DNA of 56,714 bases from Opitutaceae bacterium (lineage in GTDB: Bacteria > Verrucomicrobiota > Verrucomicrobiia > Opitutales > Opitutaceae). Shown piece by piece: positions 1 to 56,714 of the stretch. Location: NCBI GenBank assembly GCA_027485815.1, contig JAIXQE010000101.1, positions 1-56,714 on the forward strand, read 5' to 3'. Both the position numbers and the translations under genes were made by a program. The first letter of the stretch is position 1, and every line of letters begins with the position of its first letter. The notes under the pieces were generated by a model that worked only from the letters and a program-made list of their open reading frames with translations, ran no database searches and was not told where the DNA came from.

Positions 1-395
1 AGTTGCCGGCGGTCCGCCTCCTGCGGCGGAAGCACCCGGCCGTAGCCGCGCCGCGCCTCCTCCGCGAACCAGCGCAGGTGATCGATCCCCAGCGCGACCT
101 CCGCCCGGGCCTCGGCGAGCGGCTTGCCGTTCTCGCGCGTGATCCCGGTGGCGATCTCCTCGGCCCGCCGGGTCACCTCGGCGGCCAGCGCGAGGAGCAG
201 GTCGCCGCGCGCCCGGGCCGGCACCCGCCGCCAGCCCGCGAACGCCGCCTCCGCGTCCGCCAGCGCCGTCGCCGTCACCCCGGCATCCCCGGCGGACATC
301 CGGGCGAACTCGGTCCCATCCGCCGGATCACGGACCGGGAAGGAGGGTTCCCGGACGACGAAACGGCCGTTGAGGTAGAGCGGGTGCGGGGTCAC
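1..395 (-). CDS. Aldehyde dehydrogenase, N-terminal part (cut by window edge)
   Basis: About 131 codons of an NAD(P)-dependent aldehyde dehydrogenase run off the left edge. The visible part starts MTPHPLYLNGRFV and has the family's N-terminal layout: the NGRFV strand, a helix with AFAGWRRVPARARGDLL, and the ITRENGKPLAEARAE segment that precedes the Rossmann fold. The spacing resembles succinate-semialdehyde dehydrogenases, but the catalytic Glu and Cys lie outside the window, so the substrate cannot be set. The start is a GTG 4 bases after the stop of the TSUP gene, so the two are probably co-transcribed. Confidence 0.8.
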   Translation of the reverse strand, partial: MTPHPLYLNGRFVVREPSFPVRDPADGTEFARMSAGDAGVTATALADAEAAFAGWRRVPARARGDLLLALAAEVTRRAEEIATGITRENGKPLAEARAEVALGIDHLRWFAEEARRGYGRVLPPQEADRRQ

Positions 396-399
396 GGGT

Positions 400-1128
400 T
401 CAGGGGAAGAGGGCGTGCTTGAGGCCGAGCGCCAGGAGGAAAACGGCGACGCCGCGCCGCAGCGGGACGAGGGGGACCCGGAGCAGCAGGCGGGTGCCGA
501 GCAAGATCGCGAGCGCCATCGGCGCGAGCGTGAAGAGGAGCAGCGGCACCATCGGGGCCGTGTAAAGGCCGCCCGCGCCGATCAGGGCCACCCGGAGGAG
601 TGCACTGACGCCGAAGACCAGTTGCAGCGTGGCGACAATCTCCTCCTTCGACCACGGTTGGGCGTAAACGTAGGCGATCACCGGCGGGCCGCCCATGTTG
701 AGCGCGCCGCCGATGCTGCCCCCGAGGAACCCGGCCGGCAGCCCGAGCCAGCCCGGCACCCGGGGCCGGGAGCGCGCGTCGGTGAGCAGCTCGGCGGCGG
801 CGAAGGCCACCAGCACGATTCCCATCGTGCGGAGCAGCGGGGCCGGCTCGAGGTGCGCCAGGAGGTACACCCCGAAGGGCACGCCCGCGGCCGAGCCGAC
901 GATCAGGCTGCGCCCCCGCCGCCAGCACAGGTGGCGGCGCACCGCCCACAGCGTGAAGACGCACGTGACGAGGTTCAGCACCGCAACCACCACGGCCGCC
1001 TCCTTCACCGGCAGGAGCAGCGGGAGCAGCGCCATCGACACCAGCCCGAAGCCGAAGCCGGTCAGCCCCTGCGTGAACCCCGCGACGGTGAGGATCGCGA
1101 GCGAGAGCAGGAGCGTGGTCAGCGGCAC
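400..1128 (-). CDS. TSUP (TauE/SafE) family membrane exporter
   Basis: A 242-residue protein made almost entirely of hydrophobic helices. It shows the family's opening pattern, a first helix followed by GFTQGLTGFGFGLVSMALLPLLLPVKEA, and a second half that repeats it (GWLGLPAGFLGGSIGGALNMGGPPVIAY). TSUP proteins move sulfur oxyanions or small organosulfonates across the inner membrane. Length is normal for the family. It sits between the DegT-type gene and the aldehyde dehydrogenase on the same strand. The substrate cannot be inferred from sequence. Confidence 0.85.
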   Translation of the reverse strand: MPLTTLLLSLAILTVAGFTQGLTGFGFGLVSMALLPLLLPVKEAAVVVAVLNLVTCVFTLWAVRRHLCWRRGRSLIVGSAAGVPFGVYLLAHLEPAPLLRTMGIVLVAFAAAELLTDARSRPRVPGWLGLPAGFLGGSIGGALNMGGPPVIAYVYAQPWSKEEIVATLQLVFGVSALLRVALIGAGGLYTAPMVPLLLFTLAPMALAILLGTRLLLRVPLVPLRRGVAVFLLALGLKHALFP

Positions 1129-1263
1129 GGCGGCGGCCTCCGGACCGGGCGTCCTCCGCGTCCGCCGGCGGGCGGCGGGCGGGAAGGAGGAGGGACGCGC
1201 ATCCCCGACGTTCCCCGTCCCCGGCGCGGACAGGCAAGCGTGTTCTCCCCGGCCGGCCCCGGT

Positions 1264-2616
1264 TCAGGACTTGGCGCGGGCGGCGGCGGCGAGCGCCGGG
1301 GCCTGCGCCTGGAGTTTCGCGAAGGCCTCGACGACCTGGTCGAGCGCGGCACGCCCGGCGAGGAGCACGGTCTGCGGGAGCGCGACGACGGTGGCGCAGG
1401 TCTCGCGGTTGCCCCGCAGTTCGCGGAAGCTCTCGCGGTAGGCCTTGAGCCGCTCCGCCGGAAAAAGGCGCTGGAAGCCGCGCGAGGCGATCGCCTCGTC
1501 GAGCAGGCCGTCGAAGTACTGCTCCTTGTACACGCCGCTGCCCGGCACGCCCTCCGCGGCGAGCGCCCGCAGGAAGGCGTCGCGCGGCAGCCCGGCGAAC
1601 CGCGCCGCGTCGTAGCGGACCGGGTAGAGGTGGTACACGCCGCGGCTCTCGGCCGGCACGCGCACGGGGGTGATCCCGGGAATCGCGCCGAGGCGGGCGT
1701 TGAGGTAGTCCGCCGCCTCGCGCCGCCGCGCGGTCTCCGCGACGAGCTTTTCGACCTGCCGGAGCAGGAGCACGCCCTGGAACTGGGTGAGCCGGAAGTT
1801 GCTGCCGCGGGTGAAGAAGCCCGCGCCTTGGAACCGGCCCACCGGGCGGCCGCAATTGTGGAAGGAATTGCAGCGATCGACGAGGTCCTCGTCCATCGAC
1901 GTGATCGCGCCGCCCTCGCCGGCGGGGATGTGCTTGGACTGCTGGAAGCTGAAGCAGCCGAGGTCGCCGAGGGTGCCGCACTTGCGGCCGCGGTACTCGG
2001 CCAGCCACGCCTGGCAGGCATCCTCCAGCACCCGCAGGCCGCGCGCGCGGGCCAGCGCGGTGATCGGGTCCATGTCGCAGGGCAGCCCGAAGATGTGCAC
2101 CGGCACGATCGCCCGGGTGCGGTCGGTGATCCGGGACGCGATGGACGCGGGATCGACGTTGAGGGTGGCCGGATCGGTGTCGGCGAGGACGGGCAGCGCC
2201 TTGTGCGCGAGGATCGCGTTGTAGGTGGCGATGAAGGTGTAGGGGGAGACGATGACCTCGTCGCCCGCATCGATGCCGAGCACGTGGAGGCCGGTGATGA
2301 GCGCGGTGGTGCCGCTGGAGGTGGCGAGGCAGCGCCGGGCGCCGAGCAACTCCGCCCAGCGGCGCTCGAAGTCGGCCAGCGGGCCGCCGGCGGCGGCGTT
2401 CCAGCGGCCGCTGCGGCAGACGCGGAGAAAGTCCTCCTCCCACGCGGGATCCCAGACCGGCCACGTGGGCCACGGGCCGGTGTGCACGGGGGTGCCGCCC
2501 AGCAGTGCGGGGCGGCGGGCGTCGGCCGCGGAGACCACCGTGGGACCCGCGAGGGCGGCGGCGGCCAGGGAAGTCGAGGACGCGAGGAAACGGCGGCGCG
2601 AGGTCGGGGTCGGCAT
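1264..2616 (-). CDS. DegT/DnrJ/EryC1/StrS-type PLP aminotransferase with Tat signal
   Basis: 450 residues from the ATG at 2616; an ORF extension to 2670 is possible, but the chosen start puts SRRRFLASS, a twin-arginine signal, at residues 6-14. The mature part is a fold-type I PLP enzyme: SSGTTALITGLHVLGI (PLP phosphate cradle), DEVIVSPYTFIATYNAIL, EDACQAW (Asp that contacts the pyridine nitrogen) and FQQSKHIPAGEGG, where the Lys is in the position of the Schiff-base lysine. Family members usually aminate nucleotide sugars in the cytoplasm; export by Tat is unusual. Similar lipoprotein or Tat-bearing relatives of cytosolic enzymes are common in Planctomycetes and Verrucomicrobia (general knowledge). 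Substrate unknown. Confidence 0.85.
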   Translation of the reverse strand: MPTPTSRRRFLASSTSLAAAALAGPTVVSAADARRPALLGGTPVHTGPWPTWPVWDPAWEEDFLRVCRSGRWNAAAGGPLADFERRWAELLGARRCLATSSGTTALITGLHVLGIDAGDEVIVSPYTFIATYNAILAHKALPVLADTDPATLNVDPASIASRITDRTRAIVPVHIFGLPCDMDPITALARARGLRVLEDACQAWLAEYRGRKCGTLGDLGCFSFQQSKHIPAGEGGAITSMDEDLVDRCNSFHNCGRPVGRFQGAGFFTRGSNFRLTQFQGVLLLRQVEKLVAETARRREAADYLNARLGAIPGITPVRVPAESRGVYHLYPVRYDAARFAGLPRDAFLRALAAEGVPGSGVYKEQYFDGLLDEAIASRGFQRLFPAERLKAYRESFRELRGNRETCATVVALPQTVLLAGRAALDQVVEAFAKLQAQAPALAAAARAKS

Positions 2617-2691
2617 CGGGGGGCGGGGGATGACGGGCCGGACCCTGGGCCCCGCGGCGCGCGGAGGCAATGCGGCGGTGCGGCCCGCCGC

Positions 2692-5600
2692 TCAGTCCAC
2701 GCGGTCGGCGCGCCCGAGGGCCCCGGCAGCGCCGGGGGTGTCCGCCGGCCCCGGCAGGGCGCCGCCGGCGCGGGCGACGCGCCAGACCCGCGCCGCATGC
2801 TCACGGAGGTCGTCGAGCAGCGTGTACAGGAGCGGCACGACCACGAGCGTCAGCACCGCGGAGACGAGCAGGCCGCCCACCATCGTGCGGCCGAGGGGCG
2901 CATAGGGCACGCCGACGATCTTGGAGTTGCCCACCGCCATCGGGATCATCCCGCAGACCGTGGTGAGGGTGGTCATCAAGATCGGCCGGAAACGCTGGCG
3001 GCCGGCCTCGAGCAGCGCGGCAAGGCGCTCCACTCCCTCCGCCCGCAGCCGGTTGGCCAGGTCGATCAGCACGATGGCATTGTTCACCACCACACCGACG
3101 AGGATCACGATCCCGATCGTCGCCATCAGGTCGAGCGGGGTCTTCGTGAGGTGCAGCGTCCAGTACACGCCGAGGAGCGAGAACGGCACCGCGATGAGGA
3201 CGGCCAGCGGCAGGACGAAGGATTCAAAGAGGAGCCCCATCAGGAGGAAGACGAAGATGACCGCGAGGGTGAGGGCGAAGCGGAGGGCGGCGTCGGACTG
3301 GCCGCCGGAGGAGAAGTAGCTCCCGCGGTCGAAGCGGTACCCCCGGGGCAGGTCGAAGCCCGCCATCGCCTTGTCGATGGCCGCGTTGAGCGTGCGGAAG
3401 TCCTGGCGGGGCACGCGCGCGGTGATGCGCATCACCGTCTGGCGGGACTCGCGGTAGATGGTGCTCATCGCCTTGCCGATGGAGAGATCGGCGAGGCTCT
3501 CGAGCGGGATGTCGACCCCGGCGTCGGAGGGGAACGCCATCGTCTTCACGTCGTCGATGCGGGTCCGTTCGACCTCGCCGAGCTGGGCGTAGATGCGGAC
3601 CTCGCGGCCGTCGGGGACGGGCATCCGGCCCACCTCAAGGCCGCGGATGGTGTTGCTGATGGCGCCGGAGACCTCCTGCGGGTTGATGCCGAGCCGCCGC
3701 GAGCGGTCGCGATCGAGCGTGATCCGGAGTTCCTGGCCGCCGCGCTCCATGTCGGTGTCGACCGAAAGCATCCCCGGGATGGTGCCGAGGCGGCGCGCGG
3801 CCTCCTCGGCGAGGCCGATCAGCGTGGTCGTGTCCTCACCGAAGATGCTGAAGCTGATCACGCTGTCCTGCGGTGCGCCGGAGTTGCGGGCGATCGAGCG
3901 GCAGACGATGCCCGGGGGCAGCTCGAAGTTATCGCGCAGGTGGACCTCGATCGCATTGCGATCCATCGCGGGGGGATTGAGGTCGAGCGAGAGCAGGAGG
4001 TTCTCCCAGGCGGCCACGTACCAGGCGTCGTTCACCTTCTGGCGCAGCTTGAGCTGGATCCGGCCGCTGTTGTTGCGGAAGCGCGTCTCGATCCGCTCGA
4101 CGCCGTAGTAGTCCTGATGCTGCCGGAGGAATTCCTCCACGCGGGCGAAGAAGGCGTCGGACTGCTCGAGGGTGTTGCCGCTCGGCAGGTCGTAGTAGAG
4201 GTGCATCGAGCGCCCGCCGCTGCGGCCGAGCAGGCCACCGGTGGAGCGGGGAACCGCCTGATAGGGGATCCAGAGCGAGGCGAGGATCGCGAGGGCCACG
4301 ATCGCGGCGTCCACCCGGTGGGTGAGGGTCCAGCGCAGCGCGCGGGTGTAGCGTTCGCGGAGCCAGGCGACCGCGGCGAGATCCTGGTGCCGCTGGCCAT
4401 GGGACATCCGCTGGGCCGCGAGGGGGACGAAGACCAGGGCGATGAACAGCGAGGCGACCAGCGAGACGATCACGGGCACCCCGATGCGCAGCATCCAGAA
4501 CGAGAACTCGTGGCCGCGGCCCATCAAAATCAGCGGCAGGAACACCACCACGGTGGTGCACGTGGACATCACCACCGCGAGCCCGACCTCCCCCGTGCCC
4601 TGGATGGAGGCCTGCCGCCCCTCGACGCCCTCCTGCCGCAGGCGATAGATGTTCTCGACGATGACGATGGCGTTATCCACGACCATCCCCACCGCGAGCA
4701 GCAGGCCCATCATCGTCGCGAGATTGAGCGACCAGCCCATGAAGAAGAGCGCGATGATCGTGCAGAGGAGCGAGAGCGGGATCGAGAGGGTGAGGATCGC
4801 CGTCATCCGCGGGGCGCGGAGGAAAACGTAAAGGATCAGCGCCGCGAAGATGCCGCCCCAGAGGCCCGCCTCCTCAAGGTGGGCGATCGCGTCGCGGACG
4901 TCGCGCCCCTGGTCGCTGAAGACCTCGAAGTGGACCCCCTCGAGCTGGGGCAGACGCTGCAGTTCCGGCAGCGCGGCCCGGACCTCGCGGCTGATGCGGT
5001 CGATGTTGCCGGTGGAGTCCCGCGTGATCTGGAGGCCGATGGCCGGCTGGCCATCCACCCGGTACACCCACTCGCGCCGGGGCTGCCGGAAGGAGACCGT
5101 CGCAACGTCGCCCAGCCGCAGGCGCCGCACCGGGTCGATCAGCACCTCGCGAATCTGGTCGAGGGAGGTGAAGCGGCCGAGGGAGCGGACGTAGACCTTG
5201 CGTCCGGCCTCGATCACGTGGCCGCCCCCCAGCGCGAGATTCTGCCCGCGCAGGGCCCCGAGCATCGCGGTCACGTCGATCCGGTGGCTGCGGATCCGCT
5301 CGTCGATCAGGTCGATGCTGATCTCCCGCGACTGCACCCCCCAGATGTCGACGTTGCCCACGCCGTCGATCCGCTGGAGCACCGGTTTGACGAAGTTCTC
5401 CATCCGGTAGGCGGCGTCCTCCATCTCGCGCGGCACCTGCGCGACGAGGTTCATCATCGGCTCGCTGGAGGGGTCGTAGCGCCGGACGTAGATGCGGTCG
5501 ACGTCGTCGGGCAGCAGCGGCTTCACCCGGTCCATCCGGTCGCTGACCGCGGCGTAGGCCTCCCGCAGGCGGGTGCCGGTGCGGAACTCGACGCGCGTGT

Positions 5601-5888
5601 AGGAATACCCGGGGCTGGCGTAGCTGGTGACGCGGCTGACGTCCGGCACCGTCCCGATGATGTCCTCGATCTTGCGGGTGATCTTCTCCTCGATGTCGCG
5701 CGGCGAGGCGTTCGGGTAGGTGACGCTGACGTGGAGCTGGTTGCCCTCAAGATCCTCCGGAAAGAGGGACAGGCGGATGCGGTCGTAGGCGATGTAGCCG
5801 ACGACCACGATGGTCGCCAGCAGCATCACGACCGTCACCGGCCGGGAGACGGAGAAGCGGGGGATGGCGGTCGTGAGCGGCTCGCGGC

Positions 5889-5892
<4 letters not shown>
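2692..5892 (-). CDS. RND efflux permease 2 (AcrB/MdtB-like)
   Basis: 1066 residues, normal for a hydrophobe/amphiphile RND pump. It opens with a transmembrane helix after FSVSRPVTVVMLLATIVVVGYIAYDRI, has the first periplasmic porter region, then the central helices with GMVVDNAIVIVENIYRL (TM4 proton-relay segment), a second periplasmic loop, and the C-terminal bundle with GVVVNNAIVLIDLANRLR. The ATG at 5892 overlaps the stop of RND pump 1 by 4 bases, so the two pumps are translationally coupled. In MdtABC-like systems two RND proteins share one adaptor; whether this pair forms mixed trimers is inference. No outer-membrane channel gene is present in the window. Confidence 0.92.
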
Positions 5893-9773
<3,881 letters not shown>

Positions 9774-9806
9774 CGGGGGCGGCGGGCGGAGGGGCGACTC
9801 ACGGGC

Positions 9807-11117
9807 TCAGGGGCGGGTCGCGGAGCCATTCCCGCCGCTGCCGGCGGGCGCGGCGGCAGCGGGCAGGACGGGGGCGCCAGGGGCGGTGAGGACAGGCTGG
9901 TTCACGGAGCGCGCGAGGGAACCGTCCTTGAGGCCGCTCTGGCCGAGGACCACGACGGGGGTGCCGACCTCGAAGCCGGACAGAGCCTCGACGTGCTCCG
10001 GATCCTCGTAACCGGCGGCCAGCTTGCGCTTCACCACCCGGTCGTTCACCAGCGCAAAGACGTACCGCTCGCCGCCCTCGTACACCACCGCGCGCTTGGC
10101 GATGAGCACCGCCTCGGGCCGGGTGTCGGTGATGACGCGCACGTTGACGAAAAGCCCCGGCGGCAGGTCCCCCGGACGTTCACCCCGGACTCCCACCGTG
10201 ACCTTGAAGGTGCCGCTCTTCGGATCGATGACGGGGCTGATGCGCTTCACCCAGCCGCGGAAGGTGCGGTCGGGCAGGAATTCGGACGTGACGACCGCCG
10301 GCTGGTCCGCGGCGACGACCGGCAGGTAGCGCCCGGGGACGAACACCTTGGCCACGGTCTCATCGAGCTTCACCAGCGAGAACAGGCGGCTGTTGGCGGA
10401 AACCCGGGCCCCGACCTGCGCCTCCCGCGAGGCGACGACCCCGGCGAAGGGCGCGCGCACCGTGGTGTAGGCGTGCCGCAGGCGGGCGCGCTCGTACCGC
10501 AGGCGGGCCAGCTCGAGGGCGTTCTTCTGGGTCTCGAAGTCCTGCGCGTTGACCAGCTTCCGCGCGAACAGGTCCTGGGTACGGGCGAAGTTGCGCTCGA
10601 GCTGGTCGAAGTTCGCGCGGCTCTCCTCCATGTCCACCCGCAGCTCCCGGTCCTCGATCTTCAGCAGGGCCTCGCCCTCCTGCACCACCTTGCCCTCCTC
10701 CACGAGGATCGCCTCCACCTGGCCCGTGGTCTGCGGGTAGACGTCGACCATCGCCTCCGTCTCCAGGGTGGTGTTGAAGGTGAGGAACGCGGAAATGGGC
10801 CCGCGCCGCACGAGCGCGGTCTCCACCGGCACCATCTCGGCGGCGGTCTGCCGCTGCCGCTCCTTCTCCGCCTCGCTGGAACGCCGGCCCGAGGAGTTGG
10901 AACCGGAACCGGGCGGGCGTGCGCCCTCCTTCGCTCCGGCCGCGGGCGTGGCCGGAGCCGCCTTGGCGGCGGGAGTCCCCGGGGCGGCCGCAGCCGCCTT
11001 GGGTGCCACGGGGGCCGGAGCCGCCGGCGGCGGGGTGGGACTGCAGGCCGCCAAGCCCAGCGCGAGCAGCGGCGCGGTCAGGCGGAGACCGGAACGGGAG
11101 TCGAAGGGGCGGGACAC
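9807..11117 (-). CDS. RND efflux periplasmic adaptor (membrane fusion) lipoprotein
   Basis: 436 residues from the GTG at 11117. This start gives a short signal with lipobox LGLAAC, followed by an Ala/Pro-rich linker, a barrel-sandwich half (VYPQTTGQVEAILVEEGKVVQEGEALLKIEDREL), an alpha-helical hairpin (residues near ANFDQLERNFARTQDLFARKLV), the second half-motif (VRAPFAGVVASREAQVGARVSANSRLF), and beta-barrel and membrane-proximal domains. It would bridge the RND pumps and an outer-membrane channel. An ATG at 11231 opens a longer frame, but that would place the operator-like palindrome at 11201-11218 inside the gene and bury the signal. It is the first gene of the adaptor-RND1-RND2 operon. Confidence 0.9.
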   Translation of the reverse strand: MSRPFDSRSGLRLTAPLLALGLAACSPTPPPAAPAPVAPKAAAAAPGTPAAKAAPATPAAGAKEGARPPGSGSNSSGRRSSEAEKERQRQTAAEMVPVETALVRRGPISAFLTFNTTLETEAMVDVYPQTTGQVEAILVEEGKVVQEGEALLKIEDRELRVDMEESRANFDQLERNFARTQDLFARKLVNAQDFETQKNALELARLRYERARLRHAYTTVRAPFAGVVASREAQVGARVSANSRLFSLVKLDETVAKVFVPGRYLPVVAADQPAVVTSEFLPDRTFRGWVKRISPVIDPKSGTFKVTVGVRGERPGDLPPGLFVNVRVITDTRPEAVLIAKRAVVYEGGERYVFALVNDRVVKRKLAAGYEDPEHVEALSGFEVGTPVVVLGQSGLKDGSLARSVNQPVLTAPGAPVLPAAAAPAGSGGNGSATRP

Positions 11118-11200
11118 AGGGGAAAGGGGGTGAACCGGACTCGGACCAAGACGTCCGGCCGGGAATCCGGATTTCACGCCGCGCGCCGCCCGGGCGCAAG

Positions 11201-11218
11201 ATTTCGTCGTGACGAAAT
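11201..11218. promoter_or_regulatory. Operator-like palindrome upstream of the RND efflux operon
   Basis: ATTTCGTC-GT-GACGAAAT is a perfect 8-bp inverted repeat with a 2-base centre, 84 bases before the GTG of the adaptor gene. It is the only AT-containing palindrome in a 211-base gap that is otherwise GC-rich. Dyads of this size are typical binding sites of TetR- or MarR-type repressors of efflux operons (family knowledge). No regulator gene is adjacent, so the binding protein is unknown. Confidence 0.45.
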
Positions 11219-11328
11219 TGTCATCCTCCACCCGGGAACGGGCGAACGGAGGGCGGGGAGAGACGGGACCGACATCGCGTGCAGCGAGACGATGCGGGCG
11301 CGCCGGCGTTACCCGAAAACCGCGTCCC

Positions 11329-13587
11329 TCAGAAAGTGACGCGGTAGGAGGCGCCGAATTCCCGCTCGGCGCCGAGCCGGTCGTGCGACGCGAGCAGGTC
11401 CCGGTCGAGGGCGTTGCGGACGGTCAGGCCGAAGGAGTGGGTGCGGTTGGCCGCCCGGAGGCTGTAGCTGGCGCCGAGGTGGACGAGGCCGTAGCCGGGG
11501 TATTCGAGGCCGAAGCGCTGCCGGTCGGCGTAGTAGGCGGTGAAGTCCGACAGGTAGGCCCAGCTGCCGCTGAGGCTAAGCCCGCGCCACCGGCCCTCGG
11601 GAAACGTGTAGGCGGCGGACAGGGCGGCGTTGTAGGGCGGGAAGCGGGAGAGCCGGCGGCCGACCTCCTCCGGCAGGTCGGGCGAGGCGGTCGTGATCGC
11701 GCGCACGTGGGACCCAACGAAGGAGACCGAGACCGCGGGCGTGACCCGCCAGCGGCCCTCGAGCTTGCCGCCGGTGAACCGCTCCTCCCCCGCCGCGACC
11801 AGCTGCGGCTGGGTGTGGTTCGCGTCCTGGAGCGGATCGCCGTAGAGCGGGTTGCGGCGCGAGATGTCGCGGTTGATGAAGGTGAACGCCGCCGCGGTGA
11901 GGTCGACGCGGCCCTCGGCCAGGCGCGCCTTGCCGCCCGCCTCGTAGCCGAAGGTGGTCTCGTTGCCCTGGATGTGCCCGGTGCGGGCGTCGACGCGCGT
12001 GGAGGGGTTGAAGGCGGTGCTGGTGGTGGCGAACAGGAGCAGCCGGCTCGGCACCGCCTGCTGGTTGACCCCGAGGTGCCAGGTGAGCTCGTCCACCCCG
12101 TCCCGGACCCGCGCGAGGTTGGCCGCGACCCCGGGGCGGCGGTCGGTGACGCGCAGGCCGACGCGGTCGTGGCGGAGGCCGCCGGTGAGGACGGTCCGGC
12201 CGCGGGCGAGGCTCATCCGCTCGCTGACCTCCAGCGCGGTGAAGCGGGTGCGCTCCGCGCGGTCCGCCAGCACGCGGTCGAAGCCCGCCCGGTCGTAGGG
12301 AACGGTGGTGTAATCGGGGGCGAAGGGGTTGAAGGTGCGCACCGTCGCGGGGAGCGCGTTGCGGGCGGCGACCGGCAGCGCGCGCTCGTCGCGGCGGTTG
12401 TCCGCCTCCGTGTGGCTGAGGGCGAGGAGCAGCTTGTGCTCCGTGCCCGCGAGGGAGAACCGCGCGGTGGCGTCGGCGCGGGCGACGCGCGCCCACTGCG
12501 GCTGCTCGCTGTGGATCGGCTCGCGGAGGCCCTCGAAGCGCCCGGTCGCGAGGTTGAGCAGGCCGGTGGTGAACCGGTCCTGCTCGATCCGCCGCCACCA
12601 CGCCTCGGCGCCGGCGCGCACGATCACCTGCGGGTGCACCCGCGCCTCGAGGATCGCCCCCGCGACCACGCTGCGGCGGCGCACGCCGGCGTAGGGACCC
12701 TGCGCGTTGAAGCCCGCCAGCGGCCGATAGGGACCCACGATCCGCGCGCCCGGCGTCACCCGGTACTCCGGAATCCCCGCGGCGGGCGTCGCGTGCAACT
12801 GCGAGAAATCCACCGCGACCAGGGTGCTCGCGTCCGGCCCGTGCCGCCACGTCACCGCCCCGCTGACCGCGCGCGTCTCCGCCAGCGCATGCTGTTCGGG
12901 ACCCGCCTTGCGGCTCCAGTCCGCCGCGACGCGGTGCCACGCCTTCTGGGGGACGGCCAAGCCGTGCCATTCCACGGCCGCGGACTGCCGGTCGAGCGAG
13001 CCGACCGCGGCGGAAAAGGTGCGGCTCGGGGTGGTCCGGGGGCGGTTGGTCCAGTAATCCTGGATCCCGCCCGGCGCGCCGCGGCCCAGCACGGGCACGA
13101 GCGCACCCTGGATGACGAACGTGCGGCCGGTGTTGAGGAGGTCGATGCCGCCCTGGCGCACGAAGCCGTTGCTCAGCAGCGGGGTCGGGAACCCGCGCAG
13201 GCCGACGCGGCTGTCGCCGGTCGCAAGCTCCACCGGCGACGGGTTCGCGATCAGGCCCATCTCGGCGAGCAATTCCGCCCCGGCCGGGTCCTCCTCGAGC
13301 GTCTCCGGGGAAAGCAGGTCGCTCGCGAACACGGGATCGCGCAACTGGGACTCGGGCGAGCCCAGGGCCGCCGGCTCGACGCCGCGCTCGGGCAGGCGCT
13401 CCCGCACCCCCATGGGCGCCAGCAGCACGGGCGCCTCCGCGGCCGCGCCGGCGACCTTGCCCGCGGCGGCCGGCGGGGCGGCGGGCGCCACCTGGGCCCC
13501 GACGGAGCCGGCAGCCGCGCACGCCACCGCCAGCCCGACGGTGCGGGCGAGGCGAACGGCGCTCAGGCGACGCGACGGCATCGGCAA
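11329..13587 (-). CDS. TonB-dependent outer-membrane receptor
   Basis: 752 residues. A signal peptide (about residues 1-31, ending VGAQ) is followed by an Ala/Pro-rich segment, a plug domain (LLAEMGLIANPSPVELATGDSRVGLRGF through GAPGGIQDYWTNRP) and a long beta-barrel with alternating aromatic strands, ending in a C-terminal phenylalanine (GASYRVTF), as outer-membrane barrels do. It imports a ligand using TonB energy. The ligand is not evident. It starts 19 bases after the DUF1080 gene on the same strand, so they are likely co-transcribed, which hints at a carbohydrate-related or surface role. No TonB/ExbBD genes are in the window. Confidence 0.88.
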   Translation of the reverse strand: MPMPSRRLSAVRLARTVGLAVACAAAGSVGAQVAPAAPPAAAGKVAGAAAEAPVLLAPMGVRERLPERGVEPAALGSPESQLRDPVFASDLLSPETLEEDPAGAELLAEMGLIANPSPVELATGDSRVGLRGFPTPLLSNGFVRQGGIDLLNTGRTFVIQGALVPVLGRGAPGGIQDYWTNRPRTTPSRTFSAAVGSLDRQSAAVEWHGLAVPQKAWHRVAADWSRKAGPEQHALAETRAVSGAVTWRHGPDASTLVAVDFSQLHATPAAGIPEYRVTPGARIVGPYRPLAGFNAQGPYAGVRRRSVVAGAILEARVHPQVIVRAGAEAWWRRIEQDRFTTGLLNLATGRFEGLREPIHSEQPQWARVARADATARFSLAGTEHKLLLALSHTEADNRRDERALPVAARNALPATVRTFNPFAPDYTTVPYDRAGFDRVLADRAERTRFTALEVSERMSLARGRTVLTGGLRHDRVGLRVTDRRPGVAANLARVRDGVDELTWHLGVNQQAVPSRLLLFATTSTAFNPSTRVDARTGHIQGNETTFGYEAGGKARLAEGRVDLTAAAFTFINRDISRRNPLYGDPLQDANHTQPQLVAAGEERFTGGKLEGRWRVTPAVSVSFVGSHVRAITTASPDLPEEVGRRLSRFPPYNAALSAAYTFPEGRWRGLSLSGSWAYLSDFTAYYADRQRFGLEYPGYGLVHLGASYSLRAANRTHSFGLTVRNALDRDLLASHDRLGAEREFGASYRVTF

Positions 13588-13606
13588 CCGGTCCCGCGCG
13601 GGCGGC

Positions 13607-14389
13607 TCAGTTGTCGCGGGAGAACTGGGTGTTCGCCCGCACCAGGTCGAGTTCCTTGATCCAGATGTTCCGGTACCGGACGTCGTGGCCCTCGCATTGC
13701 AGCTTCAGGCCGCCGGGCGAGTCGGTGATCCCCTTGCCGCCGTCGTTGCCCCCGTCGATCCCCGAGTTGGCGCCGCCCCAGACCTGGTTGATCTCCTGGT
13801 TCGCGTGGATCTTCACGCCGTTGATATACATCGTCACGCGCGCCTTCTCGACCAGCTTGCCGTCCTTGAAGCGCGCCGCGCGGAACTGGAGGTCGTACGC
13901 GTTCCACTGGCGCAGGCCCTTGTAGAGGAAGTAGGGGGACTCCGTCTCGTTGATCACCGACCCCATCCCGTGCTTGGTCGCGTCGCCGTCCTGGATCTGG
14001 ATCTCGTAGCGGTTCTGCAGGTACACCCCGCTGTTGCCGCCCTCGTTCATCACGCAAAATTCCACGTGGAGCCGGAAGTCGCGGTACGCCTTCTTGGTCA
14101 CGATGTCGGCGGACCCGTAGCGGCCCTTGGGCGCGTTCGGATCATCGGTCTGCACCACCGTGCCGCGGTCCACCGGATCGGGCACGATCTTCCACTTGAT
14201 CGGAAGCGAGGAGGCGAAGCGGGGGCCCTGCCAGTAGGTCCACTTGGCGTCGAGCATCTCGCGGGAACCGTCGAGGATGACCTCGGCGCCCGGGAGGGGC
14301 GGCGCGCCGACGCCGACCGCGCCGTGCGCCGCGGCGGCGAGCAGGAAGGGCAGGAGGCGGAGGAGAGCGGACGGGGCGGGGGTTTTCAC
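13607..14389 (-). CDS. DUF1080 (3-keto-disaccharide hydrolase family) exported protein
   Basis: 260 residues from a GTG at 14389, chosen because it gives a clean signal peptide (VKTPAPSALLRLLPFLLAAAAHG); the frame extends upstream to 14503 but overlaps the neighbouring hydrolase gene. The mature part shows the concanavalin-like DUF1080 pattern: DAKWTYWQGPRF, SADIVTKKAYRDFRLHVEFCV, NEGGNSGVYLQNRYEIQI, and a closing VRYRNIWIKEL. Members of this family are abundant in Verrucomicrobia and Planctomycetes; some act on 3-keto-glycosides, most are uncharacterised. It lies directly in front of the TonB-dependent receptor. Confidence 0.88.
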   Translation of the reverse strand: MKTPAPSALLRLLPFLLAAAAHGAVGVGAPPLPGAEVILDGSREMLDAKWTYWQGPRFASSLPIKWKIVPDPVDRGTVVQTDDPNAPKGRYGSADIVTKKAYRDFRLHVEFCVMNEGGNSGVYLQNRYEIQIQDGDATKHGMGSVINETESPYFLYKGLRQWNAYDLQFRAARFKDGKLVEKARVTMYINGVKIHANQEINQVWGGANSGIDGGNDGGKGITDSPGGLKLQCEGHDVRYRNIWIKELDLVRANTQFSRDN

Positions 14390-14433
14390 GCGCCCAGCGA
14401 ATCGCGGCGCGCGCGACCTCCGCAAGGGCGAAG

Positions 14434-15435
14434 TCACTGCCCCGCGATCTCGCGCCACATTCCGCCCAAGTCGATACGCCGGTCGCGGGAGCGGTTGATC
14501 CACTCGACCTCCGCGGGCGCCCCCGGTGGCGTGTACCGGATGCCCCAGATCGGATCAAAGGCCTCGGCGGAAAGGGAGTAACGCATGTCCGCCAGCACGG
14601 TCGGGTCCGCCGGACTGCGCGCCACCCAGTGCTCCGAGAACCAAGCGAACCGGGCGAAGGAACCCCGCGTGTCCCGGGCCCGCTCCGCCGCGGTCAGGTC
14701 CGCCGCCCCGGCCAGCGGCAGCGACCAGCCCTCGCGCACGCTGACGTCGCCGGTCCAGCCCACGCGCACCCGGTCGCTGTGGATCCGGCCGCCGTGCTCG
14801 TAGAGGGTGCGCCAGACCAGCTGGTTGCCGAGCGTCGGCATCACCTCGCGGCGCACCGGAACGTGCCCGCGGCGCGCGGCGAGCTCGCGCAACGCCGCCT
14901 CGGCGCGGCCGTGCTGGACGATGCCCAGCCCCAGGTAGGCGAGCGCGCACGCCAGGCCGGCCACCGCGGGCGCGGCCGTCCGGCGCCGAAGCGCCCATGC
15001 GAGGCCCGCGGCGAGCGGCAGGGTGAACGCGGGGTCCACGACCGCGATCCAATCCCACCCCGCCCGGTGGTCCGAGAACGGCCACAGCAGCTGCGTGCCG
15101 TAGCTGGTCGCGGCATCGAGCAGGACATGGCTGAGGTAGGCGAGGACGGCCACGAGCCACAGGTCCCAGCCCCTCCCCCCGGCGCGGCCCGCCGGGCGCA
15201 GCAGCCAGGTGATGATCGCCACGAGCGCCCCCACGGGGACGAAGGCCAAGGCGTGGGTGAAACCACGGTGCGCGGCCACCGCGACCAGCGGATCGGTCGC
15301 GCTGCGGATGAAGACGTCGGCGTCCGGCAACACCCCGGCCACGGCCCCGACGAGCGCGGCCGAGCGGCCGAGTCGCCGCCCGCCGGCGACCTGCGCGAGG
15401 CTGGCGCCGAGCACGGCGTGGGTGACGGGATCCAT
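14434..15435 (-). CDS. YbcI/YdjM-type membrane-bound metal-dependent hydrolase
   Basis: 333 residues from the ATG at 15435 (MDPVTHAVLGASLAQVAGG). The opening DPxTHxxxG, the PDADVF segment, and HRGFTHAL followed by several transmembrane helices with AYLSHVLLDAATSYGTQLLWPFS are hallmarks of the LexA-binding/YbcI family. These are inner-membrane proteins with conserved His and Asp that probably bind metal; function is poorly known. The C-terminal third is soluble and less conserved. A much longer frame reading upstream to 16986 is antisense to the NOS gene and was discarded. It is divergent from NOS with a 90-base gap. Confidence 0.85.
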   Translation of the reverse strand: MDPVTHAVLGASLAQVAGGRRLGRSAALVGAVAGVLPDADVFIRSATDPLVAVAAHRGFTHALAFVPVGALVAIITWLLRPAGRAGGRGWDLWLVAVLAYLSHVLLDAATSYGTQLLWPFSDHRAGWDWIAVVDPAFTLPLAAGLAWALRRRTAAPAVAGLACALAYLGLGIVQHGRAEAALRELAARRGHVPVRREVMPTLGNQLVWRTLYEHGGRIHSDRVRVGWTGDVSVREGWSLPLAGAADLTAAERARDTRGSFARFAWFSEHWVARSPADPTVLADMRYSLSAEAFDPIWGIRYTPPGAPAEVEWINRSRDRRIDLGGMWREIAGQ

Positions 15436-15525
15436 GGGCGCGGAGCAAACGCGGCGGCGGCCGGTTGGCAAACCGTGGCCGCACCGCGCCTTGCGCCGCG
15501 CCCCGAAGCGGGTTCGCTCCCGGCG

Positions 15526-16662
15526 ATGTCGACCTGCCCGTTCCACGCCGCCGCCCCGGCCCCCGCCCCCGCGGCCGTCCCGGCGGACGCGGACGCCGAG
15601 CTCGCCTTCCTCGCGGAAGCCCATCCGGGCGGGGTGAAACCGGAGCACCGCGCCCGCCTCGTGGCCGCCCTCGCCACCGGCGCGCCCGCGCCCCTCACCC
15701 CCGCGGAGCTGACGTGGGCGGGCCGCATCGCCTGGCGCAACCACGCGCGCTGCATCGGCCGCCTGCACTGGCGGCGCCTCGAGGTGCGCGACGGCCGCGG
15801 CCTCGAGCACCCCGACGACCTCGCCACGAGCCTCCGGGAGCACCTCGAGCTGGCGCAGGGGGACGGCACGGTGCGCTCGTACCTGACCGTGTTCGCGCCG
15901 CCGGACCATCCCGGCGGGCCCGCGCCGCGGATCTGGAACGCCCAGCTGTGCGGCTACGCGGGCCACCCGCGCCCCGGCGGCGGCATCCTCGGCGACCCGG
16001 CCAACGCCGCCTTCACCCGCCTCGCCCGGCGCCTCGGCTGGGCGCCCCCGGGTGAACCCACCGCCTTCGACCTGCTGCCGTGGATCCTCTCCGGCCGCGA
16101 CGGGAAACCCCGCCTCTACCCGCTCCCCGCCGGCCTCGTCCGCGAGGTCCCGCTGACCCACCCCACCCTGCCCGCCTTCGCCGCCCTCGGCCTGCGCTGG
16201 TACGCCGTGCCCGTGGTCAGCGGGATGCGCTTCCACGCCGCCGGGACGGATTTCCCGGCCGCCCCGTTCAACGGCTGGTACATGGGCACCGAGATCGGCG
16301 CGCGGAACCTCGCCGACCCCCACCGCTATAACCTGCTGCCGGCCGTCGCCGATCTCCTCGGTCTCGATCGCCGCCACCCCCGCACCCTCTGGCTGGACCG
16401 CGCCCTCCTCGAGCTGAACGCCGCCGTGCTGCACTCGTACGCCGCCGCCGGGGTCACCCTCGTCGACCACCACAGCGCCTCCGAGGAATTCCTCCGCTTC
16501 TGCGGCCGCGAGGCGGCGGCCGGGCGCGAGGTCTCCGCGCGCTGGGACTGGATCGTGCCCCCGATCTCGGCCAGCGCCACCCGCGTGTTCCACACGCCGA
16601 TGCGCGAGTTCCCGACCACGCCGGATTTCCATTCCCAGCCGCTGCCCCCGGGGCTGGATTGA
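15526..16662 (+). CDS. nos: Bacterial nitric oxide synthase oxygenase
   Basis: 378 residues, the size of a stand-alone oxygenase domain with no reductase. Signature WRNHARC76IGRLHW supplies the proximal haem thiolate (C76). APFNGWYMGTE256IGARN carries the glutamate that binds the arginine guanidinium, followed by DPHRYN. VDHHSASEEFLRF and the C-terminal VPPISASATRVFHTPM match the pterin/dimer region of the family. The product would make NO and citrulline from arginine, using a cellular flavodoxin/ferredoxin-type reductant. An N-terminal CPFH motif precedes an Ala/Pro linker and is not part of the usual bacterial domain. It sits alone between a divergent membrane hydrolase and a Gfo/Idh protein; no reductase is nearby. 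Confidence 0.95.
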   Translation: MSTCPFHAAAPAPAPAAVPADADAELAFLAEAHPGGVKPEHRARLVAALATGAPAPLTPAELTWAGRIAWRNHARCIGRLHWRRLEVRDGRGLEHPDDLATSLREHLELAQGDGTVRSYLTVFAPPDHPGGPAPRIWNAQLCGYAGHPRPGGGILGDPANAAFTRLARRLGWAPPGEPTAFDLLPWILSGRDGKPRLYPLPAGLVREVPLTHPTLPAFAALGLRWYAVPVVSGMRFHAAGTDFPAAPFNGWYMGTEIGARNLADPHRYNLLPAVADLLGLDRRHPRTLWLDRALLELNAAVLHSYAAAGVTLVDHHSASEEFLRFCGREAAAGREVSARWDWIVPPISASATRVFHTPMREFPTTPDFHSQPLPPGLD

Positions 16663-16714
16663 CGGTTTTTCGCTCGCCCCGCCCGCGCAGCGGGCAAAAC
16701 GTCGGCGACCCCCG

Positions 16715-18100
16715 ATGCCCCCGACATCCCCCGCCCTGCCCCGCAAGGAATTCCTCGGCCTCGCCGCCCTCGGCGCCCTCGGGTTCGCCGCCGGCTGCGC
16801 CACCACGGGCCGACGCCCCGTGCCCCGCGACGGCATCCTCCGGCACGCCGCGATCGGCGTCGGCGGGATGGGCGGCCGCGACCTCGACCAGTTGCGCAGC
16901 CACCCCCGCCTGCGCGTCACCGCCCTCTGCGACGTCGACGCCAAGGCCCTCGCCGCCGCCGCCCGCAAGGTCCCCGGCGCCCGCACCTACACCGACTGGC
17001 GCGAACTGTTCGCGAAGGAGGGCGACGCCCTCGAATCGTGCAACGTCTCGATCCCCGACCACATGCACGCCGTGGTCGCGCTGGCCGCCATCCGCCGCGG
17101 GATCTCCGTCTACTGCCAGAAGCCGATGGCGCACGACGTCGCCGAATGCCGCGCGCTCACCGTCGCGGCCGCGGCCGCCGGCGTGATGACGCAGCTCGGC
17201 ACGCAGCACGCCGCCGGCCCGGGCGACCGCCTCGCGGTCCACCTCCTCCGCTCCGGCGCGATCGGCAAGGCGCGCCGCGCCTACCTCTGTTCCAACCGCT
17301 CCACCGCCGGCCGCTACCGGCTCGAGGGCCCCCGCCCCGCCACCGGCACCCCGCCCCCGGAGGGCCTCGCCTGGGACCTCTGGCTCGGCAACGCCCCCGC
17401 CCGCCCCTACGCGCCCCAGATCTACCACCCCACCACCTGGCGCGCCTGGCAGGACTTCGGCACCGGCTGGTCGGGGGACATCGGCTGCCACATCCTCGAC
17501 GCCGTCTGGAAGGGCCTCGGCCTCACCGCCCCCCGCACCATCACTGCCAACGTGCAGGATTCCTGGCGCAAATCGGCCGCCCGCCGCGGCGACACCTGGC
17601 CGCAGGGCAACCACATCACCTGGAAGTTCCCCGGGAACGCAGCCACCGAGGGCCCGGACTTCACCGTGGAGTGGTTCGACGGCGAATTCCTCCCGCCCGC
17701 CGAGGCCCAGGCGATCGCCCGCGACCTCGGCTTCGCCAAGTACCCCGAGGAAGCCGCCCTCGTGATCGGGACCGAGGGCGCCCTGCTCCTGCCCCACACC
17801 TCCGGCCCCCGCCTCCACCCGGCCTCGAAGTTCGCCGACCTCACCCGCCCGAACCTGACCGGCCCCAGCCATTACCACGCGTTCGTGGACGCCTGCCTGA
17901 GCGGCACCCCCGCGGACTCCGACTTCGCCCGCTCCGGCCCGATGGCCGAGGCCGTCATCCTCGGCACCGTCGCCATCCGCCAGCCCGGCGACATCCTCCA
18001 GTGGGACGCCGGCCGCCTCCGCGTCCTCAACTCCGCCGCCGCCAACCGCCTCCTCCGCCGCACCTACCGGTCCGGCTGGGAACTCGATCTCAAGGTCTGA
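16715..18100 (+). CDS. Gfo/Idh/MocA-family oxidoreductase, lipoprotein-like
   Basis: 461 residues. N-terminus has a hydrophobic segment ending in a lipobox-like GFAAGC, then the Rossmann fold (AAIGVGGMGGRDL, CDVDAKAL), the CQKPMAHDV segment with the conserved Lys-Pro, and the C-terminal domain with GDIGCHILDAVW (conserved catalytic-region Asp and His). Exported or tethered members with alanine-rich leaders are a speciality of Planctomycetes/Verrucomicrobia and often act on sugars or inositols with tightly bound NAD(P). Substrate not inferable. The stop is 11 bases before the FG-GAP gene, so the two form an operon. Confidence 0.88.
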   Translation: MPPTSPALPRKEFLGLAALGALGFAAGCATTGRRPVPRDGILRHAAIGVGGMGGRDLDQLRSHPRLRVTALCDVDAKALAAAARKVPGARTYTDWRELFAKEGDALESCNVSIPDHMHAVVALAAIRRGISVYCQKPMAHDVAECRALTVAAAAAGVMTQLGTQHAAGPGDRLAVHLLRSGAIGKARRAYLCSNRSTAGRYRLEGPRPATGTPPPEGLAWDLWLGNAPARPYAPQIYHPTTWRAWQDFGTGWSGDIGCHILDAVWKGLGLTAPRTITANVQDSWRKSAARRGDTWPQGNHITWKFPGNAATEGPDFTVEWFDGEFLPPAEAQAIARDLGFAKYPEEAALVIGTEGALLLPHTSGPRLHPASKFADLTRPNLTGPSHYHAFVDACLSGTPADSDFARSGPMAEAVILGTVAIRQPGDILQWDAGRLRVLNSAAANRLLRRTYRSGWELDLKV

Positions 18101-18111
18101 ACCATCCCCCG

Positions 18112-19308
18112 ATGCGCACCCCCGCCCTGCTCACCCTCCTCGCCCTCGCGCTCCCGCTCCCCGCCGCCGCGCCCAAGAAGGGCGGCCCCGCCGGACCGCT
18201 GCTCAAGATCCGCGTGCAGCAGCTCCACGTGGACAACAACGAGGGCTGCGCGATCGCCGACTTCAACCGCGACGGCAAACCGGACGTCAGCGCCGGCGAA
18301 TACTGGTACGAGGGCCCCGCCTTCACCACCAAGCGCAAGCTCCGCCAGCTCGAGCCCTTCGGGAAGGACTACGTCACCAACTGCGGCGAGCACGCCCACG
18401 ACGTGAACGGCGACGGTTACCCGGACATCGTCACCGGCGCGTTCATGGATTCGAAGGTGTACTGGTACGAGAATCCCGGCGCCGCCGGGCTCACCGGCAC
18501 CGCCCTGTGGCGCCAGCACGTGCTGGTGGAGACCAAGCTGATGCAGAACGAGTGGACCGCCCTGCGCGACCTCGACGGCGACGGCGTGCCGGAGTACGTC
18601 GTAAACTCCTACGGCCACGCCAACGCGCTGATGGCGTACCGCTTCGCGAAGGGCCCGGCCGGCGAGCCCATCCTCGCGCCCTGGGTGATCCAGCCCGGGG
18701 CCCCGTTCGTCAACGGCCACGGCATCGGCTTCGGCGACATCAACGGCGACGGCCGCGAGGACATCCTCTACGGCAACGGCTGGTACGAGCGCCCCGCGGG
18801 AAACCTCGCCGCCGGCCCGTGGCGCCGCCACGCCGACTGGACCTGGCCGCACGCCAGCACCCCGATGATCGTGGTCGACCTCACCGGCGACGGCCGCCAC
18901 GACATCATCCGCGGCCACGGCCACAACTACGGCCTCTACTGGGAGGAGCAGCGCGACCCCAACCGCGACGGCAGCACCAACTGGCGCCACTTCGTGATCG
19001 ACGACAAGATCTCCCAGAACCACTGCCTGGTCTGGGAAGACCTCGACCGCGACGGCCAGCCGGACCTGATCACCGGCCGCCGCGTGCGTGCCCACAGCGG
19101 CAACGATCCCGGCGACAACGAGCCGGGCTGCGTCGCCCTCTACAAGTGGAACGCCGCCGAGCGCCGCTTCACCAAGCATATGCTGGCCGACGGCGGCCCC
19201 GGCACCGGTCTCCAGATCCGCGTCGCCGACCTCGACGGCAACGGCTGGAAAGATCTCGCCGTAGCCGGCAAAAGTGGCACCCACATCCTCTGGAACGACG
19301 GCCGCTGA
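18112..19308 (+). CDS. Secreted FG-GAP/VCBS repeat protein
   Basis: 398 residues with a signal peptide (residues 1-20, ending PAAA). Seven Ca-binding-like repeats are visible: DFNRDGKPDV, DVNGDGYPDI, DLDGDGVPEY, DINGDGREDI, DLTGDGRHDI, DLDRDGQPDL and DLDGNGWKDL, which suggests a single seven-bladed propeller. Such proteins are exported and bind ligands or other surface proteins; enzymatic function is unproven. It follows the Gfo/Idh gene closely and precedes the first lanthipeptide precursor by 41 bases, so readthrough into the peptide locus is possible. Confidence 0.88.
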   Translation: MRTPALLTLLALALPLPAAAPKKGGPAGPLLKIRVQQLHVDNNEGCAIADFNRDGKPDVSAGEYWYEGPAFTTKRKLRQLEPFGKDYVTNCGEHAHDVNGDGYPDIVTGAFMDSKVYWYENPGAAGLTGTALWRQHVLVETKLMQNEWTALRDLDGDGVPEYVVNSYGHANALMAYRFAKGPAGEPILAPWVIQPGAPFVNGHGIGFGDINGDGREDILYGNGWYERPAGNLAAGPWRRHADWTWPHASTPMIVVDLTGDGRHDIIRGHGHNYGLYWEEQRDPNRDGSTNWRHFVIDDKISQNHCLVWEDLDRDGQPDLITGRRVRAHSGNDPGDNEPGCVALYKWNAAERRFTKHMLADGGPGTGLQIRVADLDGNGWKDLAVAGKSGTHILWNDGR

Positions 19309-19349
19309 GCGCCCTACCACGCCTCATTACCCTCAACCACCTCCCCACC

Positions 19350-19592
19350 ATGAGCCACTCCGCCCTCGACGCCCTCCAGGCTCGCCTCGCCGCCGATCCC
19401 GCCTTCGCCGCCCAGTTCCGGGCCGCCGCCTCGCTTGACGCCGCCATCGCCGTCGCCCGCGCGCACGGCCTCACCCTCGACGCCGCCATGTTCCAGAATC
19501 GCCCGCTTGGCGCGGGGGAACTCGACGGCGTCGCCGGCGGCGCGGGAATCGACCTCACTCTCGACCCCAAGATTTGCCTCGTTCCCCAATGA
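19350..19592 (+). CDS. lanA1: Nif11-type lanthipeptide precursor 1
   Basis: 80 residues. A Nif11-like leader (residues 1-64: MSHSALDALQARLAADPAFA onward, with the amphipathic FRAAASLDAAIAVARAHGLT helix) ends in GELDGVAGG, a double-glycine protease site. The predicted core is AGIDLTLDPKICLVPQ (residues 65-80). It has one Thr (core 6) and one Cys (core 12) and no Ser, so exactly one ring, a methyllanthionine between them, is possible. Its last bases overlap the ATG of precursor 2 (ATGA). The adjacent LanM is the likely modifying enzyme. Leader cleavage and export genes are not present nearby. Confidence 0.88.
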   Translation: MSHSALDALQARLAADPAFAAQFRAAASLDAAIAVARAHGLTLDAAMFQNRPLGAGELDGVAGGAGIDLTLDPKICLVPQ

Positions 19593-19831
19593 GCCACTCC
19601 GCCCTCCAAGCCCTTCAGGCCCGCCTCGCGGCCGATCCCGCCTTCGCCGCCCAGTTCCGGGCCGCCGCCTCGCTTGACGCCGCCATCGCTGTCGCCCGCG
19701 CGCACGGCCTGACCCTCGACGCCACCATGTTCCAGAACCGCCCCCTCGGCGCGGGCGAACTCGACGGCGTCGCCGGCGGCGCCGGGTTCGACACCGTCGC
19801 CAACCCGCGGATGTGCGAAACTCCCTGGTGA
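19589..19831 (+). CDS. lanA2: Nif11-type lanthipeptide precursor 2
   Basis: 80 residues, a tandem copy of precursor 1. The leader differs only at residue 7 (Asp to Gln) and residue 46 (Ala to Thr). It ends VAGG, giving the core AGFDTVANPRMCETPW. The two cores share A1, G2, D4, P9, C12 and P15, and otherwise differ. Thr at core 5 or 14 could react with Cys 12, so the ring could close in either direction. The ATG at 19589 overlaps the stop of precursor 1 by 4 bases; an earlier in-frame ATG at 19574 is rejected because the MSHSAL start matches precursor 1. LanM starts 28 bases after the stop. Confidence 0.88.
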   Translation: MSHSALQALQARLAADPAFAAQFRAAASLDAAIAVARAHGLTLDATMFQNRPLGAGELDGVAGGAGFDTVANPRMCETPW

Positions 19832-19858
19832 GCACGTCGCCGCGGAGCTGAAGCCACC

Positions 19859-22690
19859 TTGCCGCCGGTATCCGCCTCCGGCCCCGCGCCGGCGGAGGAC
19901 GAAGCCTGGCTCGCCGGGCGCGTCGCCCCGCTCTGGGAAGCCTCCGCCGCGGCTGGCGGGCGGGCCCTCCCGCCCTTCGCACACGTCGCCGCCCCCCTCG
20001 TCGCCGCCGCCTGGCGGGACCTCGCGGCCGCGCTGCCTCCCGCCTGGCTCGCGCGGCTCGAACCAACGGCGCGGGACGACCTGCGCGCCCACGCCCTCAC
20101 CCGGCTCTGCGCCGCCCTCGCCCCCGCGCTGCACGCGGACTGGTTCCGCGACCGGCCCGCGGGCGAGGCCCTGTTTCTGCGCCTGGCCCCCGCCGCGGCC
20201 ATCCCGACGGCCGGCGTGCACCGGTACGCCGCCTATTGCCGCACCCTCGCGGAGCCGGCCGGCTGGGCCGCTTGGCTCGACCGCCATCCCGCCGCGCCGG
20301 ACCTGATCGCCGTCCTGCGGGACCACTGGCGGGACGCCACACGCGAACTGCTCCAGCGCCTCGCGGGCGACGCCCCGGCCCTCGCGCGGACGTGGGGCCT
20401 CGGTCCGGAGACCCGCCTGCTCCGCATCGAACCCGGCGCCGGCGATCCGCACGCCGGCGGCCGCACCGTCGTCCGGCTGACCTTCGCCACCGCCGGCGGC
20501 GAACGACGCCTCGCCTACAAGCCCCGCGACCTGCGCCTCGACGCGCGCTGGTCCCACCTGCTGGCCGCCGCCTTCGACGGCGCCGCAACGCCGCCCGCCG
20601 CGGCCGAGGTGCTGCCGGTGGGCGCCTCCCACGGCTACGTGGCGTGGATCGAGCCCGCCCCGCCCGCCGATCCGCCCGCTTACTTCCGGCAGGCCGGGAG
20701 GCTGCTGGCGTTGGCCCAGTTGACCGGCCTGAGCGACCTGCATCACGAAAACATCGTGCCCACCGCCGCCGGGCCCGTCGCGATCGACCTGGAAACCCTG
20801 TTCACGCCTCCCCAAGAGGCGCCGGCGGATCCGGAACTGCAACCCGTGCTCGACTCGGTCCTGCACGTCGGGCTGCTGCCGGTGCTGGTCGTGGACCGCG
20901 GGGGCGCGGGCTGGTTCGACCCGAGCGGCCTTGGCCATGATCCCGGCGCACGCGCTGCGCCGGCCTGGCGGTACGTCAACACCGATGCCATGGTGCCCGG
21001 GCCGGCCGGAAGGAGTGGCGCGACCGGATCGCGTCCCGCGGCGCCGCTGGCGGAGCACCTGCCGGACCTGCTCGCGGGCTACCGGGAAGCGTGGCGGGCG
21101 TGGCGCGAACCCGCCCGACGGGTGCGGCTGGCGGCGGAACTGGCCTCGTGCCGCGGGCTCGTCCGGCGGCGAATCGTGCGCCCCACGCGGGTTTACGCCG
21201 CCCTGCTCGCGGAGGCGACGGCCCCGGCCGCCCTGCGCACGCCGACGGTCCGGACGGCGATCTTCCAGCGCCTCGCCGCGACCCGCTCCCCGGGTCCACT
21301 CGTCGGGGAGGAGATCGTAGCCCTCGCCCGGCACGACATCCCCCGCTTCACCGCGATCGTCGGGGAGGAGCACGATCCGGGACTCGCCCGGGCGGAGGCG
21401 CGCCTCGCCGGCGGCGACGAGACGTGGCTGGCGTGGCAGGAGGCCATCGCCCGCGCCCTGGGCACGGCCCGCGCGCCTGCGGCCTGGCCGCCGGTCGCCG
21501 CTCCCGCCGCCGCCGCCCAGGCGGTGCGCGACGAACTCCTCGCCCGCTACACCCGCAATCCCGCCGGTCGGCCCTGCTGGCTCGGCCGAGGCGCCCATCC
21601 CCGGGGGGATCTGCTCCTGCCCGAGGTCCCGGGGGAACGCTGGAGCGACGGCGAGCCCGGCCTCGCCGCGTTTCTCACCCTGTGGGTGCGGCACCACCCG
21701 GAGGATACGGCCGCCCGGACCGTCCTCGCCGCCACGTTGGCCGGCCTGCGCACGCGGTGGGCGTCCGACTCCGCCCGCGCGGTGCTCGCCCGCAGCGGGC
21801 CAGGTTACACGGGGCTGGGAGGCATCCTGCGCTGGCAGGACTGGCTGGCCGCCACGGAGGCGGACGGCGACTGGGCCGCCGGGCGCGACGCGTGGCTCTC
21901 CTCGCTGACCCCGGAGAACCTGCCGGCGGACCACGATGCCGGGTTCCTCACGGGCCTCTCCGGCTTGGCGGGTCCGCTGGCGCGCCGGGAACACGCGGTG
22001 CCCTGTCCACGACGACGGGCGCTGCTTGCCTGGCTCGGCGAACGCTTGCGGGCCGCCCAGGGCCCGGACGGCGGGTGGCGGGCCCCGAACCTTTCCCGAC
22101 CCCTCGCCGGACTCTCACACGGCGCCAGCGGCATCGGCCTCGCCTTGATTGAGATCGGCGTCGCCCTCGGGGACGAAACGTTGATCGACGCCGGGGCGGC
22201 CGGCTTCGCCTACGAGGAGACGATCTTCGACGCCGCGACCGGCAACTGGCGGGATCTTCGTCCGGACGTGCCGGCGGGGCCCGGGATGGCCTCCTGGTGC
22301 CACGGCGCGCCCGGCATCGGCCTCGCGCGCCTCCGGGCATTGCAGGTCGCGCCCGAGCATCGCGACGCCCCCCGGTGGCGCGACGCCCTCGACCGCGCGC
22401 TGCGGCACACCGCGGCCCAACCCCTCGGGCCCCACGACTTCCTGTGCTGCGGCAACCTGGGGCGCGCGTGGATCCTGCGCACCGCCGGCGCCGCCCTCGC
22501 CGCGCCCGTTTGGATCGCGGAGGCGGACCGGATCACGGTGGCCACCACCGCCCGCCCGGGACCGCCGGGCTTCAGCCACCCCACCGGCCTCCCGCCGCTC
22601 GGATTCCACGTCGGACTCGCCGGGATCGGACTCGCGTGGCTCCAGCACGGACGCGCGGCGCCGGACCCGATCGACGCCCTGCTGCTCTGA
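19859..22690 (+). CDS. lanM: Class II lanthipeptide synthetase LanM (ProcM-like zinc site)
   Basis: 943 residues from a TTG; the frame opens after the stop at 19829-19831, and no ATG or GTG lies near its 5' end. GGAG at 19844-19847 can serve as the ribosome site. The dehydratase domain shows K221 in LAYKPRDLRLD, D293LHHEN and D310LETL, kinase-like residues that phosphorylate Ser/Thr before elimination. The cyclase domain is alpha/alpha-barrel with GLSHGASGIGL, WC814HGAPGIGL, C863C864GNLG and FHVGLAGIGL. Canonical LanC has Cys-Cys-His zinc ligands; here the third is Cys, as in the substrate-tolerant ProcM of the prochlorosin system. It lies 28 bases after precursor 2. No LanT or protease gene is seen. 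Confidence 0.93.
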   Translation: MPPVSASGPAPAEDEAWLAGRVAPLWEASAAAGGRALPPFAHVAAPLVAAAWRDLAAALPPAWLARLEPTARDDLRAHALTRLCAALAPALHADWFRDRPAGEALFLRLAPAAAIPTAGVHRYAAYCRTLAEPAGWAAWLDRHPAAPDLIAVLRDHWRDATRELLQRLAGDAPALARTWGLGPETRLLRIEPGAGDPHAGGRTVVRLTFATAGGERRLAYKPRDLRLDARWSHLLAAAFDGAATPPAAAEVLPVGASHGYVAWIEPAPPADPPAYFRQAGRLLALAQLTGLSDLHHENIVPTAAGPVAIDLETLFTPPQEAPADPELQPVLDSVLHVGLLPVLVVDRGGAGWFDPSGLGHDPGARAAPAWRYVNTDAMVPGPAGRSGATGSRPAAPLAEHLPDLLAGYREAWRAWREPARRVRLAAELASCRGLVRRRIVRPTRVYAALLAEATAPAALRTPTVRTAIFQRLAATRSPGPLVGEEIVALARHDIPRFTAIVGEEHDPGLARAEARLAGGDETWLAWQEAIARALGTARAPAAWPPVAAPAAAAQAVRDELLARYTRNPAGRPCWLGRGAHPRGDLLLPEVPGERWSDGEPGLAAFLTLWVRHHPEDTAARTVLAATLAGLRTRWASDSARAVLARSGPGYTGLGGILRWQDWLAATEADGDWAAGRDAWLSSLTPENLPADHDAGFLTGLSGLAGPLARREHAVPCPRRRALLAWLGERLRAAQGPDGGWRAPNLSRPLAGLSHGASGIGLALIEIGVALGDETLIDAGAAGFAYEETIFDAATGNWRDLRPDVPAGPGMASWCHGAPGIGLARLRALQVAPEHRDAPRWRDALDRALRHTAAQPLGPHDFLCCGNLGRAWILRTAGAALAAPVWIAEADRITVATTARPGPPGFSHPTGLPPLGFHVGLAGIGLAWLQHGRAAPDPIDALLL

Positions 22691-22780
22691 CGAACGGCTC
22701 CGCCTGCGCTCTTCCGTTCAGGGGCACCCTTGGCGCCCCTTGCGACCAACTTTCCTCGCGGGAGTTGGCCGGAGGATAGT

Positions 22781-23041
22781 CACCAAAGGCACAGAGGGCA
22801 CTGGGCGTGAACCACGCTGGCGGTGGCGTCCATAGAAGCCGCGCAGACTTGAGGGCGAGCGCTCGGAACGGAGGGCTCCGGACCAAGGCAGCGAGGCCTT
22901 CTTGCCCCTACAGCTCCGCGGTCGGAAGCACCTCGGCTCGAAGCCCCGCCTTGGCGGCTCCCGCCCCTCCGGGCCCGCGGCGTCTATGGACGCCACGCAC
23001 GGCCCCGACCGCGGATGCAACCCTTTGCGCCTTTTGCGGCC
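22781..23041. repeat. Tandem palindromic intergenic repeat, copy 1
   Basis: First of two copies of a roughly 261-bp unit repeated at a 296-bp period without net insertion or deletion over its body. Each unit has inverted ends: the 5' side reads like accaaaggcacagaggg and the 3' side is the imperfect complement (ccctttgcgccttttgcggcc). Just inside both ends lies a palindrome, GGCGTCCATRGACGCC; the 5' one is degraded in this copy. Its layout resembles a non-autonomous mobile element (MITE) or a REP-type element. Motifs of the CACAAAGGCACAAAGGG type are common intergenic repeats in environmental bacteria (recollection, not checked). Confidence 0.75.
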
Positions 23042-23076
23042 AACCTGGTTCGAGCCGATCGAGTCAGACGATGGCC

Positions 23077-23337
23077 ACAAAAGGCTCAAAGGGCCCCTGG
23101 GCGTGGACCACGCTGATGGTGGCGTCCATAGACGCCGCGGAGGCTTCAGGGCGAGCGCTCGGAACGGAGGGCTGCGGACCAAGGCAGCGAGGCCTTCTTG
23201 CCCGAAAAGCTCCGCGGTCGGAAGCACCTCGGCTAGAACCCCCGTCTTGGCGGCTCCTGCCCCTCCGGGCCCGCGGCGTCCATGGACGCCACGCACGGCC
23301 CCGACCGCGGATGCAACCCTTTGCGCCTTGTGCGGCC
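23077..23337. repeat. Tandem palindromic intergenic repeat, copy 2
   Basis: Second copy at +296. The palindrome is intact at both ends (GGCGTCCATAGACGCC near 23121-23136 and GGCGTCCATGGACGCC near 23275-23290). The outer arms match each other's complement over about 70 bases, starting gccacaaaaggctcaaaggg on the left. The middle contains a smaller hairpin, AAGGC-AGCGAG-GCCTT. No transposase is nearby. Confidence 0.75.
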
Positions 23338-23469
23338 CGGCTCCGGGGCCCGACGCGAGCCGTTGGGCGGGTCGCCCCACGGCTCAGCCGCCTGCTGCTC
23401 TGACCCGCCTCGGGGCTTGCCCCGCCCCGGGGTCTCGCGCGTCATCTCGCGCCACCCCCTTTTTTTCCG

Positions 23470-26400
23470 ATGCGCCTCCGCTTCCTGCCCCTGCTCCTGC
23501 TGCCGTTCGCCGCCTTCGCGGCCACCCCCGCCCCCTTCGACCTCCGCGAGGGCGACCGCGTCGCCTTCCTCGGCGACGGCCTCGTCGAGGGCGAACAACA
23601 CCACGGCTGGATCGAGCTGATGCTCACCACCCGGTTCGCCGAACGCGCGATCACCTTCCGCAACCTCGGCTGGAACGGCGACACCCCGGCGGGCGACTCG
23701 CGCTTCGGCCTCAGCCTGCTCCAAGCGGGCCACGAACCCGCCGACGAAGGCTGGCGCCAGCTGGTCCGCCAGCTTGAGGAAACGCGGCCGACGGTGCTGC
23801 TGGTGGGCTACGGGATGGCCAGCTCCTTCGACGGCGAGGCCGGCCTGGCCCGCTTCCGCGCGGACTACGCGCGCCTGCTCGACGAGGCCGCGCGCGTCGC
23901 CCCGGGCGTGCGCCTCGTCCTGCTCTCGCCGCTCCCGCACGAGCAGCTCGGCGCACCCTGGCCCAACGCCGCGCCCCGTAACGCCGCCCTCACCCGCTAC
24001 GCCGCGGTCGTCGCGGAACTCGCCCAGGCCCGCGGCGCCCGCCACGTGCCCCTCTTCGAACTCCTGTCCGCCCGCCGCCCCGCCCCGCGCCTCACTGCCA
24101 ACGGCATCCACCCCACCGGCGACGGCTACCGCGCGCTCGCCACCCTGCTCGAGGACGAGCTCTTCGGCGCCGCGGGCGCGTGGCGGACCAGCCCGCACGC
24201 CGAGGCCCTGCGCCAGGCGATCCTCCGCAAGAACGAGTGGTTCTTCCACCGCTCGCGGCCGGCCAACATGGCCTACATCTTCGGCTTCCGGAAGCGCGAG
24301 CAGGGCCGCAACGCCGCGGAGGTGCTCCGGTTCGACGAGTTCATCGCCGCCGAGGAGCAACGCATCGCCCGCCTCCGACCCCTCCAGCCCGCCGACGTCC
24401 CGGAGATCCCCCGCCGCATCGGCAACGCGGCCGCCGTCTTCACCCCGCAGGCCCGCCCCGAATTCGAGGTCGCCGACGGCCTCGAGGTCACCCTCTGGGC
24501 CGAGAATCCCCTGCTGCACAAGCCGATCCAGATGAACTTCGACGCCCGCGGCCGCCTCTGGGTCGCCAGCTCCGAACTCTACCCGCAGATCGAACCCGGC
24601 CAGGCCGCCACCGACCGCATCCTCATTCTCGAGGACGCCACCGGCGCCGGCCGCGCCACCAAGGCCACGGTCTTCGCCGACGGCCTCCTCATCCCCACCG
24701 GCCTCGAGGTCGGCGACGGCGGGGTCTACGTCGCCCAGAGCACCGAACTCCTCCACTTCCGCGACACCAACGGCGACGACCGCGCGGACGAGCGCCGCGT
24801 GGTGCTGAGCGGCTTCGGCACCGAGGACACCCACCACAACCTCCACACCCTCCGCTGGGGCGTCGACGGACGCCTCAACCTCGCGCAGTCCGTCTACACC
24901 CGCACCACCGCCGAGACGCCGCACGGGGTCGTCCGCCTCCGGGCCGGCGGCATCTTCGCCCTCGACCCGCGCACCCTCCACACCGAGGTCCGCTACCGCG
25001 GCTGGGTCAACACGTGGGGCCACCAGATCGACGACTTCGGCCAGTCGTTCGCCACCGACGGCGCGGGTAACTCCGGCATCAGCTGGGCCGTGCCCGGCGC
25101 CACCTACCGCACCCTCGCCCCCGCGCGCCGCGTCCTCGCCAGCATCACCCCCGGCACCACCCCCAAGTACTGCGGGCTCGAGATCATCCGCAGCCCCCAC
25201 TTCCCGGACGACTGGCAGGGCGACTTCGTCACCGCCGACTTCCGCGCCCACCGCCTCGTCCGCTACCGCGCCGAGGAACTCGGCTCCGGCTACGTCACCC
25301 GCGAACAACCCGACCTGCTGCGCACCACCGCCGCCTCGTTCCGCCCGATCGACCTGCGGATGGGGCCGGACGGTGCCCTCTACGTCGCGGACTGGAGCAA
25401 CCCGATCATCCAGCACGGCGAGGTGGATTTCCGCGACCCGCGCCGCGACAAGGCCCACGGCCGCATCTGGCGCATCTCCGTGAAGGGTCGCCCCGCGCTG
25501 CCCCGCGTGGACCTGACCCGGCTGGCCAACGCGGACCTGCTCGACCGCCTCGCCGGCCCCGACGGCTACGCCCAGGAACAGGCCCGTCGCGTCCTCCTCA
25601 CCCGCGGCGCCGCCATCACGGCCGACCTGAACACCTGGTCCGCCGCCCCGCGGACCGAGGCCGCCCGCCTGCAGGCCCGCTGGCTCCGCCAGGCCCTCGA
25701 CCTGCCCACCCACGCGGATGACACCGCCCTGCTCGGCGCCCAGGATCCGCGCGTCCGCGCCGCCGCGGTCCGCGCCCTGCCCGTCGCCGGCGCCCTGCCC
25801 GCCCTCACCCGGCTCGCCGCCGACCCGCACCCCCGCGTCCGCCTCGAGGCCGTCCGCGCCCTCGGCCGCCAAGGCACGCTCGCCGCCGCCGACGTCGCCC
25901 TCGGCGTCCTCGGCCAGACGATGGATCCCTACCTCGACCACGCGCTCTGGCTGACCATGAACGAGCTCGCCACGCCGTGGCTCGCGGGCGTCGCCGACGG
26001 CACTTGGAATCCGGCCGGCCGCGAGGCCGCGCTCGAATTCGGACTCCGCGCCGTCGAACCCGCCCGAGCGGCGGAGGTGCTCGCCGGCCTGCTGGCCCGC
26101 CAGGGGCTGCCGCGGGACGGCCGCGGCCCGTGGATCGAGCTGATCGGCGCGGCGGGCGGCCCGGCCGAGCTCACCCGCCTGTTCCAGGAGACCCTGGCCG
26201 GAACGTTCCCCGAACCCGTGGCGGCCCGCGCCCTCGAGGCGCTCGCCCAGGCGGCCCGCGTCCGCGACGCCCGGCCCACCGGTGAGCTCGCCGCCCTCGG
26301 CGCGTTGCTGGAGTCACCCGCGGCGCCCGTCCGCCGTGCGGCCGTGCCGCTCGCCGGGGCCTGGAAGCTGCAGGCGCTCGCGGCACCACTCGCCGCCACC

Positions 26401-27714
26401 GCCGCCCGCCCGGGCCTCGCCCCCGCCGACCGCGCCGCCGCCTTCGCCGCCCTGCGTGACCTCGGCGGCGCCGCGGTCCCGGAACTGCGCCAGCTCGCGA
26501 CGACCGAGGGGACCGACGCCGGGGTGCGCCGCGAGGCGGCCGTCGCCCTCGCCGGCGTGAACCTCAACGCCGCCCTCACCGTCCTGCCGGCCGTCTTCCG
26601 GTTGCCCGCCGACGAGGCCGCCGCGGAAAAACTCTGGCGCGGCCTGCTCGGCGTACGCGGGGCCAGCGCCCGCCTCGCCGCCGAGTTGCCCAAGGATCCG
26701 CCGCCCGCCGCGATCGCCCGCGCCGGCCTCCGCCCCGCCCGCGAGGGCAACCAGCACCAGGCCCTCGTGCCTGTGCTGCTCCAGGCCGCCGGCCTGACCC
26801 TCGGCGAAGCCGCCACCACCCCCGAGGCCCTCCGCGCCCTCGCGCAGGACGCCCTCGCCCGCGGCGACGCCGCCCGCGGCGAACGCCTCTACCGCCGGAC
26901 GGAACTCGCCTGCGTCGCCTGCCACGCCATCGGCGGCGCCGGCGGCCGCCTCGGCCCCGACCTCACCAGCATCGGCGCCAGCGCCCCGGCCGATTACCTC
27001 GTCGAATCGATGCTCAACCCGGGCGCCAAGATCAAGGAGGGCTACCACGCGATGCTCCTGACCACCGCCGACGGCCAGGAACACAGCGGGATGGTCGTCC
27101 GCGAGGCCGGCGGGGAGATCGTCCTCCGCACCGCCGCCAACCAGCTGGTCACCCTGCCCGCCCGCACCGTCACCCGCCGCACCAGCGTCGGCTCCCTGAT
27201 GCCCGCGGGGCTGCTCGACGGCCTCCTGCCCGAGGAGCGGCTCGACCTGTTCCGGTTCCTGATGCAGCTCGGCAAGCCCGGCGACTACGACGCGGCCCGC
27301 GGGGGCGTCGCCCGTTTCTGGCGGATCTACAACGTGGTCAGCGCCAACCAGCACCTCGGCGCCGAGCGCGTCGTCCAGGGCGACTTCGCGCTCGAGCACT
27401 GGGTGACCGCCTACGCGCTGGTGAGCGGACGCCTGCCCGCGGACGCGTTCGCGGGGGCCTTCAACTTCCGGCAAAACAGCCGGGGGCTCTACGCCGCCAC
27501 CCAGTTCGAGGCGACGGGCGCCGGTCCGGTCACGTTCACCCTCGAGGGCGCCGCGACCGCCGCGTGGGTCAACGGCCGCCCCGTCCGCCCCGGCGCCACG
27601 TTCACCGCCGAGGCCCGCGCCGGGCTCAACACCGTCGTCCTGCAGGTCGATGCCGCCGAGCCCCCCGCCGCGCTGCGCCTCGCCGCCCCCGCGGTGGCCT
27701 TCCGGATGGAGTAG
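23470..27714 (+). CDS. PVC-type haem-binding protein with GDSL-like domain, HEAT repeats and cytochrome c domain
   Basis: 1414 residues with a signal peptide (about 1-18). Order: SGNH/GDSL-like domain (about 25-235; NLGWNGDTP and GIHPTGDGY blocks, but GDG37L replaces GDSL, so the nucleophile Ser is missing); PVC membrane-bound dehydrogenase/propeller domain (about 330-680; GLEVTLWAENPLLHKPIQMNFD, DGALYVADWSNPI); HEAT-type alpha repeats (about 690-1060); cytochrome c-like domain with C1148VACH and LGPDLTSIGASAPADYLVESMLNPGAKIKEGY; C-terminal beta-rich tail. Such fusions are confined largely to Planctomycetes and Verrucomicrobia and presumably act in periplasmic oxidation of complex substrates. 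A 5-base gap links it to asparaginase. Confidence 0.92.
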   Translation: MRLRFLPLLLLPFAAFAATPAPFDLREGDRVAFLGDGLVEGEQHHGWIELMLTTRFAERAITFRNLGWNGDTPAGDSRFGLSLLQAGHEPADEGWRQLVRQLEETRPTVLLVGYGMASSFDGEAGLARFRADYARLLDEAARVAPGVRLVLLSPLPHEQLGAPWPNAAPRNAALTRYAAVVAELAQARGARHVPLFELLSARRPAPRLTANGIHPTGDGYRALATLLEDELFGAAGAWRTSPHAEALRQAILRKNEWFFHRSRPANMAYIFGFRKREQGRNAAEVLRFDEFIAAEEQRIARLRPLQPADVPEIPRRIGNAAAVFTPQARPEFEVADGLEVTLWAENPLLHKPIQMNFDARGRLWVASSELYPQIEPGQAATDRILILEDATGAGRATKATVFADGLLIPTGLEVGDGGVYVAQSTELLHFRDTNGDDRADERRVVLSGFGTEDTHHNLHTLRWGVDGRLNLAQSVYTRTTAETPHGVVRLRAGGIFALDPRTLHTEVRYRGWVNTWGHQIDDFGQSFATDGAGNSGISWAVPGATYRTLAPARRVLASITPGTTPKYCGLEIIRSPHFPDDWQGDFVTADFRAHRLVRYRAEELGSGYVTREQPDLLRTTAASFRPIDLRMGPDGALYVADWSNPIIQHGEVDFRDPRRDKAHGRIWRISVKGRPALPRVDLTRLANADLLDRLAGPDGYAQEQARRVLLTRGAAITADLNTWSAAPRTEAARLQARWLRQALDLPTHADDTALLGAQDPRVRAAAVRALPVAGALPALTRLAADPHPRVRLEAVRALGRQGTLAAADVALGVLGQTMDPYLDHALWLTMNELATPWLAGVADGTWNPAGREAALEFGLRAVEPARAAEVLAGLLARQGLPRDGRGPWIELIGAAGGPAELTRLFQETLAGTFPEPVAARALEALAQAARVRDARPTGELAALGALLESPAAPVRRAAVPLAGAWKLQALAAPLAATAARPGLAPADRAAAFAALRDLGGAAVPELRQLATTEGTDAGVRREAAVALAGVNLNAALTVLPAVFRLPADEAAAEKLWRGLLGVRGASARLAAELPKDPPPAAIARAGLRPAREGNQHQALVPVLLQAAGLTLGEAATTPEALRALAQDALARGDAARGERLYRRTELACVACHAIGGAGGRLGPDLTSIGASAPADYLVESMLNPGAKIKEGYHAMLLTTADGQEHSGMVVREAGGEIVLRTAANQLVTLPARTVTRRTSVGSLMPAGLLDGLLPEERLDLFRFLMQLGKPGDYDAARGGVARFWRIYNVVSANQHLGAERVVQGDFALEHWVTAYALVSGRLPADAFAGAFNFRQNSRGLYAATQFEATGAGPVTFTLEGAATAAWVNGRPVRPGATFTAEARAGLNTVVLQVDAAEPPAALRLAAPAVAFRME

Positions 27715-27720
27715 CCGATC

Positions 27721-28707
27721 GTGCCCCCGCGCGTCCGCCTCCTCGCCACCGGCGGCACCATCGCCGGCGCCCAGGCCACCCCGGCCGCGGCCGGCTACCG
27801 CGCCGCCGTGTTCTCGGCCGAGGCCCTGCTCGCCGCGGTGCCCGGCCTCGGGGAACTCGCGACGGTCGAGGTCGAGCAGGTCGCCGCGATCGGCAGCCAG
27901 GACATGGACGACGCCACCTGGCTGCGACTCGCCCACCGGACCGCCGCGGCCCTCGCCGAACCGGACCTGCGGGGCGTGGTGATCACCCACGGCACCGACA
28001 CGATGGAGGAGACGGCCTACTTCCTGCACCTCGTCCTGCCGGCGACGCGGCCGGTCGTGCTCGTCGGCGCGATGCGCCCGGCCACCGCCATCAGCGCGGA
28101 CGGGCCGATGAACCTGTTCAACGCCGTCGCCGTGGCCGCGCATCCCGCCGCCGTCGGCCGCGGGGTCCTCGTCGTCGCGAACGACGAGCTCCACTTCGCC
28201 CGCGAGATCACCAAGACCAACACGACGCAGGTGGGCACCTTCCGCAGCGGACCCCGCGGGCTCGCCGGCCTCGTTTCGCACGGCCGCCTCCACGTCCACG
28301 CGCCGCCGCAGAAACACCCGCCCGCCCCCCCCTTCGACCTCGCCGGCCGCACCAGCCTCCCCCGCGTGGACCTCGTCTGCGCCCACGCCGGCATGGGCCG
28401 GGGCCTGATCGACGCCGCCGTCGCCGCGGGCGCCGCCGGGATCGTCATCGCCGGCGTCGGGGACGGAAATCTCGGCGCCGCCGCCCTCACCGCCGCCCGC
28501 GCGGCCGCCACCGCTGGCGTGGCCGTCGTTCGGAGCTCCCGCACCGGCGGCGGCGTGGTCGCCCGCAACATCGAGGTCGATGACGACGCCGCCGGCTTCA
28601 TCGCCGCCGGCGAGCTTAACCCCCAGAAGGCCCGCGTGTTGCTCCAACTCGGCCTCACCCGCACCCAAGACCCCGCGTGCCTCCAGCGGCTCTTCGACAC
28701 CCTGTGA
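27721..28707 (+). CDS. L-asparaginase
   Basis: 328 residues, start GTG 6 bases after the preceding stop. The two signature motifs are present: LLATGGTIAG (N-terminal nucleophile Thr) and THGTDTMEETAYFL (second catalytic Thr and Asp), plus GAMRPATAISADGPMNL and a substrate-loop like TNTTQVGTF. It hydrolyses asparagine to aspartate and ammonia. No signal peptide, so it is probably cytoplasmic, although sequence alone does not fix type I versus type II. Likely in the same operon as the haem-binding gene; no functional link is known. Confidence 0.93.
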   Translation: MPPRVRLLATGGTIAGAQATPAAAGYRAAVFSAEALLAAVPGLGELATVEVEQVAAIGSQDMDDATWLRLAHRTAAALAEPDLRGVVITHGTDTMEETAYFLHLVLPATRPVVLVGAMRPATAISADGPMNLFNAVAVAAHPAAVGRGVLVVANDELHFAREITKTNTTQVGTFRSGPRGLAGLVSHGRLHVHAPPQKHPPAPPFDLAGRTSLPRVDLVCAHAGMGRGLIDAAVAAGAAGIVIAGVGDGNLGAAALTAARAAATAGVAVVRSSRTGGGVVARNIEVDDDAAGFIAAGELNPQKARVLLQLGLTRTQDPACLQRLFDTL

Positions 28708-28807
28708 GGCGGAAACTGCGTAGCCCGGGTCGGTTTTTACTTAACCCACTTCCAATCAACGAAATGGGATTGCGAAAACTCCGCCGGCCTGTCACCCCAC
28801 TCCAATC

Positions 28808-29800
28808 ATGAAGCTGCGCCTGCTCGCCCTCCTCCTGGCCGCGGCCGCGCTCGCCCGGGCCGCCGCCCCCGCGCCCGCCGCGCCGGAGGCCCCCGCCGCG
28901 GAATTGAGCGCCCGCGACGCGATCATTCTGGGCGTGATCGAGGGCGTGACCGAGTTCCTGCCGATTTCCTCGACGGGGCACCTGATCATCGGCACGCGCC
29001 TGCTGGGCCTGGATGACCCGAAGCCCCTGCTCGGACCCGACGGCCAGCCGCGCTGGCACCGGAAGCCGAAGGAGGGCCGGCCGGGCGAGCCGCTCACGGT
29101 AAAGAACGCGGCCGACACGTTCATCGTGGTGATCCAGTTCGGCGCGATCGCGGCGGTGGCGCTGTTGTACTGGGGTCCCCTCATGTCGATGGCCCGCGGC
29201 CTCCTCGGGCGCGATCCGGCCGGCCGCCGACTGCTGCTCAACGTCGTCATCGCCTTCGTCCCGGCCGCCGGGATCGGCTTCCTCGCCAGCAAGTGGATCG
29301 AGGAGAACCTGTTCTCGGTGGGGGCGGTGATCATCGCCCTGGTCGCCGGCGCACTGCTGATGTTCGCCGCGGAGGCCTGGCATCGCCGGCGGGTCGCGGC
29401 GGGCAACTGGGTCGGCCGCGACGAGCTGACCCCGCGGGGCGCCGCGACCGTGGGCCTGCTGCAGTGCCTCGCGATGTGGCCGGGCACGAGCCGCTCGATG
29501 ATGACCATCGTGGGCGGCTACTTCGCGGGCCTCGACCCGCGGCGCGCGGCCGAATTCAGCTTCATCCTCGGGTTCGTCACGCTGACCGCCGCCTCGATCT
29601 ACAAGAGCCTCCGCGGCGGCGCGGTGATGATCGAGGTCTTCGGCTGGCCGATGGTGCTGCTGGGCGGCGTGGTTGCGGCGGTCACCGCGGCGATCTGCGT
29701 GCGTTTCCTGGTCAACTGGCTGACCCGCCACGGGCTCGCCGTGTTCGCCTGGTACCGGATCGCCCTCGCGGCGGTGCTGGCGTTCTATTTTTACCGCTGA
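28808..29800 (+). CDS. uppP: Undecaprenyl-diphosphatase UppP/BacA
   Basis: 330 residues. A multi-helix membrane protein with the family motifs EGVTEFLPISSTGHLII (Glu-rich first motif) and MWPGTSRSMMTIVGGYFAGLDPRRAAEFSFILG (second motif with the PGTSRS stretch). It recycles undecaprenyl diphosphate for peptidoglycan and confers some bacitracin tolerance. It is about 60 residues longer than usual, with a signal-like N-terminus (residues 1-20 ending ARAA) and an insert after the first motif (DDPKPLLGPDGQPRWHRKPK). A 100-base gap precedes it; no clear terminator there. Confidence 0.95.
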   Translation: MKLRLLALLLAAAALARAAAPAPAAPEAPAAELSARDAIILGVIEGVTEFLPISSTGHLIIGTRLLGLDDPKPLLGPDGQPRWHRKPKEGRPGEPLTVKNAADTFIVVIQFGAIAAVALLYWGPLMSMARGLLGRDPAGRRLLLNVVIAFVPAAGIGFLASKWIEENLFSVGAVIIALVAGALLMFAAEAWHRRRVAAGNWVGRDELTPRGAATVGLLQCLAMWPGTSRSMMTIVGGYFAGLDPRRAAEFSFILGFVTLTAASIYKSLRGGAVMIEVFGWPMVLLGGVVAAVTAAICVRFLVNWLTRHGLAVFAWYRIALAAVLAFYFYR

Positions 29801-29852
29801 CCGGGACGCGCGGTAACCCCTTCCGCCGGGTCGCGTCTTGCCGGGCACCGTT

Positions 29853-30383
29853 ATGCGCGCCGTGCTGCCGCCCCTCGCCCGCGTTCGCCCGATCCTCCTC
29901 GCCGCCCTCCTCCTTGCCCCGGCCGCCGCCGCCCCGGACCAGCCGGCCAAGCCCGGCAAACCGGCCCGCGAGGAGAAGCGGGAGCTGAAGCTTGCGGGCG
30001 GCGACCCGCCTGCGCGCGACGCGGGAGCGGAATCGGCCCGCGGGCTGGCGCGCCTCCGCGAGGCGCTGCGCGTGGCGGATGATGCCGAGTGGGCGGTGAT
30101 TTCCGCACGGATCGCCGCGGTGCAAGCCGCCGGCAACGGGGCGGGTCTGAAGGACAAGGCGAAACCGGCCGGGCCGGAACGAACGGCACAGGACGCGCTG
30201 CGGACCGCGGTCCGCGACGGCCTGCCGGACGCGGAGCTCCGGCTGCGGCTGGCCCGCGCGCACGAGCTGCACCGGGAGCGGGAGGCGCGGCTGGCACGCG
30301 CGCGCGCGGAATTACGGGCCGTGCTGACCGTGCGGCAGGAAGCGGTGGCCGTCCTCGCCGGCCTGCTGGAACCAGCGCCCTGA
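29853..30383 (+). CDS. Small exported protein, unknown
   Basis: 176 residues from the ATG at 29853; a TTG at 29838 gives five more residues. Signal peptide about 1-28 (LLAALLLAPAAAA), then a charged Lys/Pro segment, and a long Ala/Glu/Arg-rich helical part (LRLRLARAHELHREREARLARARAELRAVL) likely to be a coiled coil. No recognised domain. It lies 52 bases after uppP, same strand. The function is not known. Confidence 0.6.
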   Translation: MRAVLPPLARVRPILLAALLLAPAAAAPDQPAKPGKPAREEKRELKLAGGDPPARDAGAESARGLARLREALRVADDAEWAVISARIAAVQAAGNGAGLKDKAKPAGPERTAQDALRTAVRDGLPDAELRLRLARAHELHREREARLARARAELRAVLTVRQEAVAVLAGLLEPAP

Positions 30384-30412
30384 GCTGACGCCGCATGGGA
30401 GCCGACGCCGAA

Positions 30413-30525
30413 TGTGGCCGCGGCCGTTGCCGCGGAGTCCACGAGTCAGACGTCCTCCGCCCACGGTTCGACCGTCCACCGACCTGGCTCGTCGCTTCTC
30501 ATCCGCGGCTGCAGCCGCGGCCACA
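30413..30525. repeat. Inverted repeat between two convergent genes
   Basis: Two 23-base arms, at 30413-30435 and 30503-30525, are inverted copies of each other. They read TGTGGCCGCGG-CCGTT-GCCGCGG and CCGCGG-CTGCA-GCCGCGGCCACA, so the outer parts match exactly and only the 5-base centres differ. Between the arms lie 67 bases without a gene. The position, between the 3' ends of the small exported gene and cinA, fits a REP-like element or a bidirectional terminator, but there is no T-run. Confidence 0.5.
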
Positions 30526-30531
30526 CCGACC

Positions 30532-31866
30532 TCAGATCGTCGCCGCGCGCCGCACCGGTGTGACTTCGCCGCGGGCGACCCGCAGCAGCTCGCGCCGGAG
30601 CCAGTCGAGGGCCGCGTTGACGGCGCGGACCTTGATCGTGCCGCGCGGGCCCGGGTAACTGAGTTTCTTCGCCCAGACCCCGCCCGGCGTCAGCAGCCCC
30701 ACGTGGATCGTGCCCACCGGGTTGCCCGCCCCGCTCGTCTCGGCGGAGCCGGCGAACCCCGTGATCGCGAGCGCATAGTCGGCTCCCAGCGTCTCCGAGG
30801 CCCCCGTCGCCATCGCGACCGCGGCCTCCTCGCTGGCGGCCCCATGCTGCAGCAGCAGGCACTCGGGCACGTCGAGCAGCTGCGATTGCGTGTCGTTGGT
30901 GCAGGCGACGACGCCACCCGCGAAGAACTTGCAGGCGCCGCACGACTCGGTGAACGCCTGGGCGAGCAGGCCCCCGGTGGCGGTCTCGGCCACGGCCAGC
31001 CGCTTCTCTTGCGCACGAAGCAGGTCGGCGCAGACCTTGGCGAGGGAATCGTGCCCACGGCAGACCACGTCGTCGCCGAGCAGCGCGGCGCACTCCGCCG
31101 CCACCGCCTCGACCGCCGCCTCGTCGAGGGAACCGTCCGGCGAACTGAGGCGCAGGTCGACGGCGCCCTGGTGGGCGCAGAAGGCGACGCTGAGGCCGGG
31201 CCCGGCGCGGTCGAAGATGGGCTGGAGGCGGGTCTCGAGGGCGGACTCGCCGACGCTGGCGGTGCGCAGCTGGACGTAGGCCTCGCGGTCGCGGAGGAGG
31301 CCGCGCGCGGCCAGCCGGGGGACGACCTGGCCGAGGAACATCGGTTGGAGCTCGTTCGGCGGCCCGGGCAGCATCACGAGCACCTTGCCGTCCTGCTCGA
31401 CCCAGAGGCCGGGCGCGGTGCCGTTGGCGTTGGCGAGCACCTCGCCCCCCTCGAACACCTGGGCCTGCTTGAGGTTGTTGGGCGTCATCTTCCGCCCGAT
31501 GCGGGCGAAGCGCTCCGCGATCGCCGCCTCGACCACGGGGTCGTGCACCAGCCGGCGGCCGAGTACCGCGGCCACGGCGTCGCGGGTGCGGTCATCGCAG
31601 GTGGGCCCGAGGCCGCCCGTGGTGATCACGACGTCGGCCCGCGCCCAGCTTTCCCGGAACTGCGCCGCGATCGCGTCGGCCTCGTCGGTGAGGGTGACGT
31701 TGCGCTGGAGGAGCGCGCCGCGCCGGCCGAGCTGGGAGCCGATGAAGGTGAGGTGGCCGTTCGCCGTGAGGCCCAGGAGCAGTTCGTCGCCCAGCGTGAG
31801 CAATTCATAGCGCACCGCGGACACGGCGCGGCGGGCGGAGGGGACGGCGGGCGGGGAGGATTGCAT
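30532..31866 (-). CDS. cinA: CinA family protein (nicotinamide-nucleotide amidase / MoaB-like fusion)
   Basis: 444 residues from the ATG at 31866. N-terminal molybdopterin-binding-like (COG1058) domain: TLGDELLLGLTANGHLTFIGSQLG, DVVITTGGLGPTCDDRTRDAVA and MLPGPPNELQPMF. C-terminal CinA (PncC-like) domain: AVAETATGGLLAQAFTESCGACKFFAGGVVACTN and DYALAITGFAG with TIHVGL. CinA proteins deamidate nicotinamide mononucleotide in the pyridine cycle and cleave ADP-ribose-type compounds. The frame extends upstream to 31965 but would overlap the uvrC promoter zone. It is divergent from uvrC with a 74-base gap. Confidence 0.93.
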   Translation of the reverse strand: MQSSPPAVPSARRAVSAVRYELLTLGDELLLGLTANGHLTFIGSQLGRRGALLQRNVTLTDEADAIAAQFRESWARADVVITTGGLGPTCDDRTRDAVAAVLGRRLVHDPVVEAAIAERFARIGRKMTPNNLKQAQVFEGGEVLANANGTAPGLWVEQDGKVLVMLPGPPNELQPMFLGQVVPRLAARGLLRDREAYVQLRTASVGESALETRLQPIFDRAGPGLSVAFCAHQGAVDLRLSSPDGSLDEAAVEAVAAECAALLGDDVVCRGHDSLAKVCADLLRAQEKRLAVAETATGGLLAQAFTESCGACKFFAGGVVACTNDTQSQLLDVPECLLLQHGAASEEAAVAMATGASETLGADYALAITGFAGSAETSGAGNPVGTIHVGLLTPGGVWAKKLSYPGPRGTIKVRAVNAALDWLRRELLRVARGEVTPVRRAATI

Positions 31867-31940
31867 CTTGCGGGCCGGGGACCGTAGGCGGATTGTCCGG
31901 AATTGCCAGCGGCCAGATGACGAGCGGCCGCGCGGGAACG

Positions 31941-33464
31941 ATGCCTGAACACGAGCCGACGACATTGAAGGAGAAGGTGCGCCGCCTGCCGGAGCGCCCC
32001 GGCGTGTACCTGATGAAGGACCGCCTGGGGCGGATCCTCTACGTCGGCAAGGCGCGCAGCCTCCGGCACCGCGTCTCCTCGTACTTCCAGCGCAGCCGCG
32101 CGTTCCGCACCTCCCAGCCGAAGATCCGGGCGCTGCTCGAGCTGATCGCCGACTTCGAGGTGATCGAGGTGCGCTCCGAGCCCGAGGCGCTGCTGCTGGA
32201 GGGCCGCCTGATCAAGCAGTGGCGCCCGCGGTACAACACCGACTTCACCGACGACAAGCGCTTCCTGCTCGTGCGCGTGGACCTCGGCGAGGAACTGCCG
32301 CGCTTCCGCCTCACCCGCCTCCGTAAGGAGGACCGGGCGCGGTACTTCGGCCCGTTCGCCCACAGCGGCCTGCTCCGCCGCACGCTCGCGCAGATGCGGC
32401 GCCAGTTCGGCGTGCTCCTCGGCGACGGCACGCCGACCCGGCTGGAGGACGGCAGCTGGCGCCTCTACGACGACGTCCGGGCCGAACTTTACGGCGGCGA
32501 TCACGTGGTGACCCCGGCCGCCTACCGCGAACGCGTCGACGCCGCCTGCGCCTTCCTCGAGGGGAAATCCCGCGAGTGGGTGGACTCGCTGCGGGCCGAG
32601 ATGATCACCGCCGCGGAGCGCCGCGACTTCGAGCGGGCGGCGGAACTGCGCGACATCGTCTTCGCCCTCGAGGAGACGCTGCGCCGGACCCGCCGCTTCG
32701 AACGGGTCGATCCCGTGCGGCCCGCCGGCGGCGCCGCGGCGCTCGCGGCCCTGCAGGAGGCCCTCGCCCTGCCCACGCCCCCCGCGGCGATGGAGTGCTT
32801 CGACATCTCGCACATCTCGGGAACCTTCGTCGTCGCCGCGATGGTGCGCTTCACGGACGGCCGCCCCGACAAGGACCAGTACCGCCGCTTCCAGATCCGC
32901 AGCTTCGTGGGCAACGACGACTACCGCGCGATGGAGGAGGTCGTGGGCCGCCGCTACCGCCGCCTCGCCGCCGAGGGCAAGCCGCTGCCCGACCTCGTGG
33001 TCATCGACGGCGGCCGCGGCCAGATCGGCGCCGCGCTGCGCGCCTTTGTCGCGCTGGACCTCACGCCGCCGGCCGTCATCGGCCTCGCCAAGCGACACGA
33101 GACGATCCTCTTCGCCGACGGCCGCGCGCCGCTCAACCTGCCGCTCAACCACCCCGGCCTGAACCTGCTGCAGCGCCTCCGCGACGAGGCCCACCGCTTC
33201 GCCAACACCTACAACGCGGACCTGCGCTCGCAGCGCCTGCGCGAGAGCGTGCTGGACGAGTTCCCCGGCCTCGGCCCCGTGCGGCGCGCCGCCCTGCTCG
33301 CCGCCTTCGGCGACATCCAGCGCCTCCGCGCCGCCCCGGTGGAGGCGATCGCCGAGGTGCCCGGCTTCGGCCCGCGCCTCGCCGCCGAGTTGCACGCCTT
33401 CCTCCAACCGCCCGCCGCACCCGACCCCGCGCCGCCGGACGCGGACGACTGCGCGCCAAGCTGA
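31941..33464 (+). CDS. uvrC: UvrC excinuclease subunit lacking the cysteine cluster
   Basis: 507 residues from the ATG at 31941, about 100 shorter than usual UvrC. Domains: GIY-YIG nuclease (PGVYLMKDRLGRILYVGKARSLRHRV at about 14-50, with the later ALLLEGRLIKQ glutamate); UVR motif (about 213-245, AAERRDFERAAELRD); RNase H-like nuclease with D288, D356 and H418 (FDISHISG, VIDGGRGQ, DEAHRF); tandem HhH (FPGLGPVRRAALLAAFG...VPGFGPRLA). The four-cysteine segment after the RFFGPY-like motif, which holds an iron-sulfur cluster in typical UvrC, is replaced by about 70 residues without cysteines (134-205). Makes both incisions in nucleotide excision repair. Confidence 0.9.
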   Translation: MPEHEPTTLKEKVRRLPERPGVYLMKDRLGRILYVGKARSLRHRVSSYFQRSRAFRTSQPKIRALLELIADFEVIEVRSEPEALLLEGRLIKQWRPRYNTDFTDDKRFLLVRVDLGEELPRFRLTRLRKEDRARYFGPFAHSGLLRRTLAQMRRQFGVLLGDGTPTRLEDGSWRLYDDVRAELYGGDHVVTPAAYRERVDAACAFLEGKSREWVDSLRAEMITAAERRDFERAAELRDIVFALEETLRRTRRFERVDPVRPAGGAAALAALQEALALPTPPAAMECFDISHISGTFVVAAMVRFTDGRPDKDQYRRFQIRSFVGNDDYRAMEEVVGRRYRRLAAEGKPLPDLVVIDGGRGQIGAALRAFVALDLTPPAVIGLAKRHETILFADGRAPLNLPLNHPGLNLLQRLRDEAHRFANTYNADLRSQRLRESVLDEFPGLGPVRRAALLAAFGDIQRLRAAPVEAIAEVPGFGPRLAAELHAFLQPPAAPDPAPPDADDCAPS

Positions 33465-33539
33465 GTTCGACGCCCGCGGCCTTTCGCTCCGGCCGCGGCC
33501 CGGCTTGCCTCCCGCGGCGGGCTCCGGCACCACGAGGCC

Positions 33540-34343
33540 ATGAGACTCATCCGCCACCAGACCCCCGCGGGCCCGGCCTGGGCCGCGCTGCAACCCGACG
33601 GTTCCGCCCGCGCCGTGGCGGGCGCGGTGCCCGGGGAGTTCCACGTCACCGACCAGGTCGTCACCCCGGGGCCGCTGCTCGCGCCGGTGGTGCCGACGAA
33701 CCTGCTCTGCATCGGCCTGAATTACCGCCGCCACGCGGCCGAGTCGAACAGCCCCCTGCCCCCGCATCCGGTGCTCTTCATGAAGAACACCGCCGCGGTG
33801 CAGCATCCCGGCGGGCCCATCCAACTACCCCGGCACCTGCCCAGCACCAAGGTGGACTACGAGTGCGAGCTGGCCGTCGTCATCGGCCGGGCCTGCCGCA
33901 ACGCCACCCGGGAGAACGCCCTCGACCACGTCCTCGGCTACACCTGCGCCAACGACGTCTCGGCGCGCGACTGGCAGCGCGACGGCGGCGGCGGCCAATG
34001 GTGCCAGGGCAAGAGCTTCGACACCTTCTGCCCGCTCGGGCCGGTCCTCGTGACGCCCGACGAGCTCCCCCGCCCGAACGCGCTGCGCATCCGGACCGTG
34101 CTCAACGGCCAGGTGATGCAGGATTGGAGCACGGACGACATGATCTTCGACGTGCCGGCGATCATCGCCTTCCTCAGCTCCAGCAAGACCCTGCTGCCGG
34201 GGACGGTCATCCTCACCGGCACCCCACACGGCGTGGGCTTCGCGCGCAACCCGCCGGTCTGGCTCCAGCCGGGCGACACGGTGACCGTGGACATCGAGGG
34301 GATCGGCGCGCTGACAAACCCGGTGATTGAGGAACCGCTCTGA
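33540..34343 (+). CDS. Fumarylacetoacetate hydrolase family protein
   Basis: 267 residues with the FAH C-terminal catalytic fold: NLLCIGLNYRRHAAE, DYECELAVVIGR (metal-binding Glu and catalytic-region Glu), GYTCANDVSARDWQ, GKSFDTFCPLGP and LLPGTVILTGTPHGVG. Members hydrolyse or decarboxylate beta-diketo acids such as fumarylpyruvate or 2-hydroxyhepta-dienedioate analogues in a Mg/Mn-dependent way. The substrate cannot be told. It is 14 bases before the XdhC gene on the same strand. Confidence 0.93.
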   Translation: MRLIRHQTPAGPAWAALQPDGSARAVAGAVPGEFHVTDQVVTPGPLLAPVVPTNLLCIGLNYRRHAAESNSPLPPHPVLFMKNTAAVQHPGGPIQLPRHLPSTKVDYECELAVVIGRACRNATRENALDHVLGYTCANDVSARDWQRDGGGGQWCQGKSFDTFCPLGPVLVTPDELPRPNALRIRTVLNGQVMQDWSTDDMIFDVPAIIAFLSSSKTLLPGTVILTGTPHGVGFARNPPVWLQPGDTVTVDIEGIGALTNPVIEEPL

Positions 34344-34357
34344 GCGGGCCCGCGCGG

Positions 34358-35353
34358 ATGCCGGAACTGGCCGCCATCGCAGCCGCCCTCGGCGAAACGG
34401 GCAACCTGCCCGCGGTGCTCGCGACGTTGGTGCACGTCGAAGGTTCCTCCTATCGCCGTCCCGGCGCCCGGCTGCTGGTCACCGCGGACGGCCGCCGCCT
34501 CGGCGCGATCAGCGGCGGGTGCCTCGAGGAGGATCTTGTGACCCGGGCGCGCGGGATCCTCGGCCACGGCGTCGCGGAGGTCGTCACTTACGACACCACC
34601 GCCGAGAACGACCTCGTCTGGGGCGTGGGCCTCGGCTGCCACGGCGTGGTGCGCGTGCTGCTGGAGCGGATCGATGCCGTACCGGCCTGGGCCACGGAGC
34701 TTCCCTCCGCTTGGGCGGGCGGACGCCTCCTCACGCTGGGCGTGCGGCACGAGGGCCCTGACCCGCAGCGGTGGGGCACGCGGCTCCTCGGCGACGACGC
34801 GGCGGGCGGAGAACCGGGAGAATGGGTGCAGCGCGTCAAGCCGCCCCCGGCCCTGTACGTCCTTGGCGCCGGAGACGATGCGCAGCCCCTCGCGACGCTC
34901 GCCGCCACCTTGGGCTGGCACGTGACCGTCGGGGATCCGCGGCCGGCGTTCGCGACCCGGGAGCGGTTTCCGGCCGCCACGCGCGTGCTGGCCGCACCGG
35001 CCGACCAACTCATCCCGCGGCTCAATCCGGGGCCGGACGCGCTCGTGGTGGTGATGACCCACCATTACGTGCACGACCTGCCGCTGCTGGGCGCGCTGCT
35101 GGGGCGTCCGCTGGCGTACGTGGGCCTGCTGGGCCCGCGCCGGCGCGCCGCACGGATCCTGGCCGACCTGGCCGCGACCGCGCCGGCAGCTGCGGCGGAG
35201 CTCGGGCGCAGGCTGCGCGCGCCGGTGGGCCTGGACCTCGGGGCGGACGGACCGGAGCAGGTCGCGTTGGCGATCCTCGCGGAGATGCAGGCGGTGCTCG
35301 GCGGACGCGACGGCCGGCCGTTGCGCGAGCGGGAAGGGCCCATCCATGGCTGA
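34358..35353 (+). CDS. XdhC/CoxI family molybdoenzyme maturation factor
   Basis: 331 residues. N-terminal XdhC domain (ATLVHVEGSSYRRPGARLLVTADGRRLGAISGGCLEEDLV, with the conserved SGGCxE) and C-terminal Rossmann domain (PALYVLGAGDDAQPLATLAATLGWHVTVGDPR). XdhC proteins bind molybdenum cofactor and help sulfurate and insert it into xanthine dehydrogenase-type hydroxylases. The stop overlaps the next gene by 8 bases. No molybdenum hydroxylase is in the window. Confidence 0.92.
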   Translation: MPELAAIAAALGETGNLPAVLATLVHVEGSSYRRPGARLLVTADGRRLGAISGGCLEEDLVTRARGILGHGVAEVVTYDTTAENDLVWGVGLGCHGVVRVLLERIDAVPAWATELPSAWAGGRLLTLGVRHEGPDPQRWGTRLLGDDAAGGEPGEWVQRVKPPPALYVLGAGDDAQPLATLAATLGWHVTVGDPRPAFATRERFPAATRVLAAPADQLIPRLNPGPDALVVVMTHHYVHDLPLLGALLGRPLAYVGLLGPRRRAARILADLAATAPAAAAELGRRLRAPVGLDLGADGPEQVALAILAEMQAVLGGRDGRPLREREGPIHG

Positions 35354-35993
35354 GGCCGGAACGGCGACGCGGGCCGCCGCGGCCACGGGACCTGACTTCT
35401 TCCCCTGCGGGCTGGTGCTGCTGGCGGCCGGGGCCTCGACGCGGATGGGGACGCCGAAACAGCTCCTTGAAGTGGGGGGGCAACCGCTGCTGCTCCGCGC
35501 GGTCGGGGCGGCGTTGGCCGCGCCCGTCTGGCCCGTGGTGGTGGTGCTGGGCGCGCACGCGGCGGTGATCCGGCCGTCGCTGGCGCCGCATCCCGTGCTG
35601 GTGGTGGAGAACGCCGCGTGGGCCGAAGGGATGGCCTCGTCGCTGCGGGAAGGCGTGGCGACGCTCACGCAATTCTCCCGTCGCCTCGAGGGTGCGATCG
35701 TCGCGCTGGCGGACCAACCAGCGTTCGACGCCGCAGTCGTTCGCAGGCTGATCGAGGGACACCGGACCACTGGCTGCGACCTCGTGGCGGCACGTTATGG
35801 GGGACGCCAGGGGGCGCCGGCGTTCTTTCACCGGCGGCTCTTCCCGCGGCTGACGGGCCTGACCGGCGAGGCGGGGGCGCGCGACCTGCTGAACGGCGGC
35901 GACCTGCCGGTGGCGCCGATCGACCTGCCCGCGCTCGCCGCCGACCTCGACACCCCGGAGGACCTCCGGCGGTGGCGAGCCGGCGGTGGCTGA
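35346..35993 (+). CDS. MobA/MocA-like molybdenum cofactor nucleotidyltransferase
   Basis: 215 residues with the nucleotidyltransferase signature LVLLAAGASTRMGTPKQLLEVGGQPLL and VALADQPAF (metal-binding Asp), closing on DLDTPEDLRRW. Members transfer CMP or GMP to molybdopterin. Placement overlapping XdhC suggests molybdopterin cytidylyltransferase for a xanthine dehydrogenase-family enzyme encoded elsewhere. Cytidylyl versus guanylyl specificity is inferred from this context only. Confidence 0.9.
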   Translation: MAEAGTATRAAAATGPDFFPCGLVLLAAGASTRMGTPKQLLEVGGQPLLLRAVGAALAAPVWPVVVVLGAHAAVIRPSLAPHPVLVVENAAWAEGMASSLREGVATLTQFSRRLEGAIVALADQPAFDAAVVRRLIEGHRTTGCDLVAARYGGRQGAPAFFHRRLFPRLTGLTGEAGARDLLNGGDLPVAPIDLPALAADLDTPEDLRRWRAGGG

Positions 35994-35999
35994 GCGCGC

Positions 36000-37577
36000 T
36001 CAGGCCAACGAAACCCCGCGGGGCACGCGGATCACGACCGTGCCGGCCACCTTGTCGTGCCACGCCTGGCGGTCCCGGTCGAAGGCGATCCAGAGGAAGC
36101 CCAGGCCGAGCGGCAGCAGCGACAGGAAGCAGGAGAGGGCGCGGATGCCCGCCGTGGTCCAGTCGACGTCCTTGCCGTCGGTCCGCACCACGCGCAGGCC
36201 GAGGATCATCCCGCCCAACGTGGCCCCGCGGAGGCGCCAGAGGACGGCCCCGTAGACGGCGAGCACGAGCAGGAAGGCCGGGGCGATGGCGTGCATCAGG
36301 GCGACGACCGCCCCGACCACGAGCACATCGAGCGCGAGGGCCAAGCTCCGCACGAGGAACCCGGCGCGCGGCAGGACCGCCGGATCCGCATAGGCACCGG
36401 CCACCGGAGGCGATTCCACGGCGGGGGCCGGTCCGGCGGCCGGAACTCCGGCCGGAGCCGCCGGGGCCCGGCGCAGGGCGAGCGCGGCGGTCAGCACCAT
36501 CACCCCGGTGCTCAACCAGGCCAGCGTGAACACCAACGCGAAGCCGAGCAGGGGCACCGTGTAGAGCAGGAGCACGAGCGCGCTGCCCGCGATCAGGGCG
36601 GATCCCATCCCCTCGCCGGTCCCGCCGAGCACTTTCAGCAACCGCCGGCCCAGCCAGACCCGGAACGCGGCCTGCCCGAGCAGGAGGGCGGCCAGCAGGC
36701 CGAGCGCCAGCACGGGCACGAGGACCAGCCCGACCACCGAAATGGAGAGCACCGTGAGGACGAGAGGGGTGCAGAGTACGGTCAGGATGGTCGCCACGAG
36801 GGTCAGGCCCGGACGCGCTTCCAGGGTTACCACGGCGCGCTCGACGGGGCGGGGAAACAGGAGCGCCACCAACAGGTACAGCGCCGCGAACGCCGCCGCG
36901 GCCCACCAAGCCCAACCCAGCCCCTCCCGGAAGGCCAGCGGCCGGCCCCAGAACAGGCACGAGCGGACCCAGGTCGAGATGCCGGACCACGCCCCCGAGG
37001 AGATCACGCTGACCTCCTGGCCCGCCACCTTGGCCGCGGCGTCGCGCCGGAGTTGGCCGCCGACCAGCACATAGCCCTGGCGCAGGTCCGCCGCCGGCCC
37101 GAGTTCCAAGGTGCCGCCGACCACCACGACCTGCCCGCCCACGGGACCATCAATCAGGGCATCGCCGATCACCGCCACCACGTCACCCCCCACCCGCCCG
37201 CGCTGTTCCGCGGAACCGAGGACGCTCACGAGGCTGCCCCCGACGGACCCGCCCGGGCGGACGAACGCCGAGCCTACGACCGCCACGGCGTCGCGGGAAA
37301 CTTCTCCGGCCACATCCACCGAGCCGAAGACGCCCACCGCCTGACGACGGGCCTGGCCCGACGCGACGGCCTGATCGCCCACCGGGGGCCGCTCACTGCG
37401 CTCACGTCGCTCCCGGACCTTGGGCGTCGGGGGGGCATCGACCGCGGATGGCGCCGCAACTGGTTCCGCGGCCGGGAGCAGCAGGACCGTCAGGAAAAGC
37501 GAAGCCAGGAGGCTCACGCCGCGGCCGCGACTGGGCGACCACCGCGGAAGGAAGGAGGCGAAAAAGGAGGAGGACAT
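36000..37577 (-). CDS. Membrane protein with polymer-like beta repeats and RDD domain
   Basis: 525 residues from the ATG at 37577. Signal/anchor at about 18-42; then a repeat of Val/Gly-rich short strands (GSVDVAGEVSRDAVAVVGSAFVRPGGSVGGSLVSVLGSA...) that resembles a bactofilin-like beta-helix; four to five transmembrane helices (about 220-390); and a C-terminal RDD domain (AGFLVRSLALALDVLVVGAVVALMHA, LGGMILGLRVV, DRQAWHDKVAGTVVI). RDD proteins are thought to transport ions or lipids. The gene follows the small membrane protein by 23 bases and so is downstream of the ECF sigma gene, which suggests an envelope-stress output. Confidence 0.85.
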   Translation of the reverse strand: MSSSFFASFLPRWSPSRGRGVSLLASLFLTVLLLPAAEPVAAPSAVDAPPTPKVRERRERSERPPVGDQAVASGQARRQAVGVFGSVDVAGEVSRDAVAVVGSAFVRPGGSVGGSLVSVLGSAEQRGRVGGDVVAVIGDALIDGPVGGQVVVVGGTLELGPAADLRQGYVLVGGQLRRDAAAKVAGQEVSVISSGAWSGISTWVRSCLFWGRPLAFREGLGWAWWAAAAFAALYLLVALLFPRPVERAVVTLEARPGLTLVATILTVLCTPLVLTVLSISVVGLVLVPVLALGLLAALLLGQAAFRVWLGRRLLKVLGGTGEGMGSALIAGSALVLLLYTVPLLGFALVFTLAWLSTGVMVLTAALALRRAPAAPAGVPAAGPAPAVESPPVAGAYADPAVLPRAGFLVRSLALALDVLVVGAVVALMHAIAPAFLLVLAVYGAVLWRLRGATLGGMILGLRVVRTDGKDVDWTTAGIRALSCFLSLLPLGLGFLWIAFDRDRQAWHDKVAGTVVIRVPRGVSLA

Positions 37578-37600
37578 GGCGGGATGGACGGACAAGGAAT

Positions 37601-38062
37601 TCAGGACCGGGGAACGACGACGCGGGCCAAGGCGGTCACAAGGGCCAGCAAGACGGTGAGGCTCGTCGCGACCGCGAAGCCCAGCCCCTGCAGCCACGCG
37701 GCGGGCAGGGCGAGGATACCCTCGAGGAGGGACTGGGCCACGGAGGCCAAGGGAGAGGCGGCCGCGGCGACGCGGGAGAGCATCGCGTCCAGCCAATGGG
37801 AGCCACCCGTGAGGGCGGCGGCGCTGCACCCCGCGCCGCCGGCGGCAATGGTCAGGAAGGTCCAACGCGCGGCGCGCGGCCAGCAGGCGAAGTCCCGGCG
37901 CCACCAAGGCAGGCGCTCGCGGCGGGCGAGTTCGGCGAGCACCCGGCCGGCCAACGTGGCGGGCGCGGAGGGCGGCGGCAGCGAGCGGAGCGTGGCGTGG
38001 GTCCAGGCCGTGAGGGGATCCGGTTCCGGGGGGAGACGGGCGGGTTCGAGGCGAGGGTTCAT
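37601..38062 (-). CDS. Small membrane protein, possible anti-sigma partner
   Basis: 153 residues. Soluble N-terminal half with Arg/Leu-rich helix (SAPATLAGRVLAELARRERLPWWRRDF), then two hydrophobic segments (about 68-87 and 125-150). It overlaps the sigma gene stop by 4 bases, the position in which anti-sigma factors commonly lie. No zinc-binding His-x3-Cys-x2-Cys motif is visible, so the assignment as anti-sigma factor is inference from position. Confidence 0.65.
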   Translation of the reverse strand: MNPRLEPARLPPEPDPLTAWTHATLRSLPPPSAPATLAGRVLAELARRERLPWWRRDFACWPRAARWTFLTIAAGGAGCSAAALTGGSHWLDAMLSRVAAAASPLASVAQSLLEGILALPAAWLQGLGFAVATSLTVLLALVTALARVVVPRS

Positions 38063-38655
38063 GGCTGAAAGGGGTCGTGGACGGTGCCGGAGGCGCGGAG
38101 GAGGGTCGCGAGGGCGGCCCGCCCGCGGAGGATGTCGGTCTTCACCTTGGCCAAGGAGACTCCGAGGCGGGTGGCGATCTCGTCGTAGGCGAGGTCTTCG
38201 AAATGGAAGAGCACGAGCGGCACCCGCTGGTGGTCCGGCAGCGCGGCCAGGGCCTGCTCCACCCGGGCCCGGCGTTCCGCGGCCTCCACCGGGGCGCGCG
38301 GCTCGTCGGGCGCGGCGAATTCAACCTCGGGCCCGGGGCCCTCGCCGGTGTCCTCGCGGCGCAGTTCGGAGAAGAAGCGCCAGCGGCGCCGGTAGCGGGA
38401 GAGGTGGTTGAGGGCGAGGTTGGTGGCCACCGTCTTGAGCCAGCCGCCGATGGTGGCGCTGGTGCGGAGCTGGTCGAAGCGCGCGTGCGCCCGCAGGAAG
38501 ACCTCCTGCGCGATGTCCTCGGCCGCGGCGCGGTTGGCCGTGAGTCGGACGGCCGTGGCGTAGACCATATCCTGGTAGGCGCGCATGAAGGCGGTGAATT
38601 CCTCCTCCGGGTTCACGGGGGGGACGGGCGACGCGGTGGGTTCATTGTGGTTCAT
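38059..38655 (-). CDS. ECF-type RNA polymerase sigma factor
   Basis: 198 residues with region 2 (FMRAYQDMVYATAVRLTANRAAAEDIAQEVFLRAHARFDQL and IGGWLKTVATNLALNHLSR) and region 4 (ALAALPDHQRVPLVLFHFEDLAYDEIATRLGVSLAKVKTDILRGRAAL). It directs RNA polymerase to a small regulon, likely including its own operon. First gene of a three-gene module with a small membrane protein and the RDD-domain protein. The promoter is not evident. Confidence 0.93.
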   Translation of the reverse strand: MNHNEPTASPVPPVNPEEEFTAFMRAYQDMVYATAVRLTANRAAAEDIAQEVFLRAHARFDQLRTSATIGGWLKTVATNLALNHLSRYRRRWRFFSELRREDTGEGPGPEVEFAAPDEPRAPVEAAERRARVEQALAALPDHQRVPLVLFHFEDLAYDEIATRLGVSLAKVKTDILRGRAALATLLRASGTVHDPFQP

Positions 38656-38716
38656 CGGCAGAACCCCGCAGCCCGGGAAAAGTTACGTCTCCGGCGCGCG
38701 GCCCGCCGGGCGGCGC

Positions 38717-39505
38717 TCAGAAGTCGATGGCTTTGATCGTGCCGATCTTCACCTCGAACCGTTCCGCGTACGGCTTCACCCGCCGCAGATCGGTGCGCTT
38801 GAGGTCCATCGAGGCGCCGCCGGAGAAGAACAAGATCGACCAGTCCGCGTCGCCGCTGATCCCGGCGAGCGCCGGTGGCGCCTGCGGATCAACCTGCACG
38901 AAATCCAAAGTGGCGTCGCCCGCCTTCACATTAAGCACCAGCTTGGCGCGGAACGACTCGCGCAGCAGCACCGACAGGTTCTCGAGCACCTCACCCTCCT
39001 TGCGCAAGCGCGCCTGCACCCGGAACTTCTCGGGCGGGAAGCGCTGGTTGTCGGTCCGGCGCAGCGGCAACTCGAAGATCCAGTGCGTCGCGGTCTCCTC
39101 GGCCAGCGTGGCCCCGCCGAGCTCGATCGCCTCGCCCAAGGTCGGGTAGCCACGCCGCGGCGCCGAGGGCCGCTCCGGGTCCGCTTCCTCCCCTCGCCGG
39201 CGGTACTTGGCGCGGTCGCGGTCAGACGGCTCGCGGCCGTTGATCATGACGGGCGTCCACTGCTGCTCGTAGGGCTTGGACGGGTCGTACCGGAGGATCT
39301 GCTCCGACTTCACCTTCCCGGCGGAATCGCGCATCACGCGGTGTTCCGTGTAGGCCCAGCGGGGGAAATCGTCGGCGACGCGCTGCAGCGCGGTGGTGAG
39401 GAGCGAAAGTTCCTCGGGCGTGACGGCTCGCGGTAGCGCCCGGACGCCAGCGGGCAGAACCAGCAGGAGGAGGAGCAAGGGCAACACGGCGCGGCGAGAA
39501 GGCAT
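38717..39505 (-). CDS. Exported protein, unknown function
   Basis: 262 residues with a leucine-rich signal peptide (MPSRRAVLPLLLLLLVLPAGVRA). The mature part has a mixed alpha/beta pattern with a repeated basic amphipathic look (GKVKSEQILRYDP, PPEKFRVQARLRKEGEVL) and ends KIGTIKAIDF. No known family recognised by eye. Located 61 bases upstream of the ECF sigma gene on the same strand. Confidence 0.75.
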   Translation of the reverse strand: MPSRRAVLPLLLLLLVLPAGVRALPRAVTPEELSLLTTALQRVADDFPRWAYTEHRVMRDSAGKVKSEQILRYDPSKPYEQQWTPVMINGREPSDRDRAKYRRRGEEADPERPSAPRRGYPTLGEAIELGGATLAEETATHWIFELPLRRTDNQRFPPEKFRVQARLRKEGEVLENLSVLLRESFRAKLVLNVKAGDATLDFVQVDPQAPPALAGISGDADWSILFFSGGASMDLKRTDLRRVKPYAERFEVKIGTIKAIDF

Positions 39506-39576
39506 CGGCGAGCCTGACCTTCGCTAGCGCGGGCGAGGGGCGCAAGTCCCCGCGCGCGGAGGCAACCCGGCGTGTT

Positions 39577-39825
39577 TCAATGGGTGGGAGTCGAACCGCC
39601 GGATTCCGCCGTACTCTCGGGAGGCCGGAAACGGGCCGGCACCTCGCCCGCGCGACCCTGCACCACGACCTCCAACAAACTGGCGAGGGCAGCCGCGCGC
39701 GAAATCGACCGTTCGGTGGCCAGCTGGTCGGCGCGCCGCGACAGTTGCGCCGCCATCACGGCGGCCTGAGCCGGCGAGGCCCCGAGGCGCGCGCAGAGTT
39801 GGGTGAGTTGCTCCAGCTCGTTCAC
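39577..39825 (-). CDS. Small protein of unknown function, coupled to YgfZ
   Basis: 82 residues from a GTG at 39825 that overlaps the ygfZ stop (GTGA), so it is translationally coupled. Helical, with LARLG-like segments and Ala/Gln-rich stretches (CARLGASPAQAAVMAAQLSRRADQLATERSISRAAALASLLEVVVQG). It has no recognised domain and a polar C-terminus. A longer frame to 39927 runs inside ygfZ and was dropped. Confidence 0.65.
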   Translation of the reverse strand: MNELEQLTQLCARLGASPAQAAVMAAQLSRRADQLATERSISRAAALASLLEVVVQGRAGEVPARFRPPESTAESGGSTPTH

Positions 39826-40727
39826 GGGGCGGGACTCCGACGCACGCTGGGCTGAGTGTCGCCCGGCAGGAGCAACCGCCCGTCGGGAGGCGCGTGGAGT
39901 AAGCTGATCATCGCGAGCCCGATCCATCCCCCGCGGCCGTCCGCCGCAGCACTGCGCACCTCACCCGCGAGACGATCCTCGGCTCCGCGGAGGGGGGTGC
40001 CGGGAGCCGGGGGTAGCGCCCCTTCCCCGGCCACGCGCCAGAGCTGACGGCGGACCTGGCCCATCGCCTTGAGCCGCGCCATCACCTCTTGGCCGAGGTA
40101 GCAGCCCTTCTGAAACGAGACCGCCGCGCCCTCGAGACCAGCCTCCTGCGGCAGATCCGCGGGGCCGAACTCCTCCGGGATCGCCGGGAGGCCCGCGTCC
40201 AGACGCAGCAGCTTCATCTGTACGGCGTCCAGTTCGCGCCCGGCCGGCGGCGGCAGCGCGGCGGCCAGCTCCCGGCGGCCGACCCACTCCACGTTGCCCG
40301 CGGCGATCCGGCGGCCCGTGAACCGGAACGCGTCCGGGCCCGCCGCGGGGCCGTCGTTCGCGGCCGAGAGCAGGCTGAGTCCGGTCCAGGCCGGAGTCTG
40401 GTCCTCCAGCGTCACCTCGTCGGCGATGAGGAACGCCTCCAGGCGGGCGAGCAGCGCGGCGGCGGGCGTGAAGTAGCTGCCGACCCAGAATTCGTCCGGG
40501 GCCGCCCCCCGGAGCACAAAGCTGTCGCCCACCACCTTGCCCTTCACCGTGAGCCACAGGCCATAGACCGCCGCGGCAGCACCGTCGCGGAGCGGGCGGA
40601 GGTCCTGCGTGTTCTGGCCCTGCAGAAACGAGAACGCGTCCGGACCTGACACGCGCAGCCAGGCGGACGGATCCCATCGGTGCCAGGCCGGGTAAGTAGA
40701 AAACTTGATATCGGTTAAGAGACTCAC
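39822..40727 (-). CDS. ygfZ: YgfZ/GcvT-like folate-binding protein
   Basis: 301 residues. The family hallmark KGCYLGQE is present (SFQKGCYLGQEVMARL), together with DAFSFLQGQNTQDLRPL and a GcvT-like beta-barrel C-terminus. YgfZ assists iron-sulfur cluster assembly or repair using tetrahydrofolate and its conserved Cys. The GTG at 40727 is the only plausible start and lacks an evident Shine-Dalgarno sequence. Upstream DNA is an AT-rich island shared with the divergent EamA gene. Confidence 0.9.
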   Translation of the reverse strand: MSLLTDIKFSTYPAWHRWDPSAWLRVSGPDAFSFLQGQNTQDLRPLRDGAAAAVYGLWLTVKGKVVGDSFVLRGAAPDEFWVGSYFTPAAALLARLEAFLIADEVTLEDQTPAWTGLSLLSAANDGPAAGPDAFRFTGRRIAAGNVEWVGRRELAAALPPPAGRELDAVQMKLLRLDAGLPAIPEEFGPADLPQEAGLEGAAVSFQKGCYLGQEVMARLKAMGQVRRQLWRVAGEGALPPAPGTPLRGAEDRLAGEVRSAAADGRGGWIGLAMISLLHAPPDGRLLLPGDTQPSVRRSPAP

Positions 40728-40772
40728 TCGGAGGATTTTAAAAAATATATGGTAGATTTTGCAAACTTCTCA

Positions 40773-40800
40773 TTGACCCGCGCCCCCCTGTGCCTATTCC
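40773..40800 (+). promoter_or_regulatory. Possible sigma-70-type promoter in the AT-rich island
   Basis: TTGACC (40773-40778) and TATTCC (40795-40800) are separated by 16 bases. A transcript from here would start near 40807 and run into two hairpins. The match is weak and the call rests mainly on location, in an unusually AT-rich segment of a GC-rich window. Confidence 0.25.
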
Positions 40801-40823
40801 TCTGCTCATCACTTTCAAGACTT

Positions 40824-40844
40824 CTCCCGCCTAGCGGGAGTTTT
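40824..40844 (+). terminator. Hairpin followed by short T-run
   Basis: Perfect 7-bp stem CTCCCGC / GCGGGAG (40824-40830 and 40834-40840) with a CTA loop, then TTTT. It resembles a short intrinsic terminator. Confidence 0.5.
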
Positions 40845-40864
40845 GGGGTAACTAAGAAAGCAAA

Positions 40865-40903
40865 GGCCGGCCACTTAGGGGTAAGTGGCCGGCCACTTTT
40901 TTT
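40865..40903 (+). terminator. Strong intrinsic terminator
   Basis: Perfect 13-bp stem GGCCGGCCACTTA / TAAGTGGCCGGCC (40865-40877 and 40882-40894), GGGG loop, then AC and seven T (40897-40903). This is the clearest Rho-independent terminator in the window. It lies between divergent genes, where no known plus-strand gene needs ending. Confidence 0.75.
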
Positions 40904-40967
40904 CCCGGGAATGAGAGCGGTCCCTTTGCCCCTTGCGTGAGGAGAGCGGGGCCGGCTCCGTGAGGGG

Positions 40968-41894
40968 ATGTTCGCCGCCCTGTTCGCCGCCACCTTCTTC
41001 GCGCTGAGCGCGAGCTGCGCGAACCGAAGCTTGCGGCACTTCGGTCCCGCGCGCGCGAACCTCGGCCGCCTCGTGGTGGCGACGCTGGTGCTGGGGGCGT
41101 TCGCGCACACAGCGGGCGGGGGCCTCGGCAGCGCGAGCACGGGCTGGTTCCTGCTCAGCGGCGTGATCGGGATGGGACTCGGCGATCTGGCCGTCTACGC
41201 GGCCCTGCCGCGCCTGGGTTCGCGGCTCACGGTGCTTCTGGTGCAATGCCTGGCGGCACCGCTGGCGGCGGCGGGGGAATGGCTCTGGCTTGGCACGCGG
41301 ATCTCCGGGACGGAGATGGTGTGGGGGACGGTGATCCTCGCGGGCGTCGCGCTCGCGCTGGCGCCCGGCCGAAGTGGCGGGCCGGTCGTGGGCGGGGGAG
41401 CGGCGCTCGGGTTCGCGTTCCTCGCCGCCTGCGGGCAGGGCTTCGGCGCGCTGGTCAGCCGCAAGGGCGTGCAGGCGGCGGAAGCAGCCGGGGAACTGGT
41501 GGCCAACGCGACCTTCGGGCTGACCGCCGCCTACCAGCGGATTCTGGCCGGCCTGATCTTCACCATGCTCTGGTTCGCCGTGCAGGGGCGGTGGGGACGC
41601 ACCGCCGAATCACCCTGGGCGGCCTATCGTCATCCCGGGGCGGCGAACCCACCTCGCGGCGGCTGGGGCTGGATGGTCGCGAACGGCCTCGCGGGACCGG
41701 TGATCGGCGTCGGCTGCTACCAGTGGGCGCTCGCCACCACCCCGAGCGGGCTGGTCCTGCCGATCGCGGCGACCGCGCCGCTGCTGGCGATGCCGATCGC
41801 GTTCTGGCTGGAGGGCGACCGGCCGGGGAAGCGGGCGATCCTCGGGGGCCTGGTGGCGGTCGCCGGCTGCGTCGCCCTCGCCCGAGCGCGGTGA
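40968..41894 (+). CDS. EamA/DMT family membrane transporter
   Basis: 308 residues with about ten hydrophobic helices in two EamA halves: MFAALFAATFFALSASCANRSLRHFGP..., GDLAVYAALPRLGSRLTVLLVQCLAAPLAAAGEWLWLG, and GPVIGVGCYQWALATTPSGLVLPIAATAPLLAMPIAFWLEGD. Members export metabolites or amino acids; the substrate is unknown. The ATG at 40968 follows a GGGG-rich leader (GTGAGGGG). Confidence 0.88.
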   Translation: MFAALFAATFFALSASCANRSLRHFGPARANLGRLVVATLVLGAFAHTAGGGLGSASTGWFLLSGVIGMGLGDLAVYAALPRLGSRLTVLLVQCLAAPLAAAGEWLWLGTRISGTEMVWGTVILAGVALALAPGRSGGPVVGGGAALGFAFLAACGQGFGALVSRKGVQAAEAAGELVANATFGLTAAYQRILAGLIFTMLWFAVQGRWGRTAESPWAAYRHPGAANPPRGGWGWMVANGLAGPVIGVGCYQWALATTPSGLVLPIAATAPLLAMPIAFWLEGDRPGKRAILGGLVAVAGCVALARAR

Positions 41895-41962
41895 GGCGGG
41901 ACGCCCCGCGCGCACGCCACGGTTGACGCCCCGGGGCCGAGCCGGTGTCGTCGCCGGCTTCG

Positions 41963-43831
41963 ATGCTGACGATCGCCGATGTCTCCAAGTCCTACGGTAC
42001 CCGCGAGCTCTTTGCCGAGGTGTCGCTCTTCATCGCGCGCACGGACCGCCTCGGACTCGTGGGGCCGAACGGCGCCGGCAAGTCGACGCTGTTCAACCTG
42101 ATCCTCGGGGAGGAGCGGCCCGACACCGGCACGATCGAGTGGGAGCGCGGGGCGGACTTCGGTTTCCTCCCGCAGGAGAGCGCCCCCGCCGGCGAGGAGA
42201 CGATCCTGCACATCGCGACCAGCGGGAAACGCCTGGAGCCCACGGAGGACGACTTCGACATCGACTACACCCTCGAGCCGCGCGCCCGGAAGATCCTCGC
42301 CGGCCTCGGGTTCCGCGAGGGGGACGCCGACCTGCCGGCGAAGACCTTCTCCGGCGGCTGGGTGATGCGCGCCCACCTCGCCCGCCTCCTCGTGGCCGAG
42401 CCCGCCCTGCTGCTGCTCGACGAGCCCACCAATCACCTCGATCTGGAGGCCCTGCTCTGGTTCCAGGACTACCTGACGCGCTACCCGGGCGGCCTCGTGG
42501 TCATCTCGCACGACCGCGCGTTCCTGAACGCCCTCTGCACCGGGATGCTGGAGCTGCGCGGCGGCCGGCTGCACTACTACCACGGCAACTACGACAATTT
42601 CCTGCAGGAGAAGGAGGCTCGGAAGGACCAGCAGGCGGCGCTGTTCAAGAACCAGCAGCGCGAGATCGCCCACCTGCAGAAATTCGTCGACCGCTTCGGC
42701 GCCAAGGCCTCGATGGCCTCCCGCGCGAAATCGAAGGAAAAGCAGATCGAGCGGCTGCAGGAAGTCGCCGTCGAGGAGCCGCACGAGGAACTCAAGCGGA
42801 TCAACTTCCGCTTCCCGCAGCCGCCCCGCTCCGGCCTCAAGGTGATCGAGCTTGCGAACGTCCGGCAGGCCTACGGCGACCACGTCGTCTACCGCGACCT
42901 CAACTTCACCGCCGAACGCGGCCAGCGCATCGTGCTCGTCGGCCCCAACGGCGCGGGCAAGTCCACGCTGCTCAAGATCCTCGCCGGCGTGATCCCGATC
43001 CAGGGCGGCGAACGCGAGCTCGGGAGCAACGTGTTCACCGGCTACTTCGCCCAGAACCGCCTCGATAACCTGAAGCCGGACCTGACGGTCTTCGAGAACG
43101 TGATGGAGCTCCGGACGAACGAGAACCAGCTCACGGAGCAGCAGGCCCGCGCGATCCTCGGCGCCTTCCTGTTCCGCAAGGATGACGTGCACAAGCCGAT
43201 CGGCGTGCTTTCCGGCGGTGAAAAATCGCGCCTCGCCCTCGCCCGCCTGCTCGTGAAGCCGCCGAACCTGCTGCTGATGGACGAGCCGACCACGCACCTC
43301 GACATCGCCTCGATCGACGCGCTGATCCACGCCCTCAAGTCCTACGAGGGCACGCTGATCTTCATCAGCCACGACGTGCACTTCATTCGCGCGCTCGCCG
43401 AGAACGTGCTGCACGTGCACAGCGGCCGGCTCACCCCCTACGCGGGCAACTACGACTACTACCTCGAGAAGTCGCGCGCCGGCGACGCCCGCGCCGCCCT
43501 CACCGCCGGCTTCACCGACGCCCGCCCGGCCAGGCCCGCACCGGCCGCCCCCGTCGCAACCGCCCCCAGCCCGCGGCCACCCAAGCGCAGCGCCGGCGAG
43601 ATCCGCAAGTTCCGCGAACGCGTCGGCCAGCTCGAGAAGGCCGTGACGGAGCTGGAGGCCAAACAGGCGGAAATCACGGCCGCCCTCGAGGCCCCGGAGA
43701 CGTACGCCGACAAGGGCCGCTTCCATCACCTGAACCGGGAACTGTCCACGATCGTGGACCAGCTCGGCGAAGCCACCACGGCCTGGGAAAAGGCCGCCTC
43801 CGAACTTGAGGAGATGGAGCGCGGAGCCTAG
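41963..43831 (+). CDS. ABC-F family ATPase (Uup/translation-factor type)
   Basis: 622 residues from the ATG at 41963; a GTG at 41945 adds six. Two ATP-binding domains without membrane segments: Walker A GPNGAGKST in each half, signatures FSGGW and LSGGEKSRLALA, Walker B LLLLDEPTNHLD and LLLMDEPTTHLD, joined by a charged linker, plus a C-terminal coiled-coil (KFRERVGQLEKAVTELEAKQAEI...). ABC-F proteins bind ribosomes or (Uup) DNA; antibiotic protection cannot be predicted from this sequence. Its stop overlaps the convergent RelE-type gene by 4 bases. Confidence 0.93.
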   Translation: MLTIADVSKSYGTRELFAEVSLFIARTDRLGLVGPNGAGKSTLFNLILGEERPDTGTIEWERGADFGFLPQESAPAGEETILHIATSGKRLEPTEDDFDIDYTLEPRARKILAGLGFREGDADLPAKTFSGGWVMRAHLARLLVAEPALLLLDEPTNHLDLEALLWFQDYLTRYPGGLVVISHDRAFLNALCTGMLELRGGRLHYYHGNYDNFLQEKEARKDQQAALFKNQQREIAHLQKFVDRFGAKASMASRAKSKEKQIERLQEVAVEEPHEELKRINFRFPQPPRSGLKVIELANVRQAYGDHVVYRDLNFTAERGQRIVLVGPNGAGKSTLLKILAGVIPIQGGERELGSNVFTGYFAQNRLDNLKPDLTVFENVMELRTNENQLTEQQARAILGAFLFRKDDVHKPIGVLSGGEKSRLALARLLVKPPNLLLMDEPTTHLDIASIDALIHALKSYEGTLIFISHDVHFIRALAENVLHVHSGRLTPYAGNYDYYLEKSRAGDARAALTAGFTDARPARPAPAAPVATAPSPRPPKRSAGEIRKFRERVGQLEKAVTELEAKQAEITAALEAPETYADKGRFHHLNRELSTIVDQLGEATTAWEKAASELEEMERGA

Positions 43832-44133
43832 GCCCCGCGGCCGGGTTCGGTCCGGATTCTCCGGACGAACTCGGCCTCAAAGACCTCGTACACCAGACTC
43901 CGCTCCTCGGCGAAGAGCGCTTCAATAGCGCCGTCCGGAGCGTAGGCGAAGACGACCCGATGGCGGCCGACCCGCAGGCGATGGTAACCGGATAAGCCGC
44001 CCTCCAAGGCCCGAATGTCCCCGCGCTCCGCCCGAAGGTCGCGCAGGGCGAGCTTCAACGCCCGCCGCGGTTCCGGGGCTAACTGCGTCGCAAACCGGAC
44101 CACCTGCGCCGAAACCCGAACCTGCCGGTTCAT
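43828..44133 (-). CDS. RelE/ParE-type toxin
   Basis: 101 residues with the RelE/ParE layout: VRFATQLAPEPRRALKLALRDL helix pair, then GLSGYHRLRVGRHRVVFAYAPDG (beta-hairpin core with Arg residues), and LVYEVFEAEF. RelE-type toxins cleave mRNA at the ribosome. It overlaps the antitoxin by 4 bases. It is convergent with the ABC-F gene, overlapping by 4 bases. Confidence 0.88.
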   Translation of the reverse strand: MNRQVRVSAQVVRFATQLAPEPRRALKLALRDLRAERGDIRALEGGLSGYHRLRVGRHRVVFAYAPDGAIEALFAEERSLVYEVFEAEFVRRIRTEPGRGA

Positions 44134-44378
44134 TCCGGGATTTCGTCGAGCTTGCCGAAGGTCGTGCGGCCGGCCCGGTGCTCACTCACCGCCCGAACGA
44201 GCTCCGGATTGGTCAGCAGTTCAAGGGTCTCGGCCACCGCCGCCATCCGTTCGTAACTGAGCACGCAGGCGACCGGAGCATCGTGCCGGGTCACCGTGAC
44301 CATCCGGCCGCTCTCCGCGGCCCGGATGAGGGCGGGAAAGTTATTCTGGCCTTCGGAAACACTCACGGTAGATTTCAT
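44130..44378 (-). CDS. Phd/YefM-type antitoxin
   Basis: 82 residues, MKSTVSVSEGQNNFPALIRAAESGRMVTVTRHDAPVACVLSYERM: the N-terminal DNA-binding and dimer domain of the Phd/YefM family, followed by a charged C-terminus for toxin binding. Upstream on the minus strand are TTGACG (44408-44413) and TATAAA (44382-44387), 20 bases apart, too far for an ideal promoter. The pair would be autoregulated, as is typical. Confidence 0.88.
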   Translation of the reverse strand: MKSTVSVSEGQNNFPALIRAAESGRMVTVTRHDAPVACVLSYERMAAVAETLELLTNPELVRAVSEHRAGRTTFGKLDEIPE

Positions 44379-44442
44379 GCCTTTATACCTGTAGGGAAGG
44401 CCTGCTTCGTCAAGCTGAGCAGATCGCGGCCACGCGGCGGCC

Positions 44443-45750
44443 TTACTCCCCGATTCGCTCGGCGACCAGCGGGGGCGGCGGGACCCGCGTCTCCCCGAGG
44501 GTGAATGCCCCGCTCAGGAGAGCACGAGCCTCGTCGAGGCCGGCAAGGTCGTTCGCGTGCAACCACGCCAAGGGCTGGCCGGCGGCGATCGGCTCCCCGA
44601 CCTGACCCAGCCCGGCCACACCGACCGCGGGATCCACGGTGTCCTGCGCACGCGCGCGCCCGGCCCCGAGCCGCAGGGCTGCGTAGGCCACCGCGCGGGC
44701 ATCCACCGCCGTGATGAAACCCGCCCGCGGCGCCAGCACCGGCTCGATCCGCCGCGCGACCGGCAGCCGCCCGGGCTCGTCCACCACCCGGGCATCGCCT
44801 CCCTGCGCGGCGATGATTTCCCGGAACTTCGCGGCAGCGGCCCCGCTCGCGAGGGCGGCGTCGAGCCGCACGTTCGCCGCCGCCGGATCCGCCGCGACGC
44901 GACCGAGCAGAAGCATCTCCACCCCCAGCGCCCGCGTGACCTCCATCAGGTCCGCCGGTCCCGCGCCCCGCAGCGCCGCAATCGACTCGGCCACCTCCAG
45001 CGCATTGCCCACCGCGCGGCCCAACGGCGCCTCCATCCGGGTCAGCAGCGCGCGCACTTGTTTGCCCGCGGCGCGACCCACGCGGACCAGCGTCGCCGCG
45101 AGCTCCCGCGCCGCAGTCAGGTCGGGCATGAAGGCGCCGCGGCCGAACTTCACGTCCAGCACCAGCGCATCGATCCCCGCCGCCAGCTTCTTGGAGAGGA
45201 TGGAGCCGCAGATGAGGGGGATGGATTCGACCGTCGCGGTGACGTCCCGCAGCGCGTAGAGCCGGCGGTCGGCCGGGGCCAGTTCGGGCGTCTGGCCGAT
45301 CAGGGCGCACCCGATGCGCGCGACCTGATCGCGGTACTCCGCGAGGGACAGGCCCGTGCGGAAACCCGCGATCGCCTCGAGCTTGTCGAGCGTGCCCCCG
45401 GAGTGGCCGAGCCCGCGGCCGCTGATCATCGGCACCGGGACGCCGCAGGCCGCCACCCAAGGGGCGAGGACGAGGGAAACCTTGTCCCCCACCCCGCCCG
45501 TGGAGTGCTTGTCGACCTTGATCCCGGGGATTCCGGTCAGGTCGGCGACCACGCCCGAGCGCGTCATCGCGGTCGTGTAGAGCGTCGTCTCCTCCGCGTT
45601 GAGGCCGCGGAGGCAGATCGCCATCAGGAGGGCGCTGAGCTGGTAGTCGGCCCAGGAGCCGTCGGTGGCGCCGCGGACAAACGCCTCGATTTCCGCGGCG
45701 GTCAGGACGTGACCGTCCCGTTTGCGGGCGATGATCTGCGGCGGGAGCAT
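44443..45750 (-). CDS. deoA: Thymidine / pyrimidine-nucleoside phosphorylase
   Basis: 435 residues. The family motifs KHSTGGVGDKVSLVLAPWVAACGVPVPMISGRGLGHSGGTLDKLEAI are intact, along with ADLTGIPGIKVD and the C-terminal barrel (ALRLGAGRARAQDTVDPAVGVAG). It phosphorolyses thymidine to thymine and deoxyribose-1-phosphate. Specificity for thymidine versus uridine is unknown. Last gene of a minus-strand operon that begins with deoC, with only 7 bases to the ABC permease gene. Confidence 0.93.
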   Translation of the reverse strand: MLPPQIIARKRDGHVLTAAEIEAFVRGATDGSWADYQLSALLMAICLRGLNAEETTLYTTAMTRSGVVADLTGIPGIKVDKHSTGGVGDKVSLVLAPWVAACGVPVPMISGRGLGHSGGTLDKLEAIAGFRTGLSLAEYRDQVARIGCALIGQTPELAPADRRLYALRDVTATVESIPLICGSILSKKLAAGIDALVLDVKFGRGAFMPDLTAARELAATLVRVGRAAGKQVRALLTRMEAPLGRAVGNALEVAESIAALRGAGPADLMEVTRALGVEMLLLGRVAADPAAANVRLDAALASGAAAAKFREIIAAQGGDARVVDEPGRLPVARRIEPVLAPRAGFITAVDARAVAYAALRLGAGRARAQDTVDPAVGVAGLGQVGEPIAAGQPLAWLHANDLAGLDEARALLSGAFTLGETRVPPPPLVAERIGE

Positions 45751-45757
45751 GGGCAGG

Positions 45758-47005
45758 TCAGCTGCGGAACAGGACGTCCTCGCGGTTGAACATCTTCACC
45801 GCGAGGGCGAGGGCGCCGGCCGCGTAAAGCGAGGAGGAGCCGAAGATGAGCGCGATGTAGCCCCAGGGCCACGAACCGGAGAGCATCTCCTTGCAGACGA
45901 GGCTGAGATTCAGCAACGGGATGAGGGCGGTCCGCGCGGTGAGCTCGGTGCCGGGGAGGGCGGCAATCATCCCGGGGAGCAGGACCACGATGATGAGCGG
46001 CCCGAGGTAGCTCTGGGCCTCCTTGTAGCTCTTGGCGAAGAGCGAGACGGTGAGGGCGACGGCGGAGAACAGGACCGCCACTGGCAGCACCATCGCGAAG
46101 ACGCCGGCGAGCCCCAGCGGGTCGATCGTCGGCAGGGACCCCAGCCCGGCGGCCGCGGTGCCCGGGGGCAGCGAGCCCGCCGCGGCGGAACCCGCCGAGC
46201 CGAGGAACACCGCCCCGCCCACCAGGGCGCTCCCGGCCATCGAGGCGACCACGAAGAACATCGAGGCCAGCGACCCGGTGAGGACGAGGAGGAACTTCCC
46301 GAGCACGAGGTCGAGCCGCGCGACGGGGCTGCAGAGCAGCGTCTCCATCGTGCCCCGCTCCTTCTCGCCGGCGGTGATATCCATCGCCGGGTAGATCGCG
46401 CCGGTGAAGCAAAGCAAGATGATGAAGTACGGGACCAGCCCGCCGAACAGGTTCCCGCCAACCTTCTCCGGCGGGGCGACGTTCTCCCGCCGGACCTCGA
46501 AAGGCCGCACCGCCTCCGGGCCGAGGCCGCGGGCCGCAAGCCGCTCGGTCACGACCCGCTCACGGTGCTCGGCGACGATCCGCTCGGTGACGCGCGCGCC
46601 GTTCTCCGATTTCAGCTCGCCTTGGTAATGAAAGATGCGGACCGCCGGCGCGGTCTCGCCCGACCGGAGGCGTTCCTCCAGCCGCTCGGGCACCTCGACC
46701 ACCGCGCGCAGCCGCTTCGTGGCGATCGCCTCCCGCCAGTCGGCGGGCACGGGGACGAGGCGCACGCGGGCGTCGCCGGTCAGCCGGGCCAGCAACTCCG
46801 GGGCACCGGACCCGCCGAGCACCGCCACCGCGGGCACCTCCTCGCGCGCCTCGGTCACCGCGCGCTGCATCACCTTGCCCACCCCGAAGAGCAGCAGGGG
46901 CATCAGGAGCGTGGGGACGACGATCGACGAGATGAGCGTGCGCCGGTCGCGCAGGGCGTCGCGGAGCTCCTTGCGGTAGATGATCCAGACGTGGGCGGCG
47001 TTCAT
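45758..47005 (-). CDS. ABC-2 type permease (NatB-like)
   Basis: 415 residues from the ATG at 47005 ([43 protein letters not shown]), the typical NatB opening with DRRTL and a first helix. A large extracytoplasmic loop follows, then five to six helices (GLVPYFIILLCFTGAIYPAMDITAGEKERGTMETLLCSPV is the hallmark segment). It would export an ion, drug or lipid with the NatA-like ATPase. It overlaps that gene by 4 bases. Substrate unknown. Confidence 0.9.
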   Translation of the reverse strand: MNAAHVWIIYRKELRDALRDRRTLISSIVVPTLLMPLLLFGVGKVMQRAVTEAREEVPAVAVLGGSGAPELLARLTGDARVRLVPVPADWREAIATKRLRAVVEVPERLEERLRSGETAPAVRIFHYQGELKSENGARVTERIVAEHRERVVTERLAARGLGPEAVRPFEVRRENVAPPEKVGGNLFGGLVPYFIILLCFTGAIYPAMDITAGEKERGTMETLLCSPVARLDLVLGKFLLVLTGSLASMFFVVASMAGSALVGGAVFLGSAGSAAAGSLPPGTAAAGLGSLPTIDPLGLAGVFAMVLPVAVLFSAVALTVSLFAKSYKEAQSYLGPLIIVVLLPGMIAALPGTELTARTALIPLLNLSLVCKEMLSGSWPWGYIALIFGSSSLYAAGALALAVKMFNREDVLFRS

Positions 47006-47766
47006 CGGGGCGGGAGCAGCGGGGGCGGGGCGGGGTCGCCGCCGACGACGCGGACGAAGATCTCCTCGAGGTCGGACTCGCCGTGGCGGGCGCGGAGGTC
47101 GGAGAGGGAACCCTCGTCGCGCAGCCGCCCGCCGTGGATGATCCCGATCACGTCGCACAGCTTCTCCACCTCGCTCATCACGTGCGTCGAGTAGATCACG
47201 GTCTTGCCGCGGTCGCGGCAGGCGCGGACGAAGCGGACGACGGCGCGGGCCGCCATCACGTCGAGGCCGAGGGTCGGCTCGTCGAAGATCATCACCGCGG
47301 GATCGTGCACCAGCGTCCGCGCGATCGACGTCTTCTGCTTCATCCCGGTCGAGAAGCGGTCGCAGCGGCGGTCGAGGAAGTCGTGCATCTCGAGCTCGTC
47401 CGCGAGCGTGGCGATGCGGGCGCGGAGGACGTCCGGGGCGAGGCCGTGGAGCTGGCCGAAGTACTCGAGCGTCTCGCGCGCGGTGAGGCGGCCGTAAAGG
47501 GCGGTCGAGGTGGCGAGGAAGCCGACGCGGGCGCGGACCCCGGCGGGATCGCGGTTGATGTCGCAGCCCGCGACCTCGGCGGTGCCCGCCGTCGGGCGCA
47601 GCAGCGTGGCGAGGAGGCGGAGCGTCGTGGTCTTGCCGGCCCCGTTCGCGCCGAGCAGCCCGTAGATGCGGCCGGGGGCGACGGCAAAGGACACGCCGTC
47701 GACCGCGCGCAACTCCCCGCGGCGGCGGTCGCGGAAGACCTTGGTGAGCCCGTGGGCCGCGATCAT
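47002..47766 (-). CDS. ABC transporter ATP-binding protein (NatA-like)
   Basis: 254 residues with Walker [12 protein letters not shown], signature [12 protein letters not shown] and Walker [13 protein letters not shown], then a switch His in [11 protein letters not shown]. Forms a two-gene ABC-2 exporter with the next gene. Why such a transporter is embedded in a deoxynucleoside operon is unclear. Confidence 0.95.
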
Positions 47767-47776
47767 CGCCGGGGGC

Positions 47777-49111
47777 TCAGGGCAGCTCGGCGACCCCGAG
47801 GATGATCGCGAGGGCGAGGGAGAAGTCCTGCACGGCCGTCGGCTGCTCGACGTCGGTCCACTCGTCGAGCGAATGGGAGCGGCCGCCGCGGCGGGCGGAC
47901 TGGGAGGAGATCGTGAAGGCCGGGAGGCCGAGGCTGATCGGCAGGTTCGAGTCGGTGCTGCTGATGTTCCAGACGGCCACCTTGTCGAAGGCGCGCATCG
48001 TGGCCGCGACCTGGCGCAGCTCGGGGGTCTCCGGCGAGGTGGTACCCGAGGGGCGGTCGCCGATCAGCTTCACCTCGGCGGTGATGCGGCCGAAGGTGGT
48101 GGCGCGCGCGGCGTTCTCCTCGGCGACGGCGGCCTCGATGATCTCCTTGAACCGGGCGTCGACCTTGCGCAGCTCCTCGGGCGAGACGGAGCGCAGGTCG
48201 ACCTCCATCGCGACCTCGAAGGGGATCGAGTTCACCGAGGTGCCGCCGCTGACGAGACCGACGTTGTAGGAGACCTTGGGCTGGCGGGGCACGACCACGC
48301 GGCCGAGGGCGGAGATGGCACCCGCGAGGGCGAAGGCGGGGTTGACCTGGCCGAAGGCACCCCAGCTGTGGCCGCCAGGGCCCTTGAACGTGACGCGGTA
48401 ACGGAGGCTGCCGAGGGCGCCGTTGGTGATGAGGTCGTTGTTGCTGCCGTCGATCGAGATGAAGCGCGGGATGCGCCCCTGCCACGGCCCGCGCTGAAAG
48501 AGGTAGCGCATGCCGCGGAGATCGCCCGGGCCTTCCTCCCCCACGTTGCCGATGATGAGGAGGTCGCCGGGGGTCTCGATCCCGGCCGCACCGAGCGCGC
48601 GGACGAGCGCGAGCAGCAAGGCCAGGCCGCGGGTGTCGTCGCCGACGCCGGGGGCGATCAGGCGGGTGCCCGAGCGCTTGACGCGGACGTCGGTGTCCGC
48701 CGGGAAGACGGTGTCCAGGTGGGCGGCGAGGGCGAGGAGCGGAGCGGAGCCGCCGGGACGACCCGGGCGGCGGCCGATGACGTTGCCCTCGGCGTCGGTC
48801 GTGACGTCGGTCAAGCCGGCCTCGCGCAGGAGGCGGGCGAAGGCCTCGCCGCGCGCCTTTTCGCCGAAGGGCGGGGCCGGGATCTCGGTGAGCAGGATTA
48901 GCTCGCGGACGAAGCGCTCGAAGTCGCGGTCGTAGGCGCGGACGGCGGCCTGGAAGGCGGGCCGGGCGACCAGCTCGCGCGCGCGGCGATCCTCCGCCGA
49001 GTCGGGCGCCGGCGCGGCGGCCGGCGGGACGGGCGGCGGGGGGACGGGCGCGGCGGCCCGGAGGGCGCCGACCGCGAGGGCGAGCAGGACGGGGAGGAGC
49101 GGGATCTTCAT
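47777..49111 (-). CDS. M20 family metallopeptidase/hydrolase, exported
   Basis: 444 residues with a signal peptide (MKIPLLPVLLALAVGALRAAA). Zinc ligands are conserved: AHLDTVF (His and Asp), GVGDDTRG (shared Asp), GNVGEEGPGD (Glu pair), SIDGS (Asp) and the late RSHSLDEW (His). The dimerisation domain carries FKGPGGHSWGAFG. Peptidase T or related aminoacylase-type activity is expected; the substrate cannot be fixed. The start overlaps the truncated aldehyde dehydrogenase stop by 4 bases. Confidence 0.9.
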   Translation of the reverse strand: MKIPLLPVLLALAVGALRAAAPVPPPPVPPAAAPAPDSAEDRRARELVARPAFQAAVRAYDRDFERFVRELILLTEIPAPPFGEKARGEAFARLLREAGLTDVTTDAEGNVIGRRPGRPGGSAPLLALAAHLDTVFPADTDVRVKRSGTRLIAPGVGDDTRGLALLLALVRALGAAGIETPGDLLIIGNVGEEGPGDLRGMRYLFQRGPWQGRIPRFISIDGSNNDLITNGALGSLRYRVTFKGPGGHSWGAFGQVNPAFALAGAISALGRVVVPRQPKVSYNVGLVSGGTSVNSIPFEVAMEVDLRSVSPEELRKVDARFKEIIEAAVAEENAARATTFGRITAEVKLIGDRPSGTTSPETPELRQVAATMRAFDKVAVWNISSTDSNLPISLGLPAFTISSQSARRGGRSHSLDEWTDVEQPTAVQDFSLALAIILGVAELP

Positions 49112-49974
49112 GCGCCGATCGGGTGCCAGGTGGTCTTCGCCTCGGTGAAGGCGCGGATGGGCTCCAGTCCCTGCGCCGCGTCGCCGAGCCAGGTGGCGAG
49201 CGGGGCATCGGGGGTGTAGCGGACGCGCTTCACGCTCTCCGCCGCGCCAAGGTCGAGGGTGCGGCGCTCGGCGGCGTCGGCCACCGCGCTGAGTCCGCGC
49301 AGGTGCGCGTGGGTCGCGAAGGTGGGCAGCAGGTCAGCGCGCGTCCCCGTGAGCAGGTTGACCACCCCGCCGGGCAGGTCGCTGGTGGCGAGGAGTTCGC
49401 CGAGGAGGATCGCCGGGTAGGGCTGCGGCTCGGAGGCGAGGACCACGGCGGTGTTCCCGCTGACGATCACGGGCGCGGTGAGGGAGATCAGGCCGAGCAG
49501 CGCGGGCGCGGCGGGCGCGAGGACGCCCACGACACCCATCGGCTCAGTGACCGTGAAGTTGAAGTACGGTCCGGCGACCGGATTCACCCCGCCGAGCAGT
49601 TGCTCGTACTTGTCCGCCCAGCCGGCGTAGTGGACGAGGCGATCGGTGGCGGCGTCGACCTCGCGGAGGGCGGCGGCGCGGCGGGCGCCGAAGCGGACGA
49701 GGGCGGCGGCGAACTCGGCGCGGCGGGCCTCGAGCATCTCCGCGAGGCGGTAAAGGATCTGTCCGCGATTATAGGCGGTGCGGCGAGCCCAGCCGGGGCC
49801 GGCTTTGGCGGCGGCCTCGACCGCGTTGCGCAGGTCCTTGCGGGTGCAGAGCGGCACGTGGGCGAGGAAGGTGCCGGCCGCGTCGTGCAGGGGCCGCGTG
49901 CGCCCGCTCTCCGAGCGGATGAAGGCGCCGCCCACGTAGGGCTTGGGGGTCTTGGTGACGGGCAGGCGGGGCAT
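49108..49974 (-). CDS. Truncated aldehyde dehydrogenase-like protein without the catalytic cysteine
   Basis: 288 residues from the ATG at 49974 (MPRLPVTKTPKPYVGGAFIRS). It has the N-terminal arm and the Rossmann NAD(P)-binding half (FTVTEPMGVVGVLAPAAPALLGLI, NTAVVLASEPQPYPAILLGELLATSDLPGGVVNLLTG), then a short tail instead of the catalytic domain. No Cys is found where the nucleophile belongs and the usual ELGGK becomes DLGAAESVKR. It follows a complete aldehyde dehydrogenase by 7 bases. A full dehydrogenase plus a cysteine-less half is the architecture of ALDH16, so this looks like a split ALDH16. Possibly structural. Confidence 0.85.
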   Translation of the reverse strand: MPRLPVTKTPKPYVGGAFIRSESGRTRPLHDAAGTFLAHVPLCTRKDLRNAVEAAAKAGPGWARRTAYNRGQILYRLAEMLEARRAEFAAALVRFGARRAAALREVDAATDRLVHYAGWADKYEQLLGGVNPVAGPYFNFTVTEPMGVVGVLAPAAPALLGLISLTAPVIVSGNTAVVLASEPQPYPAILLGELLATSDLPGGVVNLLTGTRADLLPTFATHAHLRGLSAVADAAERRTLDLGAAESVKRVRYTPDAPLATWLGDAAQGLEPIRAFTEAKTTWHPIGA

Positions 49975-49981
49975 GGGCGGG

Positions 49982-51472
49982 TCAGGTGACGGCGCAGTAG
50001 TCGAGCAGGCCGTGGCGGCCGCCCTCGCGGCCGAAGCCGCTCTCCTTGTAGCCGCCGAAGGGCGACGTCGGATCAAACTTGTTGAACGTGTTGGCCCAGA
50101 CCACGCCGGCGCGCAGCTCCGTCGCGAGCCGCAGGATGAGCGACCCCTTGTCGGTCCACACCCCGGCGCTCAGCCCGTACGGCGTGTTGTTGGCCTTCTC
50201 CACCGCCTCCTCGACGGTGCGGAACGTGAGCACGCTGAGGACCGGACCGAAGATCTCCTCGCGGGCGATGCGATGGCTCTGAGTGACCCCCGTGAACACC
50301 GCCGGGGCGACGTAGAACCCGCGGGCAGGCGCCCGGAACGGGGCCTGCCACAGCTCGGCGCCCTCCGCCACCCCGGCGCGCAGGTAACCGCGGATCACGT
50401 CGCGCTGCTCCCGCGAGACGATCGCGCCAAGGTCGGTGTTCTTGTCGAGCGGATCCCCCACGCGCAGCACCTGGAGGCGGCGCCGCAGCTGGGCGACGAC
50501 GCGCTCCGCGACCGATTCCTGCACGAGGAGGCGGGAACCCGCGCAGCAGACCTGCCCCTGGTTGAAGAAGATGCCGTTGACGATCCCCTCGACCGCCTGG
50601 TCGAGCGGGGCGTCCGCGAACACGATGTTCGCCGCCTTGCCGCCCAGCTCCATCGTGAGCCGTTTCCCCGCCCCGGCGACGGAGCGGAGGATCACCTTGC
50701 CGACCTCGGTCGAGCCGGTGAAGGCGACCTTTCGCACCAGCGGGTGGGCCAGCAGGTGCGCGCCGGTGGCGCCGGGGCCGGTGACGATGTTGACGACCCC
50801 CGGCGGCAGCTCGGCCTCCTGCAGCAGCTCGGCGAGCTTCACCGCGGTCAGGGGCGTGAGGGAGGCGGGCTTGAGGACGACGCAGTTGCCGGCGGCGAGG
50901 GCGGGCGCGATCTTCCACGCGAGCATCAGCAGCGGGAAGTTCCACGGGATCACCTGCCCCACGACGCCGAGCGGGGCGACGGTGCGGCCGGGAGCGAGGT
51001 AGGCGAGCTTGTCGGCCCAGCCGGCGTGGTAAAAGAAGTGCGCCGCGGCCGAGGGGACGTCGAAGTCGCGCGTCTCGCGGATCGGTTTCCCGTTGTCCAT
51101 CGTCTCGGCGACGGCGAACTCGCGGGCGCGATCCTGGAGGAGGCGGGCGAGGCGGAAGAGGTATTTCCCGCGTTCGGCGCCGGGGAGGCGGGACCAGCGG
51201 GGAAAGGCGGCGGCGGCGGCGCGGCAGGCGGCGTCCACGTCGACGGGCCCCCCGCGGGCGAGCTCGGTCAGCTTCCGCTCGTTGGCGGGGTTGATGCTGT
51301 CGAAGCGTTCCCCGCTTTCCGCCTCCACGAAGCGGCCGCCGATGAAGAGGCCGTAGGCGGGCCGGATGCGCGGGTCGGCGGTCTCGGGGGCGGGATCGTA
51401 GGGCCAGAGGTCGCCGAACTGGAGCTCGGGGGCGGGGCGACGCGGGCGGCGGGCGGGGGCGGACTTGGCCAT
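49982..51472 (-). CDS. Aldehyde dehydrogenase (catalytic)
   Basis: 496 residues with full catalytic machinery: GVVGQVIPWNFPLLML, GNCVVLKPASLTPLTA, VAFTGSTEVGK, LTMELGGKAANIV (general base Glu) and FFNQGQVCCAGSRLLVQ (nucleophile Cys near residue 309). It would oxidise acetaldehyde from the deoC reaction to acetate, an assignment based on context. It starts 13 bases after deoC and ends 7 bases before its truncated partner. Confidence 0.94.
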   Translation of the reverse strand: MAKSAPARRPRRPAPELQFGDLWPYDPAPETADPRIRPAYGLFIGGRFVEAESGERFDSINPANERKLTELARGGPVDVDAACRAAAAAFPRWSRLPGAERGKYLFRLARLLQDRAREFAVAETMDNGKPIRETRDFDVPSAAAHFFYHAGWADKLAYLAPGRTVAPLGVVGQVIPWNFPLLMLAWKIAPALAAGNCVVLKPASLTPLTAVKLAELLQEAELPPGVVNIVTGPGATGAHLLAHPLVRKVAFTGSTEVGKVILRSVAGAGKRLTMELGGKAANIVFADAPLDQAVEGIVNGIFFNQGQVCCAGSRLLVQESVAERVVAQLRRRLQVLRVGDPLDKNTDLGAIVSREQRDVIRGYLRAGVAEGAELWQAPFRAPARGFYVAPAVFTGVTQSHRIAREEIFGPVLSVLTFRTVEEAVEKANNTPYGLSAGVWTDKGSLILRLATELRAGVVWANTFNKFDPTSPFGGYKESGFGREGGRHGLLDYCAVT

Positions 51473-51485
51473 GACGGGGGGCGGC

Positions 51486-52427
51486 TCAGTAGGATTCGGC
51501 GGCCTCGCTGAAGGCGTAGGGCGCCTGGTACGCGCCGGTGCGCTCCTTCTCCAGTTGGCGCACCAGGTCGTTGAGGAGGGCGCTGGCGCCGAAGCGGTAG
51601 CGGGCAGGCGTGAGCCAAGCGTCGCCGAGGGTCTCCTTGACCGCGACGAGGAAGTGGAGCGCCTGCTTGGCGGTGCGGATGCCGCCGGCGGGCTTCATCC
51701 CGATGGCGATGCCGGTATCGAGGTAATGGTCGCGGATCGCCTCCAGCATCACCTGGGTGTTGGCCAGCGTGGCGTTGGTCCCGGTCTTGCCCGTGCTGGT
51801 CTTGATGAAGTCGCCCGGCCGCAACTCGGTCAGCGCGAGGCAGGAGGCGGCGCGGATGTGGTCGTAGGTCTCGAGCTCGCCCACCTCGAGGATGACCTTC
51901 AGGGCCGCGGGCCCGCAGGTGGCCACGACCGCCGCGATCTCATCGCGCACGCGCCCCAGTTCACCCGCGAGGAACGCGCCGCGGTTGATGACCATGTCGA
52001 TCTCGTCCGCCCCGTCCGCCACGGCGCGGCGGACCTCGGCGAGGCGGGTGGCAAGCGCGGTCTGGCCGCTGGGGAAGGCGGTGGCGACGGAGGCGATCCG
52101 CACCGGGGAACGATCCCCGAGTGCGCGGCGCGCGGCCCGGACCAGGGCCGGATAAAGGCACACCGCGGCGGTCGGCGGCACCGCCGGATCATCGTGCGGC
52201 CGCAGGGCCTTCCGGCAGAGCGAGGCCACCTTGCCGGGGGTGTCCTTCCCCTCGAGCGTCGTCAGGTCGACCATCGACACCGCGAGCTTCAGACCCTGCA
52301 CCTTGGCGGCCTTCTTGATCGAGCGCGTGGTGAACTTGGCCACGCGCTCCTCGACGCCGACCCGGTCCACGGGACCGACGGCGGTGAACCAGCGGCGAAG
52401 GGCGGGCGGAGCGGAGGACGCGCGCAT
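51486..52427 (-). CDS. deoC: Deoxyribose-phosphate aldolase (long form)
   Basis: 313 residues with the family lysines: FIKTSTGKTG (proton-relay Lys) and GMKPAGGIRT (Schiff-base Lys), plus the EIDMVINRGAFLAG segment. Splits deoxyribose-5-phosphate into glyceraldehyde-3-phosphate and acetaldehyde. It has an N-terminal extension of about 50 residues relative to E. coli DeoC, common in DeoC of this subgroup. First gene of the seven-gene operon, next to a repeat-bearing divergent intergenic region. Confidence 0.95.
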   Translation of the reverse strand: MRASSAPPALRRWFTAVGPVDRVGVEERVAKFTTRSIKKAAKVQGLKLAVSMVDLTTLEGKDTPGKVASLCRKALRPHDDPAVPPTAAVCLYPALVRAARRALGDRSPVRIASVATAFPSGQTALATRLAEVRRAVADGADEIDMVINRGAFLAGELGRVRDEIAAVVATCGPAALKVILEVGELETYDHIRAASCLALTELRPGDFIKTSTGKTGTNATLANTQVMLEAIRDHYLDTGIAIGMKPAGGIRTAKQALHFLVAVKETLGDAWLTPARYRFGASALLNDLVRQLEKERTGAYQAPYAFSEAAESY

Positions 52428-52510
52428 CGCCGGGGACTATCGGGCCGGACGGACCGAAAACAAACGAAAACGCCCCTTCGACAGGCCCACTCGACAGGCC
52501 CCTCGGCGTG

Positions 52511-52536
52511 CTCGGGGTAAACTCGGGGTGAACTCG
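52511..52536. repeat. Short direct repeats in the divergent deoC upstream region
   Basis: Three copies of CTCGGGGT(A/G)AA-like units follow one another (CTCGGGGTAAA, CTCGGGGTGAA, then CTCGGGAC). They lie inside a 201-base gap between deoC and the DUF4440-like gene and next to CTTCGACAGGCCC and CACTCGACAGGCCC. The wider sequence resembles the frequent intergenic motif TTCGACAGGCTCAGGGTGA (recollection, not checked). Nothing else was seen in this gap. Confidence 0.5.
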
Positions 52537-52628
52537 GGACGGGCCGGCGCACGGTCGGGACTCGACCACTAGACTGGCGCAAGGCTCCGGACTCGCCACG
52601 CGAGGACCGGCGAGGCTACGAATCAGAA

Positions 52629-53102
52629 ATGATCCCCCTGCCCCTCCGCTCCGCCCTCCTCGCCGCCCTCGTCCTGCCCGCACTCCACGTGAGCGCGGCC
52701 GAGGACGCCCTCACCGCCGCCCTCCGCGCCGCCGACGACGAGCGCGTCGCCGCCACGATGGCCGGCGACCGCACCCGCCTCGCGGCCGTCTACTCCGACG
52801 CGCTCCACTACGCCCACTCGAACGGCAAGGTGGACACCAAGGCCTCCCAAATCGAAGGCGTCACGACGGGGCCCACCCGCTACGAATCCTTCACCTACCG
52901 TGAACGCACCTTCATGCCGGCCGGCCCCGGGGTGGCCCTGATGAAGGGCCGCGTGGTGGTGGCGACGCGCAACCGGGCCAGCGGGCAACCCGGCCAAATG
53001 GACCTCTCCTACCTCGCGGTGTGGCGCCAGGAGGGCGGCCAATGGCGGTTCCTCGCCTGGCAGTCCTGCCGGATACCCGAGGCCCCGGCCGCGGCCAAGT
53101 AA
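52629..53102 (+). CDS. Exported NTF2/SnoaL-like protein (DUF4440)
   Basis: 157 residues with a signal peptide (residues 1-22, ending LHVSAA). The mature part has the cone-shaped NTF2 fold pattern: ALRAADDERVAATMAGDRTRLAAVYSDALHYAHSNG, TKASQIEGVTT, and LAVWRQEGGQWRFLAWQSCRI, which is typical of DUF4440. Function of these small proteins varies from ligand binding to catalysis and cannot be set. Convergent with the sulfatase, stop 5 bases apart. Confidence 0.85.
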   Translation: MIPLPLRSALLAALVLPALHVSAAEDALTAALRAADDERVAATMAGDRTRLAAVYSDALHYAHSNGKVDTKASQIEGVTTGPTRYESFTYRERTFMPAGPGVALMKGRVVVATRNRASGQPGQMDLSYLAVWRQEGGQWRFLAWQSCRIPEAPAAAK

Positions 53103-53107
53103 GGGCC

Positions 53108-54553
53108 CTACTTCTTCCGGGCGGGCGCGGCGGCGGCGAGTTTCCAGTGCTCGTTGTCGACGCGGTCCTCGCGGAAAATCTTCTCTGCCCGCGCGACCAG
53201 GTCGGGCCGGCTGGCCGCGAGGTCGCGGGCCTCCGCCGGGTCGGTCTGCAGGTCGAAGAGCTGGAGCGGTGCCGTGGGCGTGCGCAGGCGCAGCGCCTTC
53301 CAGCGGCCGTCCAGCAGCGCGGCCTGGCTGACGCCCTGCTCGTAGAATTCCCAATACAGGTGCGGGTGCCGGGCCTGTTCGCCGCGCCCGAGCAGCTTCG
53401 GCACGAGGCTCAGGCTGTTGAGGTTCGCGGGGGGCCGCGCACCCGCGAGCTCCGCCCACGTCGCCATCAGGTCGCCGAAGTAACCCACGTGATCCGAGAC
53501 CGTGCCCGCGCGGATCCGGCCGGGCCAGCGCGCGAGGAACGGCACGCGGATGCCGCCGTCGGTGAGGCTGCGCTTCAGGCCGCTGAAGGGGCCGGACGGC
53601 TGGAAGAAGGCGGGGTCGTAACCGGGGCCACCCTCGCGGTGCGGGCCGTTGTCGCTGGAAAACATCACCAGCGTGCGCTCGTCGAGCCCGAGCGCCTGCA
53701 GGCGGTCGAGCAGCGCGCCGACGTCGCGATCCATCCGCGTGATCATCGCCGCGTGGTTGCGGGCGGACTCGGGCCAGTCGCGGCCGGCGTACGAGCCCTG
53801 GTCGGGCACCTCGTTGCCCTCGCCGAGCTCCTTGGAACGCTCGTTGTTGGCGTGCGGGGTGACGAGGGACCAGAACAGGAAGAACGGGCGCGCGCGGTGG
53901 CGCTCCACGAACGCGAGGGCCTCCGCGGTGAGCAGGTCGCCACCGTAGACGACGCGGTTGCGCGAATAGCCGGCGCCCTCGGCGGATCCCACCGGCACCA
54001 GGTCGTTGGCCAACGGGACCTTGACGCCGTCGCGCCAGAGGAAGCTGGGGTAGTGGTTGTGGGCGTGCGTCTGGTTCAGGTAGCCGAAATAGGAATCGAA
54101 GCCCTGCCGACGTGGCTCGCCGGGCTGGTCCACCTCGCCGAGGCCCCACTTGCCCACCAGGCCGGTGGCGTAGCCGGCGTCGCGCAACACCCGCGCGACG
54201 GTGACGTCGCCCGCCTGCAGCGACTGCGCGAGGCCCTGGCGGCCACCGGCGTTGCCCCGGACGCGGGTGCGGCCGAGGTGTTGGCCGGTCATCAGCACGC
54301 TGCGCGAGGGCGCGCAGACGGTGCTGCCGGCGTAGAACTGGGTGAACCGGGCCCCTTCGGCGGCAAAGCGGTCGAGGCGCGGCGTCTGGATCAGGCGCTG
54401 CCCGTAGCAGCCCAGCTCGCCGTAACCGAGGTCGTCAGCGAGGATGAAGATGATGTTGGGGACGGGGGCGGGCGCGGCGGACGTCGCGGGGGCGACGCCC
54501 AAGCTCGCTGCCAGCAGGGGAAGCAGGCGGATGAGGCGCATCGGGCGCACCAT
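53108..54553 (-). CDS. Sulfatase (S1 family)
   Basis: 481 residues from the ATG at 54553 (an ATG at 54541 is the other choice). Signal peptide about 1-26, then NIIFILADDLGYGELGCYG (metal-binding Asp pair) and C80APSRSVLMTG, the formylglycine signature, and FFLFWSLVTPHANN and VMFSSDNGPHREGG (metal Asp/Asn). Active only after Cys80 is converted to formylglycine; the maturase is not in the window. Members of this family desulfate polysaccharides or aryl sulfates. A longer frame to 54892 is rejected because it overlaps the divergent LamG-like gene. Confidence 0.92.
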   Translation of the reverse strand: MVRPMRLIRLLPLLAASLGVAPATSAAPAPVPNIIFILADDLGYGELGCYGQRLIQTPRLDRFAAEGARFTQFYAGSTVCAPSRSVLMTGQHLGRTRVRGNAGGRQGLAQSLQAGDVTVARVLRDAGYATGLVGKWGLGEVDQPGEPRRQGFDSYFGYLNQTHAHNHYPSFLWRDGVKVPLANDLVPVGSAEGAGYSRNRVVYGGDLLTAEALAFVERHRARPFFLFWSLVTPHANNERSKELGEGNEVPDQGSYAGRDWPESARNHAAMITRMDRDVGALLDRLQALGLDERTLVMFSSDNGPHREGGPGYDPAFFQPSGPFSGLKRSLTDGGIRVPFLARWPGRIRAGTVSDHVGYFGDLMATWAELAGARPPANLNSLSLVPKLLGRGEQARHPHLYWEFYEQGVSQAALLDGRWKALRLRTPTAPLQLFDLQTDPAEARDLAASRPDLVARAEKIFREDRVDNEHWKLAAAAPARKK

Positions 54554-54644
54554 GCGGCGACGTTCCCGCGGAAGGCAATGCGAACCCGCCCGGCGGTCGC
54601 CGGCTTGACGCCCGCCCCGCCGCGCCCCGCAGTGCTGCCACCCG

Positions 54645-55403
54645 ATGCCCGTGCTCCCGCCGCCGCCCGTCCTGCTGTTCGCGCTGGCCACGCTGGCCCC
54701 CGCGGCGGACGCGTGGCGCTTCGCGGCCGACCCGCGCGCGAACCCCACCGGCCAATCGATCCTCCTCGGGGGGCGGGCCCGCCTCGCGGTGGTTGACGGG
54801 CGCCGCGCACTCGAACCGGGGCCCGCCGGCGCGGGGCCGGCCGCCGTGCAGGCCCGCGCCGACACCCCGCGGGCCGCGGAGATCGCCGGCACTCCGCTCG
54901 AGTTGGGCGCCGCCCCGTGGCGCGTCGCTGCCCGGCTCTGGCTCCGACCCGACGCGGGACCCGAGGAGGGCGTGCTCCTCGCCCTCGGCCCCGCGGACGG
55001 GGAACCGGTCCTGCGCCTAGGCGTGTTGCCCGCGGAGGAGGCCTTCCTGCTGACTGCGCTTGGACCGTCGGACGAAGCCGGGCCCCACCTTCCGGGACGA
55101 ACCCGCGAGTTCGCCGACCCGGGCGGCCCGCCCCACCCGCGTTTCCAGGAACTGACGGTGCTCCTGACCCCACCCGCCCGCCTGCCCCGCGGCCGCTGGT
55201 TTCACGTCGTCTGGCACCACGACGGCACGGGGGTCGTGCGCGTGGCGATCGACGGCCGGGACGCCGCGGCGGCGACGGCGCGGCTGGCGGACCCGCCCCG
55301 GGGAGCGGGCCTGCGGCTCACCCTCGGGAGCGATCCGAAGGGCGGCCGACCGTGGCCGGGCGCGATCGCCGAGCTGGCGGTAAACGCGGACCCCTCCCGA
55401 TGA
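54645..55403 (+). CDS. Exported LamG/concanavalin-like protein
   Basis: 252 residues with a signal peptide (residues 1-22). The mature part has the LamG pattern of short strands and an HDGTGVVRVAIDGRDAAA segment (WFHVVWHHDGTG), as in laminin-G-like sugar-binding folds. No catalytic residues recognised. Translationally coupled to the DUF1537 gene (ATGA overlap). Confidence 0.75.
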   Translation: MPVLPPPPVLLFALATLAPAADAWRFAADPRANPTGQSILLGGRARLAVVDGRRALEPGPAGAGPAAVQARADTPRAAEIAGTPLELGAAPWRVAARLWLRPDAGPEEGVLLALGPADGEPVLRLGVLPAEEAFLLTALGPSDEAGPHLPGRTREFADPGGPPHPRFQELTVLLTPPARLPRGRWFHVVWHHDGTGVVRVAIDGRDAAAATARLADPPRGAGLRLTLGSDPKGGRPWPGAIAELAVNADPSR

Positions 55404-56524
55404 GCGACTGGTTCCTCGCCGACGACCTCAGCGGTGCCCTCGATGCGGGCGCGGCCTTCCACGCGGCCGGACGCCGCGTCCGCCTCGTCGAGGGCACGGA
55501 CGACTGGCCGGCCGGGTCAGCGGACGAAGTCATCGGGGTGAACACCGAATCCCGCAACCTGCCGCCGGATGCAGCCGCGGCGCGGGTGGCGGCGGCGCTC
55601 GCGCGGGCGGCGGCGCGCGGGGACCGGCTGGTCTTCAAGAAGATCGATTCGACGCTGCGTGGTCCGGTCGCGGCGGAGTTGGCGGCGGTGCGGCGCCAGT
55701 TCCCCGGGCACCGCATCCTCTTCTGCCCCGCCAACCCTGCGGCCGGCCGCACCGTCGAGCACGGTCAGCTCCTCGTCCGCGGCGTGCCCGTCCTCGCCAC
55801 CGAATTCGCGCGCGACCCGGCGGCGCCCGTCCGCGACGGCGACCTCCGCCGGATCGCGGGAACGGGCACCGGGCTGTCCCTCGCGGACGCGCGGGACGAG
55901 GGGGAGCTGGAGGCGGCCGTCGCGGCGGTGGCGGCGCCCCCGGGGCCGTGGCTCGCGGTGGGGTCGGGCGCGCTCGCGGGACCGGTGGCCCGGAGGCTGG
56001 GCGGCAACGCGCGGGTCTTGCCACCGCTGCCGCAGCCGGCTCCGGGGCCGGTACTCTTCCTCGGCGGCAGCGCGCACCCGCTGAATCGGACGCAGGCGGC
56101 GCGCCTCGCCGCGACCAACGGTTTGTCCGTCGTCGGGATGGATCCGGAGCACCCGGCGCGCGCCGTCGGGGCGGGCGCGGCGCAGCTGCGTCGCGTCGGG
56201 GCGACGATCGTGCTCGCGCCGGAGGCGCGCGGCCGGCCGGAGTTCATCCGGGACACGGTGGCGGCGATCGGCGCGGCACTGATCGGCGAGCACGGGGTCC
56301 GGCGGGTATTCGTGACGGGCGGGGAGACGGCCCGGGCCCTGGCCGCAAGCCTCGGCGTGCGGGAGCTGATCATCGCGGGGAGCATCGAGCCGGGTCTCGT
56401 CCTCGCCGCCACCGCGACTCCGCATACCGGGGCCCTGCTCCTCGCGGTGAAACCGGGGGGCTTCGGGGATGCGGACACCTGGTGCCAGGCGGCGGCCGCC
56501 CTGGGCCACAGGGCGGGGGCTTGA
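55400..56524 (+). CDS. Four-carbon acid-sugar kinase family protein (DUF1537)
   Basis: 374 residues from the ATG at 55400, whose overlap with the preceding stop and the fit of the DUF1537 N-terminus (MSDWFLADDLSGALDAGAAF) favour it. N-terminal domain carries FLADDLSGA and FKKIDSTLRG (substrate Asp/Lys motif); C-terminal nucleotide-binding domain has FVTGGETARALAA and LLAVKPGGFG. Members phosphorylate tetronates, threonates and similar acids, usually next to a class II aldolase or PdxA-like dehydrogenase; none is visible here. Confidence 0.9.
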   Translation: MSDWFLADDLSGALDAGAAFHAAGRRVRLVEGTDDWPAGSADEVIGVNTESRNLPPDAAAARVAAALARAAARGDRLVFKKIDSTLRGPVAAELAAVRRQFPGHRILFCPANPAAGRTVEHGQLLVRGVPVLATEFARDPAAPVRDGDLRRIAGTGTGLSLADARDEGELEAAVAAVAAPPGPWLAVGSGALAGPVARRLGGNARVLPPLPQPAPGPVLFLGGSAHPLNRTQAARLAATNGLSVVGMDPEHPARAVGAGAAQLRRVGATIVLAPEARGRPEFIRDTVAAIGAALIGEHGVRRVFVTGGETARALAASLGVRELIIAGSIEPGLVLAATATPHTGALLLAVKPGGFGDADTWCQAAAALGHRAGA

Positions 56525-56530
56525 GCGGCC

Positions 56531-56714
56531 TCAGCCGAAGCGGCTGACGTCGGTCCCGAGGACGCGGGCGGCGGCGGCGCGGTCGCCCCGGGTGGCGTGC
56601 AGCACCTGGTCGAGGTACTGGCGTTCCTGCCCGGCGAGGTATTCGGCCAGCGAGGGCCAATGCGTCACCTCGTGGACCCGCAGCGGGAGCTGCTGCGAGG
56701 TGACGACCCGCGTC
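56531..56714 (-). CDS. Sigma-54-type activator, C-terminal Fis-like HTH (cut by window edge)
   Basis: About 60 codons at the end of a gene that enters from the right. The sequence ends with a Fis-type helix-turn-helix: EYLAGQERQYLDQVLHATRGDRAAAARVLGTDVSRF. This is the usual end of NtrC-family sigma-54 activators, whose AAA+ domain would lie beyond the window. Which family member it is cannot be told. Confidence 0.7.
   Translation of the reverse strand, partial: TRVVTSQQLPLRVHEVTHWPSLAEYLAGQERQYLDQVLHATRGDRAAAARVLGTDVSRFG

Follow-up and report, generated by a model that had tools for sequence, protein, structure and literature searches.

The window, the whole 56,714-nucleotide stretch of Opitutaceae DNA analyzed here, carries an operon-like row of two short precursor genes followed directly by the gene for a predicted class II lanthipeptide synthetase (LanM). 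All features lie on the plus strand:

19350..19592, +: precursor peptide 1, 80 aa by translation, with a Nif11-type leader, a GG motif, and core AGIDLTLDPKICLVPQ
19542..19589, +: predicted core of precursor 1 after putative cleavage, 16 aa, with one Thr (T70) and one Cys (C76)
19589..19831, +: precursor peptide 2, 80 aa by translation, with a leader as in precursor 1 and core AGFDTVANPRMCETPW
19781..19828, +: predicted core of precursor 2 after putative cleavage, 16 aa, with T69, C76, and T78
19859..22690, +: LanM, class II lanthipeptide synthetase of the CCG type, 943 aa, TTG start (exact start uncertain)
20297..21355, +: dehydratase domain DUF4135 (Pfam), LanM residues 147–499
21644..22648, +: cyclase domain LANC_like (Pfam), LanM residues 596–930
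22298..22300, +: Cys814 codon (WCHG), zinc ligand by alignment
22445..22450, +: Cys863-Cys864 codons (CCG), ProcM-type zinc ligands by alignment

By its match to TIGR03897 (375.8 bits; cut-off 304), its two Pfam domains, and its LicM2/CylM fold, the synthetase is a class II LanM. The reading frame comprises 943 open codons with a coding GC pattern, and dehydratase residues D196, H198, K221, D293, H295, N298, D310, and E312 are invariant across seven aligned LanMs. The original prediction had assigned C814, C863, and C864 (the CCG motif) as cyclase zinc ligands, and alignment places them at exactly those positions. A structure model of moderate confidence (mean pLDDT 69.9), used as fold confirmation only, matched LicM2 and CylM best among solved folds, with a whole-protein TM-score of 0.47 to LicM2; these two were the only LanM matches among solved structures in the PDB. 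The protein is shortened: it fills 902 of 1004 core columns, compared with 990 in the LanM of G491, a genome of the same order, and stretches of its N-terminal part are missing.

Both precursors exceeded the Pfam Nif11 cut-off of 23.8 bits (precursor 1, E 4.1e-8, 33.8 bits; precursor 2, E 1.4e-8, 35.3 bits). Against the NCBIfam leader_Nif11 model (TIGR03798; cut-off 32.3 bits), precursor 1 scored above the threshold (33.0 bits) and precursor 2 slightly below it (31.8 bits). Two Nif11-type, double-glycine precursors directly before a LanM, as originally predicted, are thus confirmed by coordinates, translations, and Pfam, and the HMM check proposed alongside gave above-cut-off scores for the LanM and, with the Pfam Nif11 model, for both precursors. 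The start codon of precursor 2 overlaps the stop codon of precursor 1 in an ATGA. Both leaders end in GELDGVAGG and carry L(−12), E(−8), and L(−7) together with GG, the C39 recognition consensus quoted in PMC6363468. Each core contains Thr and a single Cys, and D, P, C, and P are common to the two cores after residue 66.

The leader is conserved and the core diversified between the copies. Across this single pair, dN/dS was 0.088 for the first 66 codons and 1.45 for the last 14 (Sd 11 and Nd 3 in the leader vs. Sd 4 and Nd 17 in the core; P = 0.0012 by Fisher test). The conserved leader and hypervariable core that mark prochlorosins are therefore found here, as seen in two copies only.

Nif11 proteins also occur in eight other genomes among the 142 relatives searched, with no LanM match found there, as would be expected if the Nif11 proteins of the window were not precursors and adjoined the LanM by chance. 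We did not treat these proteins as orthologous systems; their neighborhoods were viewed in all eight genomes, in four of them over at most 1.5 kb on each side. In G041, two Nif11 loci adjoin proteins that, from a motif matched by eye, resemble radical SAM enzymes. Chance adjacency in the window is nevertheless extremely improbable, given the gene overlap, the GG motif, the C39 consensus, Cys and Thr in both cores, and diversification confined to the core. LanMs of the same clade also adjoin Nif11-type leaders in G491, Mycetohabitans rhizoxinica, and, with sub-cut-off leader scores, Streptomyces NBC_00829, and an excerpt of PMC2887384 places Nif11-type (N11P) leaders and a LanM in one genome in Sinorhizobium medicae WSM419.

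The suggestion that other leaders lie elsewhere in the genome did not hold in this assembly (4.08 Mb, 97.2% complete, 232 contigs). The Nif11 profile matched at two places only, both inside the window, and the NHLP profile matched nowhere in the genome up to E 10. Precursor 1 as a genome-wide query returned itself, its copy, and four weaker matches, the best of which (E 0.10) lies inside a 943-aa frame. The prochlorosin pattern of many dispersed precursors served by one LanM is consequently not found here: there are two precursors, both adjacent to the LanM.

An NHLM exporter, arranged HlyD-ABC1-ABC2, lies unlinked to the locus, on another contig (C1:19064-24734), and provides the sole C39 peptidase match of the genome. 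ABC1 (963.1 bits; cut-off 853.3; TIGR03796) and ABC2 (789.1 bits; cut-off 709.4; TIGR03797) score above threshold, and the C39 catalytic motifs were seen by eye. The HlyD component is half-length (202 aa vs. 418 in G491), lacks its middle part, and falls below the TIGR03794 cut-off (102.3 vs. 156.2 bits). No NHLP precursor that could serve as an NHLM exporter substrate was found in the genome.

We consider it likely that these genes constitute a minimal class II lanthipeptide pathway, ancestral to a group of five species, in which the peptides of duplicated precursors are modified by LanM, cut after GG, and exported. LanM would bind the Nif11 leader, dehydrate core Thr, and then close one thioether ring per peptide on the single Cys. 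The ring would join T70 to C76 in peptide 1 and most likely T69 to C76 in peptide 2, with T78 as the alternative; the products are probably one-ring peptides. The C39 domain of the unlinked exporter would then cut the modified peptides after GG for export as 16-residue peptides. The precursor pair would derive from a tandem duplication, after which the leader stayed fixed and the core diversified. The genes, their motifs, the contrast between leader and core, the unlinked exporter, and the syntenic remnants are read directly from sequence, whereas leader recognition, dehydration, ring closure, cleavage, export, common descent of the locus, and any bioactivity are inferred. The original expectation that one water would be lost needs correction: there is one Cys per core, but the core of precursor 2 has two Thr, and up to two waters could leave it.

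Exactly two precursors in an operon-like row with one LanM could also suggest a two-component lantibiotic, whose cores act jointly like alpha and beta peptides. That reading is very improbable: the two short cores, with one Cys each, are homologous to each other rather than of two different types, and the LanMs of such systems are of the CHG type according to an excerpt of PMC10027976, whereas the window LanM is CCG.

In the nearest species, the locus is deleted or fossil, and conservation of the precursor frames in relatives therefore counts cleanly neither for nor against the original reading. In G010, the LanM locus and the exporter—mutually unlinked—have both been gutted by internal deletions at syntenic sites, a joint loss that points to an exporter tied to the synthetase. 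In G019 and G009, 38 bp of the LanM end persist, with a score that none of 1000 shuffles reached. A candidate fossil LanM end in G007 was rejected, its score having been reached in 130 of 1000 shuffles, which leaves no trace of the LanM locus in that genome. The sister species thus appear to have lost the locus, and the pathway is probably ancestral to the five-species group and intact only in this genome. Synonymous divergence from G010 fits simple vertical descent poorly, as dS of the LanM stretch (0.71) lies above that of the flanks (0.25 and 0.37) and the exporter remnant (0.33 and 0.40).

These remnants raise the alternative that the window locus is itself a relic on its way out, open-framed and no longer making or exporting a product. 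The half-length HlyD and shortened LanM would fit such decay, as would rarity: ABC1 scores above cut-off in this genome alone among 27 of the genus, and this genome and G117, of the same order and another family, are the sole bearers of a full-length LanM in the search of 142 relatives, none closer than G117 having one. We nevertheless regard a relic as unlikely, since the LanM frame is open throughout with its coding GC pattern and catalytic residues kept, the leader has been under purifying selection since the duplication, and ABC1 and ABC2 score above cut-off with C39 motifs in place. Whichever its state, the group forms a natural series—intact, gutted, fossil, and empty—for tracing gain and loss of the pathway. 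The original reading of the genome as Verrucomicrobia-like is supported.

With G491 and G701 included, the LanM tree joined the window LanM to four Nif11-linked LanMs at 98/99—those of G491, M. rhizoxinica, Streptomyces NBC_00829, and S. medicae—and left the Nostoc LanM outside; this tree omitted the Oscillospiraceae and S. roseoverticillatus rows and held no ProcM or SyncM row. In a 17-row tree, the window LanM shared a group (96/93) with those of Streptomyces 00829, Mycetohabitans, and S. medicae. After removal of four long rows, the split stood at 94/96 and the window fell in no starred set. The LanM profile search of genome contigs gave eight loci; the partial matches in Acanthopleuribacter (L056) and Achromobacter (L057) are in no tree. 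The clade placement is provisional because the window branch is very long (~2.6).

G491 carries a larger relative of this system, with one LanM, an NHLM exporter, and at least 13 Nif11 leaders over six contigs; the LanM, the exporter, and Nif11 leaders stand together in one cluster. Its LanM is of the CCG type (TIGR03897, 699.4 bits) and falls in the same clade as that of the window. In the NCBIfam check, all eight remaining leaders, ABC2, and LanM scored above cut-off, and no second LanM was found within the 1.94 of about 2.6 Mb scanned. The two systems share a CCG LanM, Nif11 leaders, an NHLM exporter (complete in G491), and the LanM clade; they differ in that G491 has its leaders dispersed and mostly longer cores, often multi-Cys (Cys in 10 of 13, read by eye), vs. 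two linked precursors in the window. The prochlorosin gene pattern of one LanM with many dispersed precursors is present in G491, which on sequence grounds offers better support than the window for prochlorosin logic in the phylum. It is possible, though we would stop short of calling it probable, that Opitutales hold a noncyanobacterial Nif11–CCG LanM lineage with prochlorosin-type combinatorial biosynthesis, in which a single promiscuous LanM serves leaders that are numerous, dispersed, and joined to unrelated cores; the system would be full-sized in G491 and minimal and collapsing in the window, with exporter and synthetase lost together.

Among known systems, the NHLM export cassette (TIGR03794/03796/03797; Haft et al. 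2010) likewise combines a C39-bearing ABC1 with ABC2, both above cut-off here; the present exporter differs in being unlinked to its presumed substrates and in its half-length, sub-cut-off HlyD. As in the window, a Nif11 leader adjoins a CCG LanM in M. rhizoxinica pBRH01, where a YcaO gene lies alongside, unlike here, and in Nostoc sp. ATCC 53789. In Streptomyces sp. NBC_00829, a CCG LanM lies beside a peptide with sub-cut-off Nif11 matches (22.2/23.8 and 24/32.3 bits), and the S. medicae LanM, unlike that of the window, lacks the CCG motif. These four belong to other phyla, and their LanMs are at most 31% identical to that of the window (tree columns). Multi-leader Nif11 clusters are described elsewhere, for example with nine precursors in one member of the Lachnospiraceae (PMC6363468). 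With the prochlorosins and ProcM of Prochlorococcus MIT9313 and SyncM of Synechococcus, the window shares the Nif11 leader, a -D/EELExxxGG-like motif, a variable core, and a CCG LanM, features given for prochlorosins in an excerpt of PMC10783134; it differs in having no more than two precursors, both linked, a single Cys in each core, an unlinked exporter, and a host of another phylum. The original reading, in which a minimal pair of precursors with Nif11 leaders accompanies a CCG-type LanM, is supported. The excerpted text of PMC10027976 (2023) names marine cyanobacterial prochlorosin-like clusters as the only case to date in which a CCG LanM is highly promiscuous and serves diverse cores, and adds a freshwater cyanobacterial candidate; an Opitutales genome that combines a single CCG LanM with 13 or more dispersed Nif11 leaders would extend the dispersed form to another phylum.

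Judged from its sequence, the window carries a genuine class II lanthipeptide locus, ordinary in size and of the Nif11/CCG type, in a member of Opitutales. The frames of the locus are as follows:

19350-19592: precursor 1, 80 aa, Nif11 leader (Pfam Nif11 33.8 bits; cut-off 23.8)
19589-19831: precursor 2, 80 aa, Nif11 leader (Pfam Nif11 35.3 bits; cut-off 23.8)
19859-22690: LanM, 943 aa, DUF4135 and LANC_like domains (TIGR03897 375.8 bits; cut-off 304)

The original prediction of two Nif11-type precursors directly before a LanM was borne out: the precursor frames overlap at ATGA, lie 5′ of the LanM frame, and both exceed the Pfam cut-off. Under NCBIfam leader_Nif11 (cut-off 32.3 bits), precursor 1 scored over (33.0) and precursor 2 just under (31.8). 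Zinc-ligand residues Cys814, Cys863, and Cys864 of the LanM lie where predicted; its CCG triplet is common to 8 of 16 other aligned LanMs, with CHG in six and neither in two. GC at codon positions 1/2/3 of the LanM is 0.80/0.62/0.90, and its moderate AlphaFold2 model (pLDDT 69.9) has LicM2 and CylM as top PDB matches. Between LanM and the next gene lies a 246-nt direct repeat (22796-23041 and 23092-23337; copies 92% identical), whose units carry inverted arms of 21–22 nt flanking GGCGTCCATAGA.

The precursors differ at 2 of 66 residues in the N-terminal part and at 10 of 14 in the C-terminal part. Nei-Gojobori counts for these two copies, split into the first 66 and last 14 codons, gave Sd 11 and Nd 3 for the leader (dN/dS 0.088) vs. 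Sd 4 and Nd 17 for the core (dN/dS 1.45), a contrast with Fisher P = 0.0012 from two copies. The leader synonymous distance (0.24) is close to the 0.25 of the upstream gene between the window species and its sister species G010. Both leaders end in L-G-A-G-E-L-D-G-V-A-G-G, in agreement with the double-Gly consensus L(−12), E(−8), L(−7) in the available part of PMC6363468. The predicted 16-residue cores are AGIDLTLDPKICLVPQ (precursor 1) and AGFDTVANPRMCETPW (precursor 2); because each holds a single Cys, at most one thioether per peptide is expected.

The CCG-type placement of the synthetase held in a 17-row tree (100/99), one of a set of LanM trees that contain no ProcM row and give the window LanM a very long branch. 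A tree including G491, a genome of another family in the same order, grouped the window LanM with those of G491, Mycetohabitans rhizoxinica, Streptomyces NBC_00829, and Sinorhizobium medicae (98/99); support was 94/96 without four long rows and G491. Nif11-type leaders linked to the G491 and M. rhizoxinica LanMs scored over cut-off, and the Streptomyces leader fell under both cut-offs. The S. medicae LanM, linked to a Nif11-type leader in the available part of PMC2887384, has lost the CCG motif in our alignment. The Nostoc Nif11-associated CCG LanM lies outside this five-member set. Altered zinc sites in the LanMs of S. medicae (L132) and Nostoc UHCC 0926 (L131) suggest loss of cyclase activity. 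In the accessible portion of PMC10027976, N11P lanthipeptides are associated only with CCG LanMs, and NHLP leaders are tied to CHG LanMs within that paper's data set. In contrast to the latter pairing, two CCG-type LanMs of Opitutales neighbor two NHLP-type leaders each: in G117 (L020, 8905-12162; leaders at 13131-13846, which reach 48 and 46 bits against a cut-off of 50.9) and in G701 (L152, 8324-11617; leaders at 6619-7344).

The LanM query matched 3 of 142 relatives (the window genome, a fragment in G010, and G117). When 372 genomes were sampled evenly across the order, four matched (the window genome, G701, G117, and G491). Across a phylum sample, the LanM profile hit 19 of 387 genomes at E 0.001, exceeding the cut-off in two, the window genome and G456; the G456 LanM (C6:238298-239764) was found in pieces, one of them interrupted by a TAA within the matching region. 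Of the 142 relatives, 9 have Nif11, counting the window genome.

The window is an entire contig (C190) of a 4.08-Mb, 232-contig assembly, 97.2% complete. In this assembly the Nif11 profile matched two places, LanC-like one, C39 peptidase one, and NHLP leaders none; precursor 1 as query returned only the two precursors (next match E 0.10), and the further leaders suggested elsewhere in the genome were thus not found in this assembly. The C39 gene, with its catalytic motifs present by eye, belongs to an NHLM cassette in the order HlyD-ABC1-ABC2, with ABC1 and ABC2 over cut-off and HlyD under:

contig C1:24126-24734 (L022:9127-9735): HlyD of the NHLM cassette, 202 aa

This HlyD lacks the long middle part of the 418-aa G491 HlyD. 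Among 27 genus genomes, NHLM ABC1 exceeded the cut-off in the window genome only. Elsewhere in the genus, G023 contig C25 (L146, 8252-14501) holds a further candidate RiPP locus, in which an NHLM ABC1-like exporter under cut-off (536 bits) adjoins a 481-aa protein and a 54-aa peptide that carries KGG and, close to its end, two Cys.

The main evidence that LanM and exporter form one pathway is that both unlinked loci are gutted in one sister species, G010; all genomes in these loss comparisons are drafts, with G010 89% complete. Of the 26 other genus genomes, 13 carry a counterpart (72–97% identity) of the upstream FG-GAP-like gene (named by eye), and in 8 of these 13 the downstream PVC-type gene (TIGR02604) lies within 1.5 kb 3′. 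Between both flanks, G010 retains precursor first codons, ~82 matching LanM codons (64% identity), and a LanM tail that reads through into the next gene. The sister species G019 and G009 keep a 38-bp LanM tail at this site (score reached by 0 of 1000 dinucleotide shuffles); none was seen at the G007 site (130 of 1000). The upstream-gene tree joined these four with the window species (100/100), with G007 and G010 as sisters (100/98) and the window outermost (85/88). The G010 LanM remnant has dS 0.71 vs. 0.25 and 0.37 for the flanks and 0.33 and 0.40 for the exporter remnant, a difference that counts against simple vertical descent.

Exporter loss runs parallel to LanM-locus loss. At the syntenic exporter site of G010, HlyD and ABC1 have no match of their own, ABC2 persists as residues 10-154 and 700-967, and a neighboring DMT-type gene is cut to 14 residues, between outer flanking genes at 95–96%. 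The cassette is absent from the syntenic site of G019, G012, G007, and G021, where, in contrast to the LanM site, no exporter tail was seen.

In G491, Nif11 leaders share a cluster with HlyD (264.3 bits), ABC1 (1072.8), ABC2 (873.8), and a CCG LanM (699.4), each exceeding its cut-off. With G491 sequences excluded from the profile, 13 leader frames were found in 1,570,710 bases; a further 369 kb added none (1,939,719 of ~2.6 Mb scanned overall), and reversed frames gave none with the full profile. All 13 passed the TIGR03798 cut-off; they spread over six contigs. The LanM contig carries six, including one that makes up the C-terminal part of a 203-aa protein. Mean pairwise identity was 41% for leaders and 16% for cores (17% for shuffled cores), one of the 13 rows being split at the wrong GG; by eye, 10 of 13 cores hold Cys. 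The genome search, in which two of seven candidates were scored, turned up a single LanM, as did the 1.94 Mb scanned. On contig C43, an ECF sigma factor (L151:17693-18580) precedes the 203-aa protein (18577-19188). By eye, the N-terminal half of this protein resembles an anti-sigma factor; its C-terminal part consists of a complete Nif11 leader (TIGR03798, 49.3 bits) including GG and a short core. The protein may be a regulator that carries its own export leader.

The interest of the window locus lies in its two-copy leader/core contrast, its unlinked exporter lost along with the synthetase in one sister species, and a prochlorosin-scale relative within the same order. In the available portions of the open-access literature searched (PMC10783134, PMC7268733, PMC2887384, PMC11251773, PMC10027976, PMC6363468, PMC4289311, PMC8692599, and PMC12328550), no verrucomicrobial Nif11-LanM system is named, and the stem "verrucomicrob" is absent from six of these papers. 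The genomes that PMC2887384 credits with NHLP transport clusters include that of Victivallis vadensis ("chlamydia group"). Multi-leader systems already exist outside cyanobacteria, as far as those sources extend: a Lachnospiraceae cluster with nine precursors bearing Nif11-type leaders (PMC6363468) and Pelotomaculum thermopropionicum with seven N11P and 12 NHLP precursors (PMC2887384). G491 matches the prochlorosin pattern in its one LanM, scattered leaders, and unrelated cores, and we infer promiscuity of its LanM. The window locus itself is a variant of already known lanthipeptide systems rather than a new kind.
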